Shown here piece after piece: positions 1-32,073 of a stretch of DNA of 32,073 nt (the first letter of the stretch is position 1; every line of letters starts with the position of its first letter). This stretch comes from a virus. Under the pieces are notes generated by a model. It saw nothing but the letters and a program-made list of their open reading frames with translations, was not told where the DNA came from and ran no database searches. The position numbers and the translations under genes were made by a program. The stretch lies in the IMG/VR virus record IMGVR_UViG_3300023210_000131, positions 1 to 32,073 of that record; one strand, given 5' to 3'.

Positions 1-156
1 AAAGCTGATATATTAGGTGAGAATAGAATCTGCGATATTAAGACAACAAGTGATATAAAATCATTTCCTTATAGTGCAAAGAAGTACGGATATGATGTTC
101 AAGTGTTTTTGTATTGTAATTTATTTGATAAGCATTATTCAGATTTTCAATTTCTA
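1..156. repeat. terminal overlap repeat, left copy
   Basis: Bases 1-156 match 31918-32073 at 154 of 156 positions. The differences are G127 versus A32044 and T147 versus C32064. The repeat lies inside a coding sequence whose frame continues from the right end into the left end. That points to a circular or circularly permuted genome of 31917 bp written with an overlap, not to a functional terminal repeat. The two mismatches suggest that variants of the phage coexisted in the sample. Confidence 0.9.
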
Positions 157-318
157 GTTGTTGATAAAGGCAGTTTAGATATAGGTATTTGGGAATGTTC
201 AGAAGAATTTTATAGTAGCGGAGGACAAAAAGTAAGTTTAGGAATTGATACTTATGATTCTTATTTCTTATCAAAAAAAGGAGATATAAATGATTATTAC
301 ATAAAAGGCACGTTATAA
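1..318 (+). CDS. RecE-like PD-(D/E)XK nuclease, C-terminal part (continues from 31459)
   Basis: This is the 3' portion of a gene that begins at 31459 and is cut by the window end. Joined across the overlap (31459-31917 plus 1-318) it encodes 258 residues. This part carries the catalytic core: KADI (D156), then DIKTT (D165, K167), and a Q-x3-Y motif (Q187, Y191) as in RecB-type exonucleases. The N-terminal part has a GTLLHTLILEP segment typical of the exodeoxyribonuclease VIII/DUF3799 group. It probably resects double-stranded DNA ends for recombination, working with the putative annealing protein at 26922. The stop overlaps the next start (TAATG). The family assignment is from memory of motifs. 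Confidence 0.8.
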   Translation, partial: KADILGENRICDIKTTSDIKSFPYSAKKYGYDVQVFLYCNLFDKHYSDFQFLVVDKGSLDIGIWECSEEFYSSGGQKVSLGIDTYDSYFLSKKGDINDYYIKGTL

Positions 319-743
319 TGAAAGAAGATTTTAAAAAAATAACAAACGAGTTTAAGCAAGAATTTGGTTTTGACTTTTTAAAGCAAACTAGAAAAAGAGA
401 ATACATTGAAGCAAGGTCTGTTTTGATTAATTACTTCTATAACTATAGAGGTATGGGGTTGTCATCAATAGCAAGAACGATAGGCGAGATTTCAGATTGG
501 AAACCAAACCACGCAACAATATACCACGCACTAAAACAATATGATGTTTATACAACATACAACAAAAACCTTGATGCAGTATTAAAGAAAGTAATAGGGG
601 TTTCAAGTATTTCTGATATGAAGACTTATATTCAAAGTACAGTTTCAAATTTAGATGATAGTACAGTAAATCAAATGTTTATTACCGCATCTAATAGTTA
701 TGCAGAAAAATTAGAACAAATAGAAAACGAAATAGAAATATAG
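318..743 (+). CDS. DnaA domain IV-like DNA-binding protein
   Basis: A 141-residue protein. Residues about 25-80 resemble the C-terminal DNA-binding domain of DnaA: a helix ending REYIEARSVLINYF, an internal HTH, then NHATIYHALKQYD (residues 64-76). The last stretch matches the DnaA signature usually written DHSTVLHA. No AAA+ ATPase domain or Walker motif is present, so it cannot act as a full initiator. It may bind origin-like DnaA boxes, recruit the phage helicase, or regulate transcription. It overlaps the nuclease stop by one base and is followed two bases later by the ParB-like gene. The HTH assignment is fairly secure; the role is inference. Confidence 0.6.
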   Translation: MKEDFKKITNEFKQEFGFDFLKQTRKREYIEARSVLINYFYNYRGMGLSSIARTIGEISDWKPNHATIYHALKQYDVYTTYNKNLDAVLKKVIGVSSISDMKTYIQSTVSNLDDSTVNQMFITASNSYAEKLEQIENEIEI

Positions 744-745
744 AT

Positions 746-1279
746 ATGCAAGTTAAAAAAGTAAAAATTTCAGAAATAATATCAAACCCTGACAATCCAA
801 GATTTATAAAAGACTATAAATTTGGGCAACTTGTTAAAAGTATTAGAGAGTTTCCAAAGATGTTACAGGTAAGACCTATTATAATCAACGATAAGAACAT
901 TATTCTTGGTGGGAATATGAGATATAAAGCAGCAGTAGAAGTTGGTTTAAAAGAAGTCTTTGTGCAGGTATTTGATGACTTAACGGAAGAAGAACAAAGA
1001 GAGTTTATAATTAAGGACAATATAGGCTTCGGAGAATGGGATTGGGATATTTTAGCAAACGATTGGGATGTTAATCAATTATCTGATTGGGGTCTTGATG
1101 CAATTAAACACGATTGGGAAGATTTAGACTATATTGATGAAGATGTTGCACCGCCAGAATTAGAAGAAACAAAACTTACTATAACTATTCCGAACGAGTA
1201 TAGAGATGAAAAACAACAATTAACAACTGATTTGAAAAATTGGATAACAGAAAACTATTTGGGTTGTGAAGTCAAATAA
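746..1279 (+). CDS. ParB/Srx-like domain protein
   Basis: A 177-residue protein with an N-terminal ParB/sulfiredoxin-like fold: an NPDNPR box near residue 14, then ILGGNMRYKAA (53-63), equivalent to the GGHRR box of ParB nucleases. In phages such proteins often sit beside DNA methyltransferases, and some have nuclease or CTPase activity; here the partner is a DNA base-exchange enzyme. The acidic, Trp-rich C-terminal half (about 95-130) has no assignment. The stop overlaps the GTG start of the next gene by 14 bases, so the two are probably translationally coupled. No partition partner (ParA) is seen. Confidence 0.75.
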   Translation: MQVKKVKISEIISNPDNPRFIKDYKFGQLVKSIREFPKMLQVRPIIINDKNIILGGNMRYKAAVEVGLKEVFVQVFDDLTEEEQREFIIKDNIGFGEWDWDILANDWDVNQLSDWGLDAIKHDWEDLDYIDEDVAPPELEETKLTITIPNEYRDEKQQLTTDLKNWITENYLGCEVK

Positions 1280-2159
1280 TACTTGGTTAAACATATTAGT
1301 AAGTTATGCTTACATAGGAAACAATAAAATGTTTACTGAACAAACAATGTCTTTAAGTCAGCAAGGTATTATTAATTGTATGATTGATAGTGGTGCGTTT
1401 ACGTTATTTAATTCAAAACAAGATTTAAAATTTTTAACATTAGATAACTATTGTGACTATATCTTGAAGCACGGACATAACGTAGAAAAATATGTTATGC
1501 TAGACGTTATTGGAAACCATAGTAAAAGTAAAGCAAACTATGAAACAATGTTACAAAGAGGTTTAGACCCTATGTTTGTGTTCACAATGTTTGATAATGA
1601 TTATTCTTATTTACAAGATGCGGTTAAAAGAAATAAGCACGTATGCGTTGCAGGTGGTGTAACAACAAAAGGAGAATGGATACAGAAAAGATATCAAGAC
1701 GTTTATAAACAAACAAAAGGAAATATACACGCACTTGGTTTTGTTAAATATCCTCAAATGTTACAACTGCCTTTACACTCTTGCGATAGTAGTTCTTGGG
1801 TACAATCTTCTCAAAAGTACGGAAACATAATGTACTTTGATAATGGACTTAAAAGTTTAGATTACAAAGCAATATTAAAAGGTAAAACAAAAATACCTTT
1901 CAAGGCTCAAATGATATTTGAACAATTAGAAATTACACCCAAGATGTTTAGTAATATAGATAACCACAGAGGTAGTAAAAGTATAGCAGTTCTAACTAAT
2001 TTAATAGCATACTTTGAATATCAAAAATTCTGTAAAAGGTTAGGTCTTAATTTATTTCTTGCAGTAGCAAATAGACAACAATTAACACATATCATAAAAA
2101 CAAACGAACTTTTAGAAAACAAACTAACATACGAAATATGGAAAAAAGAATTATCGTAA
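1266..2159 (+). CDS. dpdA: DpdA-like 7-deazaguanine DNA transglycosylase
   Basis: A 297-residue protein of the tRNA-guanine transglycosylase superfamily, in the shortened, divergent form found in phages. The segment MIDSGAFTLF (D41) matches the DSGGFQ motif holding the substrate-binding Asp of TGT. AGGV (129-132) matches the GGL motif. LGFVKYPQML followed by HSCDSSSW (D174) corresponds to the MGVGTP and FDCV region with the nucleophilic Asp. No C-terminal zinc-binding tRNA-recognition region is visible, consistent with a DNA substrate. Neighbouring QueD, QueE and FolE genes supply the base. The likely start is GTG at 1266, overlapping the upstream gene. A tRNA role is less likely in this context. 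Confidence 0.8.
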   Translation: MKSNNTWLNILVSYAYIGNNKMFTEQTMSLSQQGIINCMIDSGAFTLFNSKQDLKFLTLDNYCDYILKHGHNVEKYVMLDVIGNHSKSKANYETMLQRGLDPMFVFTMFDNDYSYLQDAVKRNKHVCVAGGVTTKGEWIQKRYQDVYKQTKGNIHALGFVKYPQMLQLPLHSCDSSSWVQSSQKYGNIMYFDNGLKSLDYKAILKGKTKIPFKAQMIFEQLEITPKMFSNIDNHRGSKSIAVLTNLIAYFEYQKFCKRLGLNLFLAVANRQQLTHIIKTNELLENKLTYEIWKKELS

Positions 2160-2479
2160 AACTAAATATAGAGGGGTTACACTATTGGCTAGATTGTCCT
2201 ATTGAAGAAGTTGCTTATTTAAAGCAATTACACCGTCATATGTTTCATATAAAGATAGAAAAGAACGTAACACATAACGATAGGGATATAGAAATCATAG
2301 AATTTAAACATAACATATTACAGTATTTAAGACTAAAATATTATAATAGTGTTGCAAGAACACATTGTTTTAACAATATGAGTTGCGAAATGATAGCACA
2401 AGAGATATTAGAAACTTTTGATGCAGATTCAGTTGAGGTTTTAGAAGATAACGAAAACGGAGCAATAATAAGAAGATGA
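2138..2479 (+). CDS. HRH-motif small protein of the deazaguanine cluster
   Basis: A 113-residue protein, not securely recognised. The stretch around residues 31-60 has LHRHMFHIKIE, then a VTHNDRDIEIIEF segment and KHNILQYL. This loosely parallels QueD/PTPS proteins, where an HGH zinc motif is followed by a strand and an MVxDFxxLK segment. The upstream zinc His, the catalytic Cys and the C-terminal Glu of QueD are not evident, so it could be a degenerate T-fold paralogue or an unrelated metal-binding protein. It overlaps dpdA by 22 bases and the glycosyltransferase gene by 4, placing it firmly in the modification operon. Confidence 0.4.
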   Translation: MEKRIIVKLNIEGLHYWLDCPIEEVAYLKQLHRHMFHIKIEKNVTHNDRDIEIIEFKHNILQYLRLKYYNSVARTHCFNNMSCEMIAQEILETFDADSVEVLEDNENGAIIRR

Positions 2480-3477
2480 TACATTTTATACCATTAGAAA
2501 ATTTAGAAGAAAGATATACAATATTAATGAATGATATTGTAAACAAATCAAAACTTGTTAAGTCTTATTACCCAATGGGGTGGCAACAGAAACAAATTAA
2601 CAAAGGAGAGTTTTTAGATATAGAAAGAACTATTGAGTTTAAGGCAAAGCAGTTGCAAATGATAAGCAAGGCTTTTCAAAATAACGAAATTAAAAACGGA
2701 GATTGGATATTCTTTGCTGATATATTCTTTTGCGGTTTAGATGCAGTAAAATATATGTCAGAGTTGCAAGGTCTAGATATAAAAGTTGCCGCGTTTAACC
2801 ACGCAGGTAGAGCAGATGAAACAGACTTTGTTCAACAATTAGGAGCTTGGAGTGATGTTGTTGAGTTGGGATATCATCAAGTATGCGATTTAATTATTGT
2901 AGGTAGTGAGTTTCATAAAAATAATGTACGGAAGTATTTCTATTTAGATAAAGATAAAGTACAAGTTACAGGTTGTGTTTGGAATAACAAAGAAGCGTTT
3001 AAAACATATCCCTATAAAGACACAAAAGAAGATTTTGTTATTTTTCCACATAGGTTAGCAAAAGAAAAAGGACTTGATGATTTTATAGAAATAGCAAATG
3101 CAATGCCTGATAAAAAGTTTATTGTAACATCATCTTCAAATAAAGAATGTAATCTTGATTTACCAAGTAATGTAAAATATGTAAATAATTTAACTAAAAG
3201 ACAATACTATTCTTATTTATCAAGAGCCAAGTATTATCTATCAACTGCTTATCAAGAAACTTTTGGTTATACATTACGAGAAGCGTTATTGTATGATTGT
3301 AGGATAGTAGCACCTAACGATTTATGTTATCCAGAAATGCTACCAGAAGAATGTCTTTATAACAGAGGAGATTTAGATACAATTAAAAAACATCTAACAA
3401 CTGATTTTGAAACTCCAAGAGGGTATAAGAATAAATATGATAACAGTTTTAAAGATATGATAAATTTATTACAATGA
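2476..3477 (+). CDS. GT4-type glycosyltransferase
   Basis: A 333-residue GT-B fold glycosyltransferase. The C-terminal half has the hallmark pieces of family GT4: FPHRLAKEKGLDDFIEIA (about 190-207), a strand with FIVTSS, then ETFGYTLREAL with the E-x7-E pair E261 and E269 that binds the sugar nucleotide. The N-terminal half contains a WIFFADIFFCGLD strand and SEFHKNNV (acceptor domain). There is no signal peptide or membrane segment. Its position inside the 7-deazaguanine operon, overlapping both neighbours by 4 bases, suggests a DNA-base substrate. Modification of host surface sugars or a virion protein is the main alternative. Confidence 0.8.
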   Translation: MIHFIPLENLEERYTILMNDIVNKSKLVKSYYPMGWQQKQINKGEFLDIERTIEFKAKQLQMISKAFQNNEIKNGDWIFFADIFFCGLDAVKYMSELQGLDIKVAAFNHAGRADETDFVQQLGAWSDVVELGYHQVCDLIIVGSEFHKNNVRKYFYLDKDKVQVTGCVWNNKEAFKTYPYKDTKEDFVIFPHRLAKEKGLDDFIEIANAMPDKKFIVTSSSNKECNLDLPSNVKYVNNLTKRQYYSYLSRAKYYLSTAYQETFGYTLREALLYDCRIVAPNDLCYPEMLPEECLYNRGDLDTIKKHLTTDFETPRGYKNKYDNSFKDMINLLQ

Positions 3478-3875
3478 GAGGAAAAGACTATTGGTACGGA
3501 AAAGAAGTAGAGGGTAGACTATTTGGACTATACACTTTATTTAATAGAAACAAATTAGGTGTAATTACAAAAGACGTACAACATTTATATTTTACAGTTG
3601 AGTTTTGGGAACAAGAACAAGCGGTTAGAATAATAGAAAGTGTACTACTTAAATATCCTATCTCGGTTGAAGTAACAAGCGAAACCTATAAACACCTAAC
3701 ACCTAATATAAAAGTTAGAGCACATATCATTTACCGAGTTAAAGATAAAAATGTATTTGACTTAAAAGAAACCGATAGTGTTTTTGTAGACGGAAATATG
3801 TTTAATGTTCTATGCTTTACAAAACACAACGCACTTAAAGTAGATTATAACGATTACTCAAACGATACCTTATGA
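3474..3875 (+). CDS. hypothetical protein in the deazaguanine cluster
   Basis: A 133-residue protein that I do not recognise. It is rich in alternating hydrophobic and charged stretches (for example KDVQHLYFTVEFWEQEQ and PNIKVRAHIIYRVKDK), which suggest a beta-containing fold. It has single, scattered Cys and His residues and no membrane segment. It overlaps the glycosyltransferase stop (ATGA) and the queD start by 4 bases each, so it is co-translated with modification genes and may belong to that pathway. No function is claimed. Confidence 0.6.
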   Translation: MRGKDYWYGKEVEGRLFGLYTLFNRNKLGVITKDVQHLYFTVEFWEQEQAVRIIESVLLKYPISVEVTSETYKHLTPNIKVRAHIIYRVKDKNVFDLKETDSVFVDGNMFNVLCFTKHNALKVDYNDYSNDTL

Positions 3876-4270
3876 AAATAGAAAAGAAATATTACTTCTA
3901 TGCAGGTCATAGAAACAAATCAGCAGGAGAGAAATGTGGTAGACCTCACGGACACACTTATGATGTAACTTGTACGTTTAGGTTTGCAGCAATGAAGAAT
4001 GGAATAACAATGTTGTTTTCTGATATTGATAAATTAGTTGAGCCAATCATAAAAGAATACGACCATTACTTTTTACTATGCGATGATGACCCATTGGTTG
4101 AGATTTTAGAATTAGCAGGAGAACAATATAAAACAGTACCTTTTGAAACTTCTGCCGAGAATATGGCTATATGGTTATTCAATAGAATAAAAAACGAAGC
4201 AGGACTACCAATTATAAAAATAGAGTTTGCAGAAACTAAATCAAGTAAAATAATATATGAAGAAGAATAA
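3872..4270 (+). CDS. queD: QueD, 6-carboxy-tetrahydropterin synthase
   Basis: A 132-residue T-fold enzyme converting dihydroneopterin triphosphate to 6-carboxy-5,6,7,8-tetrahydropterin. All active-site residues are visible: zinc ligands H13, H26 and H28 (PHGH), nucleophile C22, the D64-H65 pair in KEYDHYFLL, and the C-terminal Glu E121 in FAETKSS. The length is normal for the family. It follows FolE chemistry and precedes QueE chemistry in the preQ0 pathway, although the gene order here is reversed. It overlaps its upstream neighbour by 4 bases and queE by 14 bases. Confidence 0.93.
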   Translation: MKIEKKYYFYAGHRNKSAGEKCGRPHGHTYDVTCTFRFAAMKNGITMLFSDIDKLVEPIIKEYDHYFLLCDDDPLVEILELAGEQYKTVPFETSAENMAIWLFNRIKNEAGLPIIKIEFAETKSSKIIYEEE

Positions 4271-4991
4271 ATTAGCAATAAGTGAAGTCTTTTACTCTAT
4301 ACAAGGAGAGGGTAAGACAGTAGGCATACCAAGTGTATTTGTACGACTAGGCGGTTGTAATTTAATGTGTGGAGGTATGGGAACACAATTTGACGGAGAA
4401 CTACATAACGAAGCCGAGTGGCGATGTGATAGTGTTGAAGTATGGATGAAAGCATTATCAAAAGAATATGAAGAAATATTACCAGATGATTGCGTTGAAG
4501 CAATAAAAAATGGCGCACATATTATTCTAACAGGTGGAGAACCAATGATGCAACAAAGTGGGTTAGAGGGTTTCATTAGTTATATTAAACATAACATAAA
4601 CGCAAATGCTTATTTTGAAGTTGAAACAAACGGAACAATAATGCCGAGTGAAGATTTGTTATACAAAATTCAGTTATGGAATTGTAGTCCGAAATTAAGA
4701 AATAGTGGTATGGATAATGCTATGACTTTTAAACCTGATGTAATAAAAGAATTAAATAAAAAGAATACAATTTTTAAATTTGTAGTTAATTCAGATAAGG
4801 AATGGCAAGAGATAGAAAGAGATTACTTACCTATTGTAGAGAGAGAGAAAATCTATTTAATGCCTGCAGGTGAGAATCAAGATTTATTAAATGAAAACAA
4901 ATTAAGAGTAATAGAATTAGCAAAAGAAAAATATTTAAACTTTACAACAAGACTACACATTGATGTGTGGAATAAAAAAACAGGAGTATAA
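4257..4991 (+). CDS. queE: QueE, 7-carboxy-7-deazaguanine synthase
   Basis: A 244-residue radical-SAM enzyme that rearranges 6-carboxytetrahydropterin to 7-carboxy-7-deazaguanine. Family marks are FYSIQGEGKTVGIPSVFVR near residue 12, GGCNLMC (C34, C38) for the iron-sulfur cluster, and ILTGGEPMMQQ for SAM binding. The third cluster Cys appears to be C57 in WRCDS, giving C-x3-C-x18-C instead of the usual C-x3-C-x2-C; I take this as an insert typical of phage-type QueE. This is the last step of the pathway encoded here, because no QueC is found. The stop overlaps the next start by one base. Confidence 0.93.
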   Translation: MKKNKLAISEVFYSIQGEGKTVGIPSVFVRLGGCNLMCGGMGTQFDGELHNEAEWRCDSVEVWMKALSKEYEEILPDDCVEAIKNGAHIILTGGEPMMQQSGLEGFISYIKHNINANAYFEVETNGTIMPSEDLLYKIQLWNCSPKLRNSGMDNAMTFKPDVIKELNKKNTIFKFVVNSDKEWQEIERDYLPIVEREKIYLMPAGENQDLLNENKLRVIELAKEKYLNFTTRLHIDVWNKKTGV

Positions 4992-5839
4992 TGATAAAAA
5001 CAAATATAACGTGGGAACAAGTTTACCACAGGCTAAATGAAGTAATAAAAGACTTACCAAAAAATACTAAATACTATGGAGTACCAAGAGGTGGGCAAGT
5101 AGTTGCAGGAATGACAGGAAACGCAGTTGATAATATTGAAGATGCTGATGTTATTATTGATGACTTAATTGATAGCGGAGCAACCGAGAAGCGATATAAA
5201 AAATATAACAAACCATTTCTTTCATTAATAGACAAGAGAAAAGAACTTCAAGGCGAATGGTTAGTCTTTCCTTGGGAAGCAAAAGTCGGAGATACAGACG
5301 AAACAGTAGAAGATAATGTATCAAGATTATTACAATACTTTGGGGAAGATATAAACAGAGAGGGGTTGCAAGAAACACCCAAAAGATTTATAAAGTTCTT
5401 TAAAGAGTTTTTAAACCCACCAGATTGGAATTGTACAAGTTTTGAGGGAGAGGGTTATGATGAAATGATAGTTCAAACAAATATACCTTTTCATAGTTTA
5501 TGCGAACATCATATAGCACCTTTCTTTGGCACAGGTACAATAGCTTACATACCTAACAAAAGAATTGTAGGGTTAAGTAAATTAGCAAGAACATTAGAAA
5601 CCTATGCAAGACGATTACAAAACCAAGAACGAATCACTACGCAGGTTGCAGAATTTTTATGGAATGAATTAGAACCAAAAGGAGTAGCAGTACAAATAAC
5701 TGCAAAACATATGTGTATGGAAATGAGAGGAGTTAAGAAGCACGACACTTGGACGACAACTACAAAATTATTAGGTGCTTTCAAAGACGATATAAACACA
5801 AAGAATGAATTTTTAAATAGTATCAAAAATGGTAAGTAG
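4991..5839 (+). CDS. folE: phosphoribosyltransferase-like domain fused to GTP cyclohydrolase I
   Basis: A 282-residue two-domain protein. Residues 1-95 look like a type I phosphoribosyltransferase: YYGVPRGGQVVAG (28-40) and the PRPP-binding loop DADVIIDDLIDSGAT (51-65). Residues about 105-265 are GTP cyclohydrolase I, with SLCEHHIAPFFG (C171, H173, H174), HMCMEMRGV (C242) and TKLLGAF. FolE opens the preQ0 pathway by converting GTP to dihydroneopterin triphosphate. The added domain may salvage a nucleobase to raise the nucleotide pool or bind PRPP as a regulator; its substrate cannot be read from sequence. The stop overlaps the terminase small-subunit start by 11 bases. Confidence 0.9.
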   Translation: MIKTNITWEQVYHRLNEVIKDLPKNTKYYGVPRGGQVVAGMTGNAVDNIEDADVIIDDLIDSGATEKRYKKYNKPFLSLIDKRKELQGEWLVFPWEAKVGDTDETVEDNVSRLLQYFGEDINREGLQETPKRFIKFFKEFLNPPDWNCTSFEGEGYDEMIVQTNIPFHSLCEHHIAPFFGTGTIAYIPNKRIVGLSKLARTLETYARRLQNQERITTQVAEFLWNELEPKGVAVQITAKHMCMEMRGVKKHDTWTTTTKLLGAFKDDINTKNEFLNSIKNGK

Positions 5840-6203
5840 CGAACAAACCGAACACAATAAAAAGAATGTACTTGAAGCATTAGAAAAATCATTTGGTATT
5901 GTAACAACTGCTTGTAAAACTGTTGGTGTAGGTAGAACACAATTTTACCAATGGTTAAAAGATGATGCCGAGTTTAAGAAGCAAGTAGATGATTTACAGA
6001 ATGTAACTTTGGATATGGCAGAGAGCCAATTGCACAAACAAATTCTTGGTGGTAACACAACTGCTACTATATTCTATTTAAAAACAAAAGGTAAGAAAAG
6101 AGGATATGTTGAGCGACAAGAAATAACAGGAATTGAAGGAACTAAATTATTTGATATTGAAGTTGTAAGAACAGTCAATAATGAAGACGAGCATACGGAC
6201 TAA
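5829..6203 (+). CDS. terS: terminase small subunit
   Basis: A 124-residue HTH protein of the terminase small-subunit type. An N-terminal HTH (ACKTVGVGRTQFYQWLKDD, about 28-46) should recognise the packaging site. An oligomerisation helix (LQNVTLDMAESQLHKQI) and the family-typical IFYLKTKGKKRGYVER segment follow. It overlaps the folE stop by 11 bases and terL by 23 bases, so packaging genes are expressed from the same transcript as the base-modification genes. Confidence 0.85.
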   Translation: MVSSEQTEHNKKNVLEALEKSFGIVTTACKTVGVGRTQFYQWLKDDAEFKKQVDDLQNVTLDMAESQLHKQILGGNTTATIFYLKTKGKKRGYVERQEITGIEGTKLFDIEVVRTVNNEDEHTD

Positions 6204-7338
6204 TGTTGTATATGAACACCTCCGAGATTCAAAAGAAAAAATTGTTGTAGAACAAGGTGGAACAAGGAGTGGTAAAACATATAACATTTTACTATTTATT
6301 ATTTTTAAGTATTGTACAGACAATGTAGGTAAGACAATAACAATCTGCCGAAAGACATTTCCTGCATTACGAGGAACTGTTATGCGTGACTTCTTTGATA
6401 TATTAAAATCGCAAGAAATATACAGAGAAGAGTTTCATTCTAAATCTACACACGAATATCACTTAAACGGAAACCTTGTAGAATTTATTTCATTAGACCA
6501 ACCACAAAAAATTAGAGGTCGTAAAAGAGATTTCTTATTTTGTAATGAAGCAAATGAATTAACCTTTGAAGATTGGCAGCAGTTAATATTTAGAACAACA
6601 GAAAGAATAGTAATTGACTTTAACCCCTCTGATGAATTTCATTGGATATATGATAGGGTGCTAACAAGAGAAGATACTGAATTTTACCAAACATCATATT
6701 TAGACAATCCTTTCTTATCAGACACAATAATAAAAGAAATTGAAAGACTTAAATATATTGATGAGAACTATTGGAGAGTTTACGGACTTGGAGAACGTGG
6801 TAAGAGCCGCTCTCTTGTATTTAATTTCACAACTATACCCTTTGTTCCAGAAAATGCTAAACTCGTAGGGAGAGGGCTTGATTTCGGTTTTACAAATGAC
6901 CCAACTGCATTAGTTGAAACTTATGTTGAGGGAGATAATATGTATGTAAGGGAGTTGCTTTATAGAACAGGACTAACAAATCAAGATATTGGTAATGAAT
7001 TAAAAAGATTAGAACTTGATAGACGAGATGAGGTATGGTGTGATAGTGCCGAGCCAAAAAGTATAGAAGAAATACACAGAATGGGTTGGAACACAAAGAA
7101 AACTTTCAAAGGAGATATTACTATCGGTATTGATATTATAAGGCGATACAAATTATTTGCAACAGATGATAGTATTAATCTTATAAAAGAATTAAAAAAC
7201 TACAAATACATAGAAGACAAAAACGGACAATTAACAAATAAACCTATTGATGCTTTCAATCATACTCTTGATGCGTTGAGATATAGTGTTGTTAATAGAT
7301 TATCTAAACCTAAATACGGAAAGTATTTCATTAGATAA
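6181..7338 (+). CDS. terL: terminase large subunit
   Basis: A 385-residue packaging motor of the PBSX/Terminase_3 type. The N-terminal ATPase has Walker A GGTRSGKT (26-33) and Walker B DFLFCNEA with catalytic E123. The C-terminal RNase H-like nuclease has D234 in GLDFGFTNDPTA, D288 in WCDSAEP and D357/D364 in IDAFNHTLDALRY. The length is slightly short but complete. The portal gene is 12.7 kb downstream instead of adjacent. It closes the operon; a promoter-like site and the accessory genes follow. Confidence 0.95.
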   Translation: MKTSIRTNVVYEHLRDSKEKIVVEQGGTRSGKTYNILLFIIFKYCTDNVGKTITICRKTFPALRGTVMRDFFDILKSQEIYREEFHSKSTHEYHLNGNLVEFISLDQPQKIRGRKRDFLFCNEANELTFEDWQQLIFRTTERIVIDFNPSDEFHWIYDRVLTREDTEFYQTSYLDNPFLSDTIIKEIERLKYIDENYWRVYGLGERGKSRSLVFNFTTIPFVPENAKLVGRGLDFGFTNDPTALVETYVEGDNMYVRELLYRTGLTNQDIGNELKRLELDRRDEVWCDSAEPKSIEEIHRMGWNTKKTFKGDITIGIDIIRRYKLFATDDSINLIKELKNYKYIEDKNGQLTNKPIDAFNHTLDALRYSVVNRLSKPKYGKYFIR

Positions 7339-7355
7339 CATTTCTTAACTTTCTT

Positions 7356-7386
7356 TTGACTTTATTCAATATTTTTAATATCTTTA
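7356..7386 (+). promoter_or_regulatory. Bacteroidota-type promoter for the accessory cluster
   Basis: TTG at 7356-7358, a 20-nt spacer, then TATCTTTA at 7379-7386. This fits the Bacteroidota -33/-7 pattern (TTG and TAnnTTTG), with A instead of the last G. The first gene starts 28 nt downstream at 7415. The same arrangement recurs at 30590-30620. Confidence 0.6.
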
Positions 7387-7414
7387 AGTATTATTAATTT
7401 TAAATTTTTTAGAT

Positions 7415-7567
7415 ATGTATAGTTTAGATTGTAGTTATTTTGAGAAAGAGTTCGAAACGATTAGAGAATTAGTTGATTATTGTGGTGGTTCTATGGACCC
7501 AAACTATGAAGTTACCAAAAATGGTATTGGCGTAGGAGAGGACTTGATTGATTTTATTGTTTATTAA
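7415..7567 (+). CDS. small hypothetical protein (50 aa)
   Basis: An ATG ORF of 50 codons beginning MYSLDCSYFEKEFETIRELV and ending DLIDFIVY. It is acidic, with two Cys residues, and not recognised. It is the first ORF after a promoter-like site and an AT-rich leader, and the next gene starts 12 bases after its stop, so it is likely expressed. It is probably one of a set of small early proteins acting on the host, but nothing in the sequence shows this directly. Confidence 0.55.
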   Translation: MYSLDCSYFEKEFETIRELVDYCGGSMDPNYEVTKNGIGVGEDLIDFIVY

Positions 7568-7579
7568 TTTTTTAAAAAT

Positions 7580-7855
7580 ATGGGTATGTTCGAGATTATA
7601 GGTTATGACCTAGAGATTTATTTCCGTGGTAAGTATTATGGTAGCATCAGAATGGAAACTCCCGACCGAGAGGTTATGGGTTATTCTGGTAGGCGAGAAT
7701 TTGTACTAGCAGAAGATTGGCAGTACAAGAAAAAAAAGTTGAAAGCAGGTACTGTTGTTATGACAGAGTGCATTCCTCTTTGTGGTAAGTTGCTTGGTAG
7801 TTTTAAAGACAAGATTCACGTTTTAGAGAATAGCCAAGTTTATTATAATTATTAA
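7580..7855 (+). CDS. hypothetical protein (91 aa)
   Basis: An unrecognised 91-residue protein, Tyr- and Lys-rich, with a basic KKKKLK stretch near residue 52 and predicted beta strands (FEIIGYDLEIYFRGKYYGSI). There is no signal peptide, membrane span or known motif. Its start follows an A-rich TTTTTAAAAATATG leader. It sits in the accessory cluster between terminase and tail genes. Confidence 0.65.
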   Translation: MGMFEIIGYDLEIYFRGKYYGSIRMETPDREVMGYSGRREFVLAEDWQYKKKKLKAGTVVMTECIPLCGKLLGSFKDKIHVLENSQVYYNY

Positions 7856-7876
7856 TTTTAAAAGACAGATTTTATG
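7854..7876 (+). promoter_or_regulatory. conserved AAAAGAC leader motif
   Basis: AATTTTAAAAGACAGATTTT directly upstream of an ATG. Close copies precede the starts at 8372, 26771, 27748, 30650 and 31132. It is probably a translation-enhancing A-rich leader in a host that makes little use of Shine-Dalgarno pairing. No clear promoter is seen just upstream of this copy. Confidence 0.5.
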
Positions 7877-8116
7877 AAAACAATGTACAAAGTAGTAACA
7901 GTAGACGAAACAGGTATGAACGTTACGCAAGAAGACCAATTTAAGACATCAGCAGAAGCACAGCAAGAAGCAACTGAATGTATCGAAAGGTGGGGAGAAT
8001 TTGGTCAAGATTTTTGGGTAGAACCATACGAACCTACACCATACAAAGAACCGAGAACGTATGCTTACCCAAACGCAGTAGATGGGTGGGAAGATATTTA
8101 CCCAACAAGAGATTAA
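7874..8116 (+). CDS. hypothetical protein (80 aa)
   Basis: An acidic 80-residue protein, not recognised. It begins MKTMYKVVTVDETGMNV, which looks like two strands, then a helix (TSAEAQQEATECIERWG) and a Pro/Tyr-rich tail. The compact strand-strand-helix pattern is common among phage early proteins, but no function can be given. It starts behind an AAAAGAC leader and is followed one base later by the Cys-rich gene at 8118. Confidence 0.65.
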   Translation: MKTMYKVVTVDETGMNVTQEDQFKTSAEAQQEATECIERWGEFGQDFWVEPYEPTPYKEPRTYAYPNAVDGWEDIYPTRD

Positions 8117-8117
8117 T

Positions 8118-8231
8118 ATGGAAAGTAATTGTTGTGGTGCGTTTCCTTTATGGGAAACTGATATTTGTTCTGATTGTGGAGAACACGCAGAATTTAATGA
8201 TACAGATAAATGTTTAACCGAGTTAATTTAA
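8118..8231 (+). CDS. small zinc-ribbon-like protein (37 aa)
   Basis: A 37-residue ORF with N-terminal CC (residues 5-6) and a C-x2-C pair (ICSDCGEH), the spacing of a mini zinc ribbon. The pattern CCGAFP...CSDCGEHAEF resembles small proteins seen in many Bacteroidota phages (from memory). Its ATG is one base after the preceding stop, suggesting coupling. It could bind nucleic acid or a host protein. Confidence 0.55.
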   Translation: MESNCCGAFPLWETDICSDCGEHAEFNDTDKCLTELI

Positions 8232-8242
8232 AAAAGAAGATT

Positions 8243-8353
8243 ATGACAAGCAAAGAGCAAGAGTATTACGATAGATGTGATTACGTTCAAGAAAGACTTG
8301 AAAGAGGAGAAATAGACGAAGAAAATGCCGCCGAGTTAAGAGCAGGCGCTTAA
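8243..8353 (+). CDS. small hypothetical protein (36 aa)
   Basis: A 36-residue, highly charged, helical ORF: MTSKEQEYYDRCDYVQERL, then EENAAELRAGA. It starts behind a TTTAAAAAAGAAGATT leader 11 bases after the previous stop. Supported only by its position in a tightly packed series and its clean leader. Unknown function. Confidence 0.45.
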   Translation: MTSKEQEYYDRCDYVQERLERGEIDEENAAELRAGA

Positions 8354-8374
8354 AAATTAAAAGACAAATTTATG
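8354..8374 (+). promoter_or_regulatory. conserved AAAAGAC leader motif
   Basis: AATTAAAAGACAAATTTATG ends in the start codon of the 8372 gene. It is one of six close copies of this leader in the genome and a likely translation-initiation region. Confidence 0.5.
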
Positions 8375-8740
8375 AAGACAATTAGAAGACAAATTTTAGA
8401 GTTTATCAGTTATGAGTTAGAACTTGATATTGATAAAGATGAAGTACGAGAGTTTGAACGAAGTCTAAATTCAGATAATGATTTTTGGATTGAGATTGAC
8501 GGACAAGAATTTAGAGTAATCAACGACCAAGTCATTTGGGATATTTATGTTGATGAGATTAAAAACATAACAGAAGAATGTTATGATGTTAAAGCACCAA
8601 GTTGGTTAGCTATTGATTGGGAGACTACGGCAGAGAATTGTTTTGTAGATGGATATGGGCATACGTTTAGTTATTATGACGGAAGCGAATTAGAATGTCA
8701 ATTTGATGAAGAAAATTATTTTATTTTTAGAACTAACTAA
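8372..8740 (+). CDS. acidic hypothetical protein (122 aa)
   Basis: A very acidic 122-residue protein with many Asp, Glu and Trp residues (IDWETTAENCFVDGYGHTF). Strong negative charge is a feature of DNA-mimic anti-restriction proteins, but no specific family is recognised and the resemblance is only compositional. It is the largest gene of the accessory cluster and is preceded by the conserved leader. Confidence 0.65.
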   Translation: MKTIRRQILEFISYELELDIDKDEVREFERSLNSDNDFWIEIDGQEFRVINDQVIWDIYVDEIKNITEECYDVKAPSWLAIDWETTAENCFVDGYGHTFSYYDGSELECQFDEENYFIFRTN

Positions 8741-8742
8741 TT

Positions 8743-8904
8743 ATGGCAGATATAACAATGTGTAATGGGGCTAAATGCCCCTTTAAAAACAAATGTTACA
8801 GATACACCGCACCAATAAGTTACAGACAATCTATGTTTGTAGAAACCCCCTTTAAAGACGGATTATGCGATTACTATTGGGAAACACCAACAAATAAGTT
8901 ATGA
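8743..8904 (+). CDS. Cys-rich small protein (53 aa)
   Basis: A 53-residue ORF with four Cys residues in the pattern C7-x4-C12-x5-C18 and C42 (MCNGAKCPFKNKCYRY, then GLCDYYW). The spacing suggests a metal or iron-sulfur site. Similar small proteins occur in Bacteroidota phages (recalled, not searched). A GC hairpin, GGGGC-TAAAT-GCCCC at 8767-8781, falls within it. The stop overlaps the next ATG by 4 bases. Confidence 0.6.
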   Translation: MADITMCNGAKCPFKNKCYRYTAPISYRQSMFVETPFKDGLCDYYWETPTNKL

Positions 8905-9050
8905 GAACACAAGCAGATACATTGAGAAGCGAAATAAAGCATTTAGAGGTGCTTTTAACAAATGCTACAAAGAATAATGATATAGCATCAGAGAGAGAGA
9001 TATATCATCGTTTAGACATAGCGAAATCAACCTTAATAAATATAATGTAA
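8901..9050 (+). CDS. small helical protein (49 aa)
   Basis: A 49-residue ORF, predicted as two helices (TLRSEIKHLEVLLTNATK and EREIYHRLDIAKSTLINIM). ATGA overlap with the upstream stop and TAATG overlap with the downstream start argue strongly that it is translated. Function unknown. Confidence 0.6.
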   Translation: MRTQADTLRSEIKHLEVLLTNATKNNDIASEREIYHRLDIAKSTLINIM

Positions 9051-9178
9051 TGAGACATAAGATACTACAAAGCGGTTTACACGCAATAATTGTAAATGGG
9101 AGAGTGAATATTTACACAGAAGAAGAATACCAACATTTGAGTTGGTGGTCTAGAGTTAAACTAAAATACAATTTTTAA
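9050..9178 (+). CDS. small hypothetical protein (42 aa)
   Basis: A 42-residue basic ORF beginning MRHKILQSGLHAIIVNGRV and ending WWSRVKLKYNF. It overlaps the preceding stop by one base. The short strand-turn-strand followed by a Trp-rich basic tail has no known match. It is followed by an A-rich leader and the gene at 9183. Confidence 0.5.
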   Translation: MRHKILQSGLHAIIVNGRVNIYTEEEYQHLSWWSRVKLKYNF

Positions 9179-9182
9179 AAAT

Positions 9183-9404
9183 ATGGATAAGAATATTTAC
9201 ATAGATAGAACAGTTTCTCTTTGGGGAGGACAAAACGGAGAAATAAATATGGAACTCGAAGACGGTACCGTATTAACTTTTAATGCTTATAATCTTATGC
9301 GAGATATACCTAGTATCACACGAATGGTATTTGATGAAGTAATGTGCGAAAAGTTAAATGTACAGAAAGATTTCAAAGAGTTAGCAAAATTTATAGTCAA
9401 GTAA
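9183..9404 (+). CDS. hypothetical protein (73 aa)
   Basis: An unrecognised 73-residue protein beginning MDKNIYIDRTVSLWGGQNG, with an acidic middle and a C-terminal helix ending FKELAKFIVK. It is the last gene of the accessory cluster. Its leader is TTTTTAAAAATATG, the same as that of the 7580 gene. Confidence 0.6.
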   Translation: MDKNIYIDRTVSLWGGQNGEINMELEDGTVLTFNAYNLMRDIPSITRMVFDEVMCEKLNVQKDFKELAKFIVK

Positions 9405-9425
9405 TTTAAAAATTTTTAACATTAA

Positions 9426-9442
9426 TCGTTATACCTATATGA
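9426..9442 (+). promoter_or_regulatory. 17-bp element shared with the 19688 gene start
   Basis: TCGTTATACCTATATGA spans the start codon of the tail chaperone gene and is repeated without change at 19675-19691, over the start of another structural gene. The rest of the two upstream regions differ. It is a candidate late-gene control or translation element; its function is inferred. Confidence 0.5.
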
Positions 9443-10092
9443 AAGTAGATGTTTACATACCTCACAGTTTAAGCGAAATAACTTTAAAAGAGTACAAAGC
9501 TTATAATAAGTTAATAGAATCAAACAAAGATGATGCTAACGCAGAACGTTTTGTTAATTTAAAAATGCTAGAAATTTTTTGTGGTGTTAGTTATGAAAAT
9601 GCTAAAAAAATGCCTTTAACAAAATTCAATGCAATCATACAACACCTTTATGCTTTACTTTCTTCAACACCAAGTTTAGTTCAAAGTTTTAAAATGGGAG
9701 ATTCAGAGTTCGGTTTTATTCCGAACCTTGAAGAAATGACGTTTGGAGAGTATATTGATTTAGATACCTATCTAACTGATATGTCAAATATAGAAAAAGC
9801 AATGGCAGTTTTATACAGACCTATCAAACAGAAAATAAAAAATAAATATGAATTAGTAGAATACGAAGCAGACGAATTATCAGAAGCAATGTTGGAAATG
9901 CCACTTGATGCTGTAATAGGTTCAATAGTTTTTTTTTGGAATTTAGGGATAGACTTATCGAAAGGTATGATGAACTATTTACAAATAGCGGAAGCACAAC
10001 AGATTCAGTATCTGGATTCGCAAATAAGTGGGGGTGGACTTCATCAGTCTATAAACTCGCTCAAAGCGATATTACAAGATTTGAAACTATAA
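9439..10092 (+). CDS. tail assembly chaperone, G-type
   Basis: A 217-residue protein that looks like the short (G) form of the tail assembly chaperone pair. It is helical, has a hydrophobic segment AVIGSIVFFWNLGIDL (about 154-169) and ends LHQSINSLKAILQDLKL. A second open frame in -1 register (9909-10187) overlaps its 3' end and carries a conserved-looking T-type segment. That is the classic arrangement for making a G-T fusion by ribosomal frameshifting. Chaperone pairs of this kind bind the tape measure protein during tail assembly. The gene is well upstream of the tape measure gene (14556), with tail proteins in between. Confidence 0.6.
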   Translation: MKVDVYIPHSLSEITLKEYKAYNKLIESNKDDANAERFVNLKMLEIFCGVSYENAKKMPLTKFNAIIQHLYALLSSTPSLVQSFKMGDSEFGFIPNLEEMTFGEYIDLDTYLTDMSNIEKAMAVLYRPIKQKIKNKYELVEYEADELSEAMLEMPLDAVIGSIVFFWNLGIDLSKGMMNYLQIAEAQQIQYLDSQISGGGLHQSINSLKAILQDLKL

Positions 10093-10187
10093 CAAAATTA
10101 AATGTAAATTTTTGTCTAACAATGTTAGCATTTGAAAAAGAAAAAACAGAATTAGAATCACAACAAATAAAAAGTAAATTTAAGTAA
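9909..10187 (+). CDS. T-type extension of the tail assembly chaperone (-1 frame)
   Basis: This frame is open from 9909 to the stop at 10187 and lacks a convincing start; only a TTG at 9936 is available. Its C-terminal part reads NKWGWTSSVYKLAQSDITRF and EKEKTELESQQIKS, which resembles T-domains of frameshifted tail chaperones. It is best explained as the downstream half of a fusion made by -1 frameshifting from the gene at 9439. The full fusion would span 9439-10187. The stop overlaps the next start by one base. Confidence 0.55.
   Translation, partial: CCNRFNSFFLEFRDRLIERYDELFTNSGSTTDSVSGFANKWGWTSSVYKLAQSDITRFETITKLNVNFCLTMLAFEKEKTELESQQIKSKFK
9929..9937 (+). other. candidate -1 ribosomal slippery site (T9)
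   Basis: A run of nine T bases read in zero frame as GTT TTT TTT TGG, which contains the canonical slippery heptamer T TTT TTT (9930-9936). A -1 slip here moves ribosomes into the frame ending at 10187. A second, less canonical candidate is the G run at 10030-10034, just where the KWGW segment of the T frame begins. Confidence 0.45.
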
Positions 10188-10690
10188 TGGCAAATCAAGA
10201 TTTTATAGGAGCTCAATCATACTTGTATGTGATTAAAAAAATAAAAGACAATCTTTTAGAAGAAAAGGTAGATGGTTATAGAAGAATAAATACTGTTACA
10301 ACAGGAGATATATCAGAGGTTGATTTATCTAAACAAACTATATTTCCGTTAAGTCATATAATGATTAACAATGTATCGTTTGGAGACCATATACAAACGT
10401 TTAATGTTAGTATAATGCTAATGGATATCCTATTCGAAGATAATGCAACAGAGATACCTCTAATCTTTAATGACGATAATGAATTGTTCTTATTAAATAA
10501 AATGTTGTGGACTGGTAATAAAATGATTAAAGACTTTAATGTAGGAGATTTAAACAACGGAGATATTTATGTTGATATAAATTCTGTTAATGCTGAACCT
10601 TTTAAAGATAGGTTTGAAAATTTATTAGTTGGTTGGGTATTTACTTTTAATGTTCAAGTAAGAAATAATATTAACATATGTCAAAACTAG
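10187..10690 (+). CDS. putative tail protein
   Basis: A 167-residue, mostly beta-type protein. NTVTTGDISEVDLSKQTIFP and SHIMINNVSFG look like virion proteins of Bacteroidota phages found near the tail genes, though I cannot assign a precise role. A tail terminator or tail completion function fits the position between the chaperones and the HK97 gp10-like gene. The start overlaps the T frame stop by one base; the end overlaps the next gene by 13 bases. Confidence 0.55.
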   Translation: MANQDFIGAQSYLYVIKKIKDNLLEEKVDGYRRINTVTTGDISEVDLSKQTIFPLSHIMINNVSFGDHIQTFNVSIMLMDILFEDNATEIPLIFNDDNELFLLNKMLWTGNKMIKDFNVGDLNNGDIYVDINSVNAEPFKDRFENLLVGWVFTFNVQVRNNINICQN

Positions 10691-11238
10691 ACTTTAAAGA
10701 ATTAAATGCAATTGCTAATATTTTTGGTAGGTATGTAATAGACCAATCAAAACAAAATTTAGTGAATGCAAAAAAAGGTGGAGGTAATTTAGAGAAAGGT
10801 TTAAGTTATAAAGTTTCTGATATTGCAGAGGGTATCAAAGTTACTTTTGAAATGCCACAATACGGAGAGTTTGTAGATAGAGGAGTAGATGGAAAGAAAG
10901 TAAAATACGGAGCAAAAGCATACGACGGAAGGTCTTTGGCTTATACAAATAAAATGCCACCACCAAGTAAATTAGATAAATGGATTGTAAAGAGAGGTGG
11001 TAAAGGAGTAAGTTTAGCGCCGAGAGATAGCAAAGGTAGATTTACAAAAAGAAAAATTGACTCAATAGGTTTTCAAAAATCAATACAATTCTTAATAGCA
11101 AGAAGTATATTTTTTAAAGGAATAAGACCAAGTATGTTTTTTACTACACCTTATAGAGTAGCAATGTCAAAATATACAGAACAATTTAGTGTAGCATTTT
11201 TTACAGATGTTAAAACATATTTAAACTTAAAGAAATAA
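10678..11238 (+). CDS. HK97 gp10-like tail completion protein
   Basis: A 186-residue protein. EMPQYGEFVDRGVDGKKV (about 58-75) is the typical central motif of HK97 gp10-like neck or tail completion proteins, which join tail to head. A basic RFTKRKIDSIGFQKSI segment follows. It is slightly longer than usual. Overlap by one base with the following tail gene supports a structural operon. Confidence 0.6.
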   Translation: MSKLDFKELNAIANIFGRYVIDQSKQNLVNAKKGGGNLEKGLSYKVSDIAEGIKVTFEMPQYGEFVDRGVDGKKVKYGAKAYDGRSLAYTNKMPPPSKLDKWIVKRGGKGVSLAPRDSKGRFTKRKIDSIGFQKSIQFLIARSIFFKGIRPSMFFTTPYRVAMSKYTEQFSVAFFTDVKTYLNLKK

Positions 11239-12371
11239 TGAGTACAATAATTAACGCAAGGAGTCCATACTACATAAAGATAGAGCCAACAAATCAGAGC
11301 AACACATTAGAATATGCTCAAATGGAGTTATACATCTATACAGGAGAGTTTCAGACAACCCCAACAGAGTTAAGATATACATTAACCAAAACACCAATAG
11401 GGACAAATAATTTTGTAGTATTTGAGATTGGCGAATTAATAAAGGATTTTATTGAGTTGGAGTTTGATGACGATTACAATAGTTATGCAGTTTGGGTTCG
11501 ACCTGTTTTTGAATATAAGACAACCCAAGCAGGAGTAATTAACCCTACACCTATTGATTACGTAGGTTTAGACGGCTACGGATATTTTGAGGAGGGTGTT
11601 AATCCAAGTTTATCACAGGACTTGTTAATGTCAAATAGAACATTATATGTGTTAAATGGAAATGATTTGCACGTACCAATTTATGCACAAACAAATACAT
11701 CGGTTGATTTTTATTGTGGAGACGAGTTAGTAAATACTGAAAATCTTACAACACCAACCAATACAGATAATATGATAATTTATGCTCAACTTGAAGATAT
11801 TGAGGATTACCAAAGTAGGGTTGAAACGGCAGGAGGGACTTTTGTTGGAAGTAGTTGTTTAACATCTTTTATGGAGGAGTTGGAGAGTTGTGTTACCAAA
11901 GTGGTAATTAATACACCAACAACTAGCAAGACAGTGAACGTTTATTATTTAGACGAGTGTAGGTATGTACCATACAGGGTTACTTTTGTTAATAAATTTG
12001 GTGCATTTCAAGACATCTGGTTTTTCAAAAAGTCAGTAGAAAACACGAGGGTAAAAGGAGAGGAGTATAAGGCGAGTATATTTAGCCAAGCAGATTTATC
12101 ATACAAGACATATCAACATCAACAACAATCGTTTTTAGTTAATGGTAAAGATACTATTACAATGAATACAGGTTTTGTTAATGACGATTACAATGAAGTG
12201 ATTAAGCAACTAATGTTAAGCGAACAAATATCGTATTTAGATAATGGACAGACAATACCTATTAATATTAAAACAAAAAATGTCAAATACAAGACAAGTA
12301 GAAATGACAAGTTAGCAAATTATACAATAGAGTTTGAAAGGTCGTTTGACATAATAAACAATATAAGATAG
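11238..12371 (+). CDS. tail-associated structural protein
   Basis: A 377-residue beta-rich protein. NARSPYYIKIEP at the N terminus and RVTFVNKFGAFQDIWFFKKS (about 249-268) resemble a protein conserved in flavobacterial phages beside the tail-tip gene (from memory). A distal tail or tail-tip role is likely because the next gene looks like a hub or tip protein. There are no enzymatic motifs. Four Cys residues in the middle could form a metal site. Confidence 0.55.
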   Translation: MSTIINARSPYYIKIEPTNQSNTLEYAQMELYIYTGEFQTTPTELRYTLTKTPIGTNNFVVFEIGELIKDFIELEFDDDYNSYAVWVRPVFEYKTTQAGVINPTPIDYVGLDGYGYFEEGVNPSLSQDLLMSNRTLYVLNGNDLHVPIYAQTNTSVDFYCGDELVNTENLTTPTNTDNMIIYAQLEDIEDYQSRVETAGGTFVGSSCLTSFMEELESCVTKVVINTPTTSKTVNVYYLDECRYVPYRVTFVNKFGAFQDIWFFKKSVENTRVKGEEYKASIFSQADLSYKTYQHQQQSFLVNGKDTITMNTGFVNDDYNEVIKQLMLSEQISYLDNGQTIPINIKTKNVKYKTSRNDKLANYTIEFERSFDIINNIR

Positions 12372-14428
12372 TGCAGAGTATTCAATTATACATAGGAGAA
12401 CAGAGGTTAGATTTTTTTAAGGACGAAAGCGTTTCTATTACACAAACTATACAAGATGTCAAAGACATTAAAAAGGTGTTTACTGAATTTACCAAAACAT
12501 TTACAATCCCTGCTTCAAAAAAAAATAACAAAGTATTTAAACATTATTATAATTTCGATATTGACGGAGGTTTTGATGCAAGGATAAAAGTTGATGCTAC
12601 GTTAGAATTAAATAACTTACCTTTTAAAAATGGAAAGGTAAAATTGGAGGGAGTAGATTTAAGAAACAGAAGACCATACGCATACAGAATTACGTTCTAT
12701 GGAAATACTGTTAACCTCAAAGATTTGATAGGAGAGGATAAGTTAGGAGAATTGCCTTTGTCTAATTACAATGAGGAATATAGTGCAGGAAATGTTAGAA
12801 CTTTATTAAAACAAAACCCTGCTAATGCAGATGTAATTGTACCATTAATTACGCATACGCAACCGTTGTATTACGATGGTGGAGATAATGACCACGACAC
12901 AGGAAATTTGTACTACAATAGTGGTAACAAACACGGAGTAAAGTGGACTGACTTGAAAATGGCATTAAGGGTACATAGAATAGTCCAAGCAATCGAACAG
13001 AAATACGGAATTACATTCAGTACTGATTTCTTTAATGATACAAACGAAAGGTATTATAACTTGTTTATGTGGTTGCATAGAAAAAAGGGAGTAGTAGCCA
13101 ATCCCGAACAAGTTATTTGGGTAGAAACACCGATAACACCTGACGGAGATAGTCAAGGTTTATATACTTTGGGAGATGAAGCAGGAACATTTGGCTTTTA
13201 TCCTGATGACTACTATTATTCTTCTGTTAGATATTATTGGGCTAGAAACAACACAGACCCAATTCAGATAGTTGTGTATAAAAATGGTGTGCAACACTAT
13301 CAGTCTGTAACATTGACTAATGCAACTGGTTTTTATAGTTTAACAAATCAAGATTTATCAGCAGAATATAGCATAGCGATTAGACACAGAACAATGACAA
13401 CGCTATCAATTTCCGAAATACGACTTACTGCAAATGAGTCACTTGTGCCACCTTTTACAGAGACGATAACTTTTGCGCCATTGACTTTGCTAGATGTAAA
13501 AGAATTTAGCATACCTCAACAGATACCAGAGCAAAAAACTATTGATTTTTTAACAGGTTTGTTTAAGATGTTTAACTTGACTACATACGTTTTAGATGAC
13601 GGAACAGTATATGTTGATACGTTAGATAATTTTTACACTAACCAAAGGTCAATAACAGATGCATACGATATTAGTCAATATGTTGATGTAAGTAAGAGTC
13701 AAGTTGATGCAGCATTGCCGTATAGACGTATCAATTTCAAATACAAAGACACAGATACATTTTTCGCAGCGTTTCACGAAATGCAATTTGGTAAAGAATG
13801 GGGAGAAGAAAGCTATACACAAAAAGTTGATAATAGGTATGTAGACGGAGAGAGATATAACGTAGAAGCACCATTTGGACATATGAAGTATGAACGAATT
13901 TATGACATTAACGATGAAAGTCAAACTACAATACAATGGGGTTGGAGTGTAGATGATAACCAAGAAGCGTATTTAGGACAACCACTTTTATTTTATCCTG
14001 TTTATAGACAGATAGAAGACGGAACGACAAGCGAACAAATATCAATAATTGTTGAATTCAATTCAGACGGAACAATGAAGCAAAATCAAGATGTAAGTGG
14101 TCGTATAAATATGCCGTCAAATAGTGTGTCGTTCGACCCTGCAGTATCAAAAGCGAACATAAATTTTTATCACGAGAATAATGAATTTACAGGGGGTACG
14201 GCATTTGACGAAACTTTATTTAAGACGTATTATGAAACGTATATTGTAAACGTGTTTAATCCTAAAAGACGAATAACAAGAGTCACTGCATATCTACCAT
14301 TAAAAATCTTGTTAAATTTCACATTAGCAGATAGGTTTGATATAAATGGCAGGAGGTATTTAATAAATAAAATTACCACAAATTTAAAGACAGGGGAAAG
14401 TAAAATTGAACTATTAAACGAGGTATGA
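12371..14428 (+). CDS. tail-tip/hub-like structural protein
   Basis: A 685-residue protein starting at GTG, which overlaps the upstream TAG by one base. The N-terminal segment (QSIQLYIGEQRLDFFKDESV and FTEFTKTFTIPASKKNNKVF) is a pattern I recall from large tail proteins of Bacteroidota phages. The C terminus (RRYLINKITTNLKTGESKIE) resembles the end of tail hub proteins. It probably forms part of the tail tip near the tape measure. No hydrolase motif was found. Confidence 0.6.
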   Translation: MQSIQLYIGEQRLDFFKDESVSITQTIQDVKDIKKVFTEFTKTFTIPASKKNNKVFKHYYNFDIDGGFDARIKVDATLELNNLPFKNGKVKLEGVDLRNRRPYAYRITFYGNTVNLKDLIGEDKLGELPLSNYNEEYSAGNVRTLLKQNPANADVIVPLITHTQPLYYDGGDNDHDTGNLYYNSGNKHGVKWTDLKMALRVHRIVQAIEQKYGITFSTDFFNDTNERYYNLFMWLHRKKGVVANPEQVIWVETPITPDGDSQGLYTLGDEAGTFGFYPDDYYYSSVRYYWARNNTDPIQIVVYKNGVQHYQSVTLTNATGFYSLTNQDLSAEYSIAIRHRTMTTLSISEIRLTANESLVPPFTETITFAPLTLLDVKEFSIPQQIPEQKTIDFLTGLFKMFNLTTYVLDDGTVYVDTLDNFYTNQRSITDAYDISQYVDVSKSQVDAALPYRRINFKYKDTDTFFAAFHEMQFGKEWGEESYTQKVDNRYVDGERYNVEAPFGHMKYERIYDINDESQTTIQWGWSVDDNQEAYLGQPLLFYPVYRQIEDGTTSEQISIIVEFNSDGTMKQNQDVSGRINMPSNSVSFDPAVSKANINFYHENNEFTGGTAFDETLFKTYYETYIVNVFNPKRRITRVTAYLPLKILLNFTLADRFDINGRRYLINKITTNLKTGESKIELLNEV

Positions 14429-14580
14429 TAAAGGAAATAATAAACAATCTGCAATATGTAGAAGCAGATACAGAAAATTTAAAAATAGCAAAAGGAAAAT
14501 ATCAACTTGTTTCTAATTTTAAACAAGCGTATAAAGTCTTAAAAAAAGAATTGAAATGGCAGACCAGAAGCAAGAAATAG
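14425..14580 (+). CDS. small hypothetical protein (51 aa)
   Basis: A 51-residue, strongly basic ORF (MIKEIINNLQYVEADTENLK, then AYKVLKKELKWQTRSKK). ATGA overlap with the hub gene and a 25-base overlap with the tape measure gene favour real translation, perhaps to deliver ribosomes to the tape measure start. Function unknown. Confidence 0.55.
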   Translation: MIKEIINNLQYVEADTENLKIAKGKYQLVSNFKQAYKVLKKELKWQTRSKK

Positions 14581-16649
14581 AATTTGTCTTAAAGACAAAA
14601 CAAGCACAACAGAACGTAGAAGACCTAAATAAAAATTTAGAAATTCAGCGAACCGTATTAATTGACTTACAAAAAGAACTTGCAAGGTTAGAAAAAGCAC
14701 AAGGTAAAGTTGCTAAAACTAATGCGGCAGGTCAAAAATATTGGGGTGACCAGATAAAAGCAGTTAAAAGCGAACTTAAAGGAGAAACTCTTGCTTTAAA
14801 AGACTTAAACCAACAAAAGAGAATTGCATCAGACGAACTTAAAACCCTTAATTCTGAAAAGAAAACAAGCATAACTACTGGACTACAACAAAACAAAGTG
14901 TTTGTAGCAGTAAACAAAGCAACAGGTGGTTTAGCAGTAAAGACATTAAAGTACTATAAAGGTATAAAAGCAGCCGCGAAAGGTGTAAAGTTATTTACTT
15001 CAAGTTTAAGTGGTATGAAAAAAGCACTTATAGCAACAGGTATAGGTGCATTAGTTGTAGCAGTTGGTTTATTGATAGCGTATTGGGATGATATTACAGG
15101 TGCAATAAATGGCGCATCATCAGAACAGAAAAAACTTGCAAAAGAATCAGCTAAATTAACACAAGAAGCAGAAGACCAATTAGCAGTAACAGAAGCAAGT
15201 GAGAACACTTTAAGAATGCAAGGTAAGACTGAAAAAGAAATACTTGCTTTAAAGATTGCTCAAACAGATGAAATAATTTCTGCAACTGAAATTCAGTTAC
15301 AACAACAAAAAGATTTAAAGAAATCACAAGTTGAAGCCGCTGAAAGAAATCAAAAAATCGCCGCAGGTATTATAGCATTTTTAAGTGCGCCTGTTACTAT
15401 ACTATTAGGAGCAATAGATGCTTTAACATCAGGACTTGCTAAAATTGGAGTTTTAGAAAAAGGAACAAAATTAGCAGAAAGCTATGCAATGGGTGCCGCA
15501 AAAATGATTGGCTTTGACCCAGAAGATGTTGCAACAGAAGGACAAAAAACAGTAGACGAAACAGAAAGTAAACTTCGTGACTTAAAAAACAAAAGGGATG
15601 GTTATAGATTATCTCAACAAGCTGATGAGAAAAAGGCAAGTGATAAAAAACAACGAGAAAAAGAAAAAGCAGACCAAGCCGAGATTGATGCTGAAAAAGA
15701 AAAAGCAGATGCTCTTGAAAGAATTAGAAAAGGTCTAATTGATACCGAAGCAGAAGAACGAGCAGAAAGATTAAGGGAGATAAAAGCTGACTATGATGAA
15801 CAAATAAAACTTGCAGAACTGTATTATGGTTTAGAAAGTGATAAAGTAAAAGAATTAAGAGCGGCACAAAGGTTAGCATTACAAGACCAACAAACAGAAT
15901 TTGACGAAGAAGATAAAGAAAAAGCAGAAAAGAAATCGCAAGAAGCTGCTGATAAATTAGCGTTAGATAATGAAACAGAAGCAATGTCTTTTGAAGAAGA
16001 AAGACTTCTAATAGACGAAAGAAGAAAATTGTTAGATGAAGACGAAACTATTAATGACGAAGATAGGTTAGAATTAAAGAAACAATTTACTGATGCAGAA
16101 GAAGATTTAGAAAAAAGAAAACAAGCAAGTAAACAACAAACATTAGATAATTTAATTGCTATTGGTGGTGCTGAAACAGGTTTCGGTAGAGCAATGATAG
16201 TAGCTAAACAACTACTTGCTGCGAAAGAATTAATAAATGACGCAAAAAAATCTATAACATTAGCAACAAATGCAGGTGCAAGAAGTGCAGTATCAGTTGC
16301 AGAAGGTACAGGGCAAACTGCTAAAATAGGTTTTCCTCAAAATATTCCAATGTTAGTTGGTTATGCGGCACAAGCAGTAGGAATTGTTTCAGCAATTAAA
16401 AAAGCAGTATCAAAAGTTAAAGGTGCAAAACAACCTGTTAGTCCTACAACACCTAGTCCGTCAGCACCTCCAAGTGCACAATCTTTACCCCCTACATTTA
16501 ACGTAGTTGGTGCAAGTGGTTCAAGTCAATTAGCAGATGCAATTAGTGGGCAATCACAAACACCTATACAAACCTATGTTGTATCAAATGACGTAACATC
16601 TGCACAATCAATGGAAAGAAATATTATTGACAGTGCATCAATAGGATAA
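14556..16649 (+). CDS. tail tape measure protein
   Basis: A 697-residue protein with long coiled coils at the N terminus (1-105) and in the middle (300-535). A hydrophobic segment ALIATGIGALVVAVGLLIAY (157-176) is followed by WDDI, a signature of tape measure proteins. A second hydrophobic stretch lies at about 268-297. The C terminus is Pro/Ser-rich (PTTPSPSAPPSAQSLPP). At the usual 1.5 angstrom per residue, the tail would be about 100 nm. No peptidase or lysozyme motif is visible. Confidence 0.9.
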   Translation: MADQKQEIEFVLKTKQAQQNVEDLNKNLEIQRTVLIDLQKELARLEKAQGKVAKTNAAGQKYWGDQIKAVKSELKGETLALKDLNQQKRIASDELKTLNSEKKTSITTGLQQNKVFVAVNKATGGLAVKTLKYYKGIKAAAKGVKLFTSSLSGMKKALIATGIGALVVAVGLLIAYWDDITGAINGASSEQKKLAKESAKLTQEAEDQLAVTEASENTLRMQGKTEKEILALKIAQTDEIISATEIQLQQQKDLKKSQVEAAERNQKIAAGIIAFLSAPVTILLGAIDALTSGLAKIGVLEKGTKLAESYAMGAAKMIGFDPEDVATEGQKTVDETESKLRDLKNKRDGYRLSQQADEKKASDKKQREKEKADQAEIDAEKEKADALERIRKGLIDTEAEERAERLREIKADYDEQIKLAELYYGLESDKVKELRAAQRLALQDQQTEFDEEDKEKAEKKSQEAADKLALDNETEAMSFEEERLLIDERRKLLDEDETINDEDRLELKKQFTDAEEDLEKRKQASKQQTLDNLIAIGGAETGFGRAMIVAKQLLAAKELINDAKKSITLATNAGARSAVSVAEGTGQTAKIGFPQNIPMLVGYAAQAVGIVSAIKKAVSKVKGAKQPVSPTTPSPSAPPSAQSLPPTFNVVGASGSSQLADAISGQSQTPIQTYVVSNDVTSAQSMERNIIDSASIG

Positions 16650-16659
16650 ACGCAAAATA
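16647..16659 (+). promoter_or_regulatory. 13-bp element TAAACGCAAAATA, copy 1
   Basis: The element begins with the tape measure stop codon and is repeated at 17418-17430 ahead of the scaffold gene. Both copies are followed by a CGTTA sequence within about 25 bases and then by a structural gene. It is a candidate late-gene control site; function unproven. Confidence 0.4.
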
Positions 16660-16683
16660 AACAAATAAAAACGTTATAGAAAT

Positions 16684-17262
16684 ATGAAAATAGTAGAATT
16701 AGTTTTAGACGAAGAACAAGATAGTTTTATTGAAGCAATTTCAGTTGTTGAATATCCTGCAATAGAATCAGATTTTGTTGCACTTAAATCGCAAGAGTTT
16801 AAATTTGCAGAAGCAGATAAAGATAGAAAGATATTAGTTGGACCAATATTGATTCCAAATAAACCAATTTTTAGGAAAAACGGAGAAGAAGAATATTACA
16901 TTTATTTTTCAAGAAATACAGTTCAAAAAGCAAGTCAATTATATCTTAAACAAGGTAATCAAAGTAACTCCACTTTGGAGCATAACAGTAAAATAGAGGG
17001 TTTAACGCTTGTAGAAAGTTGGCTTGTAGAAGATAAACAAAACGATAAGTCTAATATGTTTGGAATGGACTTGCCATTAGGTAGTTGGGTAGGTGCTATA
17101 AAAGTTGAAAATGACGAGATATGGAATGACTATGTTAAAACAGGAAAAGTAAAAGGTTTTAGTATTGAGGGTTACTTTGCTGATAAAGCAGAGTTGTCTA
17201 AACAAAATGAAGATATTATACTTTTAAACCAACTTAAAGAACTTTTAACAGATGAGAAATAA
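16684..17262 (+). CDS. XkdF-like prohead serine protease
   Basis: A 192-residue protein resembling the putative phage serine protease XkdF group. Likely catalytic residues are H100 in STLEHNSKIEG and S160 in KGFSIEGYF, matching the H and S motifs of HK97-type prohead proteases. VEYPAIESDF near residue 22 is a frequent N-terminal mark. Position just before the scaffold and capsid genes agrees. It overlaps the following small gene by 11 bases. Confidence 0.8.
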   Translation: MKIVELVLDEEQDSFIEAISVVEYPAIESDFVALKSQEFKFAEADKDRKILVGPILIPNKPIFRKNGEEEYYIYFSRNTVQKASQLYLKQGNQSNSTLEHNSKIEGLTLVESWLVEDKQNDKSNMFGMDLPLGSWVGAIKVENDEIWNDYVKTGKVKGFSIEGYFADKAELSKQNEDIILLNQLKELLTDEK

Positions 17263-17413
17263 GACCTTTAAAACACCAAGCAGGACAAGTCCAAAGAATA
17301 GCAAGAGAGGTTGTTTGTGTGCTGATAATACATACTCACGAAAATGTTGTGACGGAAGTTTACAGGCACAAGGAATTGGCAGGATAACTGCATTACCACC
17401 AGAAGAAGATTAA
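17252..17413 (+). CDS. Cys-rich small protein of the head module (53 aa)
   Basis: A 53-residue ORF with a basic Ser/Lys N terminus followed by GCLCADNTYSRKCCDGSLQ and QGIGRI. Its four Cys residues, as CLC and CC, suggest a metal site or disulphides. I recall similar short proteins beside head genes in Bacteroidota phages. It starts within the protease gene end, indicating coupling. It may be a minor virion protein. Confidence 0.6.
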   Translation: MRNKTFKTPSRTSPKNSKRGCLCADNTYSRKCCDGSLQAQGIGRITALPPEED

Positions 17414-17417
17414 GGCT

Positions 17418-17430
17418 TAAACGCAAAATA
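17418..17430 (+). promoter_or_regulatory. 13-bp element TAAACGCAAAATA, copy 2
   Basis: Identical to 16647-16659. It lies 38 bases before the scaffold gene start and is followed by ATTAATCGTTA (17437-17447), an 11-mer also found at 9421-9431 ahead of the tail chaperone gene. This strengthens the case for shared late control. Confidence 0.4.
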
Positions 17431-17467
17431 GTAAATATTAATCGTTAAATAATAAAACATACTAAAT

Positions 17468-18076
17468 ATGAGTGCAAAAAAAACACTAAACGAAGTTAAG
17501 ACTCTTTTAGGACTACAAGTTAGTCTTGAACAGATGAAACTTGATAATGGAACTGTTTTGGAAGCAGAAAGCTTTGAAGCAGGTAATGAGGTTTTTATCG
17601 TAACAGATGATGAAAAAGTAGCGTTACCAATAGGAGAATATACTATGGAAGACAATACTATTCTTTCTGTTAAAGAAGAAGGTCTTATCTACGAAATAAA
17701 AGATGAATTAGAAGAAGTAGAAGAAGAAGTAGAAGCACAGGAAGTAGAAGAAGAAGTAATTGAAGAAGAACTTGGTTATGTTTCAAAAGAAGAATTTGGT
17801 CAAGCTATTGATGAAATTAAAGCAATGATTGACGAAGTTAAAGCAACTTACGGAGAACCAAAAAAAGAAGAAGAAAAAGAAGAAGAAAAAGAAGAAATGA
17901 ACGCAGAAGTTGAAAGTGCTGAACTTAAAGAAGAATTAAGCAAACCTGCAACAGAAGCTATCAAACACGCACCAAAAGAAGAAAGCACTTTTGAAGCAAA
18001 ATTTAATTTTAATAAAAACAAACAATTAACTGCATACGAAAGAATCGTAGCAAAAATTTCAAACATTAAACACTAA
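17468..18076 (+). CDS. capsid scaffold-like protein
   Basis: A 202-residue, Glu-rich protein with a small N-terminal beta domain (about 1-75) and a long acidic coiled coil, including a near-continuous Glu/Val stretch at 80-100 and a KEEEKEEEKEE tract near 138. Its size, charge and position, directly between protease and capsid genes, fit a scaffold cleaved by the XkdF-like protease. The GAAGAA base repeats simply reflect Glu codons. Confidence 0.7.
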   Translation: MSAKKTLNEVKTLLGLQVSLEQMKLDNGTVLEAESFEAGNEVFIVTDDEKVALPIGEYTMEDNTILSVKEEGLIYEIKDELEEVEEEVEAQEVEEEVIEEELGYVSKEEFGQAIDEIKAMIDEVKATYGEPKKEEEKEEEKEEMNAEVESAELKEELSKPATEAIKHAPKEESTFEAKFNFNKNKQLTAYERIVAKISNIKH

Positions 18077-18081
18077 AAAAA

Positions 18082-18993
18082 ATGGCACAACCAACAATCA
18101 CAACAACGTATGCAGGACAGTTCGCAGGTGAATACATCGGAGCAGCATTGTTATCAGGTAACACTTTGGCAAATCAACTAATTACAATTAAGCCAAACAT
18201 TAAATTAAAAGAAGTAATTAAAAAAGTAGATTACGCATCTTCAATAGCAGCAGGAAGTTGCGACTTTACGTCAGCAGGAACTGTAACTTTAACAGAGCGT
18301 ATTTTACAACCAGACGAGTTACAAGTAAACCTTGAACTTTGTAAGACTCCATTTCAATCAGATTGGGAAGCAGAATCAATGGGTTTTTCAGCACACGATT
18401 CATTACCAACTAAATTTTCTGATTTCTTCATTGCAAGAATTTCAGCAGACGTAGCACAAGGTACAGAGCAAAGAATTTGGGGAGCAGATGGTTTTACAGG
18501 ATTGTTTGCAGATGCAGCATTCGGAACAGACGGTGGAACAACTATTGCACCTGCAGCAGTTGATGCAGATAATGTAGTAGGTGAATTAGGAAAAGTAGTT
18601 GATGCAATCAATTCAAATCTTTACGGAAAAGAAGACCTTTTTATCTATGTATCTCAAAACATTTGGAGAGCATACAAAAGAGCATTAGGTGGTTTCCAAG
18701 CTAACGGAGTAGGAGCAAATGGTTTCGACCAAAGAGGTAACAATCAAGATATTGATATCCAATACTTTGACGGAGTAAAATTAGTAGTAGCTAATGGACT
18801 TGCTGATGACAGAATGGTTGCGGCAGAAAAAACAAACTTATTCTTCGGTACAGGTTTATTAAATGACCAAAACGAAGTTAAGGTTCTAGATATGGCAGAT
18901 ATCGACGGAAGTAAAAATGTAAGATTTGTAATGCGTTATACTGCAGGAGTTCAGTATGGAATTGCTTCTGATATTGTTTACTACGGAGCGTAA
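18082..18993 (+). CDS. major capsid protein
   Basis: A 303-residue protein with features of a short HK97-fold capsid protein: an extended N-terminal arm, a long helical stretch (ARISADVAQGTEQRIWG), a DLFIYVSQNIWRAYKRAL segment typical of the P-domain, and a C-terminal beta section ending GVQYGIASDIVYYGA. It follows the scaffold gene after 5 bases and is followed by a terminator, as expected for a highly expressed gene. Its codon choice (GCA, GGA, CAA) looks cleaner than that of its neighbours. Confidence 0.85.
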   Translation: MAQPTITTTYAGQFAGEYIGAALLSGNTLANQLITIKPNIKLKEVIKKVDYASSIAAGSCDFTSAGTVTLTERILQPDELQVNLELCKTPFQSDWEAESMGFSAHDSLPTKFSDFFIARISADVAQGTEQRIWGADGFTGLFADAAFGTDGGTTIAPAAVDADNVVGELGKVVDAINSNLYGKEDLFIYVSQNIWRAYKRALGGFQANGVGANGFDQRGNNQDIDIQYFDGVKLVVANGLADDRMVAAEKTNLFFGTGLLNDQNEVKVLDMADIDGSKNVRFVMRYTAGVQYGIASDIVYYGA

Positions 18994-19002
18994 TTAATAA
19001 TC

Positions 19003-19037
19003 AAATTTACCCTTGTCTTAATAACGAGGGTAAGTTT
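19003..19037 (+). terminator. hairpin after the capsid gene
   Basis: AAATTTACCCTTG (19003-19015) pairs with CGAGGGTAAGTTT (19025-19037) over 13 bp with two G-U pairs, around a 9-nt loop. Only three T bases follow, so it may be a partial terminator or an mRNA-stabilising hairpin that boosts capsid mRNA. Confidence 0.6.
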
Positions 19038-19051
19038 ATAAAACATAAAGT

Positions 19052-19591
19052 ATGAGTTGCACATTAAATAAAGGGAGATTAGAACCTTGTAAAGATAGCG
19101 TTGGTGGTATTCAAGCAGTCTATTTTATAGATTACGGAACACTTGGAGATATTGACTACGCATCAGCTACAAGTTCAGAAATTACATCTGTTGGTTCAGG
19201 TGTTACAGCATTCAAATACGTTCTTAAAGGTTCAAGTTCTTTGGAGCAAACAGTTACATCAAGTAGAGAAAACGGAACTACATTTTACGACCAATTAGTA
19301 AATATGACTTTTAAAAAGTTATCGGTTCAATCACACGATGAATTGGCTCTAATAGCAGTAGCTAGACCGCACGTAATAGTAGAAGATAATAACGGAAATG
19401 CTTTTTTAGTTGGACTAGAATGGGGTGCTGACGTAAACGGAGGTACAATAGTAACAGGTGCCGCTATGGGAGATTTATCTGGTTATACTTTAACACTACA
19501 AGGAATGGAAAAGAAACCTGCAAACTTTTTAAGTGGAGGAGTTTCTGGAGTTGGAATTACAGTTTCAACAAGCGATATTGATGATATTTAA
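19052..19591 (+). CDS. major tail tube protein
   Basis: A 179-residue protein beginning MSCTLNKGRLEPCKDSVGG, with SSRENGTTFYDQ, then NGNAFLVGLEWG and GAAMGDLSGYTLTLQGMEKK. I recall this as a strongly conserved virion protein of flavobacterial phages, and its size and beta content fit a tail tube subunit. It is transcribed as a single gene between two hairpins, consistent with very high expression. A minor capsid or decoration protein is the alternative. Confidence 0.6.
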   Translation: MSCTLNKGRLEPCKDSVGGIQAVYFIDYGTLGDIDYASATSSEITSVGSGVTAFKYVLKGSSSLEQTVTSSRENGTTFYDQLVNMTFKKLSVQSHDELALIAVARPHVIVEDNNGNAFLVGLEWGADVNGGTIVTGAAMGDLSGYTLTLQGMEKKPANFLSGGVSGVGITVSTSDIDDI

Positions 19592-19611
19592 AATTAACTA
19601 ATCAATAAATG

Positions 19612-19643
19612 AAAGGGTAGCCAATAGGTTGCCCTTTTTTTTT
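19612..19643 (+). terminator. rho-independent terminator after the tail tube gene
   Basis: AAAGGGTAGCC (19612-19622) pairs with GGTTGCCCTTT (19627-19637) as an 11-bp stem with two G-U pairs and the loop AATA. It runs directly into a tract of nine T bases (19635-19643). A strong terminator. Confidence 0.9.
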
Positions 19644-19665
19644 ATCTAAACTTTTGCAAATAATT

Positions 19666-19691
19666 TATCTTTTGTCGTTATACCTATATGA
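19666..19691 (+). promoter_or_regulatory. promoter-like -7 box and shared 17-bp element
   Basis: TATCTTTTG (19666-19674) resembles the Bacteroidota -7 box but lacks a TTG at the proper distance. It is followed immediately by TCGTTATACCTATATGA (19675-19691), identical to 9426-9442 and covering the start codon at 19688. It lies just after a strong terminator, so a promoter is needed here for the portal operon. Confidence 0.5.
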
Positions 19692-20089
19692 TAGTCTTAA
19701 AACCAATAGAAACAAGTCAAACAATAAAAGTTATACCTAGGGAAATACTCTTGGTAGATGATGTTTATTTAACTTTAACAGATAATACAACAGGAGAAGT
19801 ATTTGAGCCAAAACTAGAAGACTTAAACCTTACAGTTGCTTATTACGGAGATTTATTAAAATGTAGTTTTAATTTAACACCTACAATAAAAGAAAATAGA
19901 TTTTATTCATTAATTATAGGAAGTATAGCACAAAGAGATTTAATAGACGATAAGTCTTATATTGTTTATAAAGATTTAGTATTCTGTACAGAACAAGATA
20001 CTTATCAACCACAACAAAACTCTTATAACATAAATAAAGATGTTTACAAAGAACAAGAAACAAGTAATAACGATTACATAGTACTATGA
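19688..20089 (+). CDS. putative structural protein upstream of portal
   Basis: A 133-residue beta-rich protein (TIKVIPREILLVDDVYLTLTD, trimmed to its key strand IPREILLVDD near residue 16). A flexible Gln/Asn-rich tail ends SNNDYIVL. It overlaps the portal gene start by 4 bases. It is not assigned to a family; a head-completion or virion accessory role is suggested only by position. Confidence 0.5.
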   Translation: MIVLKPIETSQTIKVIPREILLVDDVYLTLTDNTTGEVFEPKLEDLNLTVAYYGDLLKCSFNLTPTIKENRFYSLIIGSIAQRDLIDDKSYIVYKDLVFCTEQDTYQPQQNSYNINKDVYKEQETSNNDYIVL

Positions 20090-21933
20090 GCAGACGGAAA
20101 CATACACAAGGAAAGATTAATGTTGTAAATTTAAGCAACTATTCATCACCCAATATTGAAGTTATAAAGAATAAAGAATGGGTAACTTATGGGCATAACA
20201 ATGAATATTTTAGATATTTACTTGATAGGTATAATGGCAGTCCTACGAATAATGCATCTATAAACGGAATTTCACAAATGATTTACGGAAAAGGTTTAAA
20301 TGCTACAAATAGCAATAAAAAACCTGATGAGTATGCACAAGCTATAACATTAATTCATAAAAATTGTGTTAGAAGATTAGTTAATGACTTAAAATTAATG
20401 GGTCAATGTGCTATACAAATAATTTATTCCAAAGATAGAAAGACAATAGCAAAGGTTGAACATCTTCCTATTGAAACATTAGCAATGGAAAAATGTAATG
20501 AAGAGGGAGAAATAGAAGCATTTTACTATTTTCACGATTGGGAGAATATTAGACCACAAGATGTGCCTCAAAGAATACCAAACTTTGGTACTTCAAAAGA
20601 GCCAATTGAAATATTGTATGTCAAACCTTATGTTGCAGGGTACTATTATTTTAGTCCTGTCGATTATCAAGGTTGTTTACAATACTGCGATTTAGAAGAA
20701 AAGGTTTCAAACTTTCACTTAAACAACATTAACCACGGACTTGCACCTAGTATGTTAATTAATTTTAATAATGGTGTACCAAATGAAGAAGAAAGAGAAT
20801 TAGTTGAAAGAAGAATACAAGATAAATATTCAGGTAGTAGTAATGCAGGAAAGTTTATTTTATCTTTTAATGAGAGTTCAGAAACTGCTAGTACAATAGA
20901 TGCAGTACAATTATCTGATGCACATAACCAATATCAGTTTTTGTCAGACGAAAGTATGCGTAAAATAATGGTAGGACACAGAATTATAAGTCCAATGCTA
21001 TTAGGAATAAAAGACAATAGTGGTTTAGGAAATAACGCAGATGAATTACAAACTGCTAGTACATTAATGGATAACACAGTTGTTAGACCATTTCAAGAAT
21101 TACTGTTACAAGCATTTGATGAAATTTTAGCATACAATAATATAAGTTTAAATCTATACTTTAAAACTTTACAACCATTAGAATTTAATGATATAGATAG
21201 CGTATTAGTTGATGATGAAACGCAAGAAGAAGAAACAGGAATTAAAATGTCTGAACAAGTTGAATTAACAGACGAGGTTTCAAATTCTATTTTACAAAAT
21301 TTACAACACGAAGAAATTAACAATGATTGGGAAGTTGTAGATGAGATAGAATGTAACGGAAATGAGTATGAAGATGAGTTGTGGGCAAATTACTTAATTG
21401 ATGCAAAAAAGAATTTTGGTCAAAAACTTTCAGAAGCGGTAACAGGAAAACCAAATGGGTTTAGTTATTTAGATAAGTCATTTTATAAGATACGTTACAA
21501 GTATTTTCAAAAAATTAAAAAAGATAATGACAACCCAAGTGAGAGTAGAGATTTTTGTTCTACTATGATGTCTAGGTTTGACTCAAAAGGTTATCCTGCA
21601 GTTTATAGGTTAGAAGATATAGATGCGGCAAGTAGAGAGGGTGTAAACGATAGTTTTGGGCATAAAGGACAACCGTACGACTTGTTTAAGTACAAAGGTG
21701 GACCATATTGCCACCACACTTGGAAAAAGGTCTTATATCGCCTTAAATCAAATACAATAGAAAGTCCTGAATTTTCAGATTACAAGAGAACGAGAACAAT
21801 TCCAAAAACTTATAATATTAAACCAAGAGGTACTGCAGAATCAGTTAAAGCACCTGCAGATATGCCCTATGGTGGTCACCACCCAGACTGGATTGCAGAA
21901 CAAGAAAGAAAGAATTCAGAAAAAAATAATTAA
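20086..21933 (+). CDS. portal protein with C-terminal extension
   Basis: A 615-residue protein. Residues 1-380 fit a phage portal: WVTYGHNNEYFRYLLDRYN near the start, then LVNDLKLMGQCAIQIIY, VEHLPIETLAM and GHRIISPMLLGIKD. A linker rich in Glu follows. The C-terminal part (about 450-560) has ESRDFCSTMMSRFDSKG and KYKGGPYCHHTWKKVLYR, which recalls the C-terminal CRH-type region of Mu F-like minor head proteins, suggesting a natural portal-minor head fusion. It is separated from terL by over 12 kb. Confidence 0.8.
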   Translation: MSRRKHTQGKINVVNLSNYSSPNIEVIKNKEWVTYGHNNEYFRYLLDRYNGSPTNNASINGISQMIYGKGLNATNSNKKPDEYAQAITLIHKNCVRRLVNDLKLMGQCAIQIIYSKDRKTIAKVEHLPIETLAMEKCNEEGEIEAFYYFHDWENIRPQDVPQRIPNFGTSKEPIEILYVKPYVAGYYYFSPVDYQGCLQYCDLEEKVSNFHLNNINHGLAPSMLINFNNGVPNEEERELVERRIQDKYSGSSNAGKFILSFNESSETASTIDAVQLSDAHNQYQFLSDESMRKIMVGHRIISPMLLGIKDNSGLGNNADELQTASTLMDNTVVRPFQELLLQAFDEILAYNNISLNLYFKTLQPLEFNDIDSVLVDDETQEEETGIKMSEQVELTDEVSNSILQNLQHEEINNDWEVVDEIECNGNEYEDELWANYLIDAKKNFGQKLSEAVTGKPNGFSYLDKSFYKIRYKYFQKIKKDNDNPSESRDFCSTMMSRFDSKGYPAVYRLEDIDAASREGVNDSFGHKGQPYDLFKYKGGPYCHHTWKKVLYRLKSNTIESPEFSDYKRTRTIPKTYNIKPRGTAESVKAPADMPYGGHHPDWIAEQERKNSEKNN

Positions 21934-21936
21934 GAA

Positions 21937-22437
21937 ATGGCAACACCTTTATTCATAACATCAACAGATTTAAAAAAGAATACTTTTATAGACGGTAACG
22001 TAGATGTAAATAAATTCTTACAATTTATAAAAATAGCGCAAGAAATACATTTACAAAATTACTTGGGTGGAAAATTATACGATAAGATTTCAAGTGATAT
22101 TCTTGCAGGAACATTAACAGGAGATTATTTTAACTTGGTTCAAAATTTCTTAAAAGATATGTTGATACATTACGCAATGATTGATTACTTACCTTTTGCG
22201 GCATTTCAATTAGCTAATGGTGGTGTGTATAAACATAGGTCAGAAAATAGTGAAACTGCATCACAAGATGAAATAGATATATTAATTACAAAACACAGAA
22301 ACTTTGCACAATTTTATACACGAAGATTTATAGATTATATGTGCTTTAACAATAATTTATTTCCAGAATATAACACTAATCAGAATGCGGATATGTACCC
22401 AGATACTGATGCAAATTTTGTAGGTTGGGTATTATGA
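21937..22437 (+). CDS. head-tail connector/adaptor protein
   Basis: A 166-residue helical protein: MATPLFITSTDLKKNTFIDG at the start, then FIKIAQEIHLQNYLGGKLYD, the pattern of gp6-like head-tail connectors in which early helices are followed by a Gly turn. Its position after the portal agrees. The stop overlaps a small basic ORF by 4 bases. Confidence 0.65.
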   Translation: MATPLFITSTDLKKNTFIDGNVDVNKFLQFIKIAQEIHLQNYLGGKLYDKISSDILAGTLTGDYFNLVQNFLKDMLIHYAMIDYLPFAAFQLANGGVYKHRSENSETASQDEIDILITKHRNFAQFYTRRFIDYMCFNNNLFPEYNTNQNADMYPDTDANFVGWVL

Positions 22438-22538
22438 TAAAAGAAAAAAAAGAACAGACTAAAAAAAGAGTTAGCAAACCAAAAAAGAAAAATATTGAGT
22501 TGTTAAATAAGTTTTTAGCTAAATTAAAAAAAAACTAG
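22434..22538 (+). CDS. small Lys-rich protein (34 aa)
   Basis: A 34-residue ORF, about 40 percent Lys (MIKEKKEQTKKRVSKPKKKN, then LLNKFLAKLKKN). ATGA overlap with the connector gene supports translation. It may bind DNA or be a virion-associated peptide. Low complexity makes homology uninformative. Confidence 0.5.
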   Translation: MIKEKKEQTKKRVSKPKKKNIELLNKFLAKLKKN

Positions 22539-22541
22539 AAA

Positions 22542-23828
22542 ATGAGTTTGTACAAAGACGCAAGTATTGTTTTTATACCTAGTGGATATGACACAGGCAA
22601 ATTGTTTTGTCCACGTCCAAAAGACGGAGGTGTAGATTTAGATTTTACGAGAATAGGTGGTGCGTGGAGAGTAAATAATGTCGGCTATATGGAGTTTGTT
22701 TCAAGTTCTGACACACCTCGTTTAGATTTCACAAAAAGCAGTTGTCCTGCATTGTTGCAAGAACCTCAACGTACTAATCTATTTAATTGGTCGGAGAATT
22801 ATAACTGGCAATGGCAAAAAAATAATGCAACAACAATACAAACGACTGATGTAAAGGATTTATTTGGGAATAATAAAGCGATAAAATTACAAGTAGTCAA
22901 TACAGGTGGTGAAGGGTTTAGTACACTTTACAAACCATTTACACCAGAAGCGGCACAATATTATACATTTAGCAAGTTTGTTAGAAAAGGCAGTACGAAT
23001 TGGATTAAGTTAAAATTGACTGCACCGAATGGTGTGTTTTATGCTTTTTTTGATTTAGAAAATGGAGCTGTAGGAAATAGAAATACAAACAATGTATTTA
23101 TTGAACAATATCCGAATGGTTGGTACAGATGTGCGATATCTGTTTTTTACAATTTAAGTACAAGCGGCACTTATATTTGCGGTGTAGGATTAGCCAAAGA
23201 AGACGGATATGATTACATACCAAGAGACGGACAAACTTATATTTATGCTTATGGTGGTCAAGTTGAAAAACGTGATTTAGGCGACGGAAATTTAAGTCCG
23301 AGTTCATACATACCAACATTGGGTAGTATAGTAACAAGAAATGCAGAGACCACTAAAAAACTAAATGTATCAAATTACATCAATAGCAAAAAAGGTGTAT
23401 TATATGGCGAGTATGCTATGGGTGATGGAAATAATTATGGTGTATTAAATAGAATAAATATCTACGGAACAAGTGCTGTTGATAGAATTTCAATAGGGTA
23501 CTATGCAGGAAGTGGTAATCAGATACGAGCCAAGTATGTTAAAAACACGGGAGATGTTTACGATACTATCGGTAAATTTATAGGCGATAAAACCAAGTTT
23601 ATTAAGGTTGCATTTCGTTGGCAAGAGGGATTGCATACTTTGTATGTAAACGGAGAAAAGATTGCTGAAACAATAGTACCAAGTTCTGCTACGTTTAATG
23701 ATAATGCTTTGGAAAAAATAATCTTTGGTAGACCAGAGGAAGACTATTTTTTTAATGGACATATAAAAGAGGTTATGGTTTTTGACGAATTATTATCAGA
23801 TAACCAAATGAATGAATTAACAAGATAA
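22542..23828 (+). CDS. receptor-binding/tail fibre-like protein with lectin domain
   Basis: A 428-residue beta-rich protein. The first half has the ARTNL-type motif here as QRTNLFNWSENYNWQWQKN (about 76-94) and aromatic-rich strands typical of carbohydrate-binding modules of phage appendages. The C-terminal third (about 280-428) resembles a concanavalin A/LamG-like lectin: FRWQEGLHTLYVNGEKIAE and HIKEVMVFDELLSDNQ. It likely binds host surface glycans. Located before the lysis genes, as is common. Confidence 0.65.
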   Translation: MSLYKDASIVFIPSGYDTGKLFCPRPKDGGVDLDFTRIGGAWRVNNVGYMEFVSSSDTPRLDFTKSSCPALLQEPQRTNLFNWSENYNWQWQKNNATTIQTTDVKDLFGNNKAIKLQVVNTGGEGFSTLYKPFTPEAAQYYTFSKFVRKGSTNWIKLKLTAPNGVFYAFFDLENGAVGNRNTNNVFIEQYPNGWYRCAISVFYNLSTSGTYICGVGLAKEDGYDYIPRDGQTYIYAYGGQVEKRDLGDGNLSPSSYIPTLGSIVTRNAETTKKLNVSNYINSKKGVLYGEYAMGDGNNYGVLNRINIYGTSAVDRISIGYYAGSGNQIRAKYVKNTGDVYDTIGKFIGDKTKFIKVAFRWQEGLHTLYVNGEKIAETIVPSSATFNDNALEKIIFGRPEEDYFFNGHIKEVMVFDELLSDNQMNELTR

Positions 23829-24142
23829 TGACACATATATTTAAGAAATACGAGTTCGAAACGCAAGAAAAAGCACAGGAAAGGATTGAGGATTTACACC
23901 CAAGACATATTTTTGTTGAGTTGGGTTTTATTATGATTGAAGAACCTACTTTTGACGAGAACGAAGAAATAGTTACAGATGCAAAATATAGCAATATGTA
24001 TTCGGTTGATGTATTGTGGCAAAAAGATTTAATTACAGATGAGAATGAAGAACTTGATGAGCCATATGGTTGGAGGTCAAAAGAAATAGAAACAGACGGC
24101 AATGGTGCTCACACTTTTGCAGGTTATAATTACACAGAATAA
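23828..24142 (+). CDS. hypothetical protein (104 aa)
   Basis: A 104-residue acidic protein (KAQERIEDLHPRHIFVELGF, then a VLWQKDL segment). One-base overlaps at both ends tie it to the fibre-like gene and the small membrane protein. It may be a chaperone or a component of the fibre, but no motif shows this. Confidence 0.6.
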   Translation: MTHIFKKYEFETQEKAQERIEDLHPRHIFVELGFIMIEEPTFDENEEIVTDAKYSNMYSVDVLWQKDLITDENEELDEPYGWRSKEIETDGNGAHTFAGYNYTE

Positions 24143-24300
24143 TGAATTTTACAGATTTAAAAATATACGCACTAAATGGGGGTAGCTTAATGATTAGTTT
24201 CACAAATATAGACGTGGTATTAAAATTAACACTGATGTTAGTTTCAATAGGATACACTTTACATAAGTGGTGGTTAATGAATAAAAATAAAGACAAATAG
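24142..24300 (+). CDS. small membrane protein, possible holin (52 aa)
   Basis: A 52-residue ORF with one predicted membrane helix (VVLKLTLMLVSIGYTLHKWW, about 25-44) and a basic tail (MNKNKDK). Its size, topology and closeness to the amidase and the larger holin-like gene suggest a role in lysis. A one-base overlap (TAATG) with the upstream gene supports translation. Confidence 0.55.
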   Translation: MNFTDLKIYALNGGSLMISFTNIDVVLKLTLMLVSIGYTLHKWWLMNKNKDK

Positions 24301-24334
24301 TTATTACTATTAGTGAATATAAAAGAAAAAAGTT

Positions 24335-24802
24335 ATGGCAAATCAAATTAATTGGGGACAAATATATTGTTCTTCTTGGTGGGGTAATGAAAGCAACAAA
24401 TTAAGTGTACCAGAGTTTCCAGAATTTTGTGCATTAATAGAAGCTACTTGTGGTAATCAATATACTTATAGTGGTAATCAAGATTATCCAGAAACTTATA
24501 TTTTTAATTTAGGAGTGATAGGAACTTCAACTTTAACTTATCAAGCATACTCAATACCAGATAAGTGGGTTATAATGCAAGACGGAGTAGTAATTTTAGA
24601 CACAGGTTATAGAGGTGCAACTTCATACCAAGCTGAACTAGATGCAGAATTAACTGCAAGAGGTTTGCCGACAGAAACAATACAAGGAAGTGGTAGTGGT
24701 ACTGCAAGTTTTAGTGTAAATAGTACAAGTCCACTTTATGTATATGTTTATGCACCACTATCATTCACTTCATTCCAGACAACAATTAGTTGCCCAGTAT
24801 AA
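24335..24802 (+). CDS. putative virion appendage protein (155 aa)
   Basis: A 155-residue protein, beta-rich, with several Trp and Cys residues near the start (NWGQIYCSSWWGNESNK). AYSIPDKWVIMQDGVVILDT and GYRGATSYQ recall a sugar-binding or virion protein motif of Bacteroidota phages. No signal peptide is seen. It lies between the fibre-like gene and amidase, so an appendage or adhesion role is plausible. Confidence 0.5.
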   Translation: MANQINWGQIYCSSWWGNESNKLSVPEFPEFCALIEATCGNQYTYSGNQDYPETYIFNLGVIGTSTLTYQAYSIPDKWVIMQDGVVILDTGYRGATSYQAELDAELTARGLPTETIQGSGSGTASFSVNSTSPLYVYVYAPLSFTSFQTTISCPV

Positions 24803-24811
24803 AATAAAAAT

Positions 24812-24958
24812 ATGATTAAAGCATTAAGAAAACTAGCAGATTGGTTAGAAGTAAAAGATTGTCTAATTAGTCAAAAATGGAATAAATTTTTAGATAAAAG
24901 TAAAGTTAAAATAAATTACTGTAAAAATTGCGTATGCGAAGAATTAACAAAATCATAG
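24812..24958 (+). CDS. small hypothetical protein (48 aa)
   Basis: A 48-residue ORF with a helical N terminus (MIKALRKLADWLEVKDCLIS) and a Cys cluster YCKNCVC near the end. It overlaps the amidase start by 25 bases (amidase ATG 24934), which suggests coupling. Unknown function. Confidence 0.5.
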   Translation: MIKALRKLADWLEVKDCLISQKWNKFLDKSKVKINYCKNCVCEELTKS

Positions 24959-25356
24959 TACATTGTACTGCAACACAAAGAGACCACGATGTAACAGTTG
25001 AAGATTTAAGAAAGTGGCACGTTGACGAAAGGGGTTGGAGTGATATAGGTTATCATTTTTTTATAGACTTAAAAGGTGAAGTACACGAATGTAGACCAAT
25101 CGAGAAAACAGGTGCACATAGTAAAGGACAAAACTTTGATAGTATTGGAGTTGCTTATGCAGGTGGTTTAGGAAGTGATAATGCTTGGCACGATACAAGA
25201 ACAGAAGAACAAAAATTATCATTAGAAGAACTTTTATGTTATTTAAAAGTATTGTATTCAAAAGCAACAATTTACGGACATAGAGATTTCAGCGAAAAGA
25301 TGTGTCCTAGTTTTGATGCTAGAGAAGAATATGAATGGATATCAAACCAATTTTAA
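24934..25356 (+). CDS. N-acetylmuramoyl-L-alanine amidase (endolysin)
   Basis: A 140-residue T7 lysozyme-type Amidase_2 enzyme that cuts between muramic acid and L-alanine in peptidoglycan. Zinc ligands appear to be H10 (IIVHCTAT), H116 (YGHRDF) and C124 (EKMCPSFD), with catalytic Y40 (GYHFF) and K122. The ATG at 24934 is preferred over the TTG at 24928, as it gives the normal family length. No signal peptide, so it needs a holin. Confidence 0.93.
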   Translation: MRRINKIIVHCTATQRDHDVTVEDLRKWHVDERGWSDIGYHFFIDLKGEVHECRPIEKTGAHSKGQNFDSIGVAYAGGLGSDNAWHDTRTEEQKLSLEELLCYLKVLYSKATIYGHRDFSEKMCPSFDAREEYEWISNQF

Positions 25357-25359
25357 GAT

Positions 25360-25500
25360 ATGAATTACGAGTTTAACATTATAGTACTATTTCCTAAATC
25401 ATTTCTTTTGGGTATTGGATATATGGAACCAGAAGAGGGTTTTGAATATGAAGAAATAAATCTATACTTTGGAATGATACAAATACAAATACGTTGGTAA
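25360..25500 (+). CDS. small hypothetical protein (46 aa)
   Basis: A 46-residue ORF: MNYEFNIIVLFPKSFLLGIG and a GMIQIQIRW ending, with an acidic centre. The stop overlaps the next gene's ATG by one base. I recall similar short proteins in flavobacterial phages next to lysis genes, with no known function. Confidence 0.5.
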   Translation: MNYEFNIIVLFPKSFLLGIGYMEPEEGFEYEEINLYFGMIQIQIRW

Positions 25501-25892
25501 TGAAGAAAATTTTAAATTGGTTTACAACAGGAGTAATAGGAGAGATAGGTAAGGTTATAGATAATTTATTTACTAGCGAAGAGGAGCGTATAAACGCTAA
25601 AAACGAGGTATTTAAAGTACTACAAGAGCAACAACTAGAACTACAAAAACTACAAACAGAAATTATTGTTACAGAAGCAAACGGTAATTGGCTACAAAGA
25701 AGTTGGAGACCAATACTTATGTTGGCATTTGGTTTTATAGTTATTTATGTAAAATTTATAGCACCTTTATTTAATTTACCAATACCACCACTAGAAAACG
25801 AGTTTTGGGAATTATTACAGTTAGGTATCGGAGGTTATGTAGTTGGTAGAAGTGCTGAAAAAATTTCTAAAAACATAGTTATTAAAAAATAA
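25500..25892 (+). CDS. GTA-holin-like membrane protein
   Basis: A 130-residue protein. An amphipathic or coiled-coil part (20-65) is followed by NGNWLQRSWRPILMLAFGF, a hydrophobic span (about 71-92), and GIGGYVVGRSAEKI, the pattern of the 3TM gene-transfer-agent holin family. Start is ATG at 25500; a TTG at 25494 is possible. With the amidase it completes a lysis pair and ends the late region. Confidence 0.75.
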   Translation: MKKILNWFTTGVIGEIGKVIDNLFTSEEERINAKNEVFKVLQEQQLELQKLQTEIIVTEANGNWLQRSWRPILMLAFGFIVIYVKFIAPLFNLPIPPLENEFWELLQLGIGGYVVGRSAEKISKNIVIKK

Positions 25893-26068
25893 CGTTATTC
25901 AAAAACCTTTATAGTTATTAAAAGTTTACAATAAGTATTGATTTTCTGAAAAATTTAATATAACTTCGCTCTATAATATTTAAAAATATTTATTCTAACA
26001 ATAGTTTTTGTGCTAACAAAAAACAAAAACGTTAATTTAATATAATTACGCGATAAAACTATACTTTT
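25893..26068. other. 176-bp AT-rich intergenic region
   Basis: The longest gap without a gene. It holds a hairpin, GTTTTTGT (26004-26011) with ACAAAAAC (26023-26030), and two copies of AATTTAATATAA (25952-25963 and 26034-26045), each followed within a few bases by CGC. A third copy lies at 27708-27719 in the 27.7-kb promoter region. It separates late from early genes and could hold promoters or an origin, but neither is proven. No clear terminator follows the holin gene. Confidence 0.4.
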
Positions 26069-26239
26069 ATGAAATTTGATTTAAAACTACAAGCATTAGG
26101 TAAAACTGAAAAGAGAGGTGATGCTGAAAAAGATATGTATCAACTTACATTTAAAACCTATAATTCTACAGTAGAGGGTAAGTTTGAAAAATCAGAGATT
26201 AGACATATTATTGAAATACTAGACAACGAATTAACATAA
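26069..26239 (+). CDS. small hypothetical protein (56 aa)
   Basis: A 56-residue ORF beginning MKFDLKLQALGKTEKRGDAE, with a strand-rich middle and a helix IRHIIEILDNEL. The stop overlaps the ninG ATG by one base, supporting translation. First gene of the early region. Unknown function. Confidence 0.6.
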   Translation: MKFDLKLQALGKTEKRGDAEKDMYQLTFKTYNSTVEGKFEKSEIRHIIEILDNELT

Positions 26240-26631
26240 TGGCAAAAAAGCCAAAAAGAAGTACATTAGTCAAAAAAGCTGACGCTATTTTTTCTCAATT
26301 TATAAGGCAAAGAAACGCAGATGCAAATGGAATGACTGAATGTTTTACTTGTGGCAAACAAGACCATTGGAAAAAACTACAATGCGGACATTTTATGTCA
26401 CGTAAACACTATGCAACTAGGTGGAATGAAAAAAACTGTCAAGTACAATGTGCAGGATGCAATGTATTTAGATATGGTGAACAATATACTTTTGGTAGAA
26501 ATTTAGATGCTTACATTAAAGACGGTTTAGCAGAAGAATTAAACTTATTAAGCCACAAGATAGTAAAATATGATAATAATGATTTACTTGATTTAATAAA
26601 TTTTTACAAACAAAAGGTTGCAGAATTATAA
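26239..26631 (+). CDS. ninG: NinG/Rap-like recombination nuclease
   Basis: A 130-residue protein of the lambda NinG (Rap) type, a structure-specific endonuclease acting on branched DNA. It has KADAIFSQFIRQRNAD, paired Cys residues C35-x2-C38 and C71-x2-C74, LQCGHFMSRKHYATRWNEKN (48-67) and GRNLDAYIKDG. The Cys/His arrangement is that of an HNH-like zinc fold. It is the first of several DNA-junction enzymes in this phage. A terminator follows. Confidence 0.88.
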   Translation: MAKKPKRSTLVKKADAIFSQFIRQRNADANGMTECFTCGKQDHWKKLQCGHFMSRKHYATRWNEKNCQVQCAGCNVFRYGEQYTFGRNLDAYIKDGLAEELNLLSHKIVKYDNNDLLDLINFYKQKVAEL

Positions 26632-26668
26632 TTTTTGTTTATATTGCATAGTCTTTTAAATTTAAAGG

Positions 26669-26699
26669 GAGGTTTAACATCTGTTAGCCTCTTTTTTTT
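26669..26699 (+). terminator. rho-independent terminator after ninG
   Basis: GAGGTTTAACA (26669-26679) pairs imperfectly with TGTTAGCCTC (26682-26691), with one bulge and one G-U pair and a very short loop. Eight T bases follow (26692-26699). Confidence 0.8.
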
Positions 26700-26709
26700 G
26701 GTCTTATAT

Positions 26710-26740
26710 TTTTTTTTATTAAATATTTTTCATATCTTTA
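26710..26740 (+). promoter_or_regulatory. promoter-like site before 26771
   Basis: TATCTTTA (26733-26740) with TTT at the -33 position, 20 nt upstream. It shares AATATTTTT and ATATCTTTA with the promoter-like site at 7379. The conserved ATTTTTAAAAGACAATC leader (26751-26767) and the ATG at 26771 follow. Confidence 0.5.
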
Positions 26741-26770
26741 TGACAGTATAATTTTTAAAAGACAATCTAA

Positions 26771-26911
26771 ATGACACACAAAGAAGATTTATTGCGATTT
26801 AAAGATGATAGAATTTCTGCACTAGAAAAACGTATCATTGAATTAGAACACGAAGTTGAGTTTGTAAAAGCACAACTAGAGGTATCAAAACAAGTGAATT
26901 TTAACCATTAA
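26771..26911 (+). CDS. small coiled-coil protein (46 aa)
   Basis: A 46-residue ORF that is almost wholly coiled coil (ISALEKRIIELEHEVEFVKA, residues 15-34). It begins behind a promoter and leader and is followed 10 bases later by the putative annealing gene. It may oligomerise or act as a partner protein. Unknown function. Confidence 0.6.
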   Translation: MTHKEDLLRFKDDRISALEKRIIELEHEVEFVKAQLEVSKQVNFNH

Positions 26912-26921
26912 ATTTAAGAGA

Positions 26922-27338
26922 ATGAAAAAAGACAAATTAATTGAATTGTACAAAAAGTATAATTTAGAAAAAGATGACTTCTTTAAGCATCAACACTACA
27001 CAATTATTACAAGGCAAGGTATTGATAAGATACAAGCAGTAGAACAAATAAATGTTTTCTATAAAGTAATAAAGTGTGAACCTAACTTTGCAGTATTTAA
27101 AGCAAGTGCGGAAAAAGACGGTAAGATAATAGAAACGTTTGGTTCTGCATTAAAAGGAGAGGGATATAAAGACGGTAATACAAATAGTTGGTATGTTGCT
27201 GAAATGGCAGAGAAACGAGCAATGAGTAGAGCAGTTTTGAAATTAACAGGTTTTTATGAACTCGGAGTATTTGGAGAAGATGAAAGCGAAAGTTTTAAGA
27301 AAACAGTATCAAGTAAACCACAAATAACAAAAATATAA
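26922..27338 (+). CDS. putative ssDNA-annealing protein
   Basis: A 138-residue protein. The segment SWYVAEMAEKRAMSRAVLKL (about 88-107) and GVFGEDESESF resemble the core of Rad52/Erf-type single-strand annealing proteins, where an AEMAxKRAxxRA helix is conserved. The protein is short for that family. It sits with a DnaB-like helicase, NinG and a RecE-like nuclease, so a recombination role fits. Confidence is limited, as the match rests on one segment. Confidence 0.45.
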   Translation: MKKDKLIELYKKYNLEKDDFFKHQHYTIITRQGIDKIQAVEQINVFYKVIKCEPNFAVFKASAEKDGKIIETFGSALKGEGYKDGNTNSWYVAEMAEKRAMSRAVLKLTGFYELGVFGEDESESFKKTVSSKPQITKI

Positions 27339-27342
27339 CGAA

Positions 27343-27630
27343 ATGAGTAAATCAAGTGAATTAGTACAAGGAATGTTTGTCAATCAAGGACAAGTAGAAT
27401 GGGTTAAAATGGAATTAGCCTTTAAAGTAGACCAATTAGCACAAATGTTAGTTGATTATAAAGATGTATTTGAAGCTAACAAAGGATATGGCAAAATACA
27501 AATTTGTGAAAGCAAAGCAGGTAAGATGTATGCATCGTTATCAACTTTTAAACCAACTCCAAAGTCGGAAGTTAAAGTAGAAGACCATTTAGCAGGTAGA
27601 GAGCAAGAAGAAGATTTACCTTTTTTTTAA
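27343..27630 (+). CDS. small protein with SSB-like acidic tail
   Basis: A 95-residue protein ending EQEEDLPFF, which closely resembles the acidic DDDIPF tail by which bacterial SSB proteins recruit partners. The rest (VKMELAFKVDQLAQMLVDYK, YGKIQICESKAGKMYASLST) could be a short beta-containing single-strand-binding fold, but no OB-fold signature is certain. It starts 4 bases after the annealing gene stop. Likely an SSB-like partner in phage recombination. Confidence 0.5.
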   Translation: MSKSSELVQGMFVNQGQVEWVKMELAFKVDQLAQMLVDYKDVFEANKGYGKIQICESKAGKMYASLSTFKPTPKSEVKVEDHLAGREQEEDLPFF

Positions 27631-27652
27631 GGTTGATTTTTAGCAAGAAATT

Positions 27653-27684
27653 AGGTAGCAAATTAAAATGCTACCTTTTTTTTT
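27653..27684 (+). terminator. rho-independent terminator
   Basis: AGGTAGCA (27653-27660) pairs perfectly with TGCTACCT (27669-27676) around an 8-nt loop and is followed by eight further T bases (27677-27684). A strong terminator closing the 26771-27630 unit. Confidence 0.9.
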
Positions 27685-27693
27685 ACAAAAAGT

Positions 27694-27724
27694 TTCTTTA
27701 TTAAAAAAATTTAATATAAATTTA
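27694..27724 (+). promoter_or_regulatory. promoter-like site before the helicase gene
   Basis: TAAATTTA (27717-27724) preceded 20 nt upstream by TTC. It overlaps AATTTAATATAA (27708-27719), which is also found twice at 25.95-26.05 kb. The leader AATTTTAAAAGACAAAAAT (27729-27747) ends at the ATG at 27748. Confidence 0.45.
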
Positions 27725-27747
27725 ACAGAATTTTAAAAGACAAAAAT

Positions 27748-28668
27748 ATGATAGTAAGTAGTAGTGCCTTAAAAGAAAAACTAAATTTAATAAGAACAGG
27801 AAAAATTACAGAGGGAAAGAAGATAGGAGTTCCTGAAATAGATAATTTTTTAAGGTTTAAAGAGGGTAATTTCAATGTTTGTTTAGGACACGCAAATGTA
27901 GGTAAGACAACAGTTATTCTTTATTTAATGTTGTTATACGCTAAAAGACTAGGTATAAGGTGGTTAGTATTTAGTAGCGAAAACGAAGCACATAGTATTG
28001 TAAGAAAGTTAGTAGAGTTTTTAGACCAAAAACCAATAAATAAAGTAAGTAAAGAAGATTTTGATAGACATTTAAGTTTTATAGATGACTATTTTAAAAT
28101 TATAGATAATAATACTTTACAAACTTATAGAAGTTTAATTGAATTAGCAACAAGTATAAAAGATGCTTGGGACTTTAAAGGTTTATTAATTGACCCTTAT
28201 AATAGTTTAATAAAAGATTCTGAAATAATAAAAAATCTAGGTGGACACGAGTATGATTATCAAGCAACAACAGAAATGAGAATATTTTGTAAAAAAAATA
28301 ATGTTTCAATTTGGTTAAATGCACACGCGAATACTGCCGCGTTAAGATTTAAACACGCAATAGGGCACGAATATACAGGACACCCAATACCACCAATGGC
28401 GGCAGATGTTGAAGGTGGAGGTAAATTTGTAAATAGAGCCGATGATTTTATAGTTATACATAGATACATACAACACCCAAGCGATTGGATGAAAAGTCAT
28501 ATCCACGTTAGAAAAGTAAAAGAAATTGAAACAGGTGGAAGACCTACCCCAATGGAAGAACCTATTGTTTTAAAAAGTATGATAGGAAATGTAGGTTTTG
28601 AAATTAACGGAGAACCTATTTTACAAAAGCCTATAAAAGAAGAAGTTAGAAAAGTTATATCAATATAA
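27748..28668 (+). CDS. DnaB-like replicative helicase domain protein
   Basis: A 306-residue RecA-fold ATPase of the DnaB C-terminal type. It has Walker A GHANVGKTT (47-55), FSSENE (75-80), Walker B LLIDP (146-150) and WLNAHAN (189-195, the sensor strand). It lacks the N-terminal primase-binding domain of DnaB, so it is a minimal helicase. No polymerase is encoded, so it probably loads the host replisome on phage DNA, perhaps with the DnaA-like protein at 318. The stop overlaps the next ATG by one base. Confidence 0.85.
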   Translation: MIVSSSALKEKLNLIRTGKITEGKKIGVPEIDNFLRFKEGNFNVCLGHANVGKTTVILYLMLLYAKRLGIRWLVFSSENEAHSIVRKLVEFLDQKPINKVSKEDFDRHLSFIDDYFKIIDNNTLQTYRSLIELATSIKDAWDFKGLLIDPYNSLIKDSEIIKNLGGHEYDYQATTEMRIFCKKNNVSIWLNAHANTAALRFKHAIGHEYTGHPIPPMAADVEGGGKFVNRADDFIVIHRYIQHPSDWMKSHIHVRKVKEIETGGRPTPMEEPIVLKSMIGNVGFEINGEPILQKPIKEEVRKVISI

Positions 28669-28805
28669 TGAAAGCACCAAAAAAATATAGTACCGACCAA
28701 AGACTTAAAAGAATAGAAAAAGCAATAGGTGAGATTTATATTAGCATACATCATATTGTTAATAGATTAGAGCCAGAAGCAGAACCAGAAGAAAAAGTTG
28801 AGTAA
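28668..28805 (+). CDS. small hypothetical protein (45 aa)
   Basis: A 45-residue ORF: a basic helical segment (DQRLKRIEKAIGEIYISIHH) and a Glu/Pro tail (LEPEAEPEEKVE). Its tail codes for an A/G-rich stretch that may act as the ribosome-binding region for the TTG start of the next gene. Unknown function. Confidence 0.55.
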   Translation: MKAPKKYSTDQRLKRIEKAIGEIYISIHHIVNRLEPEAEPEEKVE

Positions 28806-29286
28806 TGTTTTAGATATATTATCAAAAGACCATAAGAAATGGTTGCAAATTTCAAAATCATTTGGACTAACTACTGATGCAGAAGATTTAGTACAAGAAA
28901 TGTATTTAAAAGTTTATGCTTGGAACGGAAAGTATAATAAAACTTTAATGTTTAATGAAACGGAAGTAAACTATTATTTTATTTTTAGAGTATTAAGAGG
29001 TTTATTTTTAGATAAAGTTAAAGTTAAGCAACCAAAAAAAATAAGTTTAGAAACTCTTTCGTTTTATGAACCATCTATATCAGACATATCATTTGAATAT
29101 CAAACTAAATTAGATAAAATAAAAAAAGAGATAAAAAGTTGGGCGGTATATGACCAAAAAATTTATGAACTTATCTTTTTAGAAAATTATTCTATGTTAC
29201 AGTTAAGCAAAAAAACAGGTATAGATTATTATTCAATATACAGAACAGTTAAGAAAATAAAAAAAATCTTAAATAACCAGTTATGA
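28798..29286 (+). CDS. sigma-70-like regulatory factor
   Basis: A 162-residue protein with a sigma region 2-like helix (DAEDLVQEMYLKVYAW, 27-42) and a C-terminal region 4-like HTH (YELIFLENYSMLQLSKKTGI, then YSIYRTVKKIKKIL). The two-domain layout fits a small ECF-type sigma or sigma-like HTH factor. The start is TTG at 28798, 8 bases inside the preceding gene after an AGAAGAAAAAG stretch; no earlier ATG exists in frame and the next Met would lose region 2. It could direct host RNA polymerase to late promoters. Confidence 0.65.
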   Translation: MSNVLDILSKDHKKWLQISKSFGLTTDAEDLVQEMYLKVYAWNGKYNKTLMFNETEVNYYFIFRVLRGLFLDKVKVKQPKKISLETLSFYEPSISDISFEYQTKLDKIKKEIKSWAVYDQKIYELIFLENYSMLQLSKKTGIDYYSIYRTVKKIKKILNNQL

Positions 29287-29792
29287 GAGTACAGATATCA
29301 GAAAAGAGTAAACATTACGTTTGGAATTTTTTAAAAGATAATAATGTAGGTCAAAGAGGTATAGCAGACGGAAGTAAAACAGAACAGTATATCGGTTTAC
29401 TAGGAGAAGTTGTAACAAAGCAAACGTTCGGTGTTAAAACTACATTAGAAGCAGGGTTTGATGGTGGATATGATTTTATATTAGATAATAAGAAAGTAGA
29501 TGTTAAAACAATGGGTAGAAATGTTAATATGAAACCTGACTATGTACACAACTTTAACGCACTACAAAAACATTTTAAATGTGACTTATACATTTTTACA
29601 TCTTTGAATAAAAAAACTTATGAGTTAACTATCTGCGGTTGGGTAACAAAAGAAGAATTGCTTGAAAGGTCAGAAAAATTTAGAAAAGGTACTAAAAGAT
29701 ATCGTGATAACGGAACTTATACGTTGCTGAAATCAGGAACATACGAAATTAAAAATAAAGACTTAAACCCAATTAAAGATTTGTTGAAATGA
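29283..29792 (+). CDS. PD-(D/E)XK nuclease-like protein
   Basis: A 169-residue protein with YIGLLGEVVTKQTFG (E42), GGYDFIL (D64) and KVDVKTMG (D73, K75), the pattern of a PD-(D/E)XK active site. No methyltransferase is nearby. It could be a junction resolvase or a nuclease for host DNA breakdown; the modified bases predicted for the phage might protect its own genome. ATGA overlaps at both ends tie it to the operon. Confidence 0.7.
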   Translation: MRVQISEKSKHYVWNFLKDNNVGQRGIADGSKTEQYIGLLGEVVTKQTFGVKTTLEAGFDGGYDFILDNKKVDVKTMGRNVNMKPDYVHNFNALQKHFKCDLYIFTSLNKKTYELTICGWVTKEELLERSEKFRKGTKRYRDNGTYTLLKSGTYEIKNKDLNPIKDLLK

Positions 29793-29932
29793 AACTAGGA
29801 GATTTTATAGAACGTATAACATACTATACAGGAATACAATATATTGTAAATAAAATAAAAGCAATATTTGAAATTGAGGATTGTGGTTGTAAAAATAGAC
29901 AAGAAAAATGGAACGATATAGAACTATGGTAG
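29789..29932 (+). CDS. small CGC-motif protein (47 aa)
   Basis: A 47-residue ORF: MKLGDFIERITYYTGIQYIV, then DCGCKNRQEKWND. The CGCKxRQE ending recurs in Bacteroidota phage proteins as I recall and suggests metal binding. It overlaps the nuclease stop by 4 bases and the next gene by 25 bases. Function unknown. Confidence 0.6.
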   Translation: MKLGDFIERITYYTGIQYIVNKIKAIFEIEDCGCKNRQEKWNDIELW

Positions 29933-30126
29933 AAGCAGATAAAAAAGATTGGTATAAATTTAAAGCAACAGTAAAAAATACGTTAAGCCAAAAACAATTT
30001 GAGTTAGTTTGTCAATTACATTCAAAGTATTTTAAACACAAATTTTATAAACCTTGTACGTGCAACCCAAAAGTTATAAAACAATGGATTGCACAAATAG
30101 ATGACTTATATGAATCAAATAACTAA
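29908..30126 (+). CDS. small hypothetical protein (72 aa)
   Basis: A 72-residue basic protein with a long helix (LSQKQFELVCQLHSKYFKHK, 26-45) and a PCTCNPKVIKQWIAQIDDLY end. Its PCTC, together with the CGC of the preceding protein, hints at a paired metal-binding function. It overlaps both neighbours by about 25 bases. Confidence 0.6.
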   Translation: MERYRTMVEADKKDWYKFKATVKNTLSQKQFELVCQLHSKYFKHKFYKPCTCNPKVIKQWIAQIDDLYESNN

Positions 30127-30577
30127 AACAAATAAATTTGAAAAAGCGTTTGTATTATTTTTAAACACTTTTGATAATTGGAAGTTGGAATGGGTTGGAG
30201 ATAAAAACCTTTGCTATGATGCAGCAGGATACACTCCAAAAAGAAACAAATGCGTTGTAGAAATGAAGTTTAGAAAAAAACACTACGAAACTAAAATGCT
30301 TGAAAAGAAAAAATATGATGCATTAATGTCTTTACCAAAAGATGTTGTAAAAATATATTTTGTATCAGACCCCAAAGGAAGCTATTGGTTTTGGTTAGAT
30401 AAATTAGAAGAACTTGATATTATAACTAAAAATTGTCCTACACAAACTTTTTGGAATGGAAATAAAATAAAAAAAGAAGTTTACCTATTACCTGAATCAG
30501 AAGCTAGTATAGTTGATGTTACGAGCAAAAGTAAAAAAGGTGTTTGGGATGATTATCTTGAAAAGCATAAAAAATAG
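30101..30577 (+). CDS. second PD-(D/E)XK nuclease-like protein
   Basis: A 158-residue protein. LCYDAAGYTPKRNKCVVEMK (about 37-56), with D40 and E54-x-K56, has the D...ExK spacing of PD-(D/E)XK nucleases. KKKYDALMSLPK follows, as in several small resolvase-type enzymes. Starts at 30101 and 30110 are both possible; I keep the first, which overlaps the preceding gene by 26 bases. Holliday junction resolution or end processing is likely. Confidence 0.6.
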   Translation: MTYMNQITKTNKFEKAFVLFLNTFDNWKLEWVGDKNLCYDAAGYTPKRNKCVVEMKFRKKHYETKMLEKKKYDALMSLPKDVVKIYFVSDPKGSYWFWLDKLEELDIITKNCPTQTFWNGNKIKKEVYLLPESEASIVDVTSKSKKGVWDDYLEKHKK

Positions 30578-30589
30578 TTATTAAAAATA

Positions 30590-30620
30590 TTGTATAAGTT
30601 AATATAAAAACTTACCTTTA
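30590..30620 (+). promoter_or_regulatory. Bacteroidota-type promoter before 30650
   Basis: TTG at 30590-30592, a 20-nt spacer, then TACCTTTA at 30613-30620. It is a close match to the Bacteroidota promoter and has the same spacing as at 7356-7386. The leader TTAATTTTAAAAGACAAAT (30628-30646) and the ATG at 30650 follow. It probably drives the long operon that runs across the join to terL. Confidence 0.65.
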
Positions 30621-30649
30621 AGGATTATTAATTTTAAAAGACAAATATT

Positions 30650-30826
30650 ATGAATGAAAATGTCATTACGATTTACGAGAAAGAGTTGAAAGATGCAATG
30701 TGGGATTTAGATTACCATACGCAGAAATTAGAGAAAGCACAAGTTTTAATTGACTTGTTTAGCAAGAAGCTAGAAGTGATTAGAGCAGAAGCAGAACTTT
30801 TAGAAGACTACACAGATGTTCGCTAA
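30650..30826 (+). CDS. small coiled-coil protein (58 aa)
   Basis: A 58-residue helical ORF (YEKELKDAMWDLDYHTQKLE, then KKLEVIRAEAELLEDY). It overlaps the next gene by 11 bases and starts behind a promoter and conserved leader. Unknown function. Confidence 0.65.
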   Translation: MNENVITIYEKELKDAMWDLDYHTQKLEKAQVLIDLFSKKLEVIRAEAELLEDYTDVR

Positions 30827-31115
30827 AATTGACTTATTAAAAGATATGGAGTACTTGACAGATATTGATATGTTGAGTACTCTTATTCTTGACCAATGTA
30901 AGAAAAAGGAAACTCCTACCTTAACAGAAATGTCAAAAGCAATAGCGAGAATTTTTTTTTATGTAAATAGTTTACAGGTCGATAGGAAAATGTATGATAA
31001 AGCAATGAGCCAATATAGAGAAGATAGGAATAGAGCTATATTGAGAGCAAGGAAAGCAGAAGAAGAATTAGAATCTGTTAAGAAAGAATTAGTAAAATTT
31101 AAAAAAGTATTTTAA
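30816..31115 (+). CDS. coiled-coil hypothetical protein (99 aa)
   Basis: A 99-residue helical protein: YLTDIDMLSTLILDQCKKKE near the start, then a long coiled coil (NRAILRARKAEEELESVKKE, 70-89). It overlaps the upstream coiled-coil gene, so the two might interact. Function unknown. Confidence 0.65.
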   Translation: MFAKIDLLKDMEYLTDIDMLSTLILDQCKKKETPTLTEMSKAIARIFFYVNSLQVDRKMYDKAMSQYREDRNRAILRARKAEEELESVKKELVKFKKVF

Positions 31116-31134
31116 TTTAAAAGATAAAATTATG
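31114..31134 (+). promoter_or_regulatory. conserved AAAAGAC-like leader motif
   Basis: AATTTAAAAGATAAAATTATG ends in the start codon at 31132. It is the most divergent copy, with T instead of C after AAAAGA. Confidence 0.45.
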
Positions 31135-31269
31135 AATGATGATTATTTGAATTACGGAAACCCTGCATACGAAGACGATAAAGAATTTGAATGCACAGAA
31201 TGTGGCACACCTGTTGAGAGAGAGGGTAGTGTTTGTAGTGGAACTTGTTTTGAAGCATCAATGTTATGA
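31132..31269 (+). CDS. small zinc-ribbon-like protein (45 aa)
   Basis: A 45-residue acidic ORF with C-x2-C (FECTECGTP, C21 and C24) and C-x3-C (VCSGTCFE, C35 and C39), the layout of a small zinc ribbon. The stop overlaps the next ATG by 4 bases. Probably a regulatory or nucleic-acid-binding peptide. Confidence 0.65.
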   Translation: MNDDYLNYGNPAYEDDKEFECTECGTPVEREGSVCSGTCFEASML

Positions 31270-31466
31270 GTATAAAGCAATTAGCAGATTATTGCTTGGG
31301 AATGATACAAGAGTTTCCTGCATTAGAAAACGAGATAAAAGATTTGTTTCAATTAGCACTAGATGAAATTGAGCAAGGAGAATCATCGCCACACGAATGC
31401 CAAATGTGTTATATGTCGATTGAAGGAGAAATACAAGAATATTTAAAATTTAAAGACAATGAGTAA
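31266..31466 (+). CDS. small hypothetical protein (66 aa)
   Basis: A 66-residue acidic helical protein (LADYCLGMIQEFPALENEIK, then LFQLALDEIEQGESSPHECQ). Single ECQMC motif near residue 45. It overlaps the nuclease start at 31459 by 8 bases. Unknown function. Confidence 0.6.
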   Translation: MSIKQLADYCLGMIQEFPALENEIKDLFQLALDEIEQGESSPHECQMCYMSIEGEIQEYLKFKDNE

Positions 31467-32073
31467 AATTAAATTATTAGACGGTATAGAATACCAAAAA
31501 GATGAGTTGCTTAAAAAAATGTATGATGACAATTTCTATTACGGAGAACTTAATGAATTAGCATTAAGCAGTAGTAGTATTAAGTTGCTTGTAGATAGTC
31601 CAAAGAAATATTACTATGTAAATAAATATGGTAATAAAGAATCTCAACCATTAAGAGACGGAACCTTATTACACACATTAATTTTAGAGCCAGATAAATT
31701 TGAGCAATTTCATTTTGTAGATGTATTGAGTAAAAACTCAAAAGCATACAAAGAAGCAAAGGCAGAGTTTGGTACAGTTTACACAAAGAAAGAAAGGAAC
31801 GATGCAGAGAGAGTAGCAGATGCAGTTTTTAAGAATGAAAAAGCAATGCAAATGTTAACAGATTGCGAATTTGAAGTTCCTGTTATTGGAAATGTTATGG
31901 GTATGCCATTTCGTGGTAAAGCTGATATATTAGGTGAGAATAGAATCTGCGATATTAAGACAACAAGTGATATAAAATCATTTCCTTATAGTGCAAAGAA
32001 GTACGGATATGATGTTCAAGTGTTTTTGTATTGTAATTTATTTAATAAGCATTATTCAGATTTCCAATTTCTA
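31459..32073 (+). CDS. RecE-like PD-(D/E)XK nuclease, N-terminal part (continues at 1)
   Basis: This is the start of the 258-residue nuclease whose end lies at 1-318; it runs off the window's right edge without a stop. Residues 1-153 lie before the overlap. They include ELALSSSSIKLLVDSPKKYY (34-53), GTLLHTLILEPDKF and GNVMGMPFRGKADI, all typical of the exodeoxyribonuclease VIII-like (DUF3799) group. In this copy the residue equivalent to D196 reads Asn because of A32044, a real variant or an assembly error. Confidence 0.8.
   Translation, partial: MSKIKLLDGIEYQKDELLKKMYDDNFYYGELNELALSSSSIKLLVDSPKKYYYVNKYGNKESQPLRDGTLLHTLILEPDKFEQFHFVDVLSKNSKAYKEAKAEFGTVYTKKERNDAERVADAVFKNEKAMQMLTDCEFEVPVIGNVMGMPFRGKADILGENRICDIKTTSDIKSFPYSAKKYGYDVQVFLYCNLFNKHYSDFQFL
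31918..32073. repeat. terminal overlap repeat, right copy
   Basis: The right-hand copy of bases 1-156, differing at 32044 (A for G) and 32064 (C for T). The first change would alter D to N at residue 196 of the nuclease; the second is silent (TTC for TTT). Confidence 0.9.

Follow-up and report, generated by a model that had tools for sequence, protein, structure and literature searches.

Does a phage operon that encodes the enzymes for 7-carboxy-7-deazaguanine (CDG) and a DNA guanine transglycosylase, and that lacks QueC, stop at the carboxy base, or does it carry the base further by other means? The question is raised by a linear IMG/VR contig of 32,073 bases, possibly incomplete and described as deriving from a marine phage, the whole of which was analysed and is referred to here as the window. 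From the presence of FolE, QueD, QueE and a DpdA-like gene, an initial annotation had proposed a 7-deazaguanine DNA-modification cluster whose product is CDG, either inserted as such or completed by a QueC of the host. Our analyses support a phage operon of this kind that makes CDG without QueC. A halt at CDG is nevertheless not the best reading, as a further gene, here termed D113, stands in the position of QueC.

Profile matches to Pfam and PHROG families bear out the four genes originally named, all of which lie on the + strand in overlapping frames: the DpdA-like DNA guanine transglycosylase (1266..2159, 297 aa; PHROG 887, E 1e-29), the 6-carboxytetrahydropterin synthase QueD (3872..4270; Pfam PTPS, E 3e-24), the radical SAM CDG synthase QueE (4257..4991; PHROG 2076, E 2e-54) and the GTP cyclohydrolase I FolE (5279..5839; Pfam GTP_cyclohydroI PF01227, E 7e-63; NF006826, 9.7e-62, over cut-off). 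Three more genes within 1266-5839 had been overlooked, namely D113, a QueD/PTPS-fold protein of 113 aa (2138..2479, +; phrog_17812, E 2e-21, and predicted fold), a GT4-type retaining glycosyltransferase of GT-B fold (2476..3477, +; PF00534, E 3e-9), and a small conserved protein of 133 aa (3474..3875, +), which is kept in at least eight relatives, is present in part of the operons with both D113 and the glycosyltransferase, and matched no Pfam, PHROG or NCBIfam family. The clade shares the backbone ParB-[module]-QueD-QueE-PRT.FolE-TerS-TerL, in which a ParB-domain gene (746..1279, +; PF02195, 1.3e-6, and synteny) consistently flanks the swapped module on the left in most members of the clade, and the genes for the small and large terminase subunits (5829..7338, +; PHROG 4044, 2.6e-8, for the small subunit, sequence and synteny for the large one) are the constant right neighbours of the operon.

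In DpdA, D41 (DSG) and D174 (CDSS), the TGT-type nucleophile and acid/base aspartates already singled out in the initial annotation, are invariant across 36 relatives from all operon classes. QueD has H13, C22, H26, H28, D64-H65 and E121, and matches TIGR03367 at 2.6e-18, under the cut-off of that model. The identity of QueE stands, with a non-standard cysteine spacing (C34-x3-C38-x18-C57) in which all three cysteines are kept in 68 relatives. The reading frame at 4991-5839 does encode FolE, with C171, H174 and C242 conserved, and is in fact a fusion, a purine phosphoribosyltransferase-like (PRT) domain (4991..5278, +) lying ahead of FolE. Its PRGG loop (32-35), PRPP loop (IDDLIDSGAT) and PWE motif (94-96) are conserved in 72 fusions, the first two being the loops of XGPRT-like purine phosphoribosyltransferases, and profile matches were obtained to PHROG phosphoribosyl transferase (0.004) and NCBIfam xanthine PRTase (0.005). 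At 96 aa it is not a full-length domain with hood/flexible loop, as it is without a segment of the 153-aa enzyme of Synechococcus phage BUCT-ZZ01, in which, as in contig L153, the phosphoribosyltransferase stands free. The fusion suggests a recycling of the guanine freed by DpdA, which the domain would probably turn back to GMP/GTP.

The AlphaFold2 model of D113 (pLDDT 96.6) has the T-fold of the QueD/6-pyruvoyl tetrahydropterin synthase family, matching E. coli QueD (4ntk) both in Foldseek (1.7e-6) and in VIA-align (Z 12.8, with 105 residues superposed at 2.0 A). Because hhalign gave a probability of only 12% (E 0.0026), the homology of D113 and QueD rests mainly on this predicted fold. In the alignment with QueD, D113 residues H15, H32, H34, E84 and E103 fall opposite H13, H26, H28, E96 and E121, and the three zinc-type histidines and the pterin-anchoring glutamate are thereby retained. 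Unlike E. coli QueD, D113 is shorter, has HRH for HGH, and lacks both the catalytic Cys before this motif and the Asp-His pair, C22 and D64-H65 of QueD having no counterpart among its conserved columns. With these catalytic residues missing, D113 was rejected as a duplicate of QueD.

The place of D113 in the pathway is indicated by its distribution relative to QueC. Among 64 related contigs with the same operon, D113 occurs in 31, QueC in 33 and both in none (Fisher 6e-19, operons being counted as independent of descent). In three of the 33, QueC is a 142-aa mini-QueC; gene c36, considered as a third finishing enzyme, proved to be a mini-QueC (PF06508, 6e-12) and was rejected. Some of the D113 contigs (L034-L053) are fragments in which no FolE was found, QueE being found in two of the longest (L042 and L044). 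In contig L130, which has DpdA and the genes for CDG, neither D113 nor QueC lies within reach, and 20 other operons with neither gene start too near the contig end to show the module. On the FolE tree, parsimony requires at least 16 swaps between D113 and QueC, and at least five are forced by well-supported branches. The absence of QueC initially described holds across the window record, possibly incomplete as it is, in which there is no PF06508 match; a QueC-like gene, the finding named in the initial annotation as fatal to its proposal, did not emerge. Neither the QueC nor the Gat-QueC that distinguishes the preQ0/dG+ pathway is present there, and 36 D113-bearing phage or viral records agree, none having QueC over the cut-off (26 of 26 and 10 of 10 lacking it). 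Nine of these are full isolate genomes that span several phage groups, all with QueE, and the one sub-threshold QueC match in X1 (16 bits) lies far from the cluster. That QueC had been overlooked, whether in the window or among the D113 phages, was rejected, as no match exceeded the cut-off; the control search recovered QueC from 12 of 14 well-known genomes. Since D113 and QueC are never both in one operon, and QueC over the cut-off is missing from all 36 records, D113 occupies the QueC step, replacing QueC in FolE-QueD-QueE-DpdA pathways in the way expected of DpdL.

The scheme that we favour, with modest confidence, is a post-replicative guanine-replacement operon in which D113 acts on CDG in place of QueC. 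FolE, QueD and QueE would convert GTP into CDG, from which D113, most likely a CDG decarboxylase with a role like that of DpdL, would strip the carboxylate to yield 7-deazaguanine. The basic DpdA (pI 9.2) would then exchange guanine in the replicated phage DNA for the base supplied by D113. The glycosyltransferase would probably decorate the product of D113, either ahead of its insertion or once it is in place; that this enzyme is not basic (pI 5.9) counts against the scheme. Sister operons have the CDG-making core in common, and the exchange is confined to DpdA and the finishing enzyme, so that the product should be predictable from the genes, and a QueD-fold stand-in for QueC constitutes an enzyme open to assay.

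The glycosyltransferase has the C-terminal E-x7-E type motif of GT4 enzymes (QETFGYTLREA in the window protein) and N-terminal invariant residues (E-x4-R-Y-T and Q59), and its Foldseek matches comprise BshA/MshA-type GT4 enzymes (1.9e-12), the ACP17 glycosyltransferase (1.2e-19) and a pterin glucosyltransferase. It is present in 16 of the 31 D113 operons and in none of the 33 with QueC. A search of 50,697 phages returned 20 matching records, 16 of them with D113 close by, and the enzyme adjoins D113, never QueC, in the unrelated Acidovorax phage ACP17, Xanthomonas phage X1, Sinorhizobium phage Phosso, Pseudomonas PA5oct group and BUCT-ZZ01. Matches in Xanthomonas PhiXhv and Erwinia were rejected, as they cover only part of the protein, and that of PhiXhv lies beside sugar genes, without D113. 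This linkage makes a sugar-decorated deazaguanine possible; that D113 and the glycosyltransferase together put glycosylated 7-deazaguanine into the DNA of the marine clade, PA5oct, ACP17, X1, Phosso and BUCT-ZZ01 is a tentative proposal, to which we give slightly less than an even chance. We know of no description of a sugar-bearing guanine replacement of such kind. As plain 7-deazaguanine has no hydroxyl to carry a sugar, a decarboxylating D113 and a base-directed glycosyltransferase would be compatible only with a C- or N-linked sugar or with another D113 product. About half of the D113 operons of the clade, and phages MA9V-3, phiST, RHph_I1_18 and Ahp1, have no such glycosyltransferase near D113, which therefore works without it.

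The same evidence bears on a reading in which D113 is some other CDG-modifying T-fold enzyme that, with the glycosyltransferase, makes a CDG-sugar conjugate (e.g. via the carboxylate), inserted by DpdA or made on DNA. The strict coupling, across unrelated phages, of the glycosyltransferase with D113 agrees with it, as does a fold closest to small-molecule GT4 enzymes such as BshA with a pterin glucosyltransferase among the matches, but the operons and isolates just listed, with D113 alone, do not, and we regard it as rather unlikely. Slightly less probable still is that no finishing enzyme exists, DpdA inserting CDG (dCDG) and D113 being unrelated, for instance a QueD helper or a pterin binder. 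The absence of QueC and the gene content of L130 would fit, and dCDG is reportedly a phage base; however, at least 16 replacements between D113 and QueC, with no operon holding both, would be unexpected for an unrelated gene, and D113 accompanies QueE-based pathways in the nine full genomes from several phage groups.

Completion by a host QueC, with preQ0 or ADG inserted as in sister phages, was the other route envisaged at the outset and is improbable. QueC is common in bacteria, as its occurrence in 12 of 14 well-known genomes illustrates, yet reliance on the host is less likely, since QueC-using close relatives bring the gene themselves, as the sisters with the same backbone do and the D113 phages never do. 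Moreover, the DpdA of operons with D113 and the glycosyltransferase is a separate sub-type, matched by QueC-linked DpdA at 25-68 bits only. That the target is tRNA or a free metabolite we consider very improbable, for although DpdA and TGT have a common fold and several restriction sites are missing from the window, DpdA falls in the phage family PHROG 887, which also takes in DpdA from QueC operons, and for phage 9g an action of DpdA on DNA has been demonstrated (Hutinet 2019, PMC6884629).

GATC, CATG, CCGG and GGCC sites are all absent from the window, so that modification may by itself be insufficient to lift restriction; the purged sites argue against general restriction protection by modification. 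No tRNA genes were found in the window as a clue to the host. The only pointers are 70 bases that match Flavobacterium phage 1/32 and an operon of similar make-up in L150, a contig from a Flavobacterium MAG, which would indicate a host at most tentatively.

Among known systems, the dDG/dCDG pathways with DpdL resemble the window in making CDG without QueC and in having a dedicated additional enzyme whose predicted role is to take off the carboxylate. Cui and colleagues reportedly assigned to DpdL the decarboxylation of CDG to 7-deazaguanine, and both bases are said to have been reported already in phage DNA, so that the new point would be the product of D113 together with the glycosyltransferase. 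A linked GT4 glycosyltransferase is not known to have featured in Cui et al. 2023. The dPreQ0/dG+ pathway of CAjan, Rosebush and 9g, FolE-QueD-QueE-QueC-DpdA (Hutinet 2019, PMC6884629), shares with the window operon the clustering of FolE, QueD, QueE and DpdA, whereas the window has D113 and the glycosyltransferase instead of QueC, and another DpdA sub-type. Mycobacterium phage Bipper, possibly CDG-modified, has the same FolE, QueD, QueE and DpdA set without QueC (Hutinet 2019), but its DpdA has only 29% identity over 63% with that of the window, and no Mycobacterium phages are among the D113 matches. The PA5oct group, ACP17, X1, Phosso and BUCT-ZZ01 differ from the window in gene order, and the PRT-FolE fusion was found in none of the stretches examined. 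A TGT-type DSGG protein is present in several of them, the DpdA of D113-bearing isolates was not found by the PHROG 887 profile, and that of ACP17, X1 and BUCT-ZZ01 belongs to a different family, phrog_10773. Like the window, these phages carry, close to QueE, D113 and a glycosyltransferase of the same family, and the tie between the two predicts a hypermodified guanine in phages already available in culture.

Seven overlapping plus-strand genes span positions 1266-5839 of the window, a linear and possibly incomplete IMG/VR contig of 32,073 bases, in the order DpdA (DNA guanine transglycosylase), a 113-residue protein (D113), a glycosyltransferase, an unknown protein of 133 residues, QueD, QueE and a phosphoribosyltransferase-FolE fusion, directly followed by the terminase genes. 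The four enzymes named in the initial annotation (DpdA, QueD, QueE and FolE) are all present, and the record contains no QueC, as claimed there; the details differ in the QueE cysteine spacing and in that FolE forms the C-terminal part of a fusion, and D113, inside the same interval, had been missed. DpdA (1266-2159) has both catalytic aspartates. The QueE cysteines (4257-4991) follow C34-x3-C38-x18-C57, a spacing common to 68 relatives, in which about 16 residues are inserted between the second and third cysteines as compared with C-x3-C-x2-C.

Using the fusion as a query, we collected 80 relatives with the common backbone ParB-[module]-QueD-QueE-PRT.FolE-TerS-TerL, the module lying after FolE in some. 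Counting each contig once, D113 occurs in 31 operons and QueC in 33 (three encoding a 142-residue mini-QueC), with no operon containing both; the remaining operons, except one (L130), are cut by the contig end before the module. At least 16 changes between the two states were required on a quick tree of the FolE fusion (63 rows, long branches flagged), at least five being forced by well-supported branches. The QueC Pfam profile matched 20 of the 50 records searched, and none of the 26 bearing D113; nor did QueC exceed the cut-off in ten further D113-bearing records, five of them isolate genomes and five long viral contigs. QueF was seen only alongside QueC (5 vs 0 with D113). Given this mutual exclusion, the repeated swaps, the QueC-free D113 records and the restriction of QueF to QueC operons, D113 and QueC are most likely alternative users of 7-carboxy-7-deazaguanine (CDG). 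The mini-QueC (PF06508, 6e-12) occupies the operon slot of full QueC in three contigs (L067:4461-4889, L069:1970-2395, L087:412-852). L130:4830-8580 is the only relative operon clear of contig ends with DpdA but with neither QueC nor D113; an unknown 154-residue protein follows DpdA. This may be a genuine CDG phage, or its pathway may include another finishing enzyme.

D113 (2138-2479) matched no Pfam family and was assigned to PHROG 17812. In the cultured phages phiST, ACP17 and RHph_I1_18 its relatives lie beside or near the FolE, QueD and QueE genes; the relative in cultured MA9V-3 is close to FolE and QueE. Invariant residues among 45 sequences include H15, H32, R33, H34, E52, S82-C83-E84, E103 and D104; in a profile comparison with QueD the histidines and glutamates align in register, at a low probability (12%). 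AlphaFold2 predicts the D113 structure with very high confidence (pLDDT 96.6); among solved structures, the model comes closest to QueD (Foldseek E 1.7e-6; VIA-align Z 12.8, 2.0 A over 105 residues). The three histidines of PTPS/QueD enzymes are zinc ligands, and the last glutamate anchors a 2-amino-4-oxo-pyrimidine ring, which is also part of CDG. Because the zinc histidines and the glutamate are kept, and no counterpart of the QueD catalytic cysteine and Asp-His pair was found, D113 looks suited to binding such a ring while catalysing another reaction. In Chryseobacterium phage MA9V-3, one annotated ORF (L001:5431-6333) joins an HNH/endonuclease VII-like domain to a following D113 domain. 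In D113-bearing contig L051 (IMGVR_UViG_3300028595_000022), the FolE and QueE matches are broken only by TGA (9 and 16), which suggests that this phage reads TGA as an amino acid.

The glycosyltransferase (2476-3477) is a GT-B, GT4-type enzyme (PF00534; Foldseek matches of BshA and MshA type); across 19 sequences, its N-terminal E-x4-R-Y-T and Q59 do not vary. It occurs in 16/31 D113 operons vs 0/33 QueC operons (Fisher 6e-7, not corrected for descent), and a search of 50,697 phage records gave just 20 matches, of which 16, spread over five different phage groups, have D113 close by. Both genes adjoin in ACP17, PA5oct, Phosso and BUCT-ZZ01, and in X1 a transglycosylase separates them; TGT-type DSGG motifs are found in cluster proteins of ACP17, X1, BUCT-ZZ01 and PA5oct. 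This genomic linkage is strong evidence that both proteins belong to one pathway, and does not indicate the sugar acceptor. Near D113, phiST (L003:7801-8580) and MA9V-3 (L001:6809-7603) each encode a phrog_20335 protein bearing an LDNGAGDHD motif, possibly a divergent transglycosylase.

The short domain fused to FolE (96 N-terminal residues, 4991-5278) carries two loops of the purine phosphoribosyltransferases, PRGG and PRPP, both kept in 72 relatives; cultured Vibrio and Pseudomonas phages also hold the fusion, annotated only as GTP cyclohydrolase. Since the BUCT-ZZ01 cluster, with D113 and the glycosyltransferase, has a freestanding xanthine-guanine phosphoribosyltransferase, and contig L153 a freestanding relative of the fused domain, this domain probably salvages guanine released by DpdA.

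The window lacks GATC (0 vs 47 expected from shuffles and 66 from a Markov model), CATG (0 vs 79), CCGG (0 vs 15) and GGCC (0 vs 8.5), and therefore the phage seems to escape some restriction through site loss. GATC and CATG sites persist in L007 and L008, the closest relatives that share this module, various of the four sites are missing from other clade members whichever module they carry, and the examined stretches of D113 isolates from other lineages show no such purging. Site loss does not refute DNA modification, which may be incomplete or serve against other defences.

FolE, QueD and QueE are established to convert GTP to CDG (PMC13329287). The window enzymes, whose families are confirmed here, would do likewise; D113 would next act on CDG, its product probably being decorated by the glycosyltransferase, and DpdA would swap guanine in DNA, the freed base probably passing to the phosphoribosyltransferase domain. 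The observation itself is confirmed, and the first reading of the operon is partly supported: CDG production stands, with CDG most likely an intermediate and not the end point; a candidate finishing enzyme and a linked glycosyltransferase are encoded within the operon itself. The simplest D113 reaction fitting the evidence, and the most likely, would be decarboxylation of CDG to 7-deazaguanine, proposed because of the place and fold of D113 and because Cui et al. 2023 reportedly described phage DNA with 7-deazaguanine and predicted DpdL to be a CDG decarboxylase.
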